DNA of 57,242 nt. Source: Kineococcus rubinsiae. GTDB lineage: Bacteria > Actinomycetota > Actinomycetes > Actinomycetales > Kineococcaceae. The notes below the pieces were generated by a model that saw nothing but the letters and a program-made list of their open reading frames with translations, was not told the DNA's origin and ran no database searches. Made by a program: the position numbers and the translations under genes. Of the stretch, positions 1 to 57,242 are shown piece after piece. The stretch is from contig NZ_VWPY01000029.1 in NCBI RefSeq assembly GCF_011839805.1, positions 1 to 57,242 of the forward strand, written 5' to 3'. Position 1 is the stretch's first letter. Each line of letters begins with the position of its first letter.

Positions 1-1
1 G

Positions 2-406
2 TTCACCGCCCCCGACAGCTCGCAGCTGGTCGCGCTGGAGTCCCGCCAGCGCGTCTTCCCCGCCGGCCTGGCCGAGTTCCTGCGGGCCCGCGACCAGCGC
101 TGCGCGACCCCGTTCTGCGATGCCCCGATCCGCCACCTCGACCACGTCCGACCCCACGCCCGCGGCGGCCTCACCACCGCCGCGAACGGGCAGGGACTGT
201 GCGAGGCGTGCAACCACACCAAGGAACTCCCCGGGTTCCGCTCCACCCGAGACCCCGAGACCGGAACCACCACGCTGACCACTCCGACCGGCCATCGGTA
301 CGGAAGTTCGCCGCCACCGGTGCTCGGGCACCCCGTGCTGCCCGCCGAGCCGTACGCATCGGGGATCGAGGCGGACCTGCGCCGGCGCCTCGACCTCGCC
401 GCCTGA
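2..406 (+). CDS. HNH endonuclease, DUF222/13E12 family, C-terminal part (5' end outside window)
   Basis: The reading frame is open from the first bases and ends in TGA at 404-406, giving the last 134 residues of a protein whose start lies outside the window. An HNH zinc-finger nuclease domain is visible: RCATPFC gives the first Cys pair, HLDHV gives the His pair, and ANGQGLCEACN gives the Asn and second Cys pair. The GG before the Asn and the TPTGHRY stretch after the domain are typical of the C-terminus of DUF222 (REP13E12-like) proteins. These multicopy actinobacterial proteins are presumed nucleases with no established cellular role. A second, full-length member of another subtype lies at 29009. 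Confidence 0.8.
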   Translation, partial: FTAPDSSQLVALESRQRVFPAGLAEFLRARDQRCATPFCDAPIRHLDHVRPHARGGLTTAANGQGLCEACNHTKELPGFRSTRDPETGTTTLTTPTGHRYGSSPPPVLGHPVLPAEPYASGIEADLRRRLDLAA

Positions 407-429
407 CCCGAGGTCACCGGGCGTTCCCG

Positions 430-945
430 TCAGGGCCCGAGCGGGCGTCGCATGCTGACACGAGGCCACGCGTCCAGGCCCAGGTCGCGTTCGTGGCGGC
501 GCACCGCCCGCAGCTCCGGCCCGGCCTCGGCGTCCGGGACCACGGTGAAGCCCAGCCGGGCGTAGTAGGGCGCGTTCCACGGCACGTCCGCAAACGTGGT
601 CAGCGTCATCGCCGCGAAGCCCTTCCCCAGCGCCCAGCGGGCCGCGGTGTCGAGCAGTTCCCGGCCCAGCCCCCGACGGGCGCAGGCCGGGTCCACCGAC
701 ACCTGCTCGACGTGGGCCGCGCCGTCGACGACGTCCAGCAGCAGGTAGCCGACGGCCACGTCGTCCTCACCGCTGACCACCCACGCCCGCCCGCGGACCC
801 GGTAGGCGTCCAGCTCCTCGAGCGTCGGCGGGTCGTCCTCGGCGACGGCGACCATGCCGAGGTCCCGGAAGGCGGCTCCAGCCGCCCGCTCGACGTCCTG
901 CAGGCGTGGGAGGTCCCGGGATTCAGCGGGGCGGATGCGCAACAC
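430..945 (-). CDS. GNAT family N-acetyltransferase
   Basis: A 171-residue single-domain GNAT protein, the usual size for the family. The acetyl-CoA pyrophosphate-binding motif is RRGLG at residues 90-94 in the expected context (VEQVSVDP before, ELLDTAARWA after), and the C-terminal YARLGF at 128-133 is the usual motif B region. GNAT enzymes transfer an acetyl group from acetyl-CoA to an amine; the substrate cannot be inferred. It starts with GTG ten bases after the stop of the YbaK-like gene on the same strand, so the two are probably one transcript. Confidence 0.85.
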   Translation of the reverse strand: MLRIRPAESRDLPRLQDVERAAGAAFRDLGMVAVAEDDPPTLEELDAYRVRGRAWVVSGEDDVAVGYLLLDVVDGAAHVEQVSVDPACARRGLGRELLDTAARWALGKGFAAMTLTTFADVPWNAPYYARLGFTVVPDAEAGPELRAVRRHERDLGLDAWPRVSMRRPLGP

Positions 946-955
946 GGTCGCTCCG

Positions 956-1414
956 TCAGCGGGTGACGTCGACCCAGGTGGCGCCGGCCAGCTCCAGCAG
1001 GTGCGCGGGCGTCAGCCGGACCGCGCTCGCGGGGCTGCCCGCCGCGGGGTAGACGACGTCGAAGCCGCGCAGCGACTCGTCGCAGAACACGTCCAGCGGG
1101 CTGGGGTGGCCGAAGGGCGACACCCCGCCGACGGGCTGGCCGGTCAGCGCCTCGGTCTCCGCGGCCGGCAGCATCCGCGGCTTGCTGCCGAAGCGCGCCT
1201 TGAACTTCGCGTTGTCGAGCCGGGCGTCCCCGCTGGCCACGACGAGCAGCGTGCGCTCCCCCGCCCGCAGCGCGAGCGTCTTGGCGATCTGCCCCGGCTC
1301 CACCCCGAGGGCGGCCGCGGCCGCAGGGACCGTCGAGGTGTCCGCGTCCGCGTGGACGACCCGCACGCCGGGCGCGTGGACGTCCAGGAACTCCTGCACT
1401 CGTTCGGTGCTCAC
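956..1414 (-). CDS. YbaK/EbsC-type aminoacyl-tRNA deacylase
   Basis: A 152-residue protein of the YbaK/ProX-like family, which hydrolyses mischarged aminoacyl-tRNA (for example Cys-tRNA-Pro) in trans. The conserved Lys is at 45 (QIAKTL) and the Gly-rich GGVSPFG loop at 96-102, both part of the family's active site. The GTG start at 1414 is chosen because GGAGGG lies about six bases upstream; the frame stays open further upstream but that extension looks non-coding. It is divergent from the PHP phosphatase gene and leads a two-gene unit with the downstream GNAT gene. Which tRNA is edited is unknown. Confidence 0.85.
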   Translation of the reverse strand: MSTERVQEFLDVHAPGVRVVHADADTSTVPAAAAALGVEPGQIAKTLALRAGERTLLVVASGDARLDNAKFKARFGSKPRMLPAAETEALTGQPVGGVSPFGHPSPLDVFCDESLRGFDVVYPAAGSPASAVRLTPAHLLELAGATWVDVTR

Positions 1415-1482
1415 GTCGGTCCCTCCTGCGCCGGCCGCCGCCCGGGCGCGGCGGTCGACGCCAGTGCACCACGGCCGCGGGG

Positions 1483-2379
1483 GTGACAGGGGCGCCGGTG
1501 CTCGCCACGATGCTGCACGTGCCACCCCAACCCACCGGCCTGCCCGCCGACGACCACGTGCACTCGCGGTTCTCCTGGGACGCCGTCGCGGGCGACATGG
1601 AGGCGACGTGCGAGCGGGCGGTCGCCCTCGGCCTGCCGGCGATCTCCTTCACCGAGCACGTCGACCTCACCGCGTGGAACGCCCCGCCGGGCGGCTGGAC
1701 CTGGCCGGACGGGGTCCGCGGCAGCATCGACGGGCACGGGCGCTTCCTCGGTGCCGCGCTCGAGGTGGACGCCTACCGGGAGTCCGTCGAGCGCTGCCGG
1801 GCCCGCTTCCCCGGCCTGCTCGTCCGGTGCGGGATCGAGCTGTCGGAAGGGCACTGGTACCCCGACGAGGTCCGCGACCTCCTGAGTCGGGGCTTCGACC
1901 GGGTGGTCGGCTCGATCCACACCCTCGGCGACCTCCGGGAACCCGGCGGCCACGTCGAGGCCGCCACCGGGTACGCGCAGCGGCCCGCGCTCGAGGTCGT
2001 CCGCGCCTACCTCGACGAGGTCGGGGCGATGGCTGCGAGCGACGCGCCGTTCGACGTCCTCGGGCACGTCGACTACCCGCTGCGGCACTGGCCGGCCGAC
2101 GCCGGGCCCCTGCCGTGGGCCGAGCTGGAGGAGCAGGTCCGCTCCGTGCTCGCGGTCCTCGCCGCCTCGGGACGAGCCCTGGAGGTGAACACGTCGCTGC
2201 CGATGGACGTGCGCCTGGTCCGGTGGTGGCGCGAGAGCGGAGGCCGGGCGGTCGCCTTCGGCAGCGACGCCCACAGCCCGGGTGAGCTGGCGCGGGGCTT
2301 CCGCGACGTCGCGGCCGCGGTCGAGGCGACGGGGTTCCGCCCCGCGGCCGACCCGACGGCCCTCTGGGCGCGAGCCTGA
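1483..2379 (+). CDS. PHP domain metal-dependent phosphatase (histidinol-phosphatase-like)
   Basis: A 298-residue PHP-family protein, close in size to HisK-type histidinol-phosphate phosphatases. The metal-ligand motifs occur in order: HVH at 25-27, TEHVD at 57-61, the Glu of GIELSEG at 119, SIHTL with His146, GHVDY with His195, and GSDAH with Asp262 and His264. These form the trinuclear metal site known in the family. No his biosynthesis genes are adjacent, so the substrate may be another small phosphate ester. The GTG at 1483 gives the longest product; an ATG at 1510 is an alternative, and neither has a strong ribosome site. Confidence 0.8.
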   Translation: MTGAPVLATMLHVPPQPTGLPADDHVHSRFSWDAVAGDMEATCERAVALGLPAISFTEHVDLTAWNAPPGGWTWPDGVRGSIDGHGRFLGAALEVDAYRESVERCRARFPGLLVRCGIELSEGHWYPDEVRDLLSRGFDRVVGSIHTLGDLREPGGHVEAATGYAQRPALEVVRAYLDEVGAMAASDAPFDVLGHVDYPLRHWPADAGPLPWAELEEQVRSVLAVLAASGRALEVNTSLPMDVRLVRWWRESGGRAVAFGSDAHSPGELARGFRDVAAAVEATGFRPAADPTALWARA

Positions 2380-2417
2380 AAACCGGTGCAGGGCAGGGCC
2401 GGGCCTACCGTGCCCGG

Positions 2418-3134
2418 GTGGCCTGCCGACTCCTCGCCCTGCGCCTCGATGCCCGTGACCCGCGGCGTGCCGCGGCCTTCTGGGGCGCCCTGCTGGACCG
2501 CGCGCCCGTGGACGACGCGAGCGGGGTCCTGCTGCGCGGCGGGGACACCCAGGTGTCCCTGCGCTTCGTCCCGGGGCGGCCGCGGACGGGGCCGCACCGC
2601 GTCCACCTGCACGTCACGAGCAGCAGCCCGGCTGACCAGGAGCGGACGGTGGAACGGGCGCTGCGGCTCGGCGCGACGCCCCTGGACGTCGGGCAGCGGC
2701 CCGAGGAGGCGCACGTCGTGCTCGCCGACGCCGAGGGCGACGAGTTCTGCGTCACCGGCCCCGGCAGCACCTTCCTGGCGGGGTGCGGCCCCCTCGGCGA
2801 GCTGGCCTGCGACGGCACCCGCGAGGTCGGCCTGTTCTGGGCCTCGGCGCTGGACTGGCCGCTCGTGTGGGACGAGGACGGCGAGACCGCGGTCCAGCAC
2901 CCGCGCGGCGGCACGAAGGTCGCGTGGGGCGGGCCACCCGTCGCCATGCGGAGCGGCCCGGACGGGCGGCGGTTCGAGCTCGGCGTCACCGGCGGCGACC
3001 TCGACGCTGAGGTGGACCGCCTCGTCGCGCTCGGCGCGACGGTCCGCGACGGGGATGGCGCCGGCGAGGCCGTCGTCGTGCTCGTGGACCCCGACGGCGG
3101 CGAGTTCTCCCTCGCCGCCGGTCCCGCGTCCTAG
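2418..3134 (+). CDS. VOC (glyoxalase/bleomycin resistance fold) family protein, two-domain
   Basis: A 238-residue protein with two consecutive VOC halves, residues about 3-118 and 125-236. Each has the family pattern of an opening beta strand, RRAAAFWGALL or VGLFWASAL, and a closing strand DPDGGEF or DAEGDEF. VOC proteins of this layout resemble PhnB-like or fosfomycin/bleomycin-resistance-like proteins, but many have no known function and the substrate cannot be called. It follows the PHP gene by 38 bases and is probably co-transcribed. Its TAG stop shares bases with the stop of the convergent methyltransferase gene through a CTAG palindrome. Confidence 0.8.
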   Translation: MACRLLALRLDARDPRRAAAFWGALLDRAPVDDASGVLLRGGDTQVSLRFVPGRPRTGPHRVHLHVTSSSPADQERTVERALRLGATPLDVGQRPEEAHVVLADAEGDEFCVTGPGSTFLAGCGPLGELACDGTREVGLFWASALDWPLVWDEDGETAVQHPRGGTKVAWGGPPVAMRSGPDGRRFELGVTGGDLDAEVDRLVALGATVRDGDGAGEAVVVLVDPDGGEFSLAAGPAS

Positions 3135-4522
3135 GCGGACGCCTCCGGCGCGTCCTCGCGCGGCACGAGGCGCGCGACGCACTCGACGTGGTGGGTCTGG
3201 GGGAAGAGGTCGAAGGCCCGCAGGCCGTCCAGCACGTAGCGGCGCTCGGCGAAGAACGCGATGTCGCGCGCGAGCGCCGCCGGGTCGCACGCCACGTAGG
3301 CGACGACGCGGGGCGCGAGCGCCGCGATGCCGTCCACGACGGCCCGCCCGGCCCCCGAGCGCGGCGGGTCCAGCACGACGAGGTCGGCGCTGCCGAGGTC
3401 CTCGGTCGCGGTGGCGAGGACGTCCTCGACCCGCTCGGCCCGCAGGCCGACGTGGTCCAGGCCGTGCAGCGAGCGGCGCGCGTCGCGCACGGCCCGCTCC
3501 TCGCTCTCCACGGCCAGCACGGCCCCGTCCGGCCCGACGGCGCGCGCGAGGACGGCCGTGAACAGGCCGGCGCCCGCGTAGAGGTCCAGGGCCCGCTCGC
3601 CCTCGCGCGGCTGCAGCGCCGCGAGGACCGCCTCGGACAGCGTGGACGCGGCGCCGCGGTGGACCTGCCAGAAGCCGGCGCCCCCGACGCGGAAGCTGAG
3701 CTCCTCCCCGCCGACGGCGACGCGCTCGCCGACCCACGTGCGTCCCGAGCGGCGCTCCAGCGTGCCGTCGGCGCGGCGCACGGCGATCGAGGCGTCGGGC
3801 AGCTTGGGCATGCGGGGGTGCCGGCCGGCGGAGGGCAGGACGACGACCAGCGGCGGCCCGTCGTCGGACCCGCTGGCCACCTCCAGCGCCTCGACGTTGC
3901 CCCAGTGCTCGGCGAGGACGCCGCTGGCGACGACGCCCTCGGCGCTGATCGGGCAGTCGTCCAGCGGGACGACGTCGTGCGAGCGGTGCCCGCGCAGGCC
4001 GGGGCGGCCCTCGGCGTCGATGGCGAACTGGGTGCGGGTGCGCCAGCGCAACCCGTCCTCGCGGCCCCCCGCCTCGAACGGCACGGGCTCGACCTCGACG
4101 CGCAGGTCCAGGCCCGCGAGGCGGCGCAGCTGCTCCGCGACGACGTCGGCCTTCAGCCCGCGCTGGCGGGGGCCGGTCGCGTGCTGGAAGTCGCAGCCGC
4201 CGCACATCCCGGGCTTGGCGACCGGGCAGGCGGGCTCCACGCGGTCGGGGTCCGCGCGCAGGACGCGCACGGCGTCGGCGCGCCAGAACGACGCCCCCTC
4301 GGCACCCTCGGTGACGCGGGCCACGACGCGCTCGCCCGGCAGGGCGTGGCGCACGAAGATCACGCGACCCTCGTGGCGGGCGACGCAGTGCCCGCCGTGC
4401 GCGACGGGGCCGACCTCGACCTCCAGCTCGGTGCCGGCGGCGTCGGGCCCCAGGTCGCGGGTCGGGCGGGTCTGGCGGCGGCGGGTGACGCCTCGGGCGG
4501 CGGGCTGCGCGGAACGGGTCAC
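3131..4522 (-). CDS. Class I SAM-dependent RNA methyltransferase with TRAM domain (TrmA/RumA family)
   Basis: A 463-residue enzyme that should methylate the C5 of a uridine in tRNA or rRNA. It begins with a TRAM RNA-binding domain (about residues 25-85). The [4Fe-4S] ligands follow as CPVAKPGMCGGC and a later Cys in LDDCPI. The SAM motif is LDLYAGAGLFT and the catalytic Cys lies in YVACDPAALARD. It starts with GTG overlapping the stop of the upstream permease gene by four bases (GTGA), so the two are translationally coupled. As I recall the order, it is the counterpart of Rv2689c in M. tuberculosis. The target base is unassigned. Confidence 0.9.
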   Translation of the reverse strand: MTRSAQPAARGVTRRRQTRPTRDLGPDAAGTELEVEVGPVAHGGHCVARHEGRVIFVRHALPGERVVARVTEGAEGASFWRADAVRVLRADPDRVEPACPVAKPGMCGGCDFQHATGPRQRGLKADVVAEQLRRLAGLDLRVEVEPVPFEAGGREDGLRWRTRTQFAIDAEGRPGLRGHRSHDVVPLDDCPISAEGVVASGVLAEHWGNVEALEVASGSDDGPPLVVVLPSAGRHPRMPKLPDASIAVRRADGTLERRSGRTWVGERVAVGGEELSFRVGGAGFWQVHRGAASTLSEAVLAALQPREGERALDLYAGAGLFTAVLARAVGPDGAVLAVESEERAVRDARRSLHGLDHVGLRAERVEDVLATATEDLGSADLVVLDPPRSGAGRAVVDGIAALAPRVVAYVACDPAALARDIAFFAERRYVLDGLRAFDLFPQTHHVECVARLVPREDAPEASA

Positions 4523-6570
4523 CGGTGGTCCTCGGGGTTGTCGGGGTGGTCGGTGGGCGAGGGACCGAAGGTGCCGCGGCGCACGAGGCCCGGGGCGGCG
4601 CGCTCGATGCGCTCCTCCTGGCCCGCGGAGCTGGTGAGCTGCCACGGGACGCTGGCGACCATCACCCCCGGCGTGTAGCGCAGCCGCGCCTTCAGCCGCA
4701 GCGCCGACTGGTTGTGCAGGAGCGTCTCCCACCAGTGCCCGACGACGTACTCGGGCACGTAGACCACGACGAGGTCGCGCGGGTAGCGCCTGCGCAGCGA
4801 CTTCACGTGCTCCACGACGGGCTTGGTGATCTCGCGGTACGGCGAGTCCAGCACCGTCAGCGGGATGGGCAGGTTCATGGCCTCCCAGCGCGTCTGCAGC
4901 GCCGCGGTCTCCTCGGGCTCCACGGCCACCGTGACGGCCTGCAGCTCGGTGGGCCGCGCGGCCCGCGCGTACGCCAGTGCCCGCAGGGTCGGCTTGTGCA
5001 GCTTGGAGACCAGCACCACGCCCCGCACCCCGGTCGGCAGGGCCTTCGCGCTGCGCTCCTCGGGGATCTCCAGCTCGGCGCTGACGCGGCGGTAGTGGCG
5101 CCGGATGAGCTTCATGTTCACGAACACGACGGCCATGGCGAGGATCGCGATCCACGCGCCCTGGGTGAACTTGGTCAGCAGGACGATGACCAGCACGAGG
5201 GCCGTCATGCCCAGGCCGACGGAGTTGATGACGCGCGAGCGCTTCATGCGCTGCCGCGTGCCGCGGTCGGTCTCGTCGCGCAGGTGCCGCGTCCAGTGCC
5301 GGATCATCCCGGTCTGGCTCATGACGAAGGACACGAAGACGCCGACGATGTAGAGCTGGATGAGGCGGGTGACCTCGGCGTCGAAGGCGAGGATCAGGAC
5401 GACCGCGGTGCCCGCGAGGGCGATGATCCCGTTGGAGAACGCCAGCCGGTCCCCGCGCGTGTGCAGCTGCTTGGGCAGGAACCCGTCGCGCGCCAGGATC
5501 GAGGCCAGCACGGGGAAGCCGTTGAACGCGGTGTTCGCGGCCAGCACCAGGATGACGCCGGTGGCGGCGGTCACGACGTAGAACGCGATCGGGAAGTGGT
5601 CGAAGATCGACGCCGCGAGCTGGCCGATGATCGGGTCCTGCACGTAGCTGTCGCCCACCGGCGCCCCGCCGCGCAGGAGCTGCGTCGCCGGGTCCTCCGC
5701 GAACCGCACGTGGGTGAGGTTGGCCAGGGTGATGACGCTGAACAGCATCGTCACGGCGACCAGACCGAGCAGCAGCAGCGTCGTGGCCGCGTTCTTGCTC
5801 TTGGGCTTCTGGAACGCCGGCACGCCGTTGCTGATCGCCTCGACGCCGGTCAGGGCCGCGGCGCCGGAGGAGAAGGCCCGCAGGATGAGGAACGCCCCGG
5901 CGATGCTCGTGAAGCCGCCCGTGAAGTCCCGCTCCCCGGACAGCGTCAGGTCCGCGCTGGGCGCCTGCGGGAGGTCCCCGAAGAAGTAGCGGCCGAAGCC
6001 CCACAGCGCCATGCCGAGGATCGAGGCCATGAAGATGTAGGTCGGGATGGCGAAGGCCGCGCCGCTCTCCTTCAGCCCCCGCAGGTTGACCGTCATGAGC
6101 AGTACCACGAGCGCCGCGGCGAAGACCGCCTCGTGCCCGCGCAGGGCCGGGATGGCGGCCGCCGCGTACTGGGCGCCGGAGGAGATCGACACCGCGACCG
6201 TCAGGACGTAGTCCACGAGCAGCGCACTGCCGACCGTGAGCCCCGCGTTGGGCCCCAGGTTGACGGTGGCGACCTCGTAGTCTCCGCCGCCCGAGGGGTA
6301 GGCGTGCACGTTCTGGCGGTAGGACGTGACCACGACGAGCATGACCGCCACGACCGCCAGGGTGATCCACGGCGAGAAGGCGTAGGCCGCGATCCCGGCG
6401 ATCGAGAGGGTCAGGAAGATCTCGTCGGGCGCGTACGCGACCGAGCTCAGGGCGTCGGAGGCGAAGACGGGCAGAGCGATGCGCTTCGGCAGGAGCGTCT
6501 CGGACAGCTTCTCGCTGCGGAAGGGACGTCCGACCAGCAGCCGCTTGGCCGCGTCTGTCAGGGAGGGCAC
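4519..6570 (-). CDS. APC superfamily permease related to the potassium importer KimA
   Basis: A 683-residue membrane protein with about 12 hydrophobic segments and a soluble C-terminal part from about residue 450 that resembles a stress-protein-like domain. Several blocks match my memory of Bacillus subtilis KimA: SDALSSVAY (Asp39, Tyr46), YPSGGGDYEV, LLVDYVLTVAVSIS, SSGAAALTGVEAISNG and RGDRLAFSNGII. KimA is a c-di-AMP-inhibited K+/H+ symporter. The facing TrkA-like genes support a potassium role over amino acid transport, although annotation pipelines usually write only APC permease. I chose the GTG at 6570 because MPSLTDAAKR is the usual family start; a GTG at 6618 in frame is possible. 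Confidence 0.85.
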   Translation of the reverse strand: MPSLTDAAKRLLVGRPFRSEKLSETLLPKRIALPVFASDALSSVAYAPDEIFLTLSIAGIAAYAFSPWITLAVVAVMLVVVTSYRQNVHAYPSGGGDYEVATVNLGPNAGLTVGSALLVDYVLTVAVSISSGAQYAAAAIPALRGHEAVFAAALVVLLMTVNLRGLKESGAAFAIPTYIFMASILGMALWGFGRYFFGDLPQAPSADLTLSGERDFTGGFTSIAGAFLILRAFSSGAAALTGVEAISNGVPAFQKPKSKNAATTLLLLGLVAVTMLFSVITLANLTHVRFAEDPATQLLRGGAPVGDSYVQDPIIGQLAASIFDHFPIAFYVVTAATGVILVLAANTAFNGFPVLASILARDGFLPKQLHTRGDRLAFSNGIIALAGTAVVLILAFDAEVTRLIQLYIVGVFVSFVMSQTGMIRHWTRHLRDETDRGTRQRMKRSRVINSVGLGMTALVLVIVLLTKFTQGAWIAILAMAVVFVNMKLIRRHYRRVSAELEIPEERSAKALPTGVRGVVLVSKLHKPTLRALAYARAARPTELQAVTVAVEPEETAALQTRWEAMNLPIPLTVLDSPYREITKPVVEHVKSLRRRYPRDLVVVYVPEYVVGHWWETLLHNQSALRLKARLRYTPGVMVASVPWQLTSSAGQEERIERAAPGLVRRGTFGPSPTDHPDNPEDHR

Positions 6571-6728
6571 GTCTGGCAATGCTACGTCCGCGCAGCGGTC
6601 CGGGGGCCCACACCGCACGGGTGGTCGTCCCGCGGCCCCGGGGGCGGGAGCGGTAGCGTCGCCGCGAACGGTCCGCCTCCCGCCGCCAGCGCGGGAGGGG
6701 ACGGGACGGCGACAGGACCGGAGCGGAC

Positions 6729-7394
6729 GTGCACTTCGTGATCATGGGTTGCGGGCGGGTCGGCTCGACCCTGGCCCTCACCGTGGAGCAGCGCGGGCAC
6801 AGCGTGGCGGTGGTCGACCAGGACGCCGACGCCTTCCGCCGGCTCGGCCCCGGCTTCGAGGGGCGCCGCGTGACGGGCGTCGGCTTCGACCACGACACGC
6901 TGGTCGAGGCGGGCATCCACGAGGCGGACGCCTTCGCGGCCGTCTCCTCGGGCGACAACTCCAACATCATCGCCGCGCGCGTCGCGCGCGAGAAGTTCGG
7001 CGTGCAGACCGTCGTGGCCCGCATCTACGACCCGGGCCGCGCCGAGGTCTACGAGCGCCTCGGCATCCCCACGATCGCCACCGTGCGCTGGACGGCCGAC
7101 CAGGTGCTGCGGCGCCTGGTGCCCGAGGGCGCGCTGTCGCAGTTCCGCGACGCCAGCGGCAAGGTCGTCCTGCTCGAGGCCCCCGTGCACCCCGAGTGGG
7201 TGGGGCGCCCGCTGAGGGAGCTCGAGGCCGCCACCGGCGGCCGGATCGCCTACATCACCCGGCTGGGGACGGGCATCGTCCCCACCAAGGGGACGGTCCA
7301 CCAGGAGGGTGACCTCGTGCACGTCGTCGTCGAGGACGAGCGCTCCCAGCGGGCCATCGCCGTGCTGGCCGCGGCCCCGGCGGGTGACGCCTGA
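6729..7394 (+). CDS. TrkA-family potassium uptake regulatory protein (CeoB-like)
   Basis: A 221-residue RCK protein. Residues 1-120 form an NAD(H)-binding Rossmann domain with GCGRVGS at 7-13. The C-terminal 85 residues, with LLEAPVHPEWVGRPLRELE onward, match a TrkA-C ligand-binding domain of the type that binds c-di-AMP or nucleotides in other bacteria. The protein should sit on the cytoplasmic face of a K+ channel or transporter and gate it. It begins with GTG, is divergent from the KimA-like permease, and its stop overlaps the ATG of the second TrkA gene (TGATG). In M. tuberculosis the pair is named ceoB-ceoC. Confidence 0.9.
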   Translation: MHFVIMGCGRVGSTLALTVEQRGHSVAVVDQDADAFRRLGPGFEGRRVTGVGFDHDTLVEAGIHEADAFAAVSSGDNSNIIAARVAREKFGVQTVVARIYDPGRAEVYERLGIPTIATVRWTADQVLRRLVPEGALSQFRDASGKVVLLEAPVHPEWVGRPLRELEAATGGRIAYITRLGTGIVPTKGTVHQEGDLVHVVVEDERSQRAIAVLAAAPAGDA

Positions 7395-8053
7395 TGCGCG
7401 TCGTCATCGCCGGCGCCGGCATCGTCGGGCGCTCCATCGCCCGCGAGCTGCTGGGCAACGGCCACCGCGTCCTGCTCGTCGACCGCTCGCCCGCGGCCAT
7501 GAAGATCTCCAGCGTCCCCGACGCCCAGTGGCTGCTCGCGGACGCCTGCGAGATCTCCAGCCTCGACGAGGCCGAGCTCGCCGACTGCGACGTCGTCGTG
7601 GCCGCGACGGGCGACGACAAGGCGAACCTCGTCGTGTCGCTGCTGGCCAAGACGGAGTACGGGGTCCCCCGCACCGTCGCGCGCGTCAACAACCCCAAGA
7701 ACGAGTGGCTGTTCGACGAGGCGTGGGGCGTCGACGTCGCCGTCTCGACGCCACGGCTCATGACGGCGCTGGTCGAGGAGGCCGTCAGCGTCGGGGAGCT
7801 GGTGCGGCTGTTCACCTTCCAGCAGGGTCAGACCTGGATGGCCGAGTTCACCCTCGAGGAGTCCAGCCCCGTGCTGGGCCGCACCGTGGGCGAGGTGGAG
7901 CTGCCCGGCGACACCGTGCTGGTGGCGATCGTGCGCGACGACCGGCCGATCGCGCCCAGCCCGGACGACCAGCTCGAGGCCGGGGACCACCTGATGTTCC
8001 TCAGCTCCCCCGACGCCGAGGCCGCCCTGCGGACGCTGCTCGGCAAGGCCTGA
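7394..8053 (+). CDS. TrkA-family potassium uptake regulatory protein (CeoC-like)
   Basis: A 219-residue second RCK protein of the pair. Rossmann motif GAGIVGRS lies at residues 6-13, followed by the acidic strand end LLVDRS that favours NAD(H). The TrkA-C domain covers about 135-219 (LEESSPVLGRTVGEVELPGD). Two tandem RCK proteins commonly form a hetero-oligomeric gating ring. The ATG overlaps the stop of the first gene, so equal expression is likely. A perfect hairpin terminator follows directly. No Trk membrane subunit lies nearby, so the partner is either the divergent KimA-like permease or a transporter outside the window. Confidence 0.9.
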   Translation: MRVVIAGAGIVGRSIARELLGNGHRVLLVDRSPAAMKISSVPDAQWLLADACEISSLDEAELADCDVVVAATGDDKANLVVSLLAKTEYGVPRTVARVNNPKNEWLFDEAWGVDVAVSTPRLMTALVEEAVSVGELVRLFTFQQGQTWMAEFTLEESSPVLGRTVGEVELPGDTVLVAIVRDDRPIAPSPDDQLEAGDHLMFLSSPDAEAALRTLLGKA

Positions 8054-8063
8054 CCGGCGCGGG

Positions 8064-8089
8064 GCCCGGGACGCTCAGGCGTCCCGGGC
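8064..8089. terminator. Bidirectional hairpin terminator between TrkA pair and DUF3159
   Basis: GCCCGGGACGC and GCGTCCCGGGC form a perfect 11-bp stem with a four-base loop TCAG. The loop is the stop codon of the DUF3159 gene on the other strand. It lies 11 bases after the stop of the second TrkA gene, so it can end transcription from both sides. Confidence 0.75.
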
Positions 8090-8821
8090 GCCCGCGTCGT
8101 CCGGCTGCTGCGGGGAGCGCTGCAGCGAGGAGTCCTGCAGCGGCGTGCGGCCGCGCAGCAGGACCAGGCTCGCCACGGCGACGCCCAGCACGAGCAGCGG
8201 CCAGCCGAGCACGAGCTTGCTCGCCGCCAGCCAGGTCGTGCTCCCGCTGAGGTAGAGGGGCAGCTGCACCGCGACGCGGATGACGTACCCCGCCAGCAGC
8301 AGGCCGGTGAGGCGCTGGCACAGGTGCACCACCCCGCGGTCGCGCCGCCAGCCCGTCGGGTCCTCGGTGACCGCGCCGACGAGGAAGCCCACCACGGGCC
8401 AGCGCGCCAGCATGGAGGCCGCGAACACGACCGCGAGGGCCCCGTTGAGCAGGATCCCGGGGAGGAACACGTCCTCGGCGCGGCCCGTGCGGGAGGCGAT
8501 GAACGCGGCGACCGCGGTCGCGACGATGCCGCCGAGCGCGTGCTGCAGCGTCTCGCGCCGCGCGACCCGGACGACGAGGGCGACGAGCAGGACGGCGCCC
8601 GACGCGCCCACCGAGGCCCACAGGTCGGACGTGGCGATCCAGGTGATGAGGAAGGCCAGGGCGGGCGCGGCGGAGTCCAGAAGCCCGCGCCAGCCGCCGA
8701 GGGCGAGCGACAGGCGCTGCCGGACGACCTCCTCGACCGTGGTGGGCACGGGCTGGCCGGGGGCGGCCGGGAGGGCGGGCGACGCCGGCTGCAGGCCGGC
8801 GGCGGGGTCCTCGAGCGTCAC
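8075..8821 (-). CDS. DUF3159 family integral membrane protein
   Basis: A 248-residue protein with about six hydrophobic segments after a 35-residue soluble N-terminus that ends in VVRQRLSLALGGWRG, the typical opening of DUF3159. Conserved family stretches include FLPGILLNG and GWRRDRGVVHLCQRLT. The function of the family is unknown; its members are actinobacterial, and the counterpart in M. tuberculosis is Rv2693c by position. The GTG start overlaps the stop of the OB-fold gene (GTGA), so the two are coupled. The end of the gene is contained in the terminator hairpin shared with the TrkA operon. Confidence 0.85.
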   Translation of the reverse strand: MTLEDPAAGLQPASPALPAAPGQPVPTTVEEVVRQRLSLALGGWRGLLDSAAPALAFLITWIATSDLWASVGASGAVLLVALVVRVARRETLQHALGGIVATAVAAFIASRTGRAEDVFLPGILLNGALAVVFAASMLARWPVVGFLVGAVTEDPTGWRRDRGVVHLCQRLTGLLLAGYVIRVAVQLPLYLSGSTTWLAASKLVLGWPLLVLGVAVASLVLLRGRTPLQDSSLQRSPQQPDDAGARDA

Positions 8822-9210
8822 GCGCCGTCCGGCGCGATCAGCTCGTAGATCGGGTTGAAGATGATCCGCTGGCCGTCGTCGTCGGCCACGAACCCGCGGG
8901 CCTTCACGCGGCGACCGGCCTCGATGCCCGCGATGCGCCGCCGGCCGAGCCACACGAGCGAGACGCTGCCGGAGCCGTCGAACAGCTCCGCCTCCAGCGC
9001 CGGGACCCCGCCGCGCGGGCGCAGCGTGACCGACCGGAGGGTGCCGCACACGCAGGCCTTGGTCCGCGAGGCGACCGCGTCGCAGGGCAGGGCGCCCTGG
9101 CGGACGGCCTCCTCCTGCGCCTCCTCAGCCGCGAGGTCGGACTCCGAGGCGGTGAAGCGCGCCAACGCGCGTCGCCACAGCGGTGTGCTCAGGACGCCAG
9201 ACTTCGTCAC
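8818..9210 (-). CDS. OB-fold nucleic acid binding domain protein
   Basis: A 130-residue protein whose residues about 45-130 form a single OB-fold like the anticodon-binding OB domain (CVCGTLRSVTLRPRGGVPALEAELFDGSGSV opens the first strands, written here in parts). The N-terminal 40 residues are helical and charged. Its role is unknown; the family is conserved next to DUF3159 in actinobacteria (Rv2694c position). Its stop overlaps the start of the DUF3159 gene. A 60-base gap separates it from DUF3710 upstream, so transcription from the dut-DUF3710 unit may continue into it. Confidence 0.8.
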   Translation of the reverse strand: MTKSGVLSTPLWRRALARFTASESDLAAEEAQEEAVRQGALPCDAVASRTKACVCGTLRSVTLRPRGGVPALEAELFDGSGSVSLVWLGRRRIAGIEAGRRVKARGFVADDDGQRIIFNPIYELIAPDGA

Positions 9211-9270
9211 GGGGTCCAGCCTAGGCCGCCCGGGCGCCCCGTGGGGCGCGGCCCGGAGATGCCCACCCGC

Positions 9271-10062
9271 TCAGCGGACCTCGGTGATCTCCGGGCCCCG
9301 CTCGAAGGGGTCCAGGTCGTCGCGGCCGGCGCCCTCGGCGGCGTCCGCGGGCGCCTCCTGCGGCGCCTGCGCCATCTCGGGCAGCGCCAGGGGCAGGAGC
9401 TCGCGCGGCGCCATGGCGTCCTCGCCGCGCACGACGACGACGCCGCGCACGACCTCCTCCAGGGGGGCGGCGGCCGCGGCGTCGTGGGCCGCGTGACCCG
9501 CGAAGACGGCGCGCAGGAACCACCGGGGACCGTCGACGCCCGCGAACCGGGTCGGCTGGTGGGCCGTGCGGCCGTCCTCGGTGCGCACGGGCAGCCGGCA
9601 CAGCAGCTCGGCGCCGAAGGTGCCCGGCACCTCGTCGGCCGTCCCGCCCTGCGCCGCGACGGCCGTGGCGATCTCGCCGCGGATCTCGTCCCAGACGCCG
9701 AAGGTGCGCGGCGCGGCGAAGACCTGCAGCTGCACGGTCGAGCCGTCGATGCCGACGGTCACGGCGATGACCCGCTGGGTGCCCTCCTCGACCTCGAAGC
9801 GCAGCTCCATGCCCTCGCGGCCCGCGAGGCGCAGCGCGCCGAGGGCCAGCCGGCCGTCGGGGAGCTCGACCTCGGAGGCGTCGAAGGGACCAGCGGACCG
9901 GTCGACGGCCACGGGCGCCGCGGGGGCGACCTCCGCGGGCGCGTCGTCGGTGGTCGCGGACGCAGCCGGGGCGTCGGTGGTCTCGTCGGCGCCGTCCGCG
10001 GGGACCGCGGTCTCCGGCGTCGTGTCGTCGTCGGCGCTCTTGCGGCGTCGGAACAGGCTCAC
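9271..10062 (-). CDS. DUF3710 family protein
   Basis: A 263-residue soluble protein. The first 60 residues, beginning MSLFRRRKS, are low-complexity and rich in Ala, Asp and Thr. The DUF3710 domain follows from about residue 65 to 235, with GPFDASEV, WDEIRGEIA and GVDGPRWFLRAVF as recognisable family blocks. The function is unknown; it is conserved beside dut in actinobacteria (Rv2696c position). It begins with GTG inside the stop of dut (GTGA overlap), so it is co-translated with dUTPase, which hints at a shared need in growing cells rather than a proven link. Confidence 0.85.
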   Translation of the reverse strand: MSLFRRRKSADDDTTPETAVPADGADETTDAPAASATTDDAPAEVAPAAPVAVDRSAGPFDASEVELPDGRLALGALRLAGREGMELRFEVEEGTQRVIAVTVGIDGSTVQLQVFAAPRTFGVWDEIRGEIATAVAAQGGTADEVPGTFGAELLCRLPVRTEDGRTAHQPTRFAGVDGPRWFLRAVFAGHAAHDAAAAAPLEEVVRGVVVVRGEDAMAPRELLPLALPEMAQAPQEAPADAAEGAGRDDLDPFERGPEITEVR

Positions 10063-10616
10063 TGCGGGCCCCCAGGAGGAGTGGTGGACGAGGTGGGAGG
10101 CGTGGTGGAGGAGGTGGGAGGCGGGCCGCCCGCGAGGGCGCCGGCGCCGCCGGTGCTGCCGTGGCCACCGGTGCCGCGCACGGACTCCTCGAGGTCCTCG
10201 ACGGGCACGAACCGCACGCGCTCGACGCGCTGGACGACGAGCTGCGCGATGCGGTCGCCCGCGCGCAGCTCCACGGCCGCGCTGCGGTCGGTGTTGAGCA
10301 GGGTGACGCGCACCTCGCCGCGGTAGCCCGCGTCGACGGTGCCCGGGGAGTTCAGGACCGTGAGCCCGAGGCGGGCCGCGAGCCCGGAGCGCGGGACCAC
10401 GAAGGCCGCGCAGCCGTCGGGGAGCGCGATCGAGACCCCCGTCGGCACGGTCGCCCGCTCCCCCGGCCCGAGGGTGACGTCGACGCGCGTCGTCAGGTCG
10501 GCGCCCGCGTCACCGGGGTGGGCGTAGGCCGGCAGGTCCGCTCCGGCGCCGAGGACCGCGGGGACCTCGAGCTCCGGGGCTCCGGCAGCGGTGCGGAGGG
10601 TCACGGACACGGACAC
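10059..10616 (-). CDS. dut: Deoxyuridine 5'-triphosphate nucleotidohydrolase (dUTPase)
   Basis: Hydrolyses dUTP to dUMP and pyrophosphate, keeping uracil out of DNA and feeding dTMP synthesis. All five trimeric dUTPase motifs are present: HPGDAGADL, PRSGLAAR, NSPGTVDAGYRG, AGDRIAQLVV and GTGGHGSTG. In motif 5 His stands where many families have Phe, as I recall is usual in mycobacterial enzymes. A 25-residue tail after motif 5 is unusual: it is rich in Pro, Thr and Ser with PPTSSTT twice. Three in-frame GTG codons (10616, 10610, 10604) are possible starts; 10616 gives 185 residues. Counterpart of Rv2697c. Confidence 0.93.
   Translation of the reverse strand: MSVSVTLRTAAGAPELEVPAVLGAGADLPAYAHPGDAGADLTTRVDVTLGPGERATVPTGVSIALPDGCAAFVVPRSGLAARLGLTVLNSPGTVDAGYRGEVRVTLLNTDRSAAVELRAGDRIAQLVVQRVERVRFVPVEDLEESVRGTGGHGSTGGAGALAGGPPPTSSTTPPTSSTTPPGGPQ
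10081..10122. repeat. 21-bp tandem duplication in the 3' end of dut
   Basis: Two direct 21-base units (10081-10101 and 10102-10122) differ at one base and encode the PPTSSTT repeats of the dUTPase tail. The unit length of seven codons keeps the frame. Confidence 0.8.
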
Positions 10617-10681
10617 TACCGCCGGGGTCCGGGGAACAGCCGCCGCCGCCCGGGCCCGGAGCGGCGTGAGACGCTGGCCCC

Positions 10682-11158
10682 ATGGACGGCGCACCCGCCT
10701 GGGACGGAACCGAACGCTGGTGGCCCGCGGTGACGACGTGGTTCTCCTGCGTGCCGCTGGTCGTCGCCGGGTGGCTCGTCCCGCTCCCCGTCTTCGGCTA
10801 CCGCGCCGCGGCGGTGGGGGCCGTCGTGGCCGCCGTCGTGACCCTCGCGTGCCTGGCCAGCCTGAGCTGGCGCACCCGCCTCGCCGACGGCGTCTTCCAG
10901 GTCGGGCGCGCGCGGCTGCCCGTGGCCGTCATCGGTGCCGTCGACCCCGTCCCCGCGGCGGAGCGGCGCGCGGCGCTGGGCCCGCAGCTGGACGCCCGGG
11001 CCCACCTGGCCATCCGCTCGTGGGTCCCCTCGGCCGTGCGCATCCACCTGACCGACCCGCACGACCCCACGCCGTACTGGATGGTCTCCACGCGCCACCC
11101 GGAGCGCCTGGCCGCCGCCCTGCGCGCCGCGGCGGAGACGACGAAGGCCGCCACCTGA
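10682..11158 (+). CDS. DUF3093 family membrane protein
   Basis: A 158-residue protein with two close transmembrane segments at about residues 18-37 and 43-62, followed by a soluble domain. The motif RIHLTDPHDPTPYWMVSTRHP near the C-terminus (shown as parts of one stretch, the key residues being DPHDP and PYW) is the family signature. The function is unknown. It is divergent from dut and convergent with DUF4193, the same arrangement as Rv2698 in M. tuberculosis. The ATG start has few alternatives; the intergenic gap to dut is only about 65 bases and must hold both promoters. Confidence 0.85.
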   Translation: MDGAPAWDGTERWWPAVTTWFSCVPLVVAGWLVPLPVFGYRAAAVGAVVAAVVTLACLASLSWRTRLADGVFQVGRARLPVAVIGAVDPVPAAERRAALGPQLDARAHLAIRSWVPSAVRIHLTDPHDPTPYWMVSTRHPERLAAALRAAAETTKAAT

Positions 11159-11187
11159 CGCGCAGGTGACGGCCTCGTCGTGCTCGC

Positions 11188-11204
11188 GGCCGGACGTGCC
11201 GGCC
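11188..11204. terminator. Short hairpin between convergent DUF3093 and DUF4193
   Basis: GGCCGG and CCGGCC form a 6-bp all-GC stem with loop ACGTG between two converging genes. It is short for a terminator, and in DNA this GC-rich such palindromes arise by chance, so the call is tentative. Confidence 0.4.
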
Positions 11205-11211
11205 GGGCGCC

Positions 11212-11511
11212 TCAGGCGGCGCAGTCGGTGCAGATCATCTGCCCGCTCGCCGACTCCCGCAGCTGGCTGCGGTGCACGACCAGGAAGCAGCTGGTGCACG
11301 TGAACTCGTCCTGCTGACGGGGCAGCACGCGGACGGAGAGCTCCTCGTTGGAGAGGTCCGCCCCGGGCAGCTCGAAGCCCTCGGCCGCCTCCGTCTCGTC
11401 CTCGTCGACCGCGCCGGAGCTCTTGTCCGTGCGACGCGCCTTGAGCTCCTCCAGGGAGTCCTCGTTCAGCTCGTCGTCCGTCTTGCGCGGTGCGTCGTAG
11501 TCGGTCGCCAT
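11212..11511 (-). CDS. DUF4193 family zinc-ribbon-like protein
   Basis: A 99-residue acidic protein. The N-terminus MATDYDAPRKTDDE and the C-terminal half with CTSC and CTDC, 25 residues apart, are diagnostic for DUF4193. The two CxxC pairs probably bind one zinc ion. The function is unknown, but the family is almost universal in actinobacteria and is highly expressed in several (Rv2699c position). It is transcribed alone, with a 359-base gap upstream that probably carries its promoter. Confidence 0.9.
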   Translation of the reverse strand: MATDYDAPRKTDDELNEDSLEELKARRTDKSSGAVDEDETEAAEGFELPGADLSNEELSVRVLPRQQDEFTCTSCFLVVHRSQLRESASGQMICTDCAA

Positions 11512-11870
11512 GACCCTGCCTCACACTCCGAGATCTGGTGTCGTCGTCCGTCCGGCTGGTCCTCAGCCGAACCGGTGCGCCGGAGCAACGCTGGAGACTC
11601 CGGTTCCATGCCCGGGGCGCCACGAGCCGTTCGACCGCGCGTCCAAGGAGCACGCATCGTGCCCTACCGGCGCGGAGAGCACGAACCGGGGCGCGGCGCG
11701 CGGCGGCGGCCGGGACGCGCTGGACCGTCCGGGTGCCGCTCGTCCACAGCGACACCGGGTGAGTTGGTCGCGGCCCCGGCGGGCCGTAGTCTCCCCTCGT
11801 CCACGCGCCGAGGAACCGCCCGCGACCAGCGGAGCAGGTTCGAGAGCGCCGCTGTCCGAGGAGGTGCCCC
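11512..11870. other. Intergenic region between divergent DUF4193 and the 11871 gene
   Basis: No credible gene is seen; the frames open here lack typical codon bias and family resemblance. The region should contain two divergent promoters. A plausible one towards the right lies at 11764-11792. No riboswitch or RNA gene was recognised. Confidence 0.6.
11764..11792 (+). promoter_or_regulatory. Candidate sigma-70-type promoter for the 11871 gene
   Basis: TTGGTC at 11764-11769 and TAGTCT at 11787-11792 are separated by exactly 17 bases, a fair match to the housekeeping consensus. A start near 11799 would leave a 72-base leader before the GTG at 11871. This is pattern inference only. Confidence 0.35.
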
Positions 11871-12200
11871 GTGTCCGTGCCCCGGTCGGAGACCGTGCTC
11901 GAGACGTCGCCCGACGTCCGCAGCGAGAACCGCAGCACCACCGCCCCGCCCGCCTTCGTGGCCCAGCTCAGCGAACGGGTCCTGCGGACCCGCACCCAGG
12001 CCGACTCGGCCGTCGAGGAGGGCGAGGAGGACCTCGCCGACGCCCTCCTGTCCGAGCTGGAGGGCCTGCTGCGCCTCGCCGAGGCGCACGACGTCCTGCT
12101 CCCCGACACCGCGGCCTACCTCGAGCAGCGCCGCGCCCCGTCGGCGGCCCGCCCCGTGGTCGTCGACCTCACCGAGCCGCGCGCCCCGCAGGAGGCCTGA
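11871..12200 (+). CDS. Hypothetical protein, small acidic helical
   Basis: A 109-residue protein I do not recognise. It has a polar N-terminus and a central helical region (about residues 28-85) rich in Leu, Glu and Ala with heptad-like spacing (LSERVLRTRTQ, LLSELEGLLRLAEAH). It has no Cys, signal peptide or membrane segment. The GTG start is preceded by AGGAGG at a good distance, which supports translation. It occupies the place where mycobacteria carry the cell-envelope gene cei (Rv2700), but I see no similarity or membrane segment, so that name should not be transferred. Confidence 0.6.
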   Translation: MSVPRSETVLETSPDVRSENRSTTAPPAFVAQLSERVLRTRTQADSAVEEGEEDLADALLSELEGLLRLAEAHDVLLPDTAAYLEQRRAPSAARPVVVDLTEPRAPQEA

Positions 12201-12213
12201 GCCCCCTCGGGCG

Positions 12214-13068
12214 TCAGGACGCGAGCGCGGCCAGCACCTCGGGGTGCAGGGCCGGGCCCGCGGCCAGCAGCCCCTCGCCGCCCGGGGCCCCGCCGGTGAA
12301 CCCGGTGACGACCGCGCCGGCCTCGGTGGCCACCAGCAGGGCCGCCGCGAAGTCCCAGGGCTTCAGCCCGCGCTCGTAGTAGGCGTCCACCCGACCCGCG
12401 GCGACCGCGCACAGGTCGAGCGACGCCGTCCCGATGCGCCGCAGGTCGCGCACGCGCGGCAGCAGCCGCGCCACGACCGCCGCCTGCTCGGCGCGGCGGG
12501 CCGCGTCGTAGCCGAAGCCGGTCGCCACCAGCGCGCCCGCGAGCTCGGGCCCGTCCTCGGCGTGCAGCGCCCGCCCGTCGAGGTGGGCCCCGCCGCCGCG
12601 CACGGCCGTCCAGGTCTCCGCCCCCGCCGGGTCGTGCACGCAGCCCACCAGGGGCTGCCAGCTCGCCGGGTCCGGCTCGGAGGCACCGCGCACCGGGTCG
12701 AGGACCAGGGCGATGCTCACGGCGTAGGCGCGGATGCCGTAGAGGTAGTTCACGGTGCCGTCGATGGGGTCGACGACCCACGTGAGGCCGCTGGTGCCCG
12801 CGCGGTGGCCGGTCTCCTCGCCGAGGAAGCCGTCCTGCGGGCGGGCCGCGGTGAGCCGCTCGAGGATCAGCGCCTCCGACGCGGTGTCCATGGCCGTGAC
12901 GACGTCCGTGGGGCTGCTCTTGGTCGCGGCGACCTCGACGCGGCTGGGGCGGCCGTCGTGGATGAGCGCGCCGGCCTCGCGGGCCGTGCGCTCGGCGAGC
13001 GCCAGCAGCTCCCGCAGGGCGGTGCCGTCGGGCGCCACCGGCGCCGCGGCGGCCGCGTCCGCCGTCAC
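12214..13068 (-). CDS. Inositol monophosphatase family protein (SuhB-like)
   Basis: A 284-residue Mg2+-dependent phosphatase. The metal-site motifs are all present: GEE in FLGEETGH, the core [12 protein letters not shown] (residues about 100-111) and [15 protein letters not shown] near the C-terminus. The enzyme releases inositol from inositol 1-phosphate; in actinobacteria inositol feeds phosphatidylinositol and mycothiol. The GTG start overlaps the stop of the upstream ferrochelatase gene (GTGA). It is the positional match of suhB (Rv2701c). Related phosphatases act on other sugar phosphates, so substrate specificity is not proven. Confidence 0.88.
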
Positions 13069-14180
13069 ACCTGCACCGGGGGGCGGTAGTCCTCACCCGT
13101 CGCCGCCGCCAGGTCGGCGCGCAGGTTGCGGCAGCACCCGACCGGGCAGACGACGTGCGAGGGCGGCAGGTCGCCGGACACGGGGCGCTCGACCTGCTCG
13201 CCGCGCGCCATCGCGGCCCGCTCCTCGACCAGGTCGACGAGGCCGCGCACGAAGGGCTCGGCGGTGCCGACGGTGGCGGCCCGGGCGAACGGCAGCCCGA
13301 TCTCCGTCGCGGTCTCGGCGGCCTCGGTGTCGAGGTCGAACTTCACCTCCATGTGGTCGGAGACGAAGCCGATGGGGGCGACGACGACCGCGGGGACGCC
13401 CTCGGCGTGCAGCGCCCGGAGGTGGTCGTTGACGTCGGGCTCGAGCCAGGGCTGCGTCGGCGGGCCCGAGCGGGAGCAGTAGGCGAGGTCCCAGGCCTGC
13501 TCGGTGCCGGTGCTCGCGGAGACCTGGCGGGCGACCTCGCGGGCCACCGACAGGTGCTGGCGCACGTAGGCGCCGCCGTCGGCGCCCGAGACGTCGTTCA
13601 TGGCGTCGGGGATCGAGTGCGTCACGAACACCGTGCGCGCGCCCGCGCGCAGCTCCTCCGGCAGCTCCAGCAGGGCCGCGGCGACCGCCTCGGCGTTCAC
13701 CGCGGTGAAGGCCGGGTGGTTGTAGTAGTGCCGGACCTTGTCGACCTCGAGGAAGCGGCCCTCCTCGGCGAGCTCCGCGAGCGACTTGGCGAGGTCCTCG
13801 CGGTACTGCCGGCAGCCGGAGTAGGAGGAGTAGGCGCTGGTGAAGACGGTCAGGACGCGGCGAGCGCCGGCCTCGTGGGCGGCGCGCAGCGTGTCGGTCA
13901 GGAAGGGGTCCCAGTTGCGGTTGCCCCACAGCAGCGGCAGCTCGCCGAGCCCCCGGCCGTCCATCTCGGTCCGCAGCGCCTGCAGCAGGGCGCGGTTCTG
14001 GTCGTTGATGGGGCTCTTGCCACCGAAGTGCAGGTAGTGCTCGGCCACGGAGGCGAGCCGCTCGCGCGGGATGCCCCGGCCGCGCGTCACGTTCTCCAGG
14101 AACGGCATGACGTCGTCGGGTCCCTCCGGACCACCGAAGGACAGCAGCAGCAGGGCGTCGTACGGGCTCGCGTCGCTCAC
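13065..14180 (-). CDS. hemH: Ferrochelatase (coproporphyrin ferrochelatase type, [2Fe-2S])
   Basis: Inserts Fe2+ into a porphyrin late in heme synthesis; in actinobacteria the substrate is normally coproporphyrin III. The 371-residue product has the metal-site His in [11 protein letters not shown] and the conserved acidic stretch [14 protein letters not shown]. Cys123 (SGCRQY) and the C-terminal CPVGCC (Cys345, 349, 350) provide four candidate ligands for the [2Fe-2S] cluster found in actinobacterial enzymes. The GTG at 14180 has GAGGA upstream and gives the normal family start [16 protein letters not shown]. It is co-translated with the inositol phosphatase and divergent from sepH. Confidence 0.93.
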
Positions 14181-14376
14181 CTGCGCATCCTCCCCCAGCG
14201 GCGGGCACCCGGCGCGCCTGGGTCGCGCCGCGCGACGTGAGAACGGCGACACCGCGCTCCGCGGGGAGCGCGTCGCGGCGAGGTGGCAGAGTGGAGCGCG
14301 TGGGAAGGTGCCCGCTGGGCCGACTCCGCGCCGCCGACCGGGCGAGTGCGACGACACCGCTGGGAGGGCGCTCGCC

Positions 14377-15573
14377 ATGCAGGACCTGAGGCTCGTCGGG
14401 GTGCACGACGACGGTGAGCACGTGGTGCTGGCCGCCGGGGACGGCACGCGCTACCGCCTGCGGGTGGACGAGGCGCTGCGCGCGGCCGTGCGCCGCGACC
14501 GGGCCCGGCTGGGCCAGCTGCAGATCCAGATGTCGGCGCAGCTGCGGCCCCGCGACATCCAGGCCCGCATCCGCGCCGGCGAGTCCGCCGAGGAGGTCGC
14601 CGAGGCCGGCGGCCTGACGCTGGAGCACGTGCGCCGCTACGAGGGCCCCGTCCTCGCCGAGCGCGCCCACGTCTCGGGGATGGCCCGCCGCGCCCCCTAT
14701 GGCCGCGGTGCCGGTGCCGGCTCGCTGGAGGAGCTCGTCGTCTCGCGGCTGACCGCGCGCGCCGTGGACCCCGAGGGCGCGCGCTGGGACGCGTGGCGCG
14801 AGGAGGACGGCGCGTGGACCGTGCAGGTGGAGTTCGTGGCCGGCGGTCGCGGCCGCCTCGCGCGCTGGGCCTTCGACCCCTCCTCCAAGGGGCTCTCGGC
14901 CTCCGACGACGAGGCGCGCTGGCTGTCCGAGGAGGAGCCGGCCGAGCCCGGCCCCCTGCCCTCGCGGCGCCTGGTCAGCATCGTCGGCGACAGCGCCCGC
15001 CCGGTGGGCGAGCGGGTCTACGACGTCGAGGCCGACGGCGGGGTCCGCTCCGCCGCGGACCGCACCGACGACCTGCTGGACGCCCTGGACGCGCAGCGCG
15101 GCGTGCGCGGTCCCGTGCCCGTCCCCGAGGACGACGAGGACGCGGACGGCGGGGAGGTCGGGACGCTGCGCGTGGACGCGCTGCTCGCCGACCCGCCGCC
15201 GGCCCACCCGGCCGCCTCGGCACCGCACGAGCACCCCGACACGACCGTCCTGCCCGCCCCCGCGAGCGTGCCCGCGCTTCCGGCCGAGCCGGCCGCGTCC
15301 TCGGTCGAGCCGGCCGCGTCCGGCGTCGAGGACGCCCCCGGCGAGGTGCCGGACGACGTGGTCGCGGACGCGGACCACGGCGTCCGGGAGGCCGCCGCGG
15401 AGGTCCCGGGGCCGGTCCAGGACGCCCCGGAGGAGGCCCCGACGGACGCGCCGAAGCCCGCGCCCCGCAAGCGGAACCGCTCCGCCCGCCGCCCGGGCGG
15501 GACCCCCGCCGCGGGCAAGCGGCCGAGCGTCCCGAGCTGGGACGAGATCATGTTCGGCACCAAGAAGGACTAG
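14377..15573 (+). CDS. sepH: Septation protein SepH (DUF3071)
   Basis: A 398-residue cell-division protein. In Streptomyces SepH binds FtsZ through an N-terminal domain and promotes filament assembly at division sites. Here residues about 1-180 form the conserved DUF3071 region with a helix-turn-helix-like part ([14 protein letters not shown] and [15 protein letters not shown]). A long Ala/Pro/Glu/Val-rich linker with repeated EPAAS units covers about 270-370. The C-terminal motif [12 protein letters not shown] is the short conserved tail of the family. The ATG at 14377 is chosen over upstream in-frame codons because homologues begin MQDLRLVG. Confidence 0.92.
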
Positions 15574-15581
15574 CGGTACCG

Positions 15582-15632
15582 GCGTGGGCGAGGACCCGGC
15601 GTGAGCGAGGACCCGACGTGAGCGCGGACGCG
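15582..15632 (+). repeat. Three 17-bp tandem repeats carrying the start of the next gene
   Basis: Units at 15582-15598, 15599-15615 and 15616-15632 are near copies of GCGTGAGCGAGGACCCG. Each carries a GTG. The first two open 6-codon mini-ORFs that each end in a TGA overlapping the GTG of the next unit. The GTG of the third unit (15618) starts the 141-residue gene. Confidence 0.75.
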
Positions 15633-16043
15633 GACGGCGAGGTCTGGCGCCGCCGTCGCCGCGAGGCCGCGGACGCCCACGCGGCGGCGGCCGACCGGGC
15701 CCGCCGGCGCGACGTCGCGCAGGCCCGGGAGCTGCTCGACGGCTTCGTCGCCGAGGTGCGCCGGCGCGGGATCGAGCCCGAGCCGCTGCTGGCCTCGGCC
15801 CAGGGCCGCCGCTACCGCACGGGCCTCACCGGCTGGTACCTGCGCCGCGACGGCTCCCTCGGCGTCGACGTCGACGGCGCGTTCTACCTCCTCGGGGTGC
15901 CCCGCTCGCTCGCCGGGCTGCTGCGCGGGGTCCGCCTCGAGCCCGCCGACCCGCCGCTGCAGGTCGGTCGCGGCGCGCGCGACGGCGAGGCGATCGACCT
16001 GAGCGACCTCCTCGCCCGGCGGCTCGCCGACCTCGACGGCTGA
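15618..16043 (+). CDS. Conserved-looking hypothetical protein downstream of sepH
   Basis: A 141-residue protein I do not recognise. The N-terminal half is a strongly charged helix (WRRRRREAADAHAA onward, residues 10-50), and the second half is a compact alpha/beta-looking region with GLTGWYLRRDGSLGVDVDG and YLLGVP. There is no signal peptide or membrane segment. The GTG at 15618 follows GAGGA and is the last of three tandem near-identical start regions. It lies 44 bases after sepH on the same strand and is probably co-transcribed, so a role near division or growth is possible but unproven. Confidence 0.65.
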   Translation: MSADADGEVWRRRRREAADAHAAAADRARRRDVAQARELLDGFVAEVRRRGIEPEPLLASAQGRRYRTGLTGWYLRRDGSLGVDVDGAFYLLGVPRSLAGLLRGVRLEPADPPLQVGRGARDGEAIDLSDLLARRLADLDG

Positions 16044-16059
16044 GCGGGGCCGCTCAGCC
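16038..16059. terminator. Perfect palindrome across overlapping convergent stops
   Basis: GGCTGAGCGG and CCGCTCAGCC are perfect 10-base arms around GG. The left arm holds the TGA of the 15618 gene and the right arm holds the stop of the facing phosphatase gene. It can form a GC-rich hairpin in either transcript. Confidence 0.65.
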
Positions 16060-18006
16060 CTCGGCGGGGTGCGGCGGCAGGACCCCGCCCGCCACCTGCG
16101 AGGGGCCGGGCAGCAGCGCTCCGCCGCCGAGGTGCTCCGGGCCCGCCTCCGCGGGGCGGGGAGCCTCCTCGGGGTGCAGGCGCACGGCGATGAGCGCGCA
16201 GTCGTCCAGCGGCCGGTCGCCGACGAGCTCGGTGACCAGGGCGTCGAGGAACTCCGCGAGCGGCAGCTCCCGGTGCCGGCCGGCCGCCGCGAGGAGCTCG
16301 TCCAGGCCGCGGCTGAGCGGCCGGTCGCGGCGCTCGATGAGGCCGTCGGTGAACAGCAGCAGCGTCGAGCCGGGCGGCAGGTCGTGGGTGTGGCTGGTCC
16401 GCGGGGTCTCCGCGGCCAGGCCCAGGAGCAGCTCGGGGCGGTGGGACAGCAGCTCGGCGTGCCCGTCGGGGTGCAGCAGCAGCGGCGGGAGGTGCCCCGC
16501 GTTCGCGTGGTGGAAGCGCCGCAGGCCCTCGCGGCGCTCCTCGCCGTCCTGCTCGATCCGGCCGAACACGGCGGTGGCCAGCGTGTCGATGCGCAGGGCC
16601 GGGATCGCCTGGTCCAGGCGCTGCACGACCTCCGCGGGGTCCGCGCCGTCGTCGAGGGCCAGGGTGCGCAGCACGTTGCGCAGCTGGCCCATGTAGGCGG
16701 CCGCGTGCACGTCGTGGCCGGTGACGTCGCCGATCGCGAGGCTGAGCGAGCCGCCGGGCAGGACGACGGCGTCGTACCAGTCGCCGCCGACCTGCTCGCC
16801 CCGCACGGCGGGCACGTAGCGCGCCCGCAGCTCCAGGTGGTCCGGCTGCGGCAGCCGGGTGAGCATCGCGTCCTGCAGGACCCGGGCCACCTCGCGCCGC
16901 TCGGCGAGCAGCTGCAGGCGCTGCAGCGACTGCGCGGCGTAGCGGGCCAGCGCGACCATGACGGAGCGGTCCTCGTCGGAGAAGCGCCGCGGCGCGGGCC
17001 AGCTGAGCGCTAGGACGCCCACCGCGGCGCTCGTGGGGCCCCCGCCGGCGACCAGCGGCAGGACGGCCGACGCGGCCGGGTCCCCCGCACCCGGGGCACC
17101 CGACGTGCCCTCGACGAAGGTGAAGCGGCCGGTGCGCATCGCGCGGGCCAGGACGTCGGCCGGGGGCGAGGCCGCACCGGCGCCCGCGGCGGGGCCGAGC
17201 AGCCGCAGCCGGCGGCCCGCGTCGGGCGCGAGCACGCACACCGCGCCGGCGCCCAGCTCGACGGCCGCGACGGCGGAGACGGTCCGCACGAGGGACTCGA
17301 CGTCCTCCGCGGCGGCGACCGCCTCGGAGAGGCTCAGCAGCAGGCGGTCGCGGCGGCGGTCGCGCTCGGCGGACCTCGCAGTCGGGACCTCTGCGGCCGG
17401 GACCTCAGTGGCCGGGACACCTGCGCCCGGGACCTCGGTGGCCTGGACCTCCACCACGGCCCCGGACCCCGCGACCACGAGCTGGCGCGAGCAGGCCTCG
17501 GCGAGGTCGGCGAGCAGGGAGAGCTCCGCCAGCGACCAGTCGCGCGGTGCGGTGTCGATGGCGCAGAGGGACCCGACGACGCGCCCGGAGCCGTCGCGCA
17601 GGGGCATCCCGGCGTAGGCGATGACGCTCAGGTCCGCGACGGCGAGGTGGCCCGCGAGCAGCGGCTCCTCGCGCGTGTCCTGCACGACGAGCGCCTGCCC
17701 GGTCTCCACGACGTGGCGGCACACCGAGTGGGTGAGGGGCGTGGCCCGCATGCTCTGCCACGGCTGGGCCAGGCCGCTGGACCCCGGCAGGACCTGCTCG
17801 TCGTCGTCGACGAGCGTGACGAGCGCGACGGGCACCCCGAGCGCGGCCCGCACGAGCCGGGTGAAGAGGTCGAAGGCCGGGTCCGCGCTCGCCCGTCCCG
17901 CCTGCGGTCCACCCACGTGCCACTGCTCCTCGTGCACCGGCCGGAGCCGGTCCCGGCGTGCGTGCCGGTCCCGGGTGCCCGCTGCTGGAGCACCAGGGGT
18001 GATCAC
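16054..18006 (-). CDS. GAF-GAF-PP2C (SpoIIE/RsbU-type) serine phosphatase
   Basis: A 650-residue cytoplasmic signalling protein with no membrane segment. Residues about 45-185 form a GAF domain (SSGLAQPWQSMRATPLTHS, YAGMPLRDGSGRVVGSLCAID) and about 220-375 a second GAF. About 395-620 is a PP2C/SpoIIE phosphatase with GEQVGGDWYDA, AIGDVTGHDVHAA and LLLFTDGLIERR, which carry the Mn2+-binding Asp residues. Such enzymes dephosphorylate anti-anti-sigma factors and so control sigma-factor partner switching. The linker between the GAF domains has four imperfect repeats of ATEVP. No STAS or RsbW partner gene is visible in the window. Confidence 0.88.
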   Translation of the reverse strand: MITPGAPAAGTRDRHARRDRLRPVHEEQWHVGGPQAGRASADPAFDLFTRLVRAALGVPVALVTLVDDDEQVLPGSSGLAQPWQSMRATPLTHSVCRHVVETGQALVVQDTREEPLLAGHLAVADLSVIAYAGMPLRDGSGRVVGSLCAIDTAPRDWSLAELSLLADLAEACSRQLVVAGSGAVVEVQATEVPGAGVPATEVPAAEVPTARSAERDRRRDRLLLSLSEAVAAAEDVESLVRTVSAVAAVELGAGAVCVLAPDAGRRLRLLGPAAGAGAASPPADVLARAMRTGRFTFVEGTSGAPGAGDPAASAVLPLVAGGGPTSAAVGVLALSWPAPRRFSDEDRSVMVALARYAAQSLQRLQLLAERREVARVLQDAMLTRLPQPDHLELRARYVPAVRGEQVGGDWYDAVVLPGGSLSLAIGDVTGHDVHAAAYMGQLRNVLRTLALDDGADPAEVVQRLDQAIPALRIDTLATAVFGRIEQDGEERREGLRRFHHANAGHLPPLLLHPDGHAELLSHRPELLLGLAAETPRTSHTHDLPPGSTLLLFTDGLIERRDRPLSRGLDELLAAAGRHRELPLAEFLDALVTELVGDRPLDDCALIAVRLHPEEAPRPAEAGPEHLGGGALLPGPSQVAGGVLPPHPAEG

Positions 18007-18088
18007 ACCACCTCCGGGGCCACCTCGGGCGCGTTCGCGGCGAGTCGCGCCCGATCGGTGGCCGTGGGTCGGCGGACGGGTGGACGCC

Positions 18089-18709
18089 TCACTCGAAGCG
18101 CGACGGGTCCCCCGCGCCGACGCGCACGACCTCGGGGTAGCCCTCGGACCAGTCGACGACGGTCGTCGGCACGGTGCCGCAGTCCCCCGCGTCCAGGACG
18201 GCGTCCACCTGGTGGTCGAGCTCCTCCTTGATCTGCCAGCCGTCGGTCATGGCCTCCTCGTGCTCCGGCAGCAGCAGGGTGCTCGACAGCAGCGGCTCCC
18301 CGAGCTCGCGCAGCAGCGCCCGCACCACGGGGTGGTCGGGGATGCGGACGCCGACCGTCTTCAGCTTCCCGTGCGCCAGCCGCTTCGGGACCTCCTTGGT
18401 GGCCGGGAGGATGAACGTGTACGGGTTCGGCGTCGCGGCCTTGATGGCGCGGAACGCGGCGTTGTCCAGGTGCACGAACTGCCCCAGCTGCGCGAACTCC
18501 GCGCACACCAGCGTGAAGTGGTGCTTGTCGTCGAGGCGGCGCAGCCGGCGGATGCGCTCGGCCCCGTCGGGGCTGTCCAGGCGGCAGCCGAGGGCGTAGC
18601 AGGAGTCCGTGGGGTAGGCGATGAGCGCGTCCTCGCGCAGCATCCGCACGACCTGCGCGATGCTGCGCGGCTGCGGGTCGCGGGGGTGGACGTCGAAGTA
18701 CCGGGCCAT
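18089..18709 (-). CDS. L-threonylcarbamoyladenylate synthase family protein (YciO/YrdC/Sua5)
   Basis: A 206-residue single-domain protein of the YrdC fold. The nucleotide and carbonate pocket is visible as AYPTDSCYALGC (residues about 31-42), RIRRLRRLDDKHHFTLVC and PYTFILPATKEVP. YrdC and Sua5 make threonylcarbamoyl-AMP for the t6A37 tRNA modification. The length and the sequence DKHHFTLV are closer to the YciO subgroup, whose activity is much weaker, so it may not be the main t6A enzyme. It is a single gene between the PP2C phosphatase and the phosphodiesterase on the same strand. Confidence 0.85.
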   Translation of the reverse strand: MARYFDVHPRDPQPRSIAQVVRMLREDALIAYPTDSCYALGCRLDSPDGAERIRRLRRLDDKHHFTLVCAEFAQLGQFVHLDNAAFRAIKAATPNPYTFILPATKEVPKRLAHGKLKTVGVRIPDHPVVRALLRELGEPLLSSTLLLPEHEEAMTDGWQIKEELDHQVDAVLDAGDCGTVPTTVVDWSEGYPEVVRVGAGDPSRFE

Positions 18710-18769
18710 GGCGGGGAGCCTACGAGCTGCCGGGCGGACCGGCCGACCGGAACCCGCGCCGGGCGGCGC

Positions 18770-19948
18770 TCAGAGCAGGACGCTGAACAGGGGGACGTGG
18801 CGCTCGGCGTCGGTGAGGGCCCCGTGCTGGCCCAGCAGCCGCAGCGCCTCGGGCCGCATGCGCGCCGAGTCCACGACGGCCGTGAGTTCCCGCATGACGA
18901 CGAGGACGTCGCCGATGCGGTCGGCGACGCGCGCCTCGACGGGTCCGAACCAGCCCTGCTCGATGGCCCCGGCCCGCAGCACGACGTGCGCGGAGTGGCC
19001 GAGGCGCGCCCGCCACGTCGCCGCGACCTGCTGCGCCGCACCGGGTTCGCAGTAGAGCTGCAGCACGCGGGGTTCCCCGCCGGCGTGACGCACGCCCGCG
19101 CGCAGTTCGGGTTCCGCGGCGAGGTCGGTGCGCCCGGTGAGCGGGACGTCGACCATGCCGTGGTCGGCCGTGACGAGCAGGAGGGTTCCCCGCGGCAGGC
19201 GCCGGGAGAGTTCCCCGACGGCCGCGTCCACGCGCCCGAGCTCCTCGCCCCACTGCCAGGAACCCACCCCGTCGGCGTGGCCGGTCTTGTCCAGCGCGCC
19301 CCAGTAGACGTAGGTGAGGCTGCGGCGGCTGGAGCGCACGGCCGTCACGGCAGCGTCGACGCGCGCGTCGAGGCGGTCGGGGGTCCCCGAGAACCGGCCC
19401 CCGCGCAGCGCGGCCTCGGTCAGCCCGGAACCGTTGAAGTGCGGCGGCGCGACGCGGACGACCTCGACGCCGGCCGCGACCGCGTGCTGGAACACCGTGG
19501 TGTGCGGCTGCCAGCGGCGGGGGTCGACGGCCGGGTCCCAGGCGAGCTCGTTGAGCAGCGCGTCGCGGTCCGGGTCGAGGACCTCGTAGCCGACGAGGCC
19601 GTGGCCGCCGGGCGGCAGGCCCGTGCCCAGCAGCCCCATGCTCGTGGCCGTCGTCGTCGGGAAGCCCGCGGTGATGCGGCGGTGGCGCCCGTCGGCGCGC
19701 CAGCGGCGCATGGTCGGCGCGTGCCCCGAGCGGCCCGCGAGCGCCTCGTCGCCCATGCCGTCGACCAGCAGCACGCACACGCGGTCGGCGGCGGGCAGGT
19801 CCAGCGTGGACGTCCCGGGGTCGGCGAAGTGCGCGACGCCCAGCGCGCGGGCGGCGGCGGGCAGGACGTCGGCGAGGCTGTCGACGCCGTAGGGCGGGGC
19901 CGGGAACTCACCGGCCACGTCGGGGGGCGGGGACGCGTCGGGAGTCAT
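18770..19948 (-). CDS. Alkaline phosphatase superfamily nucleotide pyrophosphatase/phosphodiesterase
   Basis: A 392-residue protein of the type I phosphodiesterase/nucleotide pyrophosphatase family. The metal-site Asp is in LLVDGMGDEAL, the nucleophile region is FPTTTATSMG, further ligands are in DKTGHADG, and the second His site is TADHGMVD. There is no signal peptide, so it is likely cytoplasmic, unlike periplasmic alkaline phosphatases. Its substrate is unknown. I chose the ATG at 19948 (MTPDASPP) because the upstream extension is Arg/Pro-rich and unlike coding sequence. The gene follows DUF5998 by 13 bases, so they probably form an operon. Confidence 0.85.
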   Translation of the reverse strand: MTPDASPPPDVAGEFPAPPYGVDSLADVLPAAARALGVAHFADPGTSTLDLPAADRVCVLLVDGMGDEALAGRSGHAPTMRRWRADGRHRRITAGFPTTTATSMGLLGTGLPPGGHGLVGYEVLDPDRDALLNELAWDPAVDPRRWQPHTTVFQHAVAAGVEVVRVAPPHFNGSGLTEAALRGGRFSGTPDRLDARVDAAVTAVRSSRRSLTYVYWGALDKTGHADGVGSWQWGEELGRVDAAVGELSRRLPRGTLLLVTADHGMVDVPLTGRTDLAAEPELRAGVRHAGGEPRVLQLYCEPGAAQQVAATWRARLGHSAHVVLRAGAIEQGWFGPVEARVADRIGDVLVVMRELTAVVDSARMRPEALRLLGQHGALTDAERHVPLFSVLL

Positions 19949-19961
19949 GCGGGGCGCGCGC

Positions 19962-20609
19962 TCAGCGCGTCGTGACGGCGGACAGCGCCCGCGCGAACTC
20001 CAGGGCGGCCGCGACGGCGTCCGTGCCCTCGGCGGCACCGGCGATGCGCACGGTCAGGTCGTCCCCGGTCAGGGAGCCGGTGTAGCCGTGGTCGGCCTCG
20101 CAGTCGGGGTCGGCGCACGAGGCGGGCTCGAGGTCGACGCGGTGCAGGGCGCCCCAGCCCAGGGTCAGGCTGACCTCGCCCGGCAGGGTGCCGGGGCGGT
20201 GGTCCGCGGGGCGCGCGACGACCTGCGAGACGACGACGGAGTGGACGCGGTGCAGCGCCACGGACTCCGTGGAGCAGACGGCGTACGGCTCGGTGGCGCC
20301 CTCGTCGGGGCCGTGGTCGTCGGCGTGGGCGACGACGAGGCGCGTGGGCGTGGTGACGAGGACCGTGACGTGGCGGCGGACCTCGTTGGCGTCGAACGTC
20401 GTCTCGGGGTGCACGAGGTGGGCCTGGACGCCCTCCCCCGCCATCACCGTGCGCAGGCAGTCCGCGACGAGCTGCGGGTAGTACCCGGCGCGCTCGAGGT
20501 CGGTGAGCAGCAGCGGGGGCAGGTCCTGCGGGGTGTCCACGGTGCCGTCGGTCTCCGGGCTGGTGTCGTGCCCGGCGGGGGTGCGCCGGGGGGAGGTGCG
20601 CTCGCGCAT
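19962..20609 (-). CDS. DUF5998 family protein
   Basis: A 215-residue soluble protein matching DUF5998, a family found beside this phosphodiesterase in many actinobacteria. Recognisable parts are LPPLLLTDLERAGYYPQLV, the CADPDCEADHGYTG segment with two Cys near a His, and a C-terminal FARALSAVTTR. The Cys/His segment may bind a metal. The function is unknown. The ATG at 20609 follows GAGGAT at seven bases, which decides the start. It is upstream of, and almost joined to, the phosphodiesterase gene, and 70 bases downstream of the acyltransferase gene on the same strand. Confidence 0.82.
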   Translation of the reverse strand: MRERTSPRRTPAGHDTSPETDGTVDTPQDLPPLLLTDLERAGYYPQLVADCLRTVMAGEGVQAHLVHPETTFDANEVRRHVTVLVTTPTRLVVAHADDHGPDEGATEPYAVCSTESVALHRVHSVVVSQVVARPADHRPGTLPGEVSLTLGWGALHRVDLEPASCADPDCEADHGYTGSLTGDDLTVRIAGAAEGTDAVAAALEFARALSAVTTR

Positions 20610-20679
20610 CTGCCCATCCTCCCGCACCCGCGGACTCCTCGGCACCGCGGCGCCCGCGGCCACGTTCCGCTGGGGGCGG

Positions 20680-23403
20680 TCAGCTGGGCAGGGTGCGGCG
20701 GTCCGGGTCCGTGCGGCTCTGGGAGGCAGCGAGCTGGACCACGGCGTCGAGGACGGTCGCGCCGCGCTCGGCGACCAGCACGGGCGCCAGCCGCAGCTCG
20801 GCGACCTCGGGGACGGCGTCGGCGAGCACGGCGACCCGGGCCACGACGTCCTCGAGCGCGTCCACGTCCAGCGGCGGCGCCCCGCGGTGGCCGAACAGCT
20901 TGGGCGCGGCCTTGACCGAGCGGACCAGGTCGGCGACGTCGACCTCGGTCAGGGGCGGGATGCGGTAGCCGATGTCGCCCATGAGGTCGATGGGGTCGCC
21001 CTCGACGCCGAAGCTGACGACGGGCCCGAACAGCGGGTCCTCGGTGCTGCGGACCTGGCACGCGACGCCCAGGCCGACCATGGTCTGCACCGCGAGGGTG
21101 CACGCGTTGGCGCCCAGCGCCTCGCGCATCTCGAGCATGGCCGAGCGCAGCGCGTCGGGCGTGGCGAGGCCCAGGCGCACGCCGCGCAGGTCCTGCCGGC
21201 CGGCGAGCTCCTCGCCCACGGTCTTCAGCGCGACGGGCCAGCCGAGCCGCTCGGCCGCGGCGACGGCCTCCTCGACCTCGGTCACCTCGGCGCGCGGCAG
21301 CAGGGGGATGCCCGCGGCCGCGAGCAGGCGGGCCGTCGCGGGGCCGCTGAGGCAGACGCCGTCGGGGTGCTCGGCCAGCGCCTCCTCGACCACGGCGCGG
21401 GCCCCGGGCAGGTCCATGCCCGCGGGGGCCGCGAGGTGGCCCGCGTCGCGGCGGCGCCACTCGGCGTAGCGGACGACGGCGGCCAGCGCCCGCACGGCGT
21501 CCTCGGGCGTCGGGAAGCTCGGCACGACCGTGGTGCGCGGCGCCCGCTCCGCGCCCCCGGGCGTCGCGCTCGTCTCGACGGAGGTGGCCGAGGTGATGCT
21601 GCGGGCGCCGAGGAAGCACGTCACGGTCGTCTTCCCGCCGGCCCCGGCGGTGCGCGCCACGGCCTCGGCGACCGCGGCGGCCGCGTCCAGCGTGGCGGTC
21701 GGCGGCATCCAGCTCGCCACGACCGCGTCGACGTCGGGGTCGGCGTAGGCCTCGGCCAGCGCGGCTGTGAACTCCTCCACACCCGCCTCGGGGTGCACGG
21801 CGGTGGGCCCGTGGACGACCTGCAGGTGCCAGCTGACGCACGCGTCGGCCGCGAGGGTGCCCAGGGCGTCGGAGTTGCCGACGATCGCGACGCGCGACCC
21901 GGCGGGCAGCGGCTGCTGCACCGCGACCTGGGAGACGTCGAAGAGCTGGTGGACGTTCTCGACGCGGATGACGCCGGCCTGGCGGAGCATGCTGTCGACG
22001 GCCTCGAACGGCACCCGCGACGCGCGCACGGCGTGCCCGGGCGGGACGCCGAAGCCCGAGGCCCCGGACTTCACGACGACGACGGGCTTGCGGCGCGACA
22101 GCGCGCGGGCGACCCGGCTGAACTTGCGGGGGTTGCCGACGCTCTCCAGGTAGAGCCCGACGACGGCCGTGGCGTCGTCGTCCATCCAGTACTGCATGCA
22201 GTCGTTGCCGGAGACGTCGGCGCGGTTGCCGGCCGAGACGAACGACGACAGCCCCAGCCCGCGCCGCTGCACCGAGGTCAGCACCGTGACGGCGAGGGCG
22301 CCGGACTGGCTGAACAGCCCGAAGCGGCCGGCGGGCGGCATCTCCTGGTGCAGGGAGGCGTTCAGGCGCACGGCGGGGTCGGTGTTGATGACGCCGAAGG
22401 AGTTCGGCCCCACCACGCGCATGCCGTTGGCGCGGGCGATGCGGACCATCTCGCGCTGGCGGGCCAGGCCCTCCGCGCCCGTCTCGGCGAAGCCGCTGGA
22501 GACGACGACGAGCCCGCGCACGCCCTGGGCCGCGCAGTCGCGCACGGCCTCGACGACCGCGGCGGGCGGCACGGCCACGACGGCCAGGTCGACCGGGCCG
22601 GGCAGGTCGCGGACCGAGCGCACGACGGGGACGCCCAGCAGGACGTCCGCGGTGCCGTCGGCGCCCGCGTCGACGTTGACGGCGTGCACCTCGCCCCGGA
22701 AGCCGCCCGAGACCAGGTCGGCGAGCAGCCGGTGCCCCACGGAGCCCACGGTGCGGCTGGCGCCCACGACGACCACCGAGGACGGCGAGAGCAGCGCCAC
22801 CATGCTGCGCGCCTCGGCGCGCTGCTCGCGGGCCCGCATGACGTCCATCGAGCGCTCGGTCGGGTCGATGTCGAAGGACACCTCCAGGACGCCGTCGGAG
22901 TAGCCGTGGCGCACCTCGAAGCCGGCCTCGCGGAAGACGCCGATCATCTTGGCGTTCTGCGGCAGGACGTCGGCCGTGAAGCGCCGCACACCGCGCTCGC
23001 GGGCCGCGGCGGCCAGGTGCTCCAGCAGGACGGAGCCCAGGCCGCGGCCCTGGTGGGCGTCGGAGATGTTGAAGGCCACCTCGGCCGAGCGGGGCCGGCC
23101 GGCCCGCGGGGGGGCCGCGTCGTAGCGGGCGATGCCGACGATGTCGCTGCCGACGGTGGCGACCAGGGCCACCCGGTCGACGTGGTCCACGGTGGTGAAG
23201 CGCGTGAGGTCGCGCTGCGACAGCCGCGGCATGGGGGCGAAGAAGCGCAGGTAGCGCGACTCCTCGGACTGCCGGGAGTGGAAGTCGGCGACGGCGTCCA
23301 TGTCGGAGGGGGTGATCGGGCGCACGTGCGCCGTCCCCCCGTCGCGGAGGGCGACGTCGGCTTCCCACCGCGTGGGATAGCCCACCGACGGCAGCGGGAC
23401 CAT
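20680..23403 (-). CDS. Protein lysine acyltransferase with acyl-CoA synthetase domains (type II Pat)
   Basis: A 907-residue fusion. Residues about 20-190 form a GNAT domain with NISDAHQGRGLGSVLLEHL. About 205-670 is the CoA-binding and ligase part of NDP-forming acyl-CoA synthetases (VVGASRTVGSVGHRLLADL, VVGPNSFGVINT, LFSQSGALA). The last 220 residues are an ATP-grasp domain (GWPVALKTVGEELAGRQDLRGVRLGL in parts, CQVRSTEDPLFGPVVSFG). The GNAT-first order is the type II Pat arrangement; such enzymes acetylate acetyl-CoA synthetase and other lysines, and the synthetase part usually acts as a sensor. The conserved His of PPGHAVRAS is present. It is divergent from the nitroreductase gene. Confidence 0.9.
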   Translation of the reverse strand: MVPLPSVGYPTRWEADVALRDGGTAHVRPITPSDMDAVADFHSRQSEESRYLRFFAPMPRLSQRDLTRFTTVDHVDRVALVATVGSDIVGIARYDAAPPRAGRPRSAEVAFNISDAHQGRGLGSVLLEHLAAAARERGVRRFTADVLPQNAKMIGVFREAGFEVRHGYSDGVLEVSFDIDPTERSMDVMRAREQRAEARSMVALLSPSSVVVVGASRTVGSVGHRLLADLVSGGFRGEVHAVNVDAGADGTADVLLGVPVVRSVRDLPGPVDLAVVAVPPAAVVEAVRDCAAQGVRGLVVVSSGFAETGAEGLARQREMVRIARANGMRVVGPNSFGVINTDPAVRLNASLHQEMPPAGRFGLFSQSGALAVTVLTSVQRRGLGLSSFVSAGNRADVSGNDCMQYWMDDDATAVVGLYLESVGNPRKFSRVARALSRRKPVVVVKSGASGFGVPPGHAVRASRVPFEAVDSMLRQAGVIRVENVHQLFDVSQVAVQQPLPAGSRVAIVGNSDALGTLAADACVSWHLQVVHGPTAVHPEAGVEEFTAALAEAYADPDVDAVVASWMPPTATLDAAAAVAEAVARTAGAGGKTTVTCFLGARSITSATSVETSATPGGAERAPRTTVVPSFPTPEDAVRALAAVVRYAEWRRRDAGHLAAPAGMDLPGARAVVEEALAEHPDGVCLSGPATARLLAAAGIPLLPRAEVTEVEEAVAAAERLGWPVALKTVGEELAGRQDLRGVRLGLATPDALRSAMLEMREALGANACTLAVQTMVGLGVACQVRSTEDPLFGPVVSFGVEGDPIDLMGDIGYRIPPLTEVDVADLVRSVKAAPKLFGHRGAPPLDVDALEDVVARVAVLADAVPEVAELRLAPVLVAERGATVLDAVVQLAASQSRTDPDRRTLPS

Positions 23404-23457
23404 GCTCCGACCCTAGTGCGCACACCCGCGGTCCCGACGGCAGGCCGCGGCGCGAGG

Positions 23458-24087
23458 ATGGCCCGCGTGGAACTGCACGAGGTCCTGCGCCGCCGACGGA
23501 TGGTGCGCCGCTACGACGCCGGCCGCCCGGTGGAGCCCGAGGCGCTGCAGCGCGTGCTCGCCGCGGCGCTGCGGGCCCCGTCCGCGGGCGCCAGCGCGGG
23601 CCGCGACCTGCTGGTGCTGCGCACCCCCGCCCAGCGCGAGCTCTTCTGGGCCGAGACGACGCGCGACCGCCCCGGCCCCGCGGACGCGTGGCTGACGGGC
23701 ATGCGCGCGGCGCCCGTGCTCGTGCTCTGCCTGGCCGACCCGGGCGCCTACGCCGCCCGCTACGCCGAGAAGGACAAGCCGGGCCCGGACCGGGACGCGG
23801 CGAGCTGGGACACGCCGTGGTGGGACGTCGACACGGGCATGGCGGCGCTGCTGCTGCTGCTCGCGGCCGTCGACGAGGGCCTCGGCGCCTGCCTGTTCGG
23901 GGTGCCGGCCGCGGCCCACGACGGGCTGCGCGCGGCCTTCGGTGTGCCCGCGGGCCGGCGCTTCGTGGCGGCGGTCAGCCTGGGCCACCGGGCCCCGGAC
24001 GAGGCCTCGCGCCCGTCGCGGACGGTGCGGCGCACCCTCGCCGACGTCGCGCACGACGGCCGCTTCGGCGAGCCCTGGGACGGCTGA
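23458..24087 (+). CDS. Nitroreductase family flavoprotein
   Basis: A 209-residue FMN-dependent oxidoreductase of the nitroreductase fold. The N-terminal RRRMVRRYD and APSAGASAGRDLLVLR contain the residues that contact FMN phosphate and the ring, and LGACLFGVP is the second FMN-binding segment. These enzymes reduce nitro groups, quinones or related acceptors with NAD(P)H; the natural substrate is unknown. The ATG follows GAGG. It is divergent from the acyltransferase gene with a 54-base gap and precedes topoisomerase A by 28 bases, so read-through into that gene is possible. Confidence 0.85.
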   Translation: MARVELHEVLRRRRMVRRYDAGRPVEPEALQRVLAAALRAPSAGASAGRDLLVLRTPAQRELFWAETTRDRPGPADAWLTGMRAAPVLVLCLADPGAYAARYAEKDKPGPDRDAASWDTPWWDVDTGMAALLLLLAAVDEGLGACLFGVPAAAHDGLRAAFGVPAGRRFVAAVSLGHRAPDEASRPSRTVRRTLADVAHDGRFGEPWDG

Positions 24088-24115
24088 GGCCCGCCGCCAC
24101 GGCAGACTGGCGGGC

Positions 24116-26614
24116 ATGGCCCGCTCGACTCCTCCCCCGCCCGCGCCCGACGTCCCCGAGCGGATCGTGGACATCGGCGTCGAGCAGGAGATGCAGGAGG
24201 CGTTCCTCGAGTACGCCTACTCCGTCATCTACTCCCGGGCCCTGCCCGACGCCCGCGACGGCCTCAAGCCGGTGCAGCGCCGGATCCTGTACATGATGCA
24301 GGACATGGGGTTGCGCCCCGACCGCGGTCACGTGAAGTCCGCGCGCGTCGTGGGCGAGGTCATGGGCAAGCTCCACCCCCACGGCGACGTCGCGATCTAC
24401 GACGCCCTCGTGCGCCAGGCGCAGGCGTTCACGATGCGGGTGCCGCTCGTGGACGGTCACGGCAACTTCGGCTCCCTCGACGCGGGCCCCGCCGCGCAGC
24501 GCTACACCGAGGCGCGGCCCGCGCCCGCCGCCCTGCTCATGACGACGGGCCTGGACGAGGACGTCGTCGACTTCGTCCCGAACTACGACGACCGCCTCAC
24601 CGAGCCCGGTGTGCTCCCGGCGGCCTTCCCGAACCTCCTCGTTAACGGGGCTGCGGGCATCGCCGTCGGGATGGCCACGAACATGCCGCCGCACAACCTC
24701 GGCGAGGTCGTGGCCGCGGCGCGGCACCTGATCAGGAACCCCGCCGCGGACCTGCCCGCGCTCATGCGGTTCGTCCCCGGTCCGGACCTGCCCACGGGCG
24801 GGCGCATCATCGGCCTGGAGGGCATCCGCGACGCCTACGAGAGCGGCCGCGGGACGTTCCGCACGCGGGCGACGACGACGATCGAGAGCATCACCCCGCG
24901 CCGCAAGGGGATCGTCGTCACCGAACTCCCCTACGGCGTCGGCCCCGAGCGGCTGACGGAGAAGATCAAGGACAACGTCACCGCGAAGCGCTTGCAGGGC
25001 ATCGCCGACGTCGTCGACCTCTCCGACCGCAACCGCGGCCTGCACCTGGTGATCGAGGTGAAGAACGGGTTCGTGCCGGAGGCGGTGCTGGAGCAGCTGT
25101 ACCGGCTGACGCCCTTGGAGGAGTCGTTCGGCATCAACAACGTGGCGCTCGTGGACGGGCAGCCGCGCACGCTGGGGCTGAAGGAACTGCTCGAGGTCTT
25201 CGTCGCGCACCGCCTCGACGTGGTCCGCCGCCGCACCGCGTACCGGTTGCGGCGCAAGGAGGAGCGGCTGCACCTGGTCGACGGGCTGCTCATCGCGATC
25301 GTCGACATCGACGAGGTCATCGCGATCGTGCGGTCCTCCGACGACGCGGCCGCGGCGCGCGAGCGGCTCATCGCGGTGTTCGACCTGTCCGAGACGCAGG
25401 CGCGCTACATCCTCGACATGCAGCTGCGTCAGCTCACCCGGTTCTCCCGCCTGGAGCTCGAGCGCGAGCAGGCCGAGCTGAACGCCGACATCGCGGAGCT
25501 GCGCGCGATCCTCTCCGACGAGGGCCGGCTGCGCACGATCGTCTCCGACGAGCTCGCCGACGTCGCGGCCGAGCACGGCACCCCGCGCCGCACGGTCCTG
25601 CTCGCGGCCGGCGGGCCCTCGGGGGCGAGCGCCGTGGGCAGCGCGGCCGCCGCGCTGGAGGTCGCCGACGACCCGTGCACGGTGCTGATGTCGTCGTCGG
25701 GGCTGCTGGCCCGCACGGGCGGCACGGAACCGCTGGGCACGGAGGGCCGCCGCACCCGCCACGACCTCGTCACGGCCACGGCCCCCGCCACGGCCCGCGG
25801 GTTCGTCGGGGTGCTGACGTCGGCCGGGCGCCTCGTGCGCGTCCCCGTCCTGGAGCTGCCGGTCCTGCCTTCGACGAACGGCCGCCCCGCCCTGGGCGGC
25901 GGGGTCGCGGTCCGCGAGTTCGTGACGCTGGCCAAGAACGAGCGCGTCCTGACGATCGTGCCGCTGCCCGTGGCGGGCGTGGAGGACCCCGACGACCCGG
26001 GGTTCGCCCTGGCCACGGCGACGGGCGTCGTCAAGCGCGTCGTGCCGGAACCCCTCGGCAACCGCGACGAGGTCGAGGTCATCGCCCTGAAGGACCTCAC
26101 GGCCCGCACGAAGGACGAGGTGGTCGGCGCCGTCGCGCTGCGCACGGGCGAGGAGGACCTCGTCCTCGTCTCCTCCGACGCGCAGCTGCTGCGCTTCCCG
26201 GCCGCGCTCGTGCGGCCGCAGGGTCGCGGGGCCGCGGGCATGGCCGGGATCCGCCTCTCCCCCGGCGCCCGCGTCGTGTCGCTGAGCGCCACCGACCCCG
26301 CGGACGACGAGGCCGTCGTCGTCACGGTCGCGGGCGACTCCGGTGCCCTGCCCGGCACCCAGCTCGGCTCGGCCAAGGTCACGCCGCTGTCGGAGTACCC
26401 GGCCAAGGGCCGCGGGACGGGCGGGGTGCGCTGCCACCGCTTCGCCCGCGGGGAGGACACCCTGCTGCTGGCGTGGGCCGGCCACGGCCCCGCCGAGGGC
26501 GCCACGCCCACCGGCACGGCCGTGGCCCTGCCCGAGGTCCCGGGCCGGCGCGACGGCTCCGGCACGGCGCTGGACAAGCCGCTGGGCGCGGTCGCCGGGC
26601 CGCCGCTGCTGTAG
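24116..26614 (+). CDS. parC: DNA topoisomerase IV / second gyrase-type subunit A
   Basis: An 832-residue type IIA topoisomerase A subunit. The catalytic Tyr130 lies in AAQRYTEARP and the winged-helix DNA-gate motif is KLHPHGDVAIYDAL at about 86-98. The coiled-coil/tower region follows (LDMQLRQLTRFSRLELERE). The C-terminal half shows degenerate beta-propeller blades but no clear full GyrA box (QRRGG-type), which fits ParC better than GyrA. At the position of E. coli GyrA Ser83 it has Val92. The B subunit is the gene at 47271. The enzyme relaxes and decatenates chromosomes; streptomycetes carry the same second pair. Confidence 0.9.
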   Translation: MARSTPPPPAPDVPERIVDIGVEQEMQEAFLEYAYSVIYSRALPDARDGLKPVQRRILYMMQDMGLRPDRGHVKSARVVGEVMGKLHPHGDVAIYDALVRQAQAFTMRVPLVDGHGNFGSLDAGPAAQRYTEARPAPAALLMTTGLDEDVVDFVPNYDDRLTEPGVLPAAFPNLLVNGAAGIAVGMATNMPPHNLGEVVAAARHLIRNPAADLPALMRFVPGPDLPTGGRIIGLEGIRDAYESGRGTFRTRATTTIESITPRRKGIVVTELPYGVGPERLTEKIKDNVTAKRLQGIADVVDLSDRNRGLHLVIEVKNGFVPEAVLEQLYRLTPLEESFGINNVALVDGQPRTLGLKELLEVFVAHRLDVVRRRTAYRLRRKEERLHLVDGLLIAIVDIDEVIAIVRSSDDAAAARERLIAVFDLSETQARYILDMQLRQLTRFSRLELEREQAELNADIAELRAILSDEGRLRTIVSDELADVAAEHGTPRRTVLLAAGGPSGASAVGSAAAALEVADDPCTVLMSSSGLLARTGGTEPLGTEGRRTRHDLVTATAPATARGFVGVLTSAGRLVRVPVLELPVLPSTNGRPALGGGVAVREFVTLAKNERVLTIVPLPVAGVEDPDDPGFALATATGVVKRVVPEPLGNRDEVEVIALKDLTARTKDEVVGAVALRTGEEDLVLVSSDAQLLRFPAALVRPQGRGAAGMAGIRLSPGARVVSLSATDPADDEAVVVTVAGDSGALPGTQLGSAKVTPLSEYPAKGRGTGGVRCHRFARGEDTLLLAWAGHGPAEGATPTGTAVALPEVPGRRDGSGTALDKPLGAVAGPPLL

Positions 26615-26622
26615 GCGGGCGC

Positions 26623-27549
26623 TCAGCGGGTCTGCGGGACGACGTCGGCGGCGAACAGCTCGAGCTGGTCGAGGTCGCCGAGGTCGACGACCTGCAGGTA
26701 GACGCGGTCCACCCCCACCTGCGCCCACCTCCCCAGCCGGTCGACCACCTCGGCCGGGGAGCCGACCAGGCCGCGTTCGCGCCACGGGTAGGGCAGCGGC
26801 GGGACGGCCGCGGCCCGGCGCGCCACCTCGGCCGCGTCGCGACCTACGCACACCGTCTGGGCCGTGGAGAAGGCGATCTCCCCCACCGGCCGGCCGATCG
26901 CCACGCAGGCGTCGCGCACCCGGGCGAACTGGGCGCCGGTCTCCTCGACTGAGGCGAAGTTCACGTTGAACTCCCCCGCGTAGCGGGCGGCCAGCTGCGG
27001 GGTCCGCCGGCGACCACCGCCCCCCACGACGATCGGTGGTGGCGGTAGCACCGGGTGCGCCAGGCCCGGGCAGTCCCGGAGCGCGTGGTGGCGTCCGGAG
27101 AAGCTGAACGTCCGGTCGGCCGGGGTCGCCCACAGGCCGGTGATGATCGCGAGCTGCTCCTCCAGCCGGTCGAAGCGCTCGCGGACGCCGGGGAACGGGA
27201 TGCCCCAGGCGGTGTGCTCGCCGGCGTACCACCCGGCCCCCAGGCCGAGCTCCACGCGCCCGCCGGACATCTCGTGGACCTGCGCGACCTGCACCGCCAG
27301 CGGGCCGGGCAGGCGGAACGTCACCGGGGAGACGAGGGTGCCCAGCCGGAGGCGCGTGGTGTCGCGCGCCAGACCGGCCAGCGTGGTCCACGCCTCGGTC
27401 GGACCGGGCAGACCGGAACTCACGATGGCCATCAGGTGGTCGGACCGGGAGAAGCCGTCGTAGCCGGCGGCCTCGCTCACCCGGGCCAGCGCGAGCAGGT
27501 CGCCGTAGGTGGCGCCCTCCTGCGGTTCGGTCAGGACCCGGAACTCCAC
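26623..27549 (-). CDS. LLM class F420-dependent oxidoreductase
   Basis: A 308-residue luciferase-like TIM-barrel protein of the F420-dependent subgroup. Family blocks include YDGFSRSDHLM, TTRLRLGTLVSPVTFR, GGRVELGLGAGW and PPPIVVGGGGRRRTP. Such enzymes transfer hydride between F420 and varied substrates; the substrate here is unknown. I chose the GTG at 27549 (VEFRVLTEP), six bases after the stop of the small upstream gene, because earlier sequence overlaps that gene in another frame and has no homology. It opens the accessory region and converges with topoisomerase A with only an 8-base gap. Confidence 0.85.
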   Translation of the reverse strand: MEFRVLTEPQEGATYGDLLALARVSEAAGYDGFSRSDHLMAIVSSGLPGPTEAWTTLAGLARDTTRLRLGTLVSPVTFRLPGPLAVQVAQVHEMSGGRVELGLGAGWYAGEHTAWGIPFPGVRERFDRLEEQLAIITGLWATPADRTFSFSGRHHALRDCPGLAHPVLPPPPIVVGGGGRRRTPQLAARYAGEFNVNFASVEETGAQFARVRDACVAIGRPVGEIAFSTAQTVCVGRDAAEVARRAAAVPPLPYPWRERGLVGSPAEVVDRLGRWAQVGVDRVYLQVVDLGDLDQLELFAADVVPQTR

Positions 27550-27554
27550 CGCGC

Positions 27555-27746
27555 TCAGCCGGGCGGACCCAGACGCGCACCGAGGTTGATGAACTTTTCG
27601 GTCCGGGTCATGTCGGTGATGTTCGGCCGGCTGGGCTCGAGCCAGTCCTCGTTCCGGCACCGGGCGCAGACCCGGTACGGCTTGCGGTCCTCGGTGAACT
27701 CGGTGGTCCACCGGTGGCGACCCAGGCGACACCTCAGCGTCTTCAC
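27555..27746 (-). CDS. Small zinc-ribbon-like hypothetical protein
   Basis: A 63-residue protein, MKTLRCRLGRHRW at the start followed by YRVCARC. The Cys6/His11 and CxxC spacing suggests one zinc-binding knuckle, and short actinobacterial proteins with this LGRHRW...C.RC pattern are common and uncharacterised. The ATG start is clear, and the gene ends six bases before the F420-dependent oxidoreductase start on the same strand, so they are probably translationally linked. No function can be assigned. Confidence 0.6.
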   Translation of the reverse strand: MKTLRCRLGRHRWTTEFTEDRKPYRVCARCRNEDWLEPSRPNITDMTRTEKFINLGARLGPPG

Positions 27747-27845
27747 GGCCGCACCTCCCTCACCAGAGGACGCCGATGGTCCTCCGTGCCCGGACTGCTG
27801 TCCAGCCCCTCACCCCTCCCGCCAGCGGCGCTCCGGCGACCGGGA

Positions 27846-28232
27846 TCAGGTCCGCGGCCGGAGGGGTTCGAGCGCGGCGAAGGACAGGTAGAGGCGCATG
27901 GCCGAGATGCCCTCCCCGCCGAAGTCGTAGACCACGCAGAAGGGCACGCGCACGTCGACCGAGGTCCCCCGGAACTCGCCCTCGAGGTAGGCGTGCTCGT
28001 CGGTGACGCTCAACTGACCTCCGTGGGGCCGGGCGTCGAACATGCTGCCGTGCAGCGCGAGGAGGTACTCCCGCACCGCCGAGCGCCCCTCGAACCGCTC
28101 ACCGCTCTCGACGTTGGTCCAGGTCACGTCCTCCGTGAAGAACTGCTCGAACTCCCCACCGGCTCCCAGGGCCTCGAAGTAGCGCATCAGGAACTCCTGG
28201 CGGGACTCCGCCCCACGGGCTGCTGCCGACAC
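27846..28232 (-). CDS. SnoaL-like / NTF2-fold protein
   Basis: A 128-residue protein with the cone-shaped alpha+beta barrel pattern of the SnoaL/NTF2 superfamily: QEFLMRYFEAL for the first helix, FTEDVTWTNVESGERFEGRSAVREYL for the core turn (in parts), and C-terminal strands VDVRVPFCVVYDF and ISAMRLYLSFA. Members range from isomerases to binding proteins, so no activity can be named. The GTG at 28232 is chosen because GGGGAG lies just upstream. It stands 100 bases beyond the zinc-ribbon gene with no clear operon partner. Confidence 0.75.
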   Translation of the reverse strand: MSAAARGAESRQEFLMRYFEALGAGGEFEQFFTEDVTWTNVESGERFEGRSAVREYLLALHGSMFDARPHGGQLSVTDEHAYLEGEFRGTSVDVRVPFCVVYDFGGEGISAMRLYLSFAALEPLRPRT

Positions 28233-28510
28233 GACCGTCTCCCCTCGACGCGCGGACAGCATTCCGCGCGCCGCGGTTCCTGTCGAGGTGCTGCGACCAC
28301 CTGGCGCTGGTGGCCCCCGACGAGGCGAGGCTGCGCGACGGGCAGGCGCCCCTGGCCGGGCTCGGCGTCCCGCACACCTCCGTCGTCTCGTCGACCCCGG
28401 CTCCGACCCGCACCTGGAGCTTCGGCCTGGCCGGCCCCGGACCGCGTGTCCGGCGGCCACCTCACCTGACCTCGGGGCCGCCTGCCCGGTCCGCGCGTGG
28501 ACGACGGGCC

Positions 28511-28762
28511 TCAGACCACGGGGGCCTGGGCGCCGGAACCGGCCGTCGCGGCGCCGGTCTCCGGCATGAGGACCCACAGCAGCGGGTAGACGAGGAACTG
28601 GCTGCCGGGGATGACCACCAGGGTGGCCACGAACAGCGCGCGCACGGCCCACGGGTCCATCTCGAAGCGCTGCGCCACACCGGCGCAGACCCCGCCGAGG
28701 AGGCGGCCGTCCTGCGGGCGGGTGAGTCCCTGGCGGGCGAAGTTGGCCTGGATGACGTTCAC
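28511..28762 (-). CDS. PspC domain membrane protein
   Basis: An 83-residue PspC-family protein. The PspC core is residues about 13-60 (RPQDGRLLGGVCAGVAQRF then ALFVATLVVIPG), with one or two membrane segments ending at LLWVLMP. PspC proteins take part in envelope stress sensing in other bacteria; in actinobacteria short stand-alone copies are frequent and poorly understood. The GTG start follows GAAGGAG at a good distance. No PspA or LiaI-type gene is adjacent, so it is probably a single gene. Confidence 0.85.
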   Translation of the reverse strand: MNVIQANFARQGLTRPQDGRLLGGVCAGVAQRFEMDPWAVRALFVATLVVIPGSQFLVYPLLWVLMPETGAATAGSGAQAPVV

Positions 28763-28940
28763 GGTGGTTCTCCTTCTTCCAGCGGTCCGCACGCTGCGGA
28801 TCCGATGAGGCAACACTGCCCGCGGCGCACCACCCCCACATCGGGGACGAACCCTGAGCGACCCCTGACCCGACCCGGAGAGAAACCCTCGCTGCGTCCG
28901 GGGGGACCGCGGCGTCGACCGGAGGCGAACTTGACGCTCC

Positions 28941-28961
28941 GTGCTGAAACCGTTGCAGCAC
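28941..28961. promoter_or_regulatory. 21-bp near-perfect palindrome upstream of the HNH gene
   Basis: GTGCTGAAAC and GTTGCAGCAC around a central C match as inverted arms at 9 of 10 positions. The core TGAAACCGTTGCA looks like a LacI-family operator half-pair. It lies 18 bases left of the LexA box. The binding protein is unknown. Confidence 0.45.
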
Positions 28962-28979
28962 AATGGGTTGGTCTATTTA

Positions 28980-28995
28980 TCGAACGTCTGTTCGA
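28980..28995. promoter_or_regulatory. SOS box (LexA operator)
   Basis: TCGAACgtctGTTCGA is a perfect 6-bp inverted repeat with a 4-base spacer and an exact match to the mycobacterial/actinobacterial LexA consensus. It ends two bases before the -10 hexamer of the DUF222/HNH gene. LexA bound here would block that promoter until DNA damage. Confidence 0.9.
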
Positions 28996-28996
28996 C

Positions 28997-29002
28997 TAGA
29001 CT
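28997..29002 (+). promoter_or_regulatory. -10 element of a probable leaderless promoter
   Basis: TAGACT fits the TAnnnT consensus. Its distance to the GTG at 29009 places the transcription start at or next to the first base of the start codon, and no Shine-Dalgarno sequence is present, so the mRNA is probably leaderless. No good -35 hexamer is seen. Confidence 0.5.
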
Positions 29003-29008
29003 GCAGGC

Positions 29009-30478
29009 GTGACCTGGACCGATGTGCACCCCCTGGAGCAGCCGTTCGCGGCCCTCGGGGCGGCACTGTCGGAGGTCGCGGACGCCAAGGCGGCCAGCTT
29101 CTCCATGACCTCCGCCCGGGAAGCCGTGACGGCGTTCCTGCGGCTGCGGCACCAGGCCGACGCCGCCTACCTGCACCTGGTCCGCGTCCTCGGTGAGGCC
29201 GGTTCCTCGGCGTCGGACACGGCCACGTTCCTGGCCTGCGCCCCCAACCGCCTACCGAGGGGTCAGGCCCGGCGTGACGTGGAAGCCGCGAAGGTCACCG
29301 ACCCCTCCGTCATCTGGGACGGGGTCATCGGGGGCGTCGACGGCGACCGCGGCGCGTTGCAGCACCTCGGTGACGCCCTTGCCGCCGGCGAGGCCTCCCG
29401 CGCCCACGTCGACGTCGCCGTCACCGCGCTCTCCCGCATCCCGACGACCATCCGCCGGGGCACCACCACGCTGACCGACCCGGTGACCGGTGAGGTCACC
29501 GAGCACCGCAGCGCGGAGCTGCTGGACGCGCACCTGACCCGCAACGCCGCCCGACACTGCCCCGGTGTGGCCGGGCAGCTGGCTCGTGAGCTGGTCCTCA
29601 CCATCGACCCCGACCACGAGGACCGCACCTTCCGCGACCCCGACGCCGCCACCCGCCGAGGGTTGGTCTTCGGGGCCCTCATCGACGGGATGTGCCGCAT
29701 CACCGTCGACCTCGACGAAACGGCCACCGTCATCGTGAAGCAGGCCGTGAACGCCGCCTCCACCCCGCTGCCCGTGCAGGTCGAGGCGGACGGCGAACTC
29801 ATCCGCGACCCCCGCTCGAAGCGCCAGCGCGACGCCGACGCCTTCGTCACCCTCCTGCAGCGCGGCGCGGCCGCCAGCGACCCCGCCGTCGCGGAGACCG
29901 CGCGGGTCTCCGTCGTCGCGACGGTCGCGGACGTCCAGGCCGCCGTCGAGCACCGCGATGCGCAGACCACCGCCACCGTCGACGGCCACGGACCCGTCTC
30001 CACCGCGACCCTGGGCTACCTCGTCTGCGGCGCGGTGCTGCAGAAGGTGCTCACGAGCTCCGCCGGCGCGGTCCTCGACCTCGGACGTTCCACCCGCCTG
30101 GCCACCACCCAGCAGCGCCGGGCGCTGGCCGTGCGCGACGGCGGCTGCGCCGCCCCCGGCTGCACCACCGCCCCCTGGGCGTGCGAGGCGCACCACCTCC
30201 CCGCCTGGGAGGACGGCGGCCGCAGCGACCTGGACCGGATGGTCCTGCTCTGCCCGACTCACCACCGCGCCTGGCACGCCCACCACCTCGAAGTCCGCCT
30301 CCGCCCCGACCGCACCGCCGAAGCCCGCTGGATCACCCGCGACCCGAGGTGGCCGGGCAACCCCGTCCCGCAACCCTGGGTCCGCAACACCTTCCCCGCC
30401 GACCGGCGCCTCACCCGGGAACTCGGGGCACGCCTGCGCGCGGGCGGGAGCGGACCGCAGGAACTCCTGCCGGGATGA
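29009..30478 (+). CDS. DUF222 / HNH endonuclease family protein (13E12-like), LexA-box controlled
   Basis: A 489-residue protein. The N-terminal 340 residues are the mainly helical DUF222 domain. The C-terminal HNH domain has CAAPGC, EAHHLPAWEDGGRSDLD, and LLCPTHHRAWH. The Asn usual in the middle of HNH motifs is replaced (SDLDRMVLLC has Arg where Asn is common), so activity should be checked. REP13E12 proteins of M. tuberculosis are SOS-induced through the same operator, and this gene has an exact SOS box at 28980. The role is unknown. It belongs to a different subtype from the gene fragment at the left window end. Confidence 0.88.
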   Translation: MTWTDVHPLEQPFAALGAALSEVADAKAASFSMTSAREAVTAFLRLRHQADAAYLHLVRVLGEAGSSASDTATFLACAPNRLPRGQARRDVEAAKVTDPSVIWDGVIGGVDGDRGALQHLGDALAAGEASRAHVDVAVTALSRIPTTIRRGTTTLTDPVTGEVTEHRSAELLDAHLTRNAARHCPGVAGQLARELVLTIDPDHEDRTFRDPDAATRRGLVFGALIDGMCRITVDLDETATVIVKQAVNAASTPLPVQVEADGELIRDPRSKRQRDADAFVTLLQRGAAASDPAVAETARVSVVATVADVQAAVEHRDAQTTATVDGHGPVSTATLGYLVCGAVLQKVLTSSAGAVLDLGRSTRLATTQQRRALAVRDGGCAAPGCTTAPWACEAHHLPAWEDGGRSDLDRMVLLCPTHHRAWHAHHLEVRLRPDRTAEARWITRDPRWPGNPVPQPWVRNTFPADRRLTRELGARLRAGGSGPQELLPG

Positions 30479-30509
30479 CCGGCTCGGGCGTTGCCGGTGG
30501 CATCCCTTC

Positions 30510-30536
30510 ACGGCGGGCGGAACGGGAACCCGCCGT
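30510..30536. terminator. Bidirectional terminator after the HNH gene
   Basis: ACGGCGGG and CCCGCCGT form a perfect 8-bp stem with an 11-base loop, 32 bases after the HNH stop and touching the stop of the converging gene. Confidence 0.6.
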
Positions 30537-31207
30537 CAACTCCTGCGGGAATCGCGGGGTTCGCCGGGCAGCCGCGGCATCCGCTTGCCCGTGCCGATCA
30601 GCTCCATGAGCTTCGGCGTGTAGGGCACTCCGCGCGCCGCGCAGACGTCCGCGAGCGCCGCGGTGGCCCGCCCCGACGCAGCGGCGCCGAACACGGGCAG
30701 TCGGGCGATCCGCCCGGGCGCGTTCGGGCCGGGTTCGTCGAAGGGCCCGCCGCGCAGCCGCAGCACGGGTCCGCTGCCCGTGTACGGCCACGTCGACCCC
30801 TGCCAGGACACCTCGAGGACGTCAGCCCACGCGTAGACCGTCTCGCCCTGCCTGGTCACGACCACGACCACCTCCTCCTCCAGCCGGACGGTGTCGAGCC
30901 GGTGACGGACCACCACGTGCAGGACACAGCCAGCGGCCAGGACCAGCTGGCCGCTGACGTAGAGGAGGGAGAACCCGTCCCCCGGGCTGAGCCACCAACC
31001 GGCGACGGCCAGCACCAGGAACAGCACGGCCGAGGCGAGGCCGCGCCGGAGGCCGCCGGCGCCCAGCACCACCGGCGCCCGCGCGTCGTCACCACGTTCG
31101 GCACCCCGCTCGCCGTGCGCCCGCGAGCCGGCGACGTCCGGGCCGACCAGAGGTGGTTCCACGGTCCCAGGCTGTCCCCGAGCGCGGGCCCCGCGCGGCG
31201 CCGTCAC
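30536..31207 (-). CDS. Hypothetical membrane protein with PH-like domain
   Basis: A protein of about 223 residues with two transmembrane segments (LASAVLFLVLAVAGWWL and YVSGQLVLAAGCVLHVVV) that form a hairpin, followed by a soluble domain resembling the short PH-type domain common in actinobacterial membrane proteins (VYAWADVLEVSWQG, VLRLRGGPF). The N-terminal 50 residues are polar. The start is uncertain: GTG at 31228, 31207 or 31165. It lies 48 bases after the TetR gene on the same strand and may share its transcript. No function is known. Confidence 0.55.
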   Translation of the reverse strand: MTAPRGARARGQPGTVEPPLVGPDVAGSRAHGERGAERGDDARAPVVLGAGGLRRGLASAVLFLVLAVAGWWLSPGDGFSLLYVSGQLVLAAGCVLHVVVRHRLDTVRLEEEVVVVVTRQGETVYAWADVLEVSWQGSTWPYTGSGPVLRLRGGPFDEPGPNAPGRIARLPVFGAAASGRATAALADVCAARGVPYTPKLMELIGTGKRMPRLPGEPRDSRRS

Positions 31208-31255
31208 CCGTTCGCAGCAGTCCCGCACGGCTGCACCGGTGGACGCGCGGACCGC

Positions 31256-31834
31256 TCAGCTCAGCGAGGCGCTCGCCGCACGGAGGTCGTCGAACGCCCG
31301 CGAGACGTGCGGCCACAGCGCGCCGGCGAGGTCGAGTTCGGCCTCCGCCCAGTCGGCGTAGCCGCGCTTGAACGCCATGACGCCCACCTCGGCCGCCAGG
31401 TGGGCGCGCACGTCGGGAACCTCCCGAGCCAGCAGCGCCTCGGTCATCGCGGCGGCCAGGCCCACGCTCTTCAGCGCGTCGCGCTCCTGCAGCTCGGTGC
31501 TCGCGGCGACGGCCGCCTTCAGCCGCGGCCCGAGCTCGCGGTTCTGCGGGCCCATCGCCTCGGAGGCCCGTTCCAGGCCGGCCGCCACGGCCTCCAGCGG
31601 ACTCGCGTCCTGCCGTGCTGCGGCGATCCCCTCGGCGAGCAGCAGGCTCAGCGTCTCCTGCCCCGCCACCAGCAGTTCCCGCTTGTCGGGGAAGTGCCGG
31701 AAGAACGTGCTCTTGGTGACCCCGGCGCGCTCGGCGATCTGGGTGACCGTCGTGGCGTCGTAGCCCTGTTCCGTGAAGAGGTCGACGGCGGCGACGACGA
31801 GCCGCTCGCGGGCTCCCGGTTCCCAACGCGACAT
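31256..31834 (-). CDS. TetR family transcriptional regulator
   Basis: A 192-residue TetR-type repressor. The helix-turn-helix is at residues about 25-50 (ATTVTQIAERAGVTKSTFFRHF in parts), and the C-terminal helices form the ligand and dimer domain. It is divergent from the SDR gene, and the 119-base gap between them contains three copies of GGGAC-N4-GTCCC. The first lies just 20 bases from its own start, so it probably represses itself and the SDR gene and is released by a substrate of that enzyme. The inducer is unknown. Confidence 0.9.
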   Translation of the reverse strand: MSRWEPGARERLVVAAVDLFTEQGYDATTVTQIAERAGVTKSTFFRHFPDKRELLVAGQETLSLLLAEGIAAARQDASPLEAVAAGLERASEAMGPQNRELGPRLKAAVAASTELQERDALKSVGLAAAMTEALLAREVPDVRAHLAAEVGVMAFKRGYADWAEAELDLAGALWPHVSRAFDDLRAASASLS

Positions 31835-31853
31835 GAGGCCCAGCCTAGGTCAC

Positions 31854-31867
31854 GGGACTGGCGTCCC
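31854..31867. promoter_or_regulatory. TetR operator candidate 1 (GGGAC-TGGC-GTCCC)
   Basis: A perfect 5-bp inverted repeat with a 4-base spacer, 20 bases upstream of the TetR gene start. Its centre is 22 bases, about two helical turns, from operator 2. Confidence 0.75.
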
Positions 31868-31875
31868 ATCGCGAC

Positions 31876-31889
31876 GGGACATCTGTCCC
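31876..31889. promoter_or_regulatory. TetR operator candidate 2 (GGGAC-ATCT-GTCCC)
   Basis: The same palindrome. It overlaps GGGACA at 31876-31881, which could serve as a -35 for the SDR gene with TACGGT at 31899-31904 as -10 (17-base spacer). Binding here would block that promoter. Confidence 0.75.
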
Positions 31890-31912
31890 ATCAGGGTGTA
31901 CGGTCCAGTGAC

Positions 31913-31926
31913 GGGACAAGAGTCCC
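31913..31926. promoter_or_regulatory. TetR operator candidate 3 (GGGAC-AAGA-GTCCC)
   Basis: Third copy, centred 37 bases from copy 2 and located at or just after the expected SDR transcription start, 28 bases before the ATG. All three share the flanking dinucleotide AC on the left. Confidence 0.75.
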
Positions 31927-31953
31927 GCCACTGCTCCACGTTGGAGGAACCCC

Positions 31954-32835
31954 ATGCACGTCTTCGTCACGGGCGGCACCGGCACGATCGGCTCGGCAGT
32001 CACCACCGAGCTGCTGGCCCACGGCCACACCGTCCTCGCCCTCGCGCGCTCCGAGGCGACGGTCGAGGCCCTCACCGCCGTCGGCGCCCAGCCGCTGCGG
32101 GGCTCCCTGGCCGACCTGGACGTCCTGCGGGCCGGGGCCTCCGCGGCCGACGGGGTGATCCACCTGGCCTTCAGCCGCGACTACGGCAGCCCCGAGTCCG
32201 TCGCCGCCGGGGTCGCGGAGGAGACGGCCGCCCTCACCGTCCTCGGCGAGGCGCTCGTCGGCACCGGCAAGCCGCTGGTCACCGTCTCGGGCACCCCGTG
32301 GATCCCCGGGCGGCCGTCGACCGAGGCCGACCCGCTGCCCACCGGCGGGCCGGTCGGCGGCCGCGCCCTCACGGTCACGGCGATCCTCGCCCTGGCCGAC
32401 CGCGGCGTGCGCGCCACGGCCGTGCGCCTGCCCCGCACCGTCCACGACCAGGGGCAGGGCGGCTTCGCGGGGATGCTCACGGGCATCGCGCGCCAGTCGG
32501 GCGTCTCGGGCTACCCGGGCGACGGGACCCAGCGCTGGCCGGCGGTGCACGCCCAGGACGCCGCCGTCCTCTTCCGCCTCGCCCTGGAGGGGGCACCGGC
32601 CGGCACGGCCTGGCACGCCGTGGCCGACGAGGGGGACGCGGTGCGCGACATCGCGGCCGTGATCGGGCGGCGGCTCGGGCTGCCGGTGCGCCCCGAGCCC
32701 GAGGAGAGCTTCGGCCCGTTCGGCCCGATCTTCGCGATGGACCAGCCCGCCTCGAGCGCCGTCACGCGCGAGGCGCTCGGCTGGGTGCCCCGGCACCCGA
32801 GCCTGCTGGCGGACCTGGAGCTCCTCGTCCCCTGA
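31954..32835 (+). CDS. SDR family NAD(P)-dependent oxidoreductase / epimerase-like
   Basis: A 293-residue extended-type SDR protein. The dinucleotide motif is GGTGTIG at residues 7-13 (GxxGxxG), with LARSEATV after the second strand suggesting NADP binding. The usual YxxxK catalytic pair is not evident, as in the atypical NmrA-like group. The C-terminal part holds substrate-site blocks (WPAVHAQDAAVLFRLALEG). It is preceded by GGAGGA at a good distance and controlled by the TetR operators. Close relatives are often annotated as SDR of unknown substrate, and that is as far as the sequence goes. Confidence 0.85.
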   Translation: MHVFVTGGTGTIGSAVTTELLAHGHTVLALARSEATVEALTAVGAQPLRGSLADLDVLRAGASAADGVIHLAFSRDYGSPESVAAGVAEETAALTVLGEALVGTGKPLVTVSGTPWIPGRPSTEADPLPTGGPVGGRALTVTAILALADRGVRATAVRLPRTVHDQGQGGFAGMLTGIARQSGVSGYPGDGTQRWPAVHAQDAAVLFRLALEGAPAGTAWHAVADEGDAVRDIAAVIGRRLGLPVRPEPEESFGPFGPIFAMDQPASSAVTREALGWVPRHPSLLADLELLVP

Positions 32836-32844
32836 GCCGCCGCC

Positions 32845-32871
32845 GCGGGCGGCCCCGCGCCGGCCGCCCGC
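32845..32871. terminator. Bidirectional terminator between SDR and LysR genes
   Basis: GCGGGCGGCC and GGCCGCCCGC form a perfect 10-bp stem with loop CCGCGCC, midway between two converging genes. Confidence 0.75.
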
Positions 32872-32906
32872 ACGGTCGCGGTGCCGCCCCGGCGGCCCGA
32901 CTCCCC

Positions 32907-33803
32907 TCACCCGGTTCCGAGCAGCATCTCCGTTGCGAGCCGGGCGATCTCCCGCGTCGCGGGCGACAGCACGCTCCCGCTGCGCATCACCAGCGCGACC
33001 GTGTCGTAGAGGGGTTCCGCGAACTCGACGACGCCCAGTTCGGGCGGGAACCCCGGGCTGCCCGCCACCGCCCGGCAGACGAAGGTGTCACCGATGCCGC
33101 GCGCCACGAGCTTGAGCGCCGCCTCGACGTGCTCGACCTCGATCAGCCCCTCGACCCGCACCCCCGCCAACCGGGCGCGCTCGGCGACTTGACGGCGGGT
33201 GGGGTCCTGCCAGCCGTAGTGGGCGTCGTAGACGATGAGCCGTGCCGCCGCCAGGTCCTCGGTGGTGACCGGACGCTGCAGGTGCGTGGGATCGGCGCTG
33301 GCGTACACCACCTCGTCGCGCATCAGCGGGGTGACGTCGAGGCCGGCGTCGTCGACGGGCAGCACCACGAGGCCCGCCTCCAGCTCGCCGCCGGCGACGG
33401 CCGCCGCGACCTCCACGCTGTTCTGCCCGATGAGCCGCGCCCGCACCTGCGGGTAGCGCTCGTGGAAGCGCTCGACCAGGTCGGAGAGCAGGTAGTAGTC
33501 GGCGTTGCGCAGGAGCCCGAAGCTGGCGACGCCGCCGCCGAGCGAGCTCAGGGAGCGCATCGCGGCGGCGCCACCGTCAGCGGCGGCCACCGACTGCTCG
33601 GCGAACGGCCGCAGCTCCTTCCCGGCCTCGGTGAGCAGGAGCCGACGCCCTCCGCGGACGAACAGCGCCGTCCCCGACTCCTCCTCCAGCCGGCGCACCA
33701 GCTCGGAGACCGACGGCTGGGACAGCTGCAGCTCGCGCGCCGCCGCGGTGAAGGAAGCCGTAGTGGCGGCCGCGAGGAACGCGCGCAGCTGGGTCAGCGT
33801 CAT
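32907..33803 (-). CDS. LysR family transcriptional regulator
   Basis: A 298-residue LysR-type regulator. The winged helix-turn-helix is residues 1-60 (LTQLRAFLAAATTASFTAAARELQLSQPSVS in parts) and the periplasmic-binding-like effector domain spans about 90-298. I chose the ATG at 33803 since LysR proteins start right before the LTQLRAF helix. It is divergent from the HisD-like gene with an 86-base gap containing a perfect inverted repeat and a second partial site. It therefore probably regulates the dehydrogenase-permease-hydrolase operon in response to its substrate or an intermediate. Confidence 0.9.
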   Translation of the reverse strand: MTLTQLRAFLAAATTASFTAAARELQLSQPSVSELVRRLEEESGTALFVRGGRRLLLTEAGKELRPFAEQSVAAADGGAAAMRSLSSLGGGVASFGLLRNADYYLLSDLVERFHERYPQVRARLIGQNSVEVAAAVAGGELEAGLVVLPVDDAGLDVTPLMRDEVVYASADPTHLQRPVTTEDLAAARLIVYDAHYGWQDPTRRQVAERARLAGVRVEGLIEVEHVEAALKLVARGIGDTFVCRAVAGSPGFPPELGVVEFAEPLYDTVALVMRSGSVLSPATREIARLATEMLLGTG

Positions 33804-33810
33804 GCTCCAC

Positions 33811-33833
33811 GCTCCCACAGGGATGTCCTGTGG
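33811..33833. promoter_or_regulatory. LysR operator candidate (9-bp inverted repeat) with downstream half-site
   Basis: TCCCACAGG and CCTGTGGGA are perfect arms around GATGT, beginning eight bases from the LysR start. TGTCCTGTG within the right half recurs at 33856-33864. This layout of one strong palindrome and one weaker site towards the target promoter is typical of LysR recognition and activation sites. Confidence 0.65.
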
Positions 33834-33889
33834 GAGGAGAAGGATGTACGCCCCTTGTCCTGTGACACCCCCGCTCCTACGGTCGCCGC

Positions 33890-35203
33890 ATGCGCCACAC
33901 CGCTGCTCTCCTGCGCCGTCTCGACGGCCGCTTCCGGGTGCTCAAGGCCCCCGCCGTCGACGCCCCCGCCGCTCAGCGCGATCCCGCCGTCGCCGCCCTG
34001 GTCTCCCGGATGCTCGGCGAGATCGAGTCCGGCGGCATGGACGCGGTCCTGCGCCACGCCCGCGACCTCGACCACCACGACGGACGCGACGTCGAGCTGA
34101 CCCGGGAGCAGATCGCCGCCAGCGGCGACGCCCTGCCGCCGGACCTGCGGGCCGCCATCGACCTCGGGTCCCAGCGCACCCGCGCCTTCGCGGCGGCCCA
34201 GCGCGAGCACCTCGTCGACTTCGAGGTCGAGCTGGTCCCCGGCCTCGTCACCGGACAGCGCTACGTCCCCGTCGGCCGGGTCGGCGCGTACCTGCCCGCC
34301 GGACGCTTCCCGCTCACCGCGAGCGCCTTCATGACGGTCGGGGTCGCCGACGTCGCCGGCGTCCCGTCGGTGGTGGCGTGCACCCCCCCGCAGCCGGGCG
34401 GGCACGCCAACGCCGCCGTCCTGTACGCCGCGCACGTCTCGGGAGTGGACCGGGTGTTCGTCCTGGGCGGGGTGCAGGCCCTGGCGGCGATGGCCTTCGG
34501 GCTCGTCGGCGACGCCCCGGTGGACATGCTGGTCGGCGCCGGGAACGCCTACGTCGCCGAGGCGAAGCGGCAGCTGTTCGGGACCGTGGCGATCGACCTG
34601 CTCGCCGGTCCCTCGGAGGTCGCGGTGATCGCCGACGAGAGCGCCGACCCCGTCGTGGTCGCGGCCGACCTGCTCGGCCAGGCCGAGCACGGCACGAACT
34701 CCCCCGCCGCGCTGGTCACGACGTCGGAGCAGCTGGGCACCGCGGTCCTCGCCGAGGTCGAGCGCCAGCTGGGCACGCTCGCCACCCGCGACGTCGCCGG
34801 ACCGGCCTGGCGCGACTTCGGCAGCATCACCGTCGCGCAGGACCGGGAGACCGCGGCCGCCCTCATGGACGACCTGGCCCCCGAGCACCTGGAGGTCCAG
34901 ACCGTCGACGACCGCTGGTACCACGACCGGCTCACCAACTACGGCTCGATCTTCCTCGGGCCGTGGTCGACGGTCGCCTACTCCGACAAGGGGATGGCCG
35001 GCACCAACCACACCCTGCCCACCGCCGGCGGAGCCAAGCACAGCGCGGGGTTGTCGGTGTCCCGCTACCTCAAGCCCCTCACCTACCAGCGGATCGCCCG
35101 CGAGGCCACGTCCGCCCTCGCCCCGGCCGTGCAGGTCATCTCGGACTCGGAGGGGATGGCCGCGCACGCAGCCACCGCCAGCCTGCGCACCGCGAGCGCC
35201 TGA
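33890..35203 (+). CDS. Histidinol dehydrogenase family protein (catabolic-type paralogue)
   Basis: A 437-residue NAD+- and Zn2+-dependent dehydrogenase of the HisD family. The expected zinc and catalytic residues are in place: Gln264 and His267 (GQAEHG), Glu332-His333 (APEHLEV), Asp366 (SDKGMAGTNH), His374 and His426. Its context is not histidine biosynthesis: it is LysR-controlled and followed by a permease and a nitrilase-family hydrolase. The SDKxxAGTNHTLPT block and one extra residue before GTNH resemble the sulfopropanediol dehydrogenase (HpsN) and related catabolic branch. Candidate substrates are L-histidinol or another amino alcohol or diol. The true hisD is expected elsewhere. Confidence 0.85.
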   Translation: MRHTAALLRRLDGRFRVLKAPAVDAPAAQRDPAVAALVSRMLGEIESGGMDAVLRHARDLDHHDGRDVELTREQIAASGDALPPDLRAAIDLGSQRTRAFAAAQREHLVDFEVELVPGLVTGQRYVPVGRVGAYLPAGRFPLTASAFMTVGVADVAGVPSVVACTPPQPGGHANAAVLYAAHVSGVDRVFVLGGVQALAAMAFGLVGDAPVDMLVGAGNAYVAEAKRQLFGTVAIDLLAGPSEVAVIADESADPVVVAADLLGQAEHGTNSPAALVTTSEQLGTAVLAEVERQLGTLATRDVAGPAWRDFGSITVAQDRETAAALMDDLAPEHLEVQTVDDRWYHDRLTNYGSIFLGPWSTVAYSDKGMAGTNHTLPTAGGAKHSAGLSVSRYLKPLTYQRIAREATSALAPAVQVISDSEGMAAHAATASLRTASA

Positions 35204-35209
35204 CCCAGC

Positions 35210-35270
35210 CCCCGCACCGACGAACCCCGCACCGACGAACCCCGCACCGGACGAACCCCCTGCACCGGAC
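35210..35270. repeat. Tandem 15-18 bp repeats between HisD-like and permease genes
   Basis: Two exact units of CCCCGCACCGACGAA (35210-35224, 35225-35239) are followed by two diverged units (35240-35255, 35256 to about 35273). They fill much of the 162-base gap between two genes of the same operon. No hairpin or promoter was recognised there. Confidence 0.7.
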
Positions 35271-35365
35271 AGACCCGCGCAGACCGGTCCCGCGCCCATC
35301 GCGGAGCGGATTCCCCGGAACTCCTCCGACGCCGCCCGTTCCGCACCCTCGCCCCCTGGAGTGAC

Positions 35366-36868
35366 ATGAGCACCTCGCCGCGCAGCACCGCACCCGCCCC
35401 AGGCCTCAGGCGCGAGCTCAAGGTCGCCGACGCCGCCGCCTTCTCCGTCGGCCTCATCGGTCCGGTGGGCGTCATGGCCCTGCTCGGCGCCGGCGCGGCC
35501 GGCATCCTCGGCGCGGGGGCGGCGTGGGCGTTCATCTTCGCCCTGGTCGCGGTCTCCCTCGTGGCCTACGGGTTCGTCCGCCTCTCCCGGTACATCTCCC
35601 ACACCGGGTCCGTGTACGCCCTGGTCGGCCTCACCCTCGGCCCGCGCGCCGGTTTCGTCGCCGGGTGGGCCCTGTTCGGGGCCTACGTCGCGATCGGCGC
35701 CGGGTCCGGCATCGAGATCGGCCTCTTCGTCGGCAAACTGCTGCGCGGCCTCGGCCTCGACGCCACCCCCGACTGGGCCGTCGTCGCCGTCGTCGCCCTC
35801 GCGGTCGTCCTCGCGCTCGGGCGACGCGAGGTCCGCGTCATCACCCGGTCCCTGCTGACGGCCGAGCTCGTCGGCGCCGTCCTCGTCACCGTGCTCTCGG
35901 TGGTCATCCTCGTGCGGCTCGCCGTCGGCACCGCCCCCGGCGGCCGGCACCTCAGCGTCGACTTCCTGGCCCTGCCCGCCGGCACGAACGTCAACGTCAT
36001 CGCGGCCGCCGCGGTCTTCGGGTTCCTGGCCTTCGCCGGCTTCGAGGGCGCGGCCACCCTCGGCGAGGAGACCCGCAACCCGCGGCGCGAGATCCCGCGG
36101 GCCCTGAAGATCGCCATCGCCGTCGTCGGGGTGTTCTACCTGGTGACGATCGCCGCGCAGTCGCTCGGGTTCGGCACCGACGCGGCGGGCGTCGCGGCGT
36201 TCAGCTCCTCGGAGTCCCCGTACGGCGACCTCGCCTCCGCGTACGTCGGATCGTGGCTCGCGGTGCTGCTGAACCTCGCCGCGGCGCTGAGCCTGTTCGC
36301 GATCCTCCTCGGGACCGTGTCCGCCGCCGCCCGCATCCTCTTCGCGCTCGGCCGCGACTCCGGGAGCACCCGCGGGGTGGCCCGGGCCTCGGCGGGCGGG
36401 GCGCCCGTGACCGCTCTCACGGTGTCGCTGGTGCTGGTCCTGCTCATCATCGCCGGGCAGCGCCTCGTCGTCGACGACGTCCTCGACGCCACGTTCTACG
36501 CCCTCACCGTCGGCACGATCGCCCTGCTCGTCGCCTACGTGCTCGCCACCCTCGGCGCGATCCGCTTCCTGTTCTCCCGCAACACCGTCGGTACCCGGCG
36601 AGCGCCCCTGTGGCAGGTCGCGGTGCCGGTGCTCGCCCTGGCGCTGGTGCTGTACACGATCTACCGCAACGCGGTGGGCCTCGACGCCCCGTACAGCTGG
36701 TTCCCGCTGGTCGTGGCCGGGTGGCTGCTCGTCGGCCTGGCCGTCGTGGCCCTCTCCCCCGGCCTGGCCGCGTCGGTGCGCAGCCGCCTGGCGCAGGCCG
36801 ACGCCGAGGCCACCGCCCGCCTCGACGCCGGCGAGCCGGCGCCCACCACCGCCGGGGGCCCGCAGTGA
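35366..36868 (+). CDS. APC family amino acid/polyamine permease
   Basis: A 500-residue permease with about 12 transmembrane segments. The first helix has the APC pattern AAFSVGLIGPVGVMAL with small residues at the unwound binding site. FAGFEGAATLGEETRNPRREIP is the signature loop after TM6 (in parts AGFEGAATLGEE and NPRREIPRA). It should import an amine or amino acid in symport with H+ or Na+. It sits between the HisD-like dehydrogenase and the nitrilase-family hydrolase, and its stop overlaps the start of the latter (GTGA), so it most likely imports the substrate of that pathway. Confidence 0.9.
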   Translation: MSTSPRSTAPAPGLRRELKVADAAAFSVGLIGPVGVMALLGAGAAGILGAGAAWAFIFALVAVSLVAYGFVRLSRYISHTGSVYALVGLTLGPRAGFVAGWALFGAYVAIGAGSGIEIGLFVGKLLRGLGLDATPDWAVVAVVALAVVLALGRREVRVITRSLLTAELVGAVLVTVLSVVILVRLAVGTAPGGRHLSVDFLALPAGTNVNVIAAAAVFGFLAFAGFEGAATLGEETRNPRREIPRALKIAIAVVGVFYLVTIAAQSLGFGTDAAGVAAFSSSESPYGDLASAYVGSWLAVLLNLAAALSLFAILLGTVSAAARILFALGRDSGSTRGVARASAGGAPVTALTVSLVLVLLIIAGQRLVVDDVLDATFYALTVGTIALLVAYVLATLGAIRFLFSRNTVGTRRAPLWQVAVPVLALALVLYTIYRNAVGLDAPYSWFPLVVAGWLLVGLAVVALSPGLAASVRSRLAQADAEATARLDAGEPAPTTAGGPQ

Positions 36869-37686
36869 CGCGGGTCGTCTGCGCCCAGCTGGCGCCGCGC
36901 CTGCTCGACCTCGACGCCAACCGGGCCGCGTCCACGGCCGCCGTCGAGGTCGCCGTCGCGGGCGGGGCCGACGTCGTGGTGCTGCCCGAGCTGGTCACCT
37001 CGGGGTACGTGTTCGCGTCACCCGAGGAGGCCGCCACCGTGGCGATCACCGCCGCGCACCCCGTGTTCGCGGACTGGGCCACCGCCGTCGGCAGCAGCGG
37101 CGCCGTCGTCGTGGGGGGTTTCTGCGAGCGGGGCGAGGACGGGCGGCTGCACAACAGCGCCGCGGTCGTCGACGCCACCGGGGTCCTGGCGGTCTACCGC
37201 AAGGTCCACCTGTGGGACCGGGAGAAGCTCGTGTTCACCGCGGGGACCGCGGTGCCCCCGGTGGTGGAGACGGTGCACGGGCGGATCGCGGTGATCGTCT
37301 GCTACGACCTCGAGTTCCCCGAGTGGACCCGCACCGCCGCGCTCGCCGGGGCGGACCTCATCGCCGTCCCGACCAACTGGCCGCTGTTCCCCCGGCCCGC
37401 GGGTGAGCACGCCGCCGAGGTCGTCATCGCCATGGGGACCGCGCGGCTGAACCGGGTGGCCATCGCCTGCTGCGACCGGTCGGGGGTGGAGCGCGGTCAG
37501 GAGTGGACGGAGGGGACGGCGATCGTCGACGCCGACGGCTGGGTGGTCGCGGCCGCAGGACCCGGCGAGGCGAGCGCGGCTGCGGACCTCGACCTCACGC
37601 GCTCGCGGGACAAGTCGTACACGTCCCTGGCCGACGCGTTCGCCGACCGCCGCCCGGAGCTGTACGCGGGCGTCGTCGCCCCCTGA
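36865..37686 (+). CDS. Carbon-nitrogen hydrolase (nitrilase superfamily)
   Basis: A 273-residue amidase/nitrilase-fold enzyme. The catalytic triad is visible as Glu42 (LPELVTSGY), Lys113 (YRKVHLWDRE) and Cys146 (VCYDLEFPEW), with the usual spacing. The HLWDREK segment is typical of amidase and omega-amidase or carbamoylase branches rather than true nitrilases, so an amide or carbamoyl bond is the likelier target. It starts with GTG inside the stop of the permease gene and ends the LysR-controlled operon. Its product may be an acid formed after the dehydrogenase step or an amide cleaved before it. Confidence 0.88.
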   Translation: MTRVVCAQLAPRLLDLDANRAASTAAVEVAVAGGADVVVLPELVTSGYVFASPEEAATVAITAAHPVFADWATAVGSSGAVVVGGFCERGEDGRLHNSAAVVDATGVLAVYRKVHLWDREKLVFTAGTAVPPVVETVHGRIAVIVCYDLEFPEWTRTAALAGADLIAVPTNWPLFPRPAGEHAAEVVIAMGTARLNRVAIACCDRSGVERGQEWTEGTAIVDADGWVVAAAGPGEASAAADLDLTRSRDKSYTSLADAFADRRPELYAGVVAP

Positions 37687-37809
37687 CCGGGGCGACGTCG
37701 ACGGCACGTCGCCGGGGTGCTCGGCTCGCCCACCACCGCGACGGGTCCTAGCGTCGTCCTGGTCGGACGCTCCCTGGCTCCGCATCCCCGCCGCGCTCCG
37801 GAGGCCGTC

Positions 37810-38739
37810 ATGCCGCTGCTCACCCGAATCCTCGACGCCCCCGTCAGCTGGACCTGGCTGGACGGCGTCGCCTCGCGCGCCTCCGAGGTCGTCAAGACCG
37901 TCCTGCCGCAGCCGGTGAAGGACGTGCTGCACGGCACGGTCATCGGGCACCCGCTGCACCCGGTGCTCGTCCAGGTCCCCGTGGGGGCCTGGACCTGCGC
38001 CGTCGTCCTCGACGTGCTCGCGACGCTCGTGCCGGGCCACGACGAGGGGCTCGACCGGGCGTCGGGCGCGCTGGTCATCACCGGACTGGCGGGAGCGGTG
38101 CCCGCCGTCGCGGCCGGCTGGGCCGACTACGCCGACCTGCACGAGGAGCAGCGCCGCATCGCCCTCGTCCACGCCGCCGCGAACGGCGTCTCGAGCGCCG
38201 TCTTCGCCCTCTCCGTCGTGGCCCGCGGGCGCGGACGCACCCTGGCGGCGCGGGGACTCGACCTGCTCGGCATGAGCCTGGCCGGGGGCGGGGCCGCGCT
38301 CGGCGGGCACCTGTCCTACCGCTGGGCGGCGGGCGCCAACCACGCCGAGGCGGTCCCCCACGTCACCCCGCGCGGGTGGTACCCGGTGGGGCGGTTCGCG
38401 GAGCTCGTCTCCGGCGAGCCGGTCGGGGCGAAGGTCGGCGACACGGGTGTCCTGGTGGTCCGGCGCGGCGACGACGTGTTCGCCCTCGCCGACGTGTGCT
38501 CGCACCTGGCCGCGCCGCTGCACGAGGGCGAGGTCGTCGAGGAGGGCGGGCGTCCGTGCATCGTGTGCCCGTGGCACCAGAGCGTGTTCTCCCTCACCGA
38601 CGGCGACGTCGTGCACGGGCCGGCGTCCTCGCCCCAGCCGGTCTTCGACACCCGGGTCGTCGACGGTGAGGTCCACGTGCGCGTCCGGGAGCTCCCGGGC
38701 GTGCCCGCGGCGGAACCCGTCGAGGGCGTCCTCGCCTGA
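37810..38739 (+). CDS. DUF2231 membrane domain fused to a Rieske [2Fe-2S] domain
   Basis: A 309-residue fusion. Residues about 40-180 form DUF2231 with four hydrophobic segments, opened by GHPLHPVLVQVPVGAW. Residues about 205-300 are a Rieske ferredoxin-like domain with the cluster ligands Cys230-x-His232 and Cys253-x2-His256 (CSHL and CPWH). It probably moves electrons at the membrane; the DUF2231 part may bind heme, as suggested for the family. No oxygenase or partner reductase is adjacent. The ATG at 37810 is chosen because homologues begin near LLTRILDAP. It may follow the hydrolase operon after 123 bases. Confidence 0.85.
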   Translation: MPLLTRILDAPVSWTWLDGVASRASEVVKTVLPQPVKDVLHGTVIGHPLHPVLVQVPVGAWTCAVVLDVLATLVPGHDEGLDRASGALVITGLAGAVPAVAAGWADYADLHEEQRRIALVHAAANGVSSAVFALSVVARGRGRTLAARGLDLLGMSLAGGGAALGGHLSYRWAAGANHAEAVPHVTPRGWYPVGRFAELVSGEPVGAKVGDTGVLVVRRGDDVFALADVCSHLAAPLHEGEVVEEGGRPCIVCPWHQSVFSLTDGDVVHGPASSPQPVFDTRVVDGEVHVRVRELPGVPAAEPVEGVLA

Positions 38740-38764
38740 GCGATCGCCGGACCGGCGCGATCGC
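38740..38764. terminator. Bidirectional hairpin between Rieske fusion and DNA ligase
   Basis: GCGATCGCCG and CGGCGCGATCGC pair around GAC with a two-base bulge, between two converging genes only 27 bases apart. Confidence 0.55.
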
Positions 38765-38766
38765 GG

Positions 38767-40314
38767 TCAGGCCAGCAGGTCCCGGACGGCGTCGAGGGTG
38801 TCGGCCTCGGCGGCCGTCTTGTCCGGGCGGTAGCGCAGGACCCGGGCGAAGCGCAGCGCCAGCCCGCCCGGGTACCGGGTGCTGCGCTGGGCCCCGTCGA
38901 CGGCGATCTCGACGACCAGCTCGGGTCGCAGCAGCACCCCCCACGGCGGTTCCTCGCGCGCGAGCTCCGGGAACGTCCGCGTCTGCCAGGCCAGCAGCTC
39001 GTCGGTCATGCCCTTGAACGTCTTGCCGACCATGACGGGCTCGCCGCCGTCGGGGTCGCGAGCGCCGAGGTGGATGTTCGACAGCGACCCGGAACGCCGG
39101 CCGTACCCCCACTCCGCGCCGAGGACGACGAGGTCCAGGGTGTGGACGGGTTTCACCTTCTGCCACGCCTTGCCGCGGCGGCCGGCCGCGTAGGGCGCGT
39201 CGAGCGCCTTGACGACGACGCCCTCGTGGCCCGCGGTGAGCGCGTCGTCGAGGACCTGCGCCGCGCGCTCGGGGGCGGGGTTGCGGACGCCGGGCATCCG
39301 CAGCGCCGCGTGCTCGTCGGCGGCCAGCAGCCCCGCGAGGGCGTCGAGGCGCACGTGCAGGGGTTCGTCGAGCAGGTCGGCCCCGTCGAGGTGCAGGACG
39401 TCGAAGAAGAACGGGCTGAGCAGGACGGCCGCGTCCTCGCCGCCCTGCGGGCCGTCGCTGCCGAAGCGGCTCATGGTGTCCTGGAACGCGCGGGGGCGGC
39501 CGTCGTCGTCCAGCGCCAGCGTCTCGCCGTCCAGCACGACCGTGCGGCAGGGCAGGGCGCGCACGCGGTCGGCGAGCTCGGGCACGCCGTCGGTGACCTC
39601 GCGCAGCGTGCGCGTCCAGACGCGCACCTCGTCGCCGTCGCGGTGCACCTGGATCCGCGCGCCGTCGAGCTTGAACTCGACGGTGACGTCGGCGCCCAGG
39701 TCGGCGAGCGCCGCGTCGAGGGAGCTGCCGGGGCTCGCGAGCATGGGCCGCACGGGCCGGCCGAGGAGCAGGCGCGCCGCCTCCAGCGCCTCGACTCCCC
39801 CGGTCAGGGCGGTCGTCGCGGTCCCCGGCAGGCTGCCGGTCAGCATGAACGCGCGGCGCACCGCGGGGGCCGGGACGTCGGCGGCGGCCGCGACGGCCTC
39901 GAGGACGACGCCCTCCAGCGCCCCCTGGCGCAGCTCCCCCGTCAGCAGGCGGACGAGGAAGCGCTGCTCGTCGCCGGTCGCCGCCCCGAACAGGGCGGTC
40001 AGCGCCGCCTCGCGCCGGGCCGCGGACCCGGCGCCGCTCGTGCCCGCGAGCGCCGTGAGGGCGTCGTCGACGGCGGTGACGGTGAGCGACGGCTCCGGCT
40101 CGGCCGCACCGTCCGCCCGCGTCAGCCCGGACAGGCTGCGCCAGCCCACCCCGAGGCGACCCTGCCGGGGTTCCCCGGCGAGCCAGGCCGTGACGGGTTC
40201 GACCTCCTCCGCCGCGGCCGCGCGCAGGAGGCCCGCGATCGCGGTGGCCTTGGCCGTCCGGGCGCGGGTCGTCGCGACGGCGGAGGAGGCGGCGACGACG
40301 TCGGCGAGGAGCAC
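38767..40314 (-). CDS. ATP-dependent DNA ligase (LigB-like)
   Basis: A 515-residue ATP-dependent DNA ligase. The adenylation motif is EFKLDGARIQVHR, where Lys forms the AMP adduct; DGETLALDDDG, the FFFDVLHLDGADL stretch, EGVVVKALDAPY and KVKPVHTLDLVV are the further nucleotidyltransferase motifs. A DNA-binding domain precedes (about 1-200) and an OB domain with VGKTFKGMTDELL follows. Actinobacteria use NAD+-dependent LigA for replication, so this is an accessory repair ligase like mycobacterial LigB. No Ku gene lies nearby. The GTG at 40314 gives VLLADVVAASS, the usual family start. Confidence 0.9.
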   Translation of the reverse strand: MLLADVVAASSAVATTRARTAKATAIAGLLRAAAAEEVEPVTAWLAGEPRQGRLGVGWRSLSGLTRADGAAEPEPSLTVTAVDDALTALAGTSGAGSAARREAALTALFGAATGDEQRFLVRLLTGELRQGALEGVVLEAVAAAADVPAPAVRRAFMLTGSLPGTATTALTGGVEALEAARLLLGRPVRPMLASPGSSLDAALADLGADVTVEFKLDGARIQVHRDGDEVRVWTRTLREVTDGVPELADRVRALPCRTVVLDGETLALDDDGRPRAFQDTMSRFGSDGPQGGEDAAVLLSPFFFDVLHLDGADLLDEPLHVRLDALAGLLAADEHAALRMPGVRNPAPERAAQVLDDALTAGHEGVVVKALDAPYAAGRRGKAWQKVKPVHTLDLVVLGAEWGYGRRSGSLSNIHLGARDPDGGEPVMVGKTFKGMTDELLAWQTRTFPELAREEPPWGVLLRPELVVEIAVDGAQRSTRYPGGLALRFARVLRYRPDKTAAEADTLDAVRDLLA

Positions 40315-40535
40315 CCGGTCATCGTGGCAGCCCCCACCGACGCCCCGCCCACACGCCCCGCCCACGCGCACCGCCGTCACGCACGGCCGGCACGAGACGC
40401 GACGCGCCGCCGGCCGACGGGTTCGCACCGCCTCGGCAGGGCGTTCCCAGCGCGCTGCCAGGACGCGCGAGGAGCGTCGTCCCCGACGCGCCCGTCCGAC
40501 GCGCCGAGGTCACGCCGAGCTCCGGAGGCACCGCG

Positions 40536-40961
40536 GTGAGCAGGAACCCCACCGGCACCACACCCGTCCGGGCGGCCCAGCGGCGCGCGGTCTCGGCGCT
40601 GCTCGAGGTGCGCCTGGTCGACGAGACGACGAGCCGGCCGCGGTTGCAGCTGCGCGACGGCGCCGGGCTCGTGGAGAGCCTCGTCGTGCGCCCGGAGGCG
40701 CTGCCCGACGTCCGCTCCCACCTCGCCGACACCGGCCCGGAGACGTCGTGCGACCTGGAGCTCCTCGACGCAGGCGGCGCCCTGTCGGCGCGGTGGGGCC
40801 ACTTCGCCCGCTCCGGGCACGCCGCAGCCGTCGGGGCGGCCCTGCTGGGCGCCGACCGCACCCTGTCCGGGGCCCGGGTCACCGGCTGCCACGGCGCCGA
40901 GCGCGGGATCGAGCTGCTGTGCGTGCACTTCCACCGGGGGCCGCTGCACCTCTGGCCGTGA
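40536..40961 (+). CDS. Hypothetical protein
   Basis: A 141-residue protein that I do not recognise. It has no signal peptide or membrane segment. It has a basic N-terminus, a central LVDETTSRPRLQLRDGAG and a C-terminus with GCHGAERGIELLCVHFH, which contains two Cys and three His close together and might bind a metal. The GTG start at 40536 is supported by GGAGG at a good distance. It is divergent from the ligase gene by 221 bases and convergent with the flavoprotein gene. Confidence 0.55.
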   Translation: MSRNPTGTTPVRAAQRRAVSALLEVRLVDETTSRPRLQLRDGAGLVESLVVRPEALPDVRSHLADTGPETSCDLELLDAGGALSARWGHFARSGHAAAVGAALLGADRTLSGARVTGCHGAERGIELLCVHFHRGPLHLWP

Positions 40962-41045
40962 GGCGCTGGCTGACCGCCACCGCCCGGCCGGGGTTCCTGT
41001 GGTGGACGTCCTCACCGAACCCGTCCTCGCGCCCGCGGCCCAGGG

Positions 41046-42479
41046 TCAGGCGGGTACGACCGCGGTGCGCAGGAGCCGGCGCGCGGCCTCGCCGATGACG
41101 GCGCTGTAGGTGGGGTAGGCGAACTCGACCCGCGCGAGCGTCGCGACGTCGACCCCGGCGGCCATCGCGGTCGTGACGGCCTGCACGATCTCGACGGCCT
41201 CCTCGCCCACGGCGTGCGCGCCGAGCAGGACGTCGCGGCGGCGGTCGGCGATGAGCTTGAGGAAACCCCGGGTGCGGTCGTCGATGATGGCGCGCTCCAT
41301 CTCCGCGAACGGCACGGTGACCACGAGGCAGTGCGGGTCCCGCGCCCGCGCCTCGTCCTCGGTGAGGCCCACGCCCGCGTAGTCGGGATCGGTGAAACCC
41401 CCCGACGGCAGCAGCAGGTGCGGCGTGCGGCGGGTCGCGCCCAGGACGGCGTTGGTGGCCGCGGCCTCCGCCTCGGCGTGCGCGGCCTGCACGAGCATGG
41501 CCTGCCCGTTGGCGTCCCCCGCCGCGAACACGTGCGGGACGGACGTGCGCAGGTGCTCGTCGACCGCGATGGCGGAACGGCGGACCTCGATCCCCGCGGC
41601 CTCCAGCCCGAGCCCGTCCAGCGACGCGGGCCAGCCGACGCTCATGACGACGGCGTCGAACGCCTCCCGGCGGCGCGTGCCGTCCTGCGACCACGTGAGG
41701 TCGATCGCCCCGTCGGCGCGCCGCTCGAGGGAGTGCACCGCCTCGATGCCCGTGTCGACCCGGACGCCCTGCTCCTCGAACGCGGCGCGCACGGCCGCCG
41801 AGACGTCGGCGTCGGCGGTCGGCAGCACCCGCGGCGCGAGGTCCAGGAGCTGCACCTCGCTGCCCAGGGCGCGGAACACGGTCACGAGCTGCGCGCCGGT
41901 GTTGCCCGCGCCGACGACGGCGAGGCGCCGCGGCACGGCGGGCAGGTCCAGCACCGTCTCGGGGTAGGTGGCCAGCTCGGCGCCGGGCAGCGGCAGCCGC
42001 CGCGAGCGGCCGCCGACGCACAGCACGACGTTCTCGCCCCGGATCCGCCGGCCCGTCCCCGCGAGCTCCAGGACGTGCGGGTCGACGAAGCGCGCCCGGC
42101 CCTCCAGCAGGAGGTCGACGCCCGCGTCCGCGAGCCGCTGCGGGTCCGCCTTCGCGGCCTGCACCCGCTCCACGGTCGCGCGCACCCGGGCGACCGTCGC
42201 GAGCCAGTCCACGCTCTGCTGCGGCACCGCGATCCCGTACTCCGCGGCCGTGCGGACCTCGCGCACCAGCCGCGCCGTCTTGGCCAGCACCCGGGTCGGC
42301 ACGCAGCCGGTGTTCACGCAGGTGCCGCCCGTGCGGGTGCCCTCCACGAGGGCGGTGCGCGCACCGAGCTCCGCGGCCCGCACCGCGGCCGACGTCCCCG
42401 CGGGGCCGCCACCCACGACCACGACGTCGTACTCGGCCGTCGTGTCCTGCGGGGCGGTGGTGACGCTGGAGGTGATCAC
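41046..42479 (-). CDS. Pyridine nucleotide-disulfide oxidoreductase (dihydrolipoamide dehydrogenase/mercuric reductase-like)
   Basis: A 477-residue FAD flavoprotein. The FAD motif GGGPAGTSAAVRAA is near residues 22-36, and the redox disulfide is Cys54-Cys59 in GGTCVNTGCVPT. The NAD(P)H motif is VVGAGNTGAQLV. In the C-terminal dimer interface domain the catalytic HPT triplet is replaced by Tyr455-Pro-Thr (FAYPTYSAV), so the proton-relay His of dihydrolipoamide dehydrogenase is absent. It is therefore probably not a lipoamide enzyme; a quinone, metal or other disulfide reductase is likelier. It is divergent from the M20 gene. The start may be the GTG at 42479 or 42539. Confidence 0.85.
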   Translation of the reverse strand: MITSSVTTAPQDTTAEYDVVVVGGGPAGTSAAVRAAELGARTALVEGTRTGGTCVNTGCVPTRVLAKTARLVREVRTAAEYGIAVPQQSVDWLATVARVRATVERVQAAKADPQRLADAGVDLLLEGRARFVDPHVLELAGTGRRIRGENVVLCVGGRSRRLPLPGAELATYPETVLDLPAVPRRLAVVGAGNTGAQLVTVFRALGSEVQLLDLAPRVLPTADADVSAAVRAAFEEQGVRVDTGIEAVHSLERRADGAIDLTWSQDGTRRREAFDAVVMSVGWPASLDGLGLEAAGIEVRRSAIAVDEHLRTSVPHVFAAGDANGQAMLVQAAHAEAEAAATNAVLGATRRTPHLLLPSGGFTDPDYAGVGLTEDEARARDPHCLVVTVPFAEMERAIIDDRTRGFLKLIADRRRDVLLGAHAVGEEAVEIVQAVTTAMAAGVDVATLARVEFAYPTYSAVIGEAARRLLRTAVVPA

Positions 42480-42626
42480 CGGACCACCGTCTCCCGCACC
42501 CTCCCCGCCCGCCACCCACCCCGCTGTGAGAGTCGACACCCCCGTGTGAACAGCGTGTTGCGGATGCCGTCCCGCCCCGCTCGGGGGGTAGCCGCGGCTC
42601 GCGCCGACGCGGTAGTCCTAGTCGGC

Positions 42627-43961
42627 ATGGCCGCTCCCCGCTCCTCGCCCGTGCCGCCCGACACCACCTACCTGGCGTCCGTGCGCGCCGCCACCGAACG
42701 CGCCGCGGCCACCGCGGCACCCCTGCCCAGCACCGCGGTCGGCGCCCCGGAAGGCCTGCTGGACGCGACCGAGAAGGCCGTCGAGGCCGCCGGCGACGAC
42801 CTGCTGGCCCTCAGCCACGACCTGCACGCCCACCCCGAGGAGGGGTTCGCGGAGCACCGGTCCGTCCGGGCGATCGCGGACCTCCTCGCCCGCCACGGCG
42901 TCGACGCCGAGATCGGCGTGCACGGCCTCGAGACGTCGCTGCGCGCGTCGGTCAGCGCGGGCGAGGGACCCACCGTCGCGGTCCTCGCCGAGTACGACGC
43001 GCTCCCGGGCATCGGGCACGGCTGCGGGCACAACGTCATCGCCTCCTCCGCGGTCGGCGCGTTCCTCGGGCTCAAGGCCGCGCTGGAGTCCGGCGAGGTG
43101 ACGGGCACGGCGCTGCTGCTGGGCACGCCCGCCGAGGAGGGCGGCGGCGGCAAGGAGCTGATGGCCCGCGAGGGCGCGCTCGACGGCGTCGACGCCGTGG
43201 TGATGCTGCACCCGTTCAGCTACGACGTGGCCGTGCAGCCGTTCCTCGGCCGCCGCCAGGTGCGGGCCACGTACACGGGCGTCGCCGCGCACGCCTCCGC
43301 GCAGCCGTTCATGGGCCGCAACGCCCTCGACGCGGTGGTCGCCGGGTACCAGGGCATCGCGATGCTGCGCCAGCACGTGCCGCCGTCGGACCGCGTGCAC
43401 GGCATCGTCGTCGACGGCGGGCAGCGGCCCAACGTCGTGCCCGAGCGGGCCGTGTCGGAGTACTACGTGCGCTCGGCCGACCCGGGGACGCTGCAGGACC
43501 TCTGCACGCGGGTCGAGGCGGTCCTCGTCGCGGCGGCCGCCATGACCGGCTGCGGGTACGAGCTGGAGTGGGACGCGCAGCCGGCGTACCTGCCGATCCG
43601 CGCGAACCTCGAGATGGCGGCCCGCTGGACGCGGCACCAGCAGCGCCGGGGGCGGACGTCGCTGCCCCCGGGCGTGGTGCCGGAGTCGCTGTCCGGGTCC
43701 ACCGACCTCGGCAACGTCAGCGTCCGCGTCCCGTCCATCCACCCGATGATCGCGATCGCGGGCCCGGACGCCTCCATGCACACGACGGGCTTCGCCACCG
43801 CCGCGGGTTCCCCCGCGGGCGACGCGGGGGTGCTCGACGGCGCGGTCGGGCTGGCGCTCACGGCCCTGGACGTCCTCGCCGACGCCGACCTGCTCGCCGC
43901 GGTGCGGGCCGAGTTCGAGGCCGCCGGCGGGGTGCTCGACGTCGCGGAGTTCCTCGCGTGA
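42627..43961 (+). CDS. M20 family amidohydrolase/peptidase (AbgB-like)
   Basis: A 444-residue dinuclear metallo-hydrolase. The metal ligands appear as HAHPEEGF, GIGHGCGHNV, TPAEEGGGGK and HPF. The dimerisation domain is about 200-320 (YTGVAAHASAQPFMGRNALDA in parts). M20D enzymes cleave N-acyl amino acids or peptides; AbgB of E. coli cleaves p-aminobenzoyl-glutamate. It has a 50-residue N-terminal extension ahead of the catalytic core. Its stop overlaps the start of an AbgT transporter gene (GTGA), matching the abgAB-abgT pairing of E. coli. The exact amide substrate is not determined. Confidence 0.88.
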   Translation: MAAPRSSPVPPDTTYLASVRAATERAAATAAPLPSTAVGAPEGLLDATEKAVEAAGDDLLALSHDLHAHPEEGFAEHRSVRAIADLLARHGVDAEIGVHGLETSLRASVSAGEGPTVAVLAEYDALPGIGHGCGHNVIASSAVGAFLGLKAALESGEVTGTALLLGTPAEEGGGGKELMAREGALDGVDAVVMLHPFSYDVAVQPFLGRRQVRATYTGVAAHASAQPFMGRNALDAVVAGYQGIAMLRQHVPPSDRVHGIVVDGGQRPNVVPERAVSEYYVRSADPGTLQDLCTRVEAVLVAAAAMTGCGYELEWDAQPAYLPIRANLEMAARWTRHQQRRGRTSLPPGVVPESLSGSTDLGNVSVRVPSIHPMIAIAGPDASMHTTGFATAAGSPAGDAGVLDGAVGLALTALDVLADADLLAAVRAEFEAAGGVLDVAEFLA

Positions 43962-45523
43962 GCGCGCCGGCGACGGCCCGGCCCACGCGCGTCGACCGGC
44001 TCCTCGGCGGGGTCGAGCGCGCGGGGAACCGGATCCCCGAACCCTTCGTGCTGTTCCTCGGCCTGTTCTCGGTCCTGGCCGTCGCCTCCACGGCCATGGC
44101 CGCGGCCTCCGTCGAGGTGGAGGTCCCCGGTTCGGGTCAGGTGCAGGCGGTGCGGGGACTGTTCACCGTCGAGGGCGTGCGGTGGCTGACGACGAACCTC
44201 GTCGACAACTTCGTCTCGTTCCCGCCGCTGGGCACCGTCGTCGTGATCCTGCTGGCCGTCGGCCTCGCCCAGCGCAGCGGCCTGTTCGCCGCCCTCATCA
44301 AGGTGGCGTTCGCGGGGGCGCCGTCGTGGGCGCTGCCCTACGCGGTCGCCGCGGTCTGCATGGTGGGCCACGTCATGGCCGACTCCGTGATGATCGTCAT
44401 CCCGCCGCTGGCCGCCATGGTGTTCAAGGCCGCCGGCCGCCACCCCGTCGCGGGGCTGCTCGGCGCGTTCGCCGCGGCCGGGGCCGCGTACTCGACGTCG
44501 TTCGTCGTCACGAGCCTGGACGCCCTGTTCTCCGGCATCACCAGCTCCGTCGCGGCGTCGCTGCCGGACGCGGGAACCCCCGTGACGCCCGTGTCGAACT
44601 GGTACTACAACATCGCCTGCTCGGCCGTGCTGACCGTGGTCTGCGGGCTGCTCATCACGCGCGTGCTGGAACCGCGGCTGCGCCGCCTCGGGGTCCCCGA
44701 CACCCAGGTCGAGGACTCCGGCGGGATCGGCACGGTCGAGGACGTCGACGACCTGACCGTGGACGCCACCGCGCGCCGCGGCCTGCGGCAGGCCGGGCTG
44801 GCCGCCGCGGTCACCGCCGCCGTCCTGCTGGTTCTGACGCTCGTGCCCGGGTCGCCGATGCGCAACGAGAGCGGCGGCTACCTGCCCGAGTCACCGCTGC
44901 TCGACTCCGTCGTCTTCCTCGTCGTCGCGCTGCTCACCGTCCCGGCGCTGGCCTACGGCCGCTCGACGGGGTCGCTGCGGCGGGTCGTCGACGTCCCCGC
45001 CGCGATGGGCGAGGCGGTGCGGGACATGGCGCCGTTCATCGTGCTGGCCTTCGTGCTGGGGCAGTTCATCGCCCTGTTCACGTGGAGCCGCGTCGGCACC
45101 TGGATGGCGGTCGCGGGCGCCGACGGGCTGCAGTCGCTGCACCTCACGGGGTTCGAGGCCGTCGTCGGGTTCATCCTGCTGGCGTCGCTGCTGAACCTGT
45201 TCATCACGTCCGGGTCCTCGATGTGGACCATCATGGGCGCCGTCTTCGTCCCGCTGTTCGCGCTGCTGGGCTACGAACCCGCCTTCACCCAGGCCGCGTT
45301 CCGCGTCGGCGACTCCGCGACGCAGATCCTCACGCCGCTGAACCCCTACATCGTCATCGTCCTGGCCATGCTGCGCCGCTACGAGCCGCAGGCGGGGCTG
45401 GGGACGCTCATCTCGCGGTTCCTGCCCTTCACGATCTGCTTCTGGATCGCGTGGGTCCTCATGCTGTCGCTGTGGTTCTTCCTCGACCTGCCGTTCGGGC
45501 CGGGCCAGCACGCACGCCTCTGA
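43958..45523 (+). CDS. abgT: AbgT family transporter
   Basis: A 521-residue integral membrane protein with about 11-13 hydrophobic segments and the AbgT signatures NRIPEPFVLFLGLF near the start, PPLGTVVVILLAVGLAQRSGLF and FVLGQFIALFTWS. AbgT of E. coli imports p-aminobenzoyl-glutamate; other members export sulfonamides, so either direction is possible. It is co-translated with the M20 amidohydrolase, which favours import of an amide that is then cleaved. The GTG start overlaps the stop of that gene. It converges on the carboxylesterase gene with a gap of seven bases. Confidence 0.9.
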   Translation: MSAPATARPTRVDRLLGGVERAGNRIPEPFVLFLGLFSVLAVASTAMAAASVEVEVPGSGQVQAVRGLFTVEGVRWLTTNLVDNFVSFPPLGTVVVILLAVGLAQRSGLFAALIKVAFAGAPSWALPYAVAAVCMVGHVMADSVMIVIPPLAAMVFKAAGRHPVAGLLGAFAAAGAAYSTSFVVTSLDALFSGITSSVAASLPDAGTPVTPVSNWYYNIACSAVLTVVCGLLITRVLEPRLRRLGVPDTQVEDSGGIGTVEDVDDLTVDATARRGLRQAGLAAAVTAAVLLVLTLVPGSPMRNESGGYLPESPLLDSVVFLVVALLTVPALAYGRSTGSLRRVVDVPAAMGEAVRDMAPFIVLAFVLGQFIALFTWSRVGTWMAVAGADGLQSLHLTGFEAVVGFILLASLLNLFITSGSSMWTIMGAVFVPLFALLGYEPAFTQAAFRVGDSATQILTPLNPYIVIVLAMLRRYEPQAGLGTLISRFLPFTICFWIAWVLMLSLWFFLDLPFGPGQHARL

Positions 45524-45530
45524 GGCGGGC

Positions 45531-47072
45531 TCAGCCGCCGGTCGCTGCGAACCGGACCTCGCGCCACAGGTCGCGGCGCGGGTCCGGGCCCTCCTCGACG
45601 AGGTCGTCGGCCGAACCCCACACCTTCACCGGTGTCGCGTCCGGCGCGAGCGCCGGCCACCCGGGCTCGCCCGTCGTCGCGAAGGCGACCCACGCGTCGA
45701 CCATCCGCCGCGACAGGGCGGCCGACGCCGGGGTGGGCCAGACGCCCGGGACCCGCGGGCCCAGGCCGGGGACGCGGCGCAGCAGCGGGAGCACGGGGAC
45801 GGCGTGCAGCAGCAGCTCCAGGCCCTGCGGGTTGCCGAACACGAACGGCAGGTCCACGGCGTGCGCGGCGCCGAGGCGGCCCGCGAGCGCCGGGCTGCGC
45901 CACGTGAACAGCGACCGGTGCGTGCTCCCGCCGGCGTCGGCGTGCGCGCGGGCGAAGCGGCGCGAGGGTTCCGCGAACACGCTGTCGGTGAGCAGCGCGT
46001 CGGTGAGCCGCAGCGGCCCGGCCCCGGGCAGGGTCGCGGCGAAGCGGGCGAACTGCGCGTCGTCCAGGCGGCCGGCCCGCGCCCAGCGCGGCAGGTCCGC
46101 CGTGCCGCGCGGCCGCTCGGCCAGGCGGCCCCCCGAGAACAGGTTCCACTCGTCGCTGTTGTGGTTGACGAGCAGGGCGACCGACGGGTCCCCGCCGGCG
46201 CCCGGGCCCTCGAACGGCACGACGGGCAGGAAGTCGCCGTCCACCACGGGGTTGAAGAGCGTGTCGACGATCGAGCGCATGCCGCTGGAGGGGTCGGCGT
46301 GGAACTCCGCGACGACCGAGCGCGTGGCCTCCAGCAGCCGCACGGGCGCCAGGCCCGCGAACCCGGCGAGCGTGGCGGGCACCCGGGCGGCGCGGGCCAC
46401 CCGGGCGCCGATCGCGCGGGCGTGCCCGACGGTGAAGGTCTCGCCCGGGATGCTCTGGGCGATCGCCCGGGAGAACAGCCCGCGCGCGGACGGCGCGCAC
46501 AGCAGGGCCGCGACGGACCCGGCGCCCGCGGACTCCCCCGCGACCGTGACGCGGGCCGGGTCGCCCCCGAAGGCCGCGACGTTCTCCGCGACCCACCGCA
46601 GCGCGGCGACCTGGTCGCGCAGGCCGCGGTTGTCCACGGCTCCCTCGACGGCGCCGAAGCCCTCGAAGCCCAGGCGGTAGTTGATGCTGACGACGACCAG
46701 GCCGCGCCGCACCCAGGCCCGCGGCTCGTACATCGGCAGGGAGCCGGCCCCGGAGGTCCAGGAGCCGCCGTGGATCCACACCAGCACCGGTGCGGCGCGG
46801 GGGAAGTCGGCCGGCGCGAAGACGTCGAGGGTCAGGTAGTCGTCACCCGAGGCGGGGGTCCAGCCGGTGGAGCTCGAGCGCTCCTGCGGGGCCACGGGTG
46901 AGGGCTGCCGCGCGTCGCGCACGCCGGACCACGGGGTCACCGGGGCGGGCGGCTGCAGGCGCAGCGGCCCCACGGGCGGTGCGGCGTAGGGGATCCCGCG
47001 GAAGGCGACGACCCCGTCGACGGGCTCACGCCCCCGCACGCCGCCGGCGGCGGTGACGACGACCCTGCTCAT
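45531..47072 (-). CDS. Carboxylesterase/lipase family protein (type B)
   Basis: A 513-residue alpha/beta-hydrolase of the carboxylesterase B family. The nucleophile Ser181 is in AGESAGAGS, the oxyanion-hole HGG is in WIHGGSW at about 99-105, the catalytic His404 is in GAAHAVDLPF, and an acidic residue near 307-308 (NSDEW) completes the triad. No signal peptide is seen at the ATG at 47072, so it is cytoplasmic unless exported otherwise. It hydrolyses carboxylic esters of unknown type. It stands at the right border of the accessory region, 198 bases beyond the end of the topoisomerase B gene on the same strand. Confidence 0.88.
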   Translation of the reverse strand: MSRVVVTAAGGVRGREPVDGVVAFRGIPYAAPPVGPLRLQPPAPVTPWSGVRDARQPSPVAPQERSSSTGWTPASGDDYLTLDVFAPADFPRAAPVLVWIHGGSWTSGAGSLPMYEPRAWVRRGLVVVSINYRLGFEGFGAVEGAVDNRGLRDQVAALRWVAENVAAFGGDPARVTVAGESAGAGSVAALLCAPSARGLFSRAIAQSIPGETFTVGHARAIGARVARAARVPATLAGFAGLAPVRLLEATRSVVAEFHADPSSGMRSIVDTLFNPVVDGDFLPVVPFEGPGAGGDPSVALLVNHNSDEWNLFSGGRLAERPRGTADLPRWARAGRLDDAQFARFAATLPGAGPLRLTDALLTDSVFAEPSRRFARAHADAGGSTHRSLFTWRSPALAGRLGAAHAVDLPFVFGNPQGLELLLHAVPVLPLLRRVPGLGPRVPGVWPTPASAALSRRMVDAWVAFATTGEPGWPALAPDATPVKVWGSADDLVEEGPDPRRDLWREVRFAATGG

Positions 47073-47125
47073 GGACTCCGCTTCCGCGCTCGTCGGGCGA
47101 GCGGCCGCGCACGCCCCCGGAGAGA

Positions 47126-47146
47126 CCCCCCGGCGGGGCCGGGGGG
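47126..47146 (-). terminator. Intrinsic terminator after topoisomerase subunit B
   Basis: CCCCCCGGC and GCCGGGGGG form a perfect 9-bp stem with loop GGG, 124 bases after the stop of the minus-strand topoisomerase B gene and ahead of the esterase gene. Confidence 0.65.
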
Positions 47147-47270
47147 AACGTCCCACCGAGGGGTCCGTCCGGGGGCGCGTCGGCCCGCTCGTCGCGAACC
47201 GTACAACGCCCGGCTGTGCGCTCCGCACCCGCGCCGCGCGCCGCGCCGCGACCCGCCGGGAACGCGTGCC

Positions 47271-49403
47271 TCAGGCGTCGATCCGGTTCGCGTCCAGCCC
47301 CGCCGCGCCGGCGATGATGAAGTCCTTGCGCGGTGCGACGTCGTTGCCCATGAGCAGCTCGAAGACGCGCTCGGCCACCTCGGCGTCGGCCACCGTGACG
47401 CGGCGCAGCGTGCGGTGCGCGGGGTCCATGGTCGTCAGCGCGAGCTGGTCCTCGTCCATCTCCCCCAGCCCCTTGTAGCGCTGGATGGGCTCCTTGTAGC
47501 GGCGGTTGCGCTTGCTCAGGTCGCCCAGCAGGCGGCGCAGCTCGGGATCGGAGTAGGTGTAGACGACCTCGTTCTTCGCGCGCCCGGCGCCGACGACCTC
47601 GACGCGGTGCAGCGGCGGCACGGCCGCGAAGACGCGGCCGGCGTCGACCAGCGGGCGCATGTACCGGAAGAACAGCGTCAGCAGCAGCGTGCGGATGTGC
47701 GCGCCGTCGACGTCGGCGTCGGTCATCAGGATGATCTTGCCGTAGCGCGCGGCCGAGAGGTCGAAGCTGCGCCCGGACCCGGCGCCGACGACCTGGATGA
47801 TCGAGGCGCACTCGGCGTTCTTCAGCATGTCCGCCACGGACGCCTTCTGGACGTTGAGGATCTTCCCGCGCAGCGGCAGCAGCGCCTGGTGCTCGGAGTT
47901 GCGGGCCCGCATGGCCGTGCCCAGCGCCGAGTCGCCCTCGACGAGGAACAGCTCCGAGCGCGACACGTCGTCGGAGCGGCAGTCCTTGAGCTTGGCCGGC
48001 AGCGAGGACGTCTCGAGCGCGTTCTTGCGGCGCTGCGTCTCCTTGTGCTGGCGCGCGGAGACGCGGTTCTTCATCTCCGAGACGACCTTCTCCAGCAGCA
48101 GGGCCGCCTGCTGCTTCTCGTCGCGCTTCGTCGAGGTCAGCAGCTCGGTGAGCTCGCGCTCCACGACGCGGGCCACGATCGCCCGCACGGCCGCCGTGCC
48201 GAGGACCTCCTTGGTCTGGCCCTCGAACTGCGGCTCGGCGAGGCGGACCGTGACGACCGCGGTCAGGCCGGCCTGCACGTCGTCGCGCTCGAGCTTGTCG
48301 TCCTTGCCCCCGGCCTTCAGGCGCCGGGCGTTCAGCTCGACCTGCTTCTTGAAGACCTTCAGCAGCGCGGCGTCGAAGCCCGCGAGGTGGGTGCCGCCCT
48401 TGGGCGTGGCGATGATGTTGACGAAGGAGCGCACGACGGTGTCGTAGCCCGTGCCCCAGCGCACGGCGATGTCCACGAGGACCTCGCGCTCGACCTCCGT
48501 CGGGGACATGTGCCCGGCCTCGTCGAGCACCGGCACGGTCTCGCGGAAGGTGTCGCTGCCCTGCAGCCGCCACACCCCCGTCACGGCCGGGTCCGGGGCC
48601 AGGAACTCGGCGTACTCGCCGATGCCGCCGTCGTGGTGGAAGACCTCCTCGTGCGGCCCGTCCGCGCCCGGGGTTCCGGGCACGCCCCGCTCGTCGCGCA
48701 GGGCGATGCGCAGCCCGGGGACGAGGAAGGACGTCTGCCGCGCCCGGTCGACGAGGTCGGCGTAGGAGAACGTCGCCTCCTTGAGGAAGATCTGCCGGTC
48801 CGCCCAGTAGCGGACGCGGGTGCCCGTGACGCCGCGCTTGGCGCGCCCGACGACCTCCAGGCCCACCGTCGGGGCGAAGCCGGCGTCCTCGCCCTCGCCC
48901 GCGAAGCGGCCCGGCGTGCCGCGGCGGAAGCTCGTGGCCCACGTCTTGCCGCCGCGGTCGACCTCGACGTCCAGGCGCGAGGACAGCGCGTTGACGACGC
49001 TCGCGCCGACGCCGTGCAGGCCGCCGGAGGCGGAGTAGGAGCCGCCGCCGAACTTGCCGCCCGCGTGCAGGTGCGTGAAGACCACCTCCACGCCCGAGAG
49101 GCCCGTGCGCCGCTCCTGGTCGACGGGGATGCCGCGGCCGTCGTCGCGGACCTCGACCGAGCCGTCCGCGCGCAGCAGGACGTCGATGCGGGTGCAGTGC
49201 CCGCCCAGGGCCTCGTCGACGGCGTTGTCGATGATCTCCCAGAGGCAGTGCATGAGGCCGCGGGAGTCGGTGGAGCCGATGTACATGCCGGGCCGCTTGC
49301 GGACGGCCTCGAGGCCCTCCAGGACGAGCAGGTGGGCGGCGGTGTACCCCTCGGACCCCTCCGCGGCGAGGCGGGGCGTCGGGGTGGAGTCAGGCGGTGT
49401 CAC
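47271..49403 (-). CDS. parE: DNA topoisomerase IV / second gyrase-type subunit B
   Basis: A 710-residue ATPase subunit of a type IIA topoisomerase. The GHKL ATP-binding motifs are EIIDNAVDEAL, DDGRGIPV, GGLHGVGASVVNAL and the QTK loop in EGQTKEVLG. The TOPRIM domain has LVEGDSALGTA (instead of the usual EGDSAGGSA of GyrB) and TDADVDGAHIRTLLL. The C-terminal PIQRYKGLGEM closes the family pattern. The ALGTA variant is, as I recall, shared with the second GyrB of Streptomyces. The partner A subunit is at 24116, about 21 kb away on the opposite strand. The GTG at 49403 is the chosen start. Confidence 0.92.
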   Translation of the reverse strand: MTPPDSTPTPRLAAEGSEGYTAAHLLVLEGLEAVRKRPGMYIGSTDSRGLMHCLWEIIDNAVDEALGGHCTRIDVLLRADGSVEVRDDGRGIPVDQERRTGLSGVEVVFTHLHAGGKFGGGSYSASGGLHGVGASVVNALSSRLDVEVDRGGKTWATSFRRGTPGRFAGEGEDAGFAPTVGLEVVGRAKRGVTGTRVRYWADRQIFLKEATFSYADLVDRARQTSFLVPGLRIALRDERGVPGTPGADGPHEEVFHHDGGIGEYAEFLAPDPAVTGVWRLQGSDTFRETVPVLDEAGHMSPTEVEREVLVDIAVRWGTGYDTVVRSFVNIIATPKGGTHLAGFDAALLKVFKKQVELNARRLKAGGKDDKLERDDVQAGLTAVVTVRLAEPQFEGQTKEVLGTAAVRAIVARVVERELTELLTSTKRDEKQQAALLLEKVVSEMKNRVSARQHKETQRRKNALETSSLPAKLKDCRSDDVSRSELFLVEGDSALGTAMRARNSEHQALLPLRGKILNVQKASVADMLKNAECASIIQVVGAGSGRSFDLSAARYGKIILMTDADVDGAHIRTLLLTLFFRYMRPLVDAGRVFAAVPPLHRVEVVGAGRAKNEVVYTYSDPELRRLLGDLSKRNRRYKEPIQRYKGLGEMDEDQLALTTMDPAHRTLRRVTVADAEVAERVFELLMGNDVAPRKDFIIAGAAGLDANRIDA

Positions 49404-49630
49404 GCCTGGAAGGCTAACCGCGCCGGGTCCCGGGACCCGCGCCGACGCACACCGGGCGCCTCCCGGGCTCGGCTCCGGCCTGCTCCTGCCGATGAGGAGG
49501 GGGTCCGCCGTGAGCGAACGCACTGCGCCGACGGCGTGGGAACGCGCGCGCCCCGGCGTCGGTTGGGAGAGAGTGAGAGCGGGAGCAGAAGCTCCCACGA
49601 GCTCGGAGCAGTACCGGAAGGAGTCTCGGA

Positions 49631-49858
49631 GTGACCACAGCACTCGCCAACGACCCCATGACTGCCGAGGACCGCTGCGACCGCTGCGGAGCCCAGGCCT
49701 ACCTGCGGGTGACGCTCCCCTCGGGCGGCGAGCTCTTGTTCTGCGGCCACCACGGCCGCGAGCACAAGAACGCCCTGCGTGAGGTCGCCCGCGACATCCA
49801 CGACGAGACCCGCAAGCTGGAAGCCGCAGCCACCACGTCGTCCTCCGACGCGCGCTGA
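49631..49858 (+). CDS. DUF7455 family small zinc-binding protein
   Basis: A 75-residue protein with CDRCG (Cys16, Cys19) and FCGHHGREH (Cys38, His40, His41), which together can bind one zinc ion. This pattern and length match DUF7455, a small actinobacterial family often found next to the second topoisomerase B and the principal sigma factor. The function is unknown. It begins with GTG preceded by GAAGGAG and is divergent from topoisomerase B. A long hairpin follows 29 bases after its stop. Confidence 0.85.
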   Translation: MTTALANDPMTAEDRCDRCGAQAYLRVTLPSGGELLFCGHHGREHKNALREVARDIHDETRKLEAAATTSSSDAR

Positions 49859-49887
49859 CGTCGTCCACCGCACGCGCACGTCCTGCG

Positions 49888-49924
49888 AGAGCCCGGTGAC
49901 ACCCCTTGGGTGACGCCGGGCTCT
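49888..49924 (+). promoter_or_regulatory. Extended hairpin enclosing the DUF456 start codon
   Basis: AGAGCCCGG and CCGGGCTCT form the base (9 bp) and CACCC and GGGTG form the top (5 bp) around the loop CTT, with only a three-by-three partly paired internal segment between them. The TTG start of the DUF456 gene begins in the loop. It may work as an attenuator for DUF7455 transcripts and as a translational control of DUF456. Confidence 0.55.
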
Positions 49925-50445
49925 TCGTCGTCGCCCTGGCCGTCGCCGTCGGCCTCGTGGGGATCGTCGTCCCGGTCCTGCCGGGCACCGTCCTCATCGC
50001 CGTCGCCACCGCGGCCTGGGCCTTCTCCACGGGCGGCGTCGCCTGGGCGGTCTTCGCCGCCATCACCGTCGTCCTCGCGGCGGGTCAGGTGACCATGTAC
50101 CTCGTCCCCGGCCGCCGCATGACCCGCGCCGGCATCCGCCGCACGACCCTGCTGCTCGGCGCCGTCCTCGGCGTCGTCGGCTTCTTCGTCGTCCCGGTCG
50201 TCGGCGCCCCGCTCGGCTTCGTGCTCGGCGTCTTCCTCGCGGAGCTCGTGCAGGCCGGCCGGACCCCGCCCAGCGTCGCCGCCGCTCCCGCCGACGGGTC
50301 CACCGCCCCCCGCACTCCCGCCCGGCGCGCCTGGTCCTCGACCGTCGTCGCCCTCACGTCCGTCGGCCTCGGGGTGCTCATCGAGGGCGGCGCCGCCGTC
50401 CTCGCCTCGGGGACCTGGGTCGTCGCCGCGCTCGCGCTGCGCTGA
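49906..50445 (+). CDS. DUF456 family membrane protein
   Basis: A 179-residue membrane protein with four to five hydrophobic segments. GIVVPVLPGTVLI and GAPLGFVLGVFLAEL carry the Gly- and Pro-containing signature of DUF456, whose function is unknown. The only start that keeps the first membrane segment intact is the TTG at 49906; the next in-frame GTG at 49957 would remove it. No clear Shine-Dalgarno precedes the TTG, and it lies in a hairpin loop. The stop codon lies in the first unit of a tandem repeat. Confidence 0.8.
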   Translation: MGDAGLFVVALAVAVGLVGIVVPVLPGTVLIAVATAAWAFSTGGVAWAVFAAITVVLAAGQVTMYLVPGRRMTRAGIRRTTLLLGAVLGVVGFFVVPVVGAPLGFVLGVFLAELVQAGRTPPSVAAAPADGSTAPRTPARRAWSSTVVALTSVGLGVLIEGGAAVLASGTWVVAALALR

Positions 50446-50491
50446 CCCCGCTGCGCTGACGCGCAGCGCTGACCCTGCTGCGCTGACCCTG
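50437..50491. repeat. Four 13-14 bp tandem repeats across the DUF456 stop
   Basis: Units close to CTGCGCTGACCCTG at 50437-50450, 50451-50463, 50464-50477 and 50478-50491. The first contains the last codons and the TGA of DUF456, and each unit repeats an in-register or shifted CTGA. It may have expanded by slippage from the 3' end of the gene. Confidence 0.7.
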
Positions 50492-50524
50492 TTCCCGGGC
50501 CGGGTCCTCCCGACCGGGCGGGCC

Positions 50525-50548
50525 GGGACCGGGGTCGACCCTGGTCCC
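50525..50548. terminator. Bidirectional terminator between DUF456 and aldehyde dehydrogenase
   Basis: A 24-base palindrome of GGGACC, GGGTCGACCC and GGTCCC with one mismatched pair, located between two converging genes. Confidence 0.6.
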
Positions 50549-50564
50549 GGTCCCGACCTCACCC

Positions 50565-52064
50565 TCAGCCGGCGGCGCCCTCCTGCTCGGTCTCGTCCGC
50601 CGCGTGGGCGATCGAGCGGGTGTCCTGGAAGGCCCGGACACCCTCGATGCCCTGCTCCCGGCCCATGCCCGAGCTCTTCATCCCGCCGAAGGGCGCCCGC
50701 AGGTCCAGGCGCGTCGCACCGTGGTCGTTGACCCAGACGTAGCCGCACTGCAGCTGCGACCCGAGCCGGGTGGCCTCGTCGGCGTCCGCGGTCCAGACCG
50801 AGGCGCACAGCCCCGCCCACGTGTCGTTGGACAGCCGCACCGCCTCGGCGTCCTCGTCGTAGGGGATGACGGGGATCACGGGGCCGAACTGCTCCTCGGT
50901 GACCAGGCGCAGCGAGTGGTCCGGGTCGACCACGACGGCCGGGCGCAGGAAGTTGCCGTCGGCGAGCTCGCCGCCGGGGAGCTCCCCGAACTCCAGCACC
51001 GTCGCGCCGGAGGCCTTGGCCTCGGCCACCAGCTCGGCGACGAAGGCCTTCTGGGCGGGCTGGTGCAGCGGGCCCATGGTCGTGCCCTCGTCCAGGCCGT
51101 GGCCGAGGACCACCCCCTCCAGCCGGGCGCTCAGCCCCGCGACGACCTCGTCCAGGCGCGAGCGGTGCACGTACAGCCGCTTGGCGTTCATGCAGATCTG
51201 GCCGGTGGTGTCGTAGACCGCGGCGTACAGCCGGTCCAGGTGCTCGTCGTCCAGCACGGCGTCCGCGCGGATGATCGCCGGGTCGTTGCCCCCCAGCTCG
51301 AGGGTGACGCGCGTGAGGCTGCGCGAGGCCATCTCCATGATCTTCTTGCCGCCGTTCACGCTGCCCGTGAAGCACACCTTGGCGACGTCGGCGTTGTCGA
51401 TGAGACCGGCCATCTCGGCGTCGCGGCCGGTGACCACGTTGAGCACGCCCGGCGGCAGCTTCTCCGCGACCCGCTGCACCAGCCGGGTGGTCGCCAGGGG
51501 CGTCGAGGGCGGCGGCTTCACGATCGCGGTGTTGCCGGCCAGCAGCGCGTGCGGCAGCGAGGCGGCGAGGATCGCGATGGGCCAGTTGAACGGCACGATC
51601 ACCGTCACCACGCCGATGGGCTGGTGGGCCACCGTGGTGCGGACCGGGATGCCCGGCGCCGGCGGCAGCACCGTCGTCGCCTCGACCTCGTCCGCGAGGG
51701 AGAGGGCGAGGTGCCAGCGGATCTCGAAGACCAGCGCGTCGACCCACGACTCGTGGCGCACCTTGCCGTTCTCCAGCGACAGGACGCGGGCGTCCTCGTC
51801 CCGCTCGTCGGCCAGGCCCTCGACCGCGGCCGCCATCTGCTGCGCGCGCTCGGCCGCCGACAGCGCCGACCACGCGGGGAACGCCGCGCGCGCCGCCGCG
51901 ACGGCGTCCGCGACGTCCGCCTGCGAGGCCGCCGCCGCGTGGCCCACGACGACGCCCGGGCGCGCCGGGTCGACGACGTCGAGCACGTCGTCGGTGGTGC
52001 GCGCCTGCCCGCCGATGTAGAGCCCCGTCGTCACCGGGGCGGTCGTGCTCAGAGTTCCCGTCAT
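50565..52064 (-). CDS. Aldehyde dehydrogenase family protein
   Basis: A 499-residue NAD(P)+-dependent aldehyde dehydrogenase. The general base Glu256 is in TLELGGNDP, the nucleophile Cys291 is in GQICMNAKR, and the cofactor blocks PFNWPIAI and FTGSVNGGKKI are present. The substrate is not evident; the sequence resembles the broad group of non-acylating aldehyde dehydrogenases. I chose the ATG at 52064, which has GAGGTG nine bases upstream; an in-frame GTG at 52076 is the alternative. It is on the same strand as the stress protein and MFS genes but 101 bases downstream of them. Confidence 0.92.
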   Translation of the reverse strand: MTGTLSTTAPVTTGLYIGGQARTTDDVLDVVDPARPGVVVGHAAAASQADVADAVAAARAAFPAWSALSAAERAQQMAAAVEGLADERDEDARVLSLENGKVRHESWVDALVFEIRWHLALSLADEVEATTVLPPAPGIPVRTTVAHQPIGVVTVIVPFNWPIAILAASLPHALLAGNTAIVKPPPSTPLATTRLVQRVAEKLPPGVLNVVTGRDAEMAGLIDNADVAKVCFTGSVNGGKKIMEMASRSLTRVTLELGGNDPAIIRADAVLDDEHLDRLYAAVYDTTGQICMNAKRLYVHRSRLDEVVAGLSARLEGVVLGHGLDEGTTMGPLHQPAQKAFVAELVAEAKASGATVLEFGELPGGELADGNFLRPAVVVDPDHSLRLVTEEQFGPVIPVIPYDEDAEAVRLSNDTWAGLCASVWTADADEATRLGSQLQCGYVWVNDHGATRLDLRAPFGGMKSSGMGREQGIEGVRAFQDTRSIAHAADETEQEGAAG

Positions 52065-52165
52065 GCGGATCGTCACCTCGTCGTGTTGTCCGTCGCCAGT
52101 TCAGCGCTCAACCATAGATCGCCGGTGGGCGGACGGGACGAGGAACGGCAGACCGGGTCGTGCGG

Positions 52166-52765
52166 TCAGTCGCCGTCGGGGCGCAACCGCGGCGGGAGCC
52201 CGGGGCGGCCCGCGCTCGCGGCGGCCGCGGCGGCCGCCCGCCCGAGGCGCTGGGTCGCGCGGCGGGCCTTCGACAGGCCCTCCTCCACGGGCGGCGGCAT
52301 GACGACGACCGGACAGGCCGAGGCGAAGACCAGCTGCGGCGCGAGCAGCTTGGCGCCCGGCGTGGACAGCTTCGAGGACCGCGGGGAGTCCAGGACGAGG
52401 ACCGTGGCCCCCTGCGACTGCCGCAGCAGCACCGCGCGCGGCGCTCCCTGCACCGCCACGCACTCGACCGCGTGCTCGGGCCCCAGCGCTTCCTCGACCA
52501 CGCTGCGCACCCGCTCCTCCGCCACGCGCTGCGGGTCCTCCGGCGCCGTCGTCGGGACCGCGGGCGGGCGGCCGCTGGACACGCCGGGCGCGCGCGGCGG
52601 GCGCCACGCGAGGACCGCGCGCACGTGGCCCCCGCGGTGCGCGGCCTCCTCCACCGCCCACCGCAGCGCGGTGGGCGAACCCGTCCGGGCGCTGACCCCG
52701 ACGACCACCAGCGGCCGGGCCGCCACCGCGTCCGCCTCGTCGCCCGCGCCGGGCTCGACGCTCAC
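52166..52765 (-). CDS. Universal stress protein family protein
   Basis: A 199-residue single-domain Usp-fold protein: VVVGVSARTGSPTALRWAVEEA forms the first strand and helix (in parts), HVRAVLAWR the second, and FASACPVVVMPPP the last strand. The ATP-binding GxxGx9GS/T motif of UspFG-type proteins is not conserved here (the region reads VLVLDSPRSSKLST), so it probably does not bind ATP. A 35-residue Ala/Arg-rich tail follows. The GTG start overlaps the stop of the MFS gene (GTGA), so it is co-translated and may modulate the transporter. Confidence 0.82.
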   Translation of the reverse strand: MSVEPGAGDEADAVAARPLVVVGVSARTGSPTALRWAVEEAAHRGGHVRAVLAWRPPRAPGVSSGRPPAVPTTAPEDPQRVAEERVRSVVEEALGPEHAVECVAVQGAPRAVLLRQSQGATVLVLDSPRSSKLSTPGAKLLAPQLVFASACPVVVMPPPVEEGLSKARRATQRLGRAAAAAAASAGRPGLPPRLRPDGD

Positions 52766-54279
52766 GACGACTCCCCGGGCGTGATGCCGCCGGCGGGCAC
52801 CTTCGCCGCCGACAGGGGGGTCGCGATGTCCTCCAGCGACTTGCGCTCGGCGTCCACGCCGATGACCCGGGCGATGATCCCCCCGGCCATCATCATGACC
52901 GCGCCGAAGATGTAGCCCCACATCAGCGGGCCCGTCGGCGGCGGGGTCGCGAGCTTCGCGAGCTCGTCCGGGTCCCCGATGAGCTTGCCGAAGATGAACG
53001 GCGCGAGGACACCGCCGACCCCCTGCGAGATGGCGAAGAAGTACGAGATCGCCTGCCCGCGCAGCTCCAGCGGGAAGATCTCGCTGACCGTGAGGTAGGC
53101 CGCCGAGGCCCCCGCGGAGGCGAAGAAGAAGATGACGCACCAGAGGATCGTCTGCGTGACCGCGCTGAGGACCTGGGCGTTGAAGAGGAACGCCGTGATC
53201 AGCAGCAGGAAGCCCGAACCGCCGTAGGTCGCGAAGATCATCTTGCGCCGCCCGACCGCGTCGAACAGCGGGCCCAGGACCAGCGGCCCCAGCAGGTTGC
53301 CGAAGGCGAAGGGGATGAAGTACCAGGGGATGCTGCCCTGGTCGATGCCGTAGAACGTCGACAGCACGAGGGCGTACGTGAAGAAGATGGCGTTGTAGAG
53401 GAACGACTGGGTCACCATCATCGTGAAGCCCAGGAAGGACCGCTTCGGGTAGGTGCCGAAGAAGACCTTCGTCAGCTGGCGGAACCCCAGCGGCGGCACC
53501 TCCTTGATCTCCAGCGCCTTGCTGTCCGGCACCGGCTCGAGGTGGGCGCCGGAGTGCCGGACCCGCTCCTCGATCTCGTCGATCGTCCGTTCCGCCTCCT
53601 CGGCGTGGCCGTGGGTGACGAGCCACCGCGGGCTCTCGGGGATGTGGCGGCGCAGGAAGATGACGACGAGGCCCAGCAGCGGCCCGATGAAGAAACCGAT
53701 CCGCCAGCCCCACTCGACCGGCACCGACTCCGAGTACAGGTAGAGCCCCGCGAGGTTGCCGATGAGCGCGCCACCCCAGTAGGTGCCGTTGACGGCGATG
53801 TCCACGCGCCCCCGGTAGTGGGAGGGGATGAGCTCGTCGATCGCGGAGTTGATGGCGGTGTACTCCCCGCCGATGCCCGTGCCGGCGATGAAGCGGAAGA
53901 TCGCCAGCGACCAGAAGTCCCAGGCGAGCCCGCCCAGGCCGCTGCCGATCAGGTAGATGAGCAGGGTGAGGATGAACAGCTTCTTGCGGCCCACCTTGTC
54001 CGTCATGCGCCCGAAGAACAGGGCTCCCACGACCTGGCCCGCGAGGTAGAACGAGGCCAGGGCGCCGACCTCCCCCGTGCTCAGGCCCAGCCCGCCCTCG
54101 TGCTGCAGGGCGGGGCCGTTGAGGGAGACGATCTGGATCTCCAGGCCGTCGAGGATCCAGGAGACCCCCAGGCCGACGACGACCAGCCAGTGGAACTGCG
54201 TCCACGGCAGGCGGTCGATGCGGGAGGGGACGGTGCTGCGCACGCTCACCGGTGCGGGCGGACCCGACGTCGTGCTCAC
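52762..54279 (-). CDS. MFS transporter, sugar porter/metabolite-H+ symporter type
   Basis: A 505-residue 12-TM transporter of the major facilitator superfamily. The signature loops GRMTDKVGRKKLF after TM2, PESPRWL after TM6 and GPLFDAVGRRKMIF after TM8 are clear, and the FRFIAGTGIGGEY stretch in TM4 is typical of the sugar porter and aromatic/dicarboxylate symporter groups. The substrate is not determined. The gene leads a two-gene unit with the stress protein and has a GGTGGT-CT-ACCACC palindrome 107 bases upstream. It is followed by the aldehyde dehydrogenase, which may act on the imported compound. Confidence 0.88.
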   Translation of the reverse strand: MSTTSGPPAPVSVRSTVPSRIDRLPWTQFHWLVVVGLGVSWILDGLEIQIVSLNGPALQHEGGLGLSTGEVGALASFYLAGQVVGALFFGRMTDKVGRKKLFILTLLIYLIGSGLGGLAWDFWSLAIFRFIAGTGIGGEYTAINSAIDELIPSHYRGRVDIAVNGTYWGGALIGNLAGLYLYSESVPVEWGWRIGFFIGPLLGLVVIFLRRHIPESPRWLVTHGHAEEAERTIDEIEERVRHSGAHLEPVPDSKALEIKEVPPLGFRQLTKVFFGTYPKRSFLGFTMMVTQSFLYNAIFFTYALVLSTFYGIDQGSIPWYFIPFAFGNLLGPLVLGPLFDAVGRRKMIFATYGGSGFLLLITAFLFNAQVLSAVTQTILWCVIFFFASAGASAAYLTVSEIFPLELRGQAISYFFAISQGVGGVLAPFIFGKLIGDPDELAKLATPPPTGPLMWGYIFGAVMMMAGGIIARVIGVDAERKSLEDIATPLSAAKVPAGGITPGESS

Positions 54280-54385
54280 GAGCCCACCTCCGCCCGGGAC
54301 GTGCGGGACTGCTGGGCGGTCTCAGACCTCGTGCGTGGCATCGGTGCTCCGTCGACGGTGCGTCCGGCTCCCCCGGCTCTGCTCC

Positions 54386-54399
54386 GGTGGTCTACCACC
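54386..54399. promoter_or_regulatory. Candidate operator upstream of the MFS gene
   Basis: GGTGGT and ACCACC are perfect 6-base arms around CT in the 304-base gap between the sigma factor and the MFS gene. The regulator is unknown. Confidence 0.4.
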
Positions 54400-54524
54400 G
54401 CGCGGAGGCCGCTGCGACCCGGAGGACCCCGTTGCCGTGCAGGCGAAGACGCGGCGACCGGCACGTGGGACGGGACGGGGCCGACGGGTGTGGTCACCGC
54501 CGGCAGGGCTAGGCGCCCGGACGC

Positions 54525-54560
54525 ACGACGGCCCGGCTGGAGTCCCAGCCGGGCCGTCGT
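54525..54560 (-). terminator. Strong intrinsic terminator after the sigma factor gene
   Basis: ACGACGGCCCGGCTGG and CCAGCCGGGCCGTCGT form a perfect 16-bp stem with loop AGTC, 23 bases beyond the stop of the minus-strand sigma gene. No U-tract follows, as is common in actinobacteria. The remaining gap to 54280 holds no gene that I can see. Confidence 0.9.
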
Positions 54561-54583
54561 GGTGTCCGCGTCGTCGCGGAGGG

Positions 54584-56083
<1,500 letters not shown>

Positions 56084-56222
56084 GGACTGCCTTTCGTCGA
56101 GGGGCGGAACGAGGCTGCGAGGGCAGCAGCCGACAAGGTCAACACCGGCGGACTCGAGTGCATGCCCGCTGAGGACGACGAACGACCATTCTGGCACGCC
56201 GGAGCCGTCTTCGGTGCCGCCA

Positions 56223-56247
56223 CCGCCCCGGAAGGACCCCGGGGCGG
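56223..56247 (-). terminator. Hairpin in the gap between stress protein and sigma factor genes
   Basis: CCGCCCCGG and CCGGGGCGG form a perfect 9-bp stem with loop AAGGACC, 140 bases upstream of the sigma gene start. It can stop read-through from the stress protein gene. Confidence 0.55.
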
Positions 56248-56337
56248 CGCTCCGGAGCCTCCGCGCAGCGTGCGCGCGGGAGCCCTGGACCCTCCCGGCA
56301 ACGCTCCGGGACCGCCGGTCAGTCCCGACCGCCCGGA

Positions 56338-56363
56338 CCGGGCCGGGCGACCCGCCGGCCCGG
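56338..56363 (-). terminator. Hairpin immediately after the stress protein gene
   Basis: CCGGGCCGGGCG and CGCCGGCCCGG pair with one bulged base, ending 10 bases after the stop of the minus-strand stress protein gene. With the hairpin at 56223 it makes a tandem terminator. Confidence 0.5.
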
Positions 56364-56373
56364 GCCCGCCCGC

Positions 56374-56775
56374 TCAGTCCTCGGGCTTGACCGCGAGCAC
56401 CGGGCAGGGTGCGTCGAGCAGGATCCGCTGGGCGCTCGCGCCGAGGATGAGCTTGCCCACGGGCGTGCGGCGGCGGAGCCCGATGACGATGAGGGACGCC
56501 TGCGTCTCCTCGGCCGCCGTGATCAGGTCCTCGGCCGGGTCCTCGGAGTCGGGGACCTCGCGGAGCTCGTGCCCCAGGCCGGCGGCGGAGAGCTGCTCGC
56601 GCACGGAGTCGTGGACCGCCTCGAGGAGCTTGCCCTCGTCGGCGTCGACCTCCTTGCCGAAGCGGCGGCTGTGCACCACGACGAGCTTCACGCCCAGGCG
56701 GACGGCCGCGGCTCCCGCCGACTGCAGGGCCGAGCGACCCTCGGGATTGGCCACGTACCCGACGACGATTCCCAT
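56374..56775 (-). CDS. Universal stress protein (UspA-like)
   Basis: A 133-residue single-domain Usp protein, [17 protein letters not shown] at the N-terminus. The segment [21 protein letters not shown] keeps the ATP-binding Gly pattern (Gly...Gly, then GAS), so it is likely an ATP-binding member, unlike the 52166 protein. The function is to support survival under stress; the partner is unknown. The ATG start is supported by GGAGG. It sits 290 bases upstream of sigA on the same strand, with two hairpins between, so it is probably transcribed separately. Confidence 0.85.
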
Positions 56776-56913
56776 TCCACGTCCTCCCCGGAGCGGCACT
56801 CGGCGACGACCTGCCACCGACGAGGCCGTCGTCGCTCGCACGAGGACGGCGCCAGCCGCGGCGACCGTACTAGACGCGGGACCGCACCTCACCCGGACAC
56901 CTCACCGGGCACC

Positions 56914-57242
56914 TCACCCCGGTGTCCCGCCCGCACGCGTCCCCGGCCGGTCCGGGCCGGACCCGGCGGGCGCCGGTGCCGCGGCCTGCTGCCAGGCCGG
57001 CGGCAGGCCGTGCTGCAGGGCCCGACCCACGAGGGAGGCGAGCCCCTGGCCCGGGTCGCGGCGCAGCGCCTCGACGGCGCACGCCCCGGCCCGCACGCCG
57101 TCCCCCGCCGACCACCACGTCCACGCGGCGACCGCGAGCGCGGCCGCCGTCGGGTCGACGGCCGCGGCCGCCGGGACGTCCTGGTCCCCCGCGCCGGCCG
57201 CCGCGGGCGTGCCGTGGCGGGCGAGGTCGACCGCCAGCCGCG
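56914..57242 (-). CDS. DUF4192 domain protein, C-terminal part (5' end outside window)
   Basis: The frame is open from the window edge and ends in TGA at 56914-56916, giving the last 109 residues. A helical repeat-like part, AAALAVAAWTWWSAGDGVRAG then AVEALRRDPGQGLASLVGRAL, and the end LPPAW match the C-terminus of DUF4192 proteins, a family that often lies near the principal sigma factor gene in actinobacteria. A Pro/Gly/Ala-rich tail follows. The family function is unknown. The identification rests on pattern memory and needs the missing N-terminus. Confidence 0.65.
   Translation of the reverse strand, partial: RLAVDLARHGTPAAAGAGDQDVPAAAAVDPTAAALAVAAWTWWSAGDGVRAGACAVEALRRDPGQGLASLVGRALQHGLPPAWQQAAAPAPAGSGPDRPGTRAGGTPG

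Follow-up and report, generated by a model that had tools for sequence, protein, structure and literature searches.

The two characterised kinds of enzyme closest to the dehydrogenase considered here are HisD and HpsN, the sulfopropanediol 3-dehydrogenase (PDB 8v35), in which His126 has been described as the sulfonate-recognising residue (PMC11382572). We compared them with a locus in the window, by which we mean the whole 57,242-nucleotide stretch of Kineococcus rubinsiae DNA that was analysed. The four genes that the initial annotation had reported are present as described: a LysR-type regulator on the minus strand (32907–33803; PF00126 and PF03466; 298 aa from the likely start ATG at 33803, the open reading frame as listed beginning at GTG 33818) and, on the plus strand, a zinc dehydrogenase of the HisD/HpsN superfamily, here HisD1 (33890–35203; 437 aa; PF00815, 421 bits), an APC-superfamily permease (35366–36868; PF13520/PF00324) and a nitrilase-superfamily C-N hydrolase (36865–37686; PF00795). 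The permease stop and the hydrolase start overlap by 4 nt (GTGA at 36865–36868), so that the co-translation proposed for the pair is plausible. Between hisD1 and the permease gene lie 162 nt, which include 3.3 copies of a 15-bp tandem repeat (35210–35259, plus strand), and no promoter or terminator pattern was found at 35150–38000. The flanking genes, an epimerase gene (31954–32835) and a Rieske/DUF2231 gene (37804–38739), have no relatives in the 80 loci compared (E ≤ 1e-8) and were therefore left out of the set.

In an alignment to E. coli HisD, HisD1 keeps the zinc ligands Q264, H267, D366 and H426 as well as the catalytic pair E332 and H333, in agreement with the initial annotation. Among solved structures, HpsN gives the closest sequence match (376 bits), and the predicted fold of HisD1 is fixed by 49% identity to it over 405 residues. 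The two share the zinc and catalytic residues and the DK of the zinc loop, HpsN Asp352 and Lys353 being present as D366 and K367 (the HpsN numbers of the paper are one below the chain count used in our alignment). The one-residue insertion noticed earlier in SDKGMAGTNH, after the DK, is real and marks a clade: all 47 distinct members of the clade carry it, vs 0 of 66 other HisD-like rows. It is seen in 32 of 32 close relatives, in 6 of 6 at 60–63% identity and in each of 10 class-level loci, the last having been picked, one per locus, by the SDKGMAGTNH-type motif itself; since L122 and L031 are one and the same stretch, the distinct rows number 47. In a tree built by a quick method without bootstrap, from which duplicate and partial rows were left out and whose alignment lost the insertion column to the filling threshold, HisD1 falls with the other insertion rows in a single clade (SH-aLRT 100) that excludes both E. 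coli HisD and HpsN. A split of 99 separates HisD1 from E. coli HisD (with two HisD rows only and long outgroup branches), and HisD1 is one of three HisD-family genes in the K. rubinsiae genome.

The closeness to HpsN and the retention of its Lys353 as K367 would suit an HpsN-like role on sulfopropanediol (DHPS) or another C3 sulfonate, one of the two substrates initially put forward. This role is very improbable, for HisD1 reads GRFPL where HpsN has GRYA/S-H, and its Leu142 is aligned to the sulfonate-binding His. The position of HpsN His126 is occupied by Leu or Ile in 47 of 47 distinct insertion rows and by His in 0 of 47, and HpsN falls on the HisD2 side of the tree (98). As the sulfonate-recognising His126 is absent from HisD1, a sulfonate substrate was rejected. 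Differing from HpsN in this residue, in the insertion and in its separate clade, HisD1 is, judged by its GRFPL loop, DK and one-residue insertion, a third type of the HisD/HpsN superfamily that fits neither characterised kind. Matches to it at E ≤ 1e-150 are found in 12 of 394 genomes of the class, its own included, and the enzyme is therefore patchy.

We then consider the neighbourhoods of HisD1 and its relatives, using loci drawn from the best 80 of 592 candidates, which is not a random sample, and hand-set presence thresholds (at least 50% identity for LysR, above 42% for the hydrolase). Gene calls in the relatives came from a codon-score caller, and some starts are misplaced. Among these loci, 30 of the 32 with HisD1 (window included) have LysR and 25 have the hydrolase; among 46 more distant relatives of HisD the counts are 2 and 1. 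No his genes occur among the scanned window neighbours. Both refuting conditions set by the initial annotation were checked and neither came true: HisD1 is not placed with E. coli HisD and is not the genome's only HisD, and most similar loci have the hydrolase (25 of 32). The suggestion of a recurring, LysR-linked catabolic unit outside histidine biosynthesis stands. Seven HisD1 loci have no hydrolase above 42%: three (L013, L016 and L023) end near HisD1, L028 has a match at 33%, under the threshold, and L012, L021 and L024 have none. The HisD1-like genes of low-GC relatives (L031 = L122, and L121) adjoin 2-oxoacid dehydrogenase-like genes, with no LysR or hydrolase listed nearby. The three-gene set as originally drawn, with HisD1, the hydrolase and an APC permease of the window type together, occurs in 6 of 32 loci, window included.

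The permease is the variable part of the set and the hydrolase the constant part. The window permease bears a distant resemblance to the GkApcT/cationic amino acid transporter group (PDB 5oqt, 2e-11), and sister loci carry NCS1, amino-acid ABC or sugar ABC importers in its place, accompanied in some by a GH13 glucosidase. Such unlike importers suggest that several compounds may be handled by the regulon. In many relatives the regulon is embedded in a larger cluster that also has a second HisD, an SDR, an HpaI aldolase, SnoaL, cupin and importers. This variation in the permease, the larger cluster and the conserved operator discussed below go beyond the initial annotation. The titles and abstract openings of the papers found describe neither the larger cluster nor these gene combinations.

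The hydrolase shares its E-K-C motif (E42, K113 and C146), its length and its best matches (1j31, 1.4e-33) with the PH0642-like/N-carbamoylputrescine amidase-like branch. The motif is clear in 24 of the 25 locus hydrolases, and the remaining one (L015) departs only in the letters after the Cys. Unlike the named nitrilase equivalogs, the window hydrolase is assigned to none of the 11 listed NCBIfam models, falling below the curated cut-off of each (best 145 bits vs 500), and these family models therefore name no substrate. Paralogues in the genus (43–51%) were considered as a guide to function and set aside, as their contexts do not converge on one substrate; they adjoin, by eye, another APC permease with LacI, an ABC system, or fucosidase/sugar-isomerase genes. 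Selenocysteine was also rejected. The TGA reported in three matches is an ordinary C-terminal stop in the L093 alignment; the remaining two alignments finish on the same Tyr, ahead of a stop codon.

These data bear on L-histidinol, the other substrate first suggested, or a close imidazole amino alcohol: HisD1 would make histidine and the permease would import histidinol. HisD1 has the HisD fold and chemistry, shares the zinc and catalytic residues and the PL of the E. coli HisD GxxPL loop, and places its Leu142 at the position of E. coli HisD Leu138; the distant likeness of the permease to cationic amino acid transporters points the same way. However, HisD1 shares 37% identity with the E. coli enzyme and 41% with the HisD of its own genome on C58, which leaves it nearer to HpsN, and after the zinc Asp it has the HpsN-type Lys (K367), not the Tyr of both HisD rows compared. 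It also sits in a LysR-hydrolase-permease setting, in which histidinol leaves the conserved hydrolase without a role and does not account for the sugar importers and glucosidases of sister loci. We consider histidinol catabolism improbable.

A further result is a conserved predicted LysR operator at 33812–33836 (unstranded), a perfect 10-bp inverted repeat, CTCCCACAGG-GATGT-CCTGTGGGAG, whose core (33815–33833) contains T-N11-A. Its centre lies 66 bp 5' of the hisD1 start in the window and 65–68 bp from it in 30 of 32 HisD1 loci, and in leave-one-out scans the operator-like site outscores every other site of its locus in 28 of 32 cases. In held-out loci with LysR it is the best in 7 of 7, at 65–67 bp (L117 after correction of the called start); these seven are distinct sequences, of which L113, L115 and L116 have 85–87% DNA identity to training loci and the rest less. 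In held-out loci without LysR the site is absent from that place in 3 of 3. L022 has the hydrolase and neither LysR nor the site, and L011 has a weak site, ranked 5. Of the further sites, the six that score highest (9.9 or more) are at promoters of permease, hydrolase or LysR, such sites preceding separately transcribed permease and hydrolase genes; two more, of 9.0–9.2 in L092, have no explanation and count against the regulon reading. With up to one mismatch to the pattern CCACAGGNNNNNCCTGTGG, the window operator is the sole occurrence in its own 4.88-Mb genome. In ten relatives one-mismatch sites are no commoner than those of the reversed control, which are as frequent or more, and zero-mismatch sites, found in three of the ten genomes, are at hisD1 only.

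Downstream of the operator, on the plus strand, we read from the sequence a putative −35 element (TTGTCC, 33855–33860) and, by eye, after a 17-bp spacer, a putative −10 element (TACGGT, 33878–33883) 6 nt 5' of the ATG; a T is found at −35 in 29 of 31 loci. The hisD1 transcript may thus be leaderless, its start codon perhaps being the transcription start. A dyad near −65 is usual for LysR-type regulators, and the predicted site, with its T-N11-A near −65 of the likely start, follows this architecture; what is peculiar to the HisD1 regulon is the sequence of the site, with a consensus near CCAYAGGNNNNNCCTRTGG, and a start that may be leaderless. On this basis LysR, hisD1, the permease and the hydrolase read as one regulon under a predicted operator.

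From what is observed (the genes present and their association, the active-site residues, the clade to which HisD1 belongs and the conserved operator), we think it reasonably likely that this is a self-contained catabolic regulon for the import, HisD1 oxidation and C-N cleavage of an amide-bearing amino alcohol or polyol. What we infer is the substrate class, the reactions and their order, and the DNA binding. With its inducer, LysR would bind the palindrome and activate the three plus-strand genes; a small nitrogen-bearing molecule would enter through the permease. Like HisD and HpsN, HisD1 would use two NAD+ steps to turn a terminal CH2OH beside a hydroxyl- or amino-bearing carbon into the carboxylate. 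The hydrolase would act on this molecule or on the product made from it, cutting a C-N bond that most likely belongs to a carboxamide and setting ammonia or an amine free. The likeliest substrate class would be amino alcohols or polyols that bear an amide and are at times available as glycosides.

Alternatively, HisD1 and the hydrolase could handle two fragments of one larger glycoside or conjugate, the hydrolase scavenging nitrogen only and HisD1 opening the carbon route. The bigger set in which many relatives have both suggests that the molecule may be multi-part. We nevertheless regard this as unlikely: the two stay paired in the window genome, where searches run without a positive control found no SnoaL or cupin relative and one aldolase relative (41%) lies elsewhere. 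Returning to the self-contained regulon, we extend it more tentatively, and with somewhat less than even confidence, to a module of an undescribed catabolic pathway in more than one phylum. Such a pathway would dismantle an abundant nitrogen-containing glycoside (e.g., an iminosugar or amino-polyol conjugate) by two different HisD-type four-electron dehydrogenases, an SDR, an HpaI-type aldolase, SnoaL proteins in tandem, a double cupin, and enol-lactonase-like and nitrilase-type hydrolases.

Overall, the gene set, which recurs in other actinobacteria, probably serves to degrade a nitrogen-containing compound of sugar-like or amino-alcohol type. HisD1 passes the cut-off of TIGR00069, the NCBI histidinol dehydrogenase model, and histidinol dehydrogenase is also the name given in 20 of 21 plasmid records whose relatives are more distant (all <60% identity); catabolic functions may therefore hide under a biosynthetic name. 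The dedicated operator would make the substrate findable, as the compound sensed by LysR should be the substrate or close to it. The active-site signature separates at least three types and, if the undescribed-pathway reading is true, the HisD superfamily would gain a third substrate class, defined by HisD1.

The window is contig C41 of a 4.88 Mb genome in 119 contigs. Gene calls and family models place a LysR gene at 32907-33803 on the minus strand (ATG at 33803), divergent from a HisD-family gene (hisD1, 33890-35203). The latter is followed on the plus strand by an APC permease gene (35366-36868) and a nitrilase-superfamily hydrolase gene (36865-37686), and all four genes lie where the initial annotation placed them. 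The permease TGA is overlapped by the hydrolase GTG at 36865-36868, in line with the coupling proposed for the two. Since relatives of either the epimerase-like gene on the 5' flank or the DUF2231/Rieske gene on the 3' flank were not found in the best 80 of 592 candidate loci, both seem to lie outside the gene set. About 5 kb downstream, at 42660-45523, an M20-family amidohydrolase gene and the AbgT-family transporter gene behind it overlap at stop and start and form a possible further amide-uptake pair.

By sequence, the nearest solved structures to HisD1 are HpsN at 376 bits and the (R)-DHPS dehydrogenase at 347 bits, followed by histidinol dehydrogenases at 256 bits or less. In an alignment with both HpsN and HisD kinds, HisD1 retains the zinc ligands Q264, H267, D366 and H426 as well as the catalytic pair E332-H333, confirming that all the zinc and catalytic residues of HisD are present. 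Passages of one study give the HpsN signature as G-R-Y-A/S-H, with the His recognizing the sulfonate with help from Lys353, and G-S-A-P-L as the signature separating HisD from HpsN (PMC11382572). HisD1 has GRFPL and DK, and so resembles HisD at the first signature place and HpsN at the second. It lacks the sulfonate-recognizing His of HpsN and has a Lys not found in the histidinol enzymes aligned with it; L-histidinol and a 3-carbon sulfonate, the substrates first proposed, are therefore not supported.

The one-residue insertion noticed in the SDKGMAGTNH block is real. The extra residue of HisD1 lies behind DK. It is present in 32/32 close relatives, in all six relatives at 60-63% identity and in all 10 class-level loci, where the motif itself served to choose a single row per locus. 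Because L122 and L031 are one and the same stretch, the insertion rows total 47 distinct sequences, versus none of 66 other HisD-like rows. In a tree of 106 rows, built by a quick method without bootstrap and with the insertion column left out, the 38 insertion rows form one clade (SH-aLRT 100), HpsN falls on the side of HisD2, the second HisD-type enzyme of a larger cluster (SH-aLRT 98), and E. coli HisD lies outside together with the genome's own C58 HisD, presumably the biosynthetic enzyme. Taken alone, the 32 close relatives do not form one clade, as L028 lies outside the rest. HisD1 thus neither clusters with biosynthetic HisD nor is the sole HisD of the genome, which holds three HisD-family genes (HisD1, C58 and C25). 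The C25 gene adjoins LacI, MFS and SDR genes, and farther upstream lies a gene for a primary-amine oxidase; this second, catabolic-looking HisD locus (L084:2802-14008) also holds aldehyde dehydrogenase-like, APC permease and Zn alcohol dehydrogenase-like genes, its HisD being HisD2-like. HisD1 is a new variant within the HisD/HpsN group, often inside the larger cluster.

Neighboring genes were scored, with thresholds set by hand, in 32 HisD1 loci (identity at least 69%), comprising 28 from the best 80 of 592 candidates, three same-genus genomes and the window. LysR is present in 30 and the hydrolase in 25, versus two and one, respectively, of 46 farther HisD relatives; three of the seven loci that miss the hydrolase end near HisD1. 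The hydrolase is thus not absent from most similar clusters. The six relatives at 60-63% that carry the insertion have neither gene above threshold; L035 has a hydrolase at 33%. The window-type permease occurs in six loci (window, L011, L017, L020, L029 and L036), always with LysR and hydrolase; of these six, only L029, L036 and the window have the order hisD1-permease-hydrolase. Across the 32 loci the permease is the variable part of the set. Other importers in the 32 loci are NCS1 (2), maltose-type ABC binding proteins (8), ribose-type ABC (2), another APC (2) and MFS (1), and among the class-level loci NCS1 (L114, L117, L118) and amino-acid-type ABC (L119); GH13 glucosidase genes occur in 8/32. 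Within the genus, HisD1 is found in 4 of 11 genomes, and in all four the best hydrolase match adjoins it, in the window behind the permease.

Several loci stand out individually. In L031 and L121, from low-GC (0.47-0.48) small-genome actinobacteria, an insertion HisD at 61% lies beside E1-E2-E3 2-oxoacid dehydrogenase-like genes (named by eye), and LysR and hydrolase are not among the genes listed near it. Around LysR-HisD1 of Nocardioides zhouii (L021:1904-13745) are genes for a fused large-medium subunit propanediol/glycerol-family dehydratase, a urea-carboxylase-type permease, a Zn alcohol dehydrogenase and an aldehyde dehydrogenase. L026 carries the record title Vibrio cholerae 35D, yet in the tree its HisD1 falls with those of Streptomyces and Curtobacterium, and its LysR resembles the actinobacterial ones at 65% and its hydrolase at 57%; the assembly is probably mislabelled or contaminated.

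The 86 bp gap between LysR and hisD1 contains a perfect 10-bp inverted repeat at 33812-33836, and TGTCCTGTG occurs in the gap twice, 32 bp apart. Relatives have a similar site at the same place, with a consensus near CCAYAGGNNNNNCCTRTGG. Taking the best consensus match within 130 bp, the site centre lies 65-68 bp 5' of the hisD1 start in 30/32 loci; the site of L026 looks the same after correction of the hisD1 start, that of L011 is weak, and none was found upstream of hisD1 in L022, which is without LysR. In leave-one-out matrix scans this is the top site of the whole locus in 28/32. Among held-out loci it is the best site, at 65-67 bp, in 7/7 with a LysR relative, whereas 3/3 without one, two of them from one genus, have no such site at this position. 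In L117, where LysR is called only as an 88-aa piece, the site is 187 bp from a called hisD1 start that lies ∼120 bp inside the gene. Sites scoring at least 9 in 524 kb number 28 primary and eight further, where Markov-1 resampled sequence would be expected to give 1.5. Of the further sites, the six best are found 5' of the permease operon (L017, L020), around the LysR start (L011, L017), in the hydrolase/LysR gap (L028) and in the permease/LysR gap (L024); the other two, in L092 (score 9.0-9.2), have no evident placement. A related LysR, but no insertion-type HisD1, is present in L038 and in L083, a betaproteobacterial locus; there, high-scoring sites are found 5' of LysR, 5' of an ABC-SnoaL-hydrolase operon (L038) and ∼115 bp 5' of hisD (L083). 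With no more than one mismatch allowed, CCACAGGNNNNNCCTGTGG has a single match in the genome of the window. In many relatives, TTGTCC-like and TAG/TAC-like hexamers are read by eye 3' of the operator, with the ATG 6-7 nt on, and T is found at -35 in 29/31 loci; read in this way, the promoter would be leaderless and the operator would lie near -66. LysR, hisD1, permease and hydrolase are predicted to be one regulon, for which there is now more support than the window sequence could give by itself.

In the three same-genus genomes, hisD1-hydrolase occurs with LysR, a SnoaL tandem, a double cupin, LacI, HisD2, SDR and an HpaI aldolase, with an alpha/beta hydrolase nearby; two of these genomes also have a maltose-type ABC importer there. 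Across the 32 loci, most spanning only ∼8 kb per side and some less, cupin is found in 16, LacI in 15, SnoaL and HisD2 in 14 each, SDR in 13 and HpaI in 12. In the window genome, the small regulon seems to occur by itself, because SnoaL and cupin queries found no relative there (searches run without a positive control) and the one aldolase relative, at 41%, is elsewhere in the genome. A plasmid of Deinococcus sp. AB2017081 (NZ_CP140100.1) carries two hisD, aldolase, alpha/beta hydrolase, cupin, a sugar ABC importer, three ester cyclases and a carbon-nitrogen hydrolase, and is the larger cluster in another phylum. By eye, the proteobacterial HisD2-type clusters L063 and L082 have SnoaL, LacI, alpha/beta hydrolase, methionine-synthase-like, HpaI aldolase, sodium-symporter-like and TonB-receptor-like genes; a check confirmed the aldolase and methionine-synthase likeness in L063, and L082 has a GH1 beta-glucosidase.

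Searches of open-licence papers for the gene combinations brought up no study of this system and no description of the larger cluster, and we know of no assay of any HisD1-type member. In the mechanism outlined in PMC11382572, known HisD-type enzymes use two NAD+ steps to turn X-CH(NH2 or OH)-CH2OH into the acid, X being the group that binds the zinc. Judged from its residues, HisD1 has this machinery with a different X pocket. Taken together with a C-N hydrolase and with amino-acid-, nucleobase- and sugar-type importers, the best reading is that HisD1 would oxidize an amide-bearing amino alcohol or polyol, from which the hydrolase would free ammonia.
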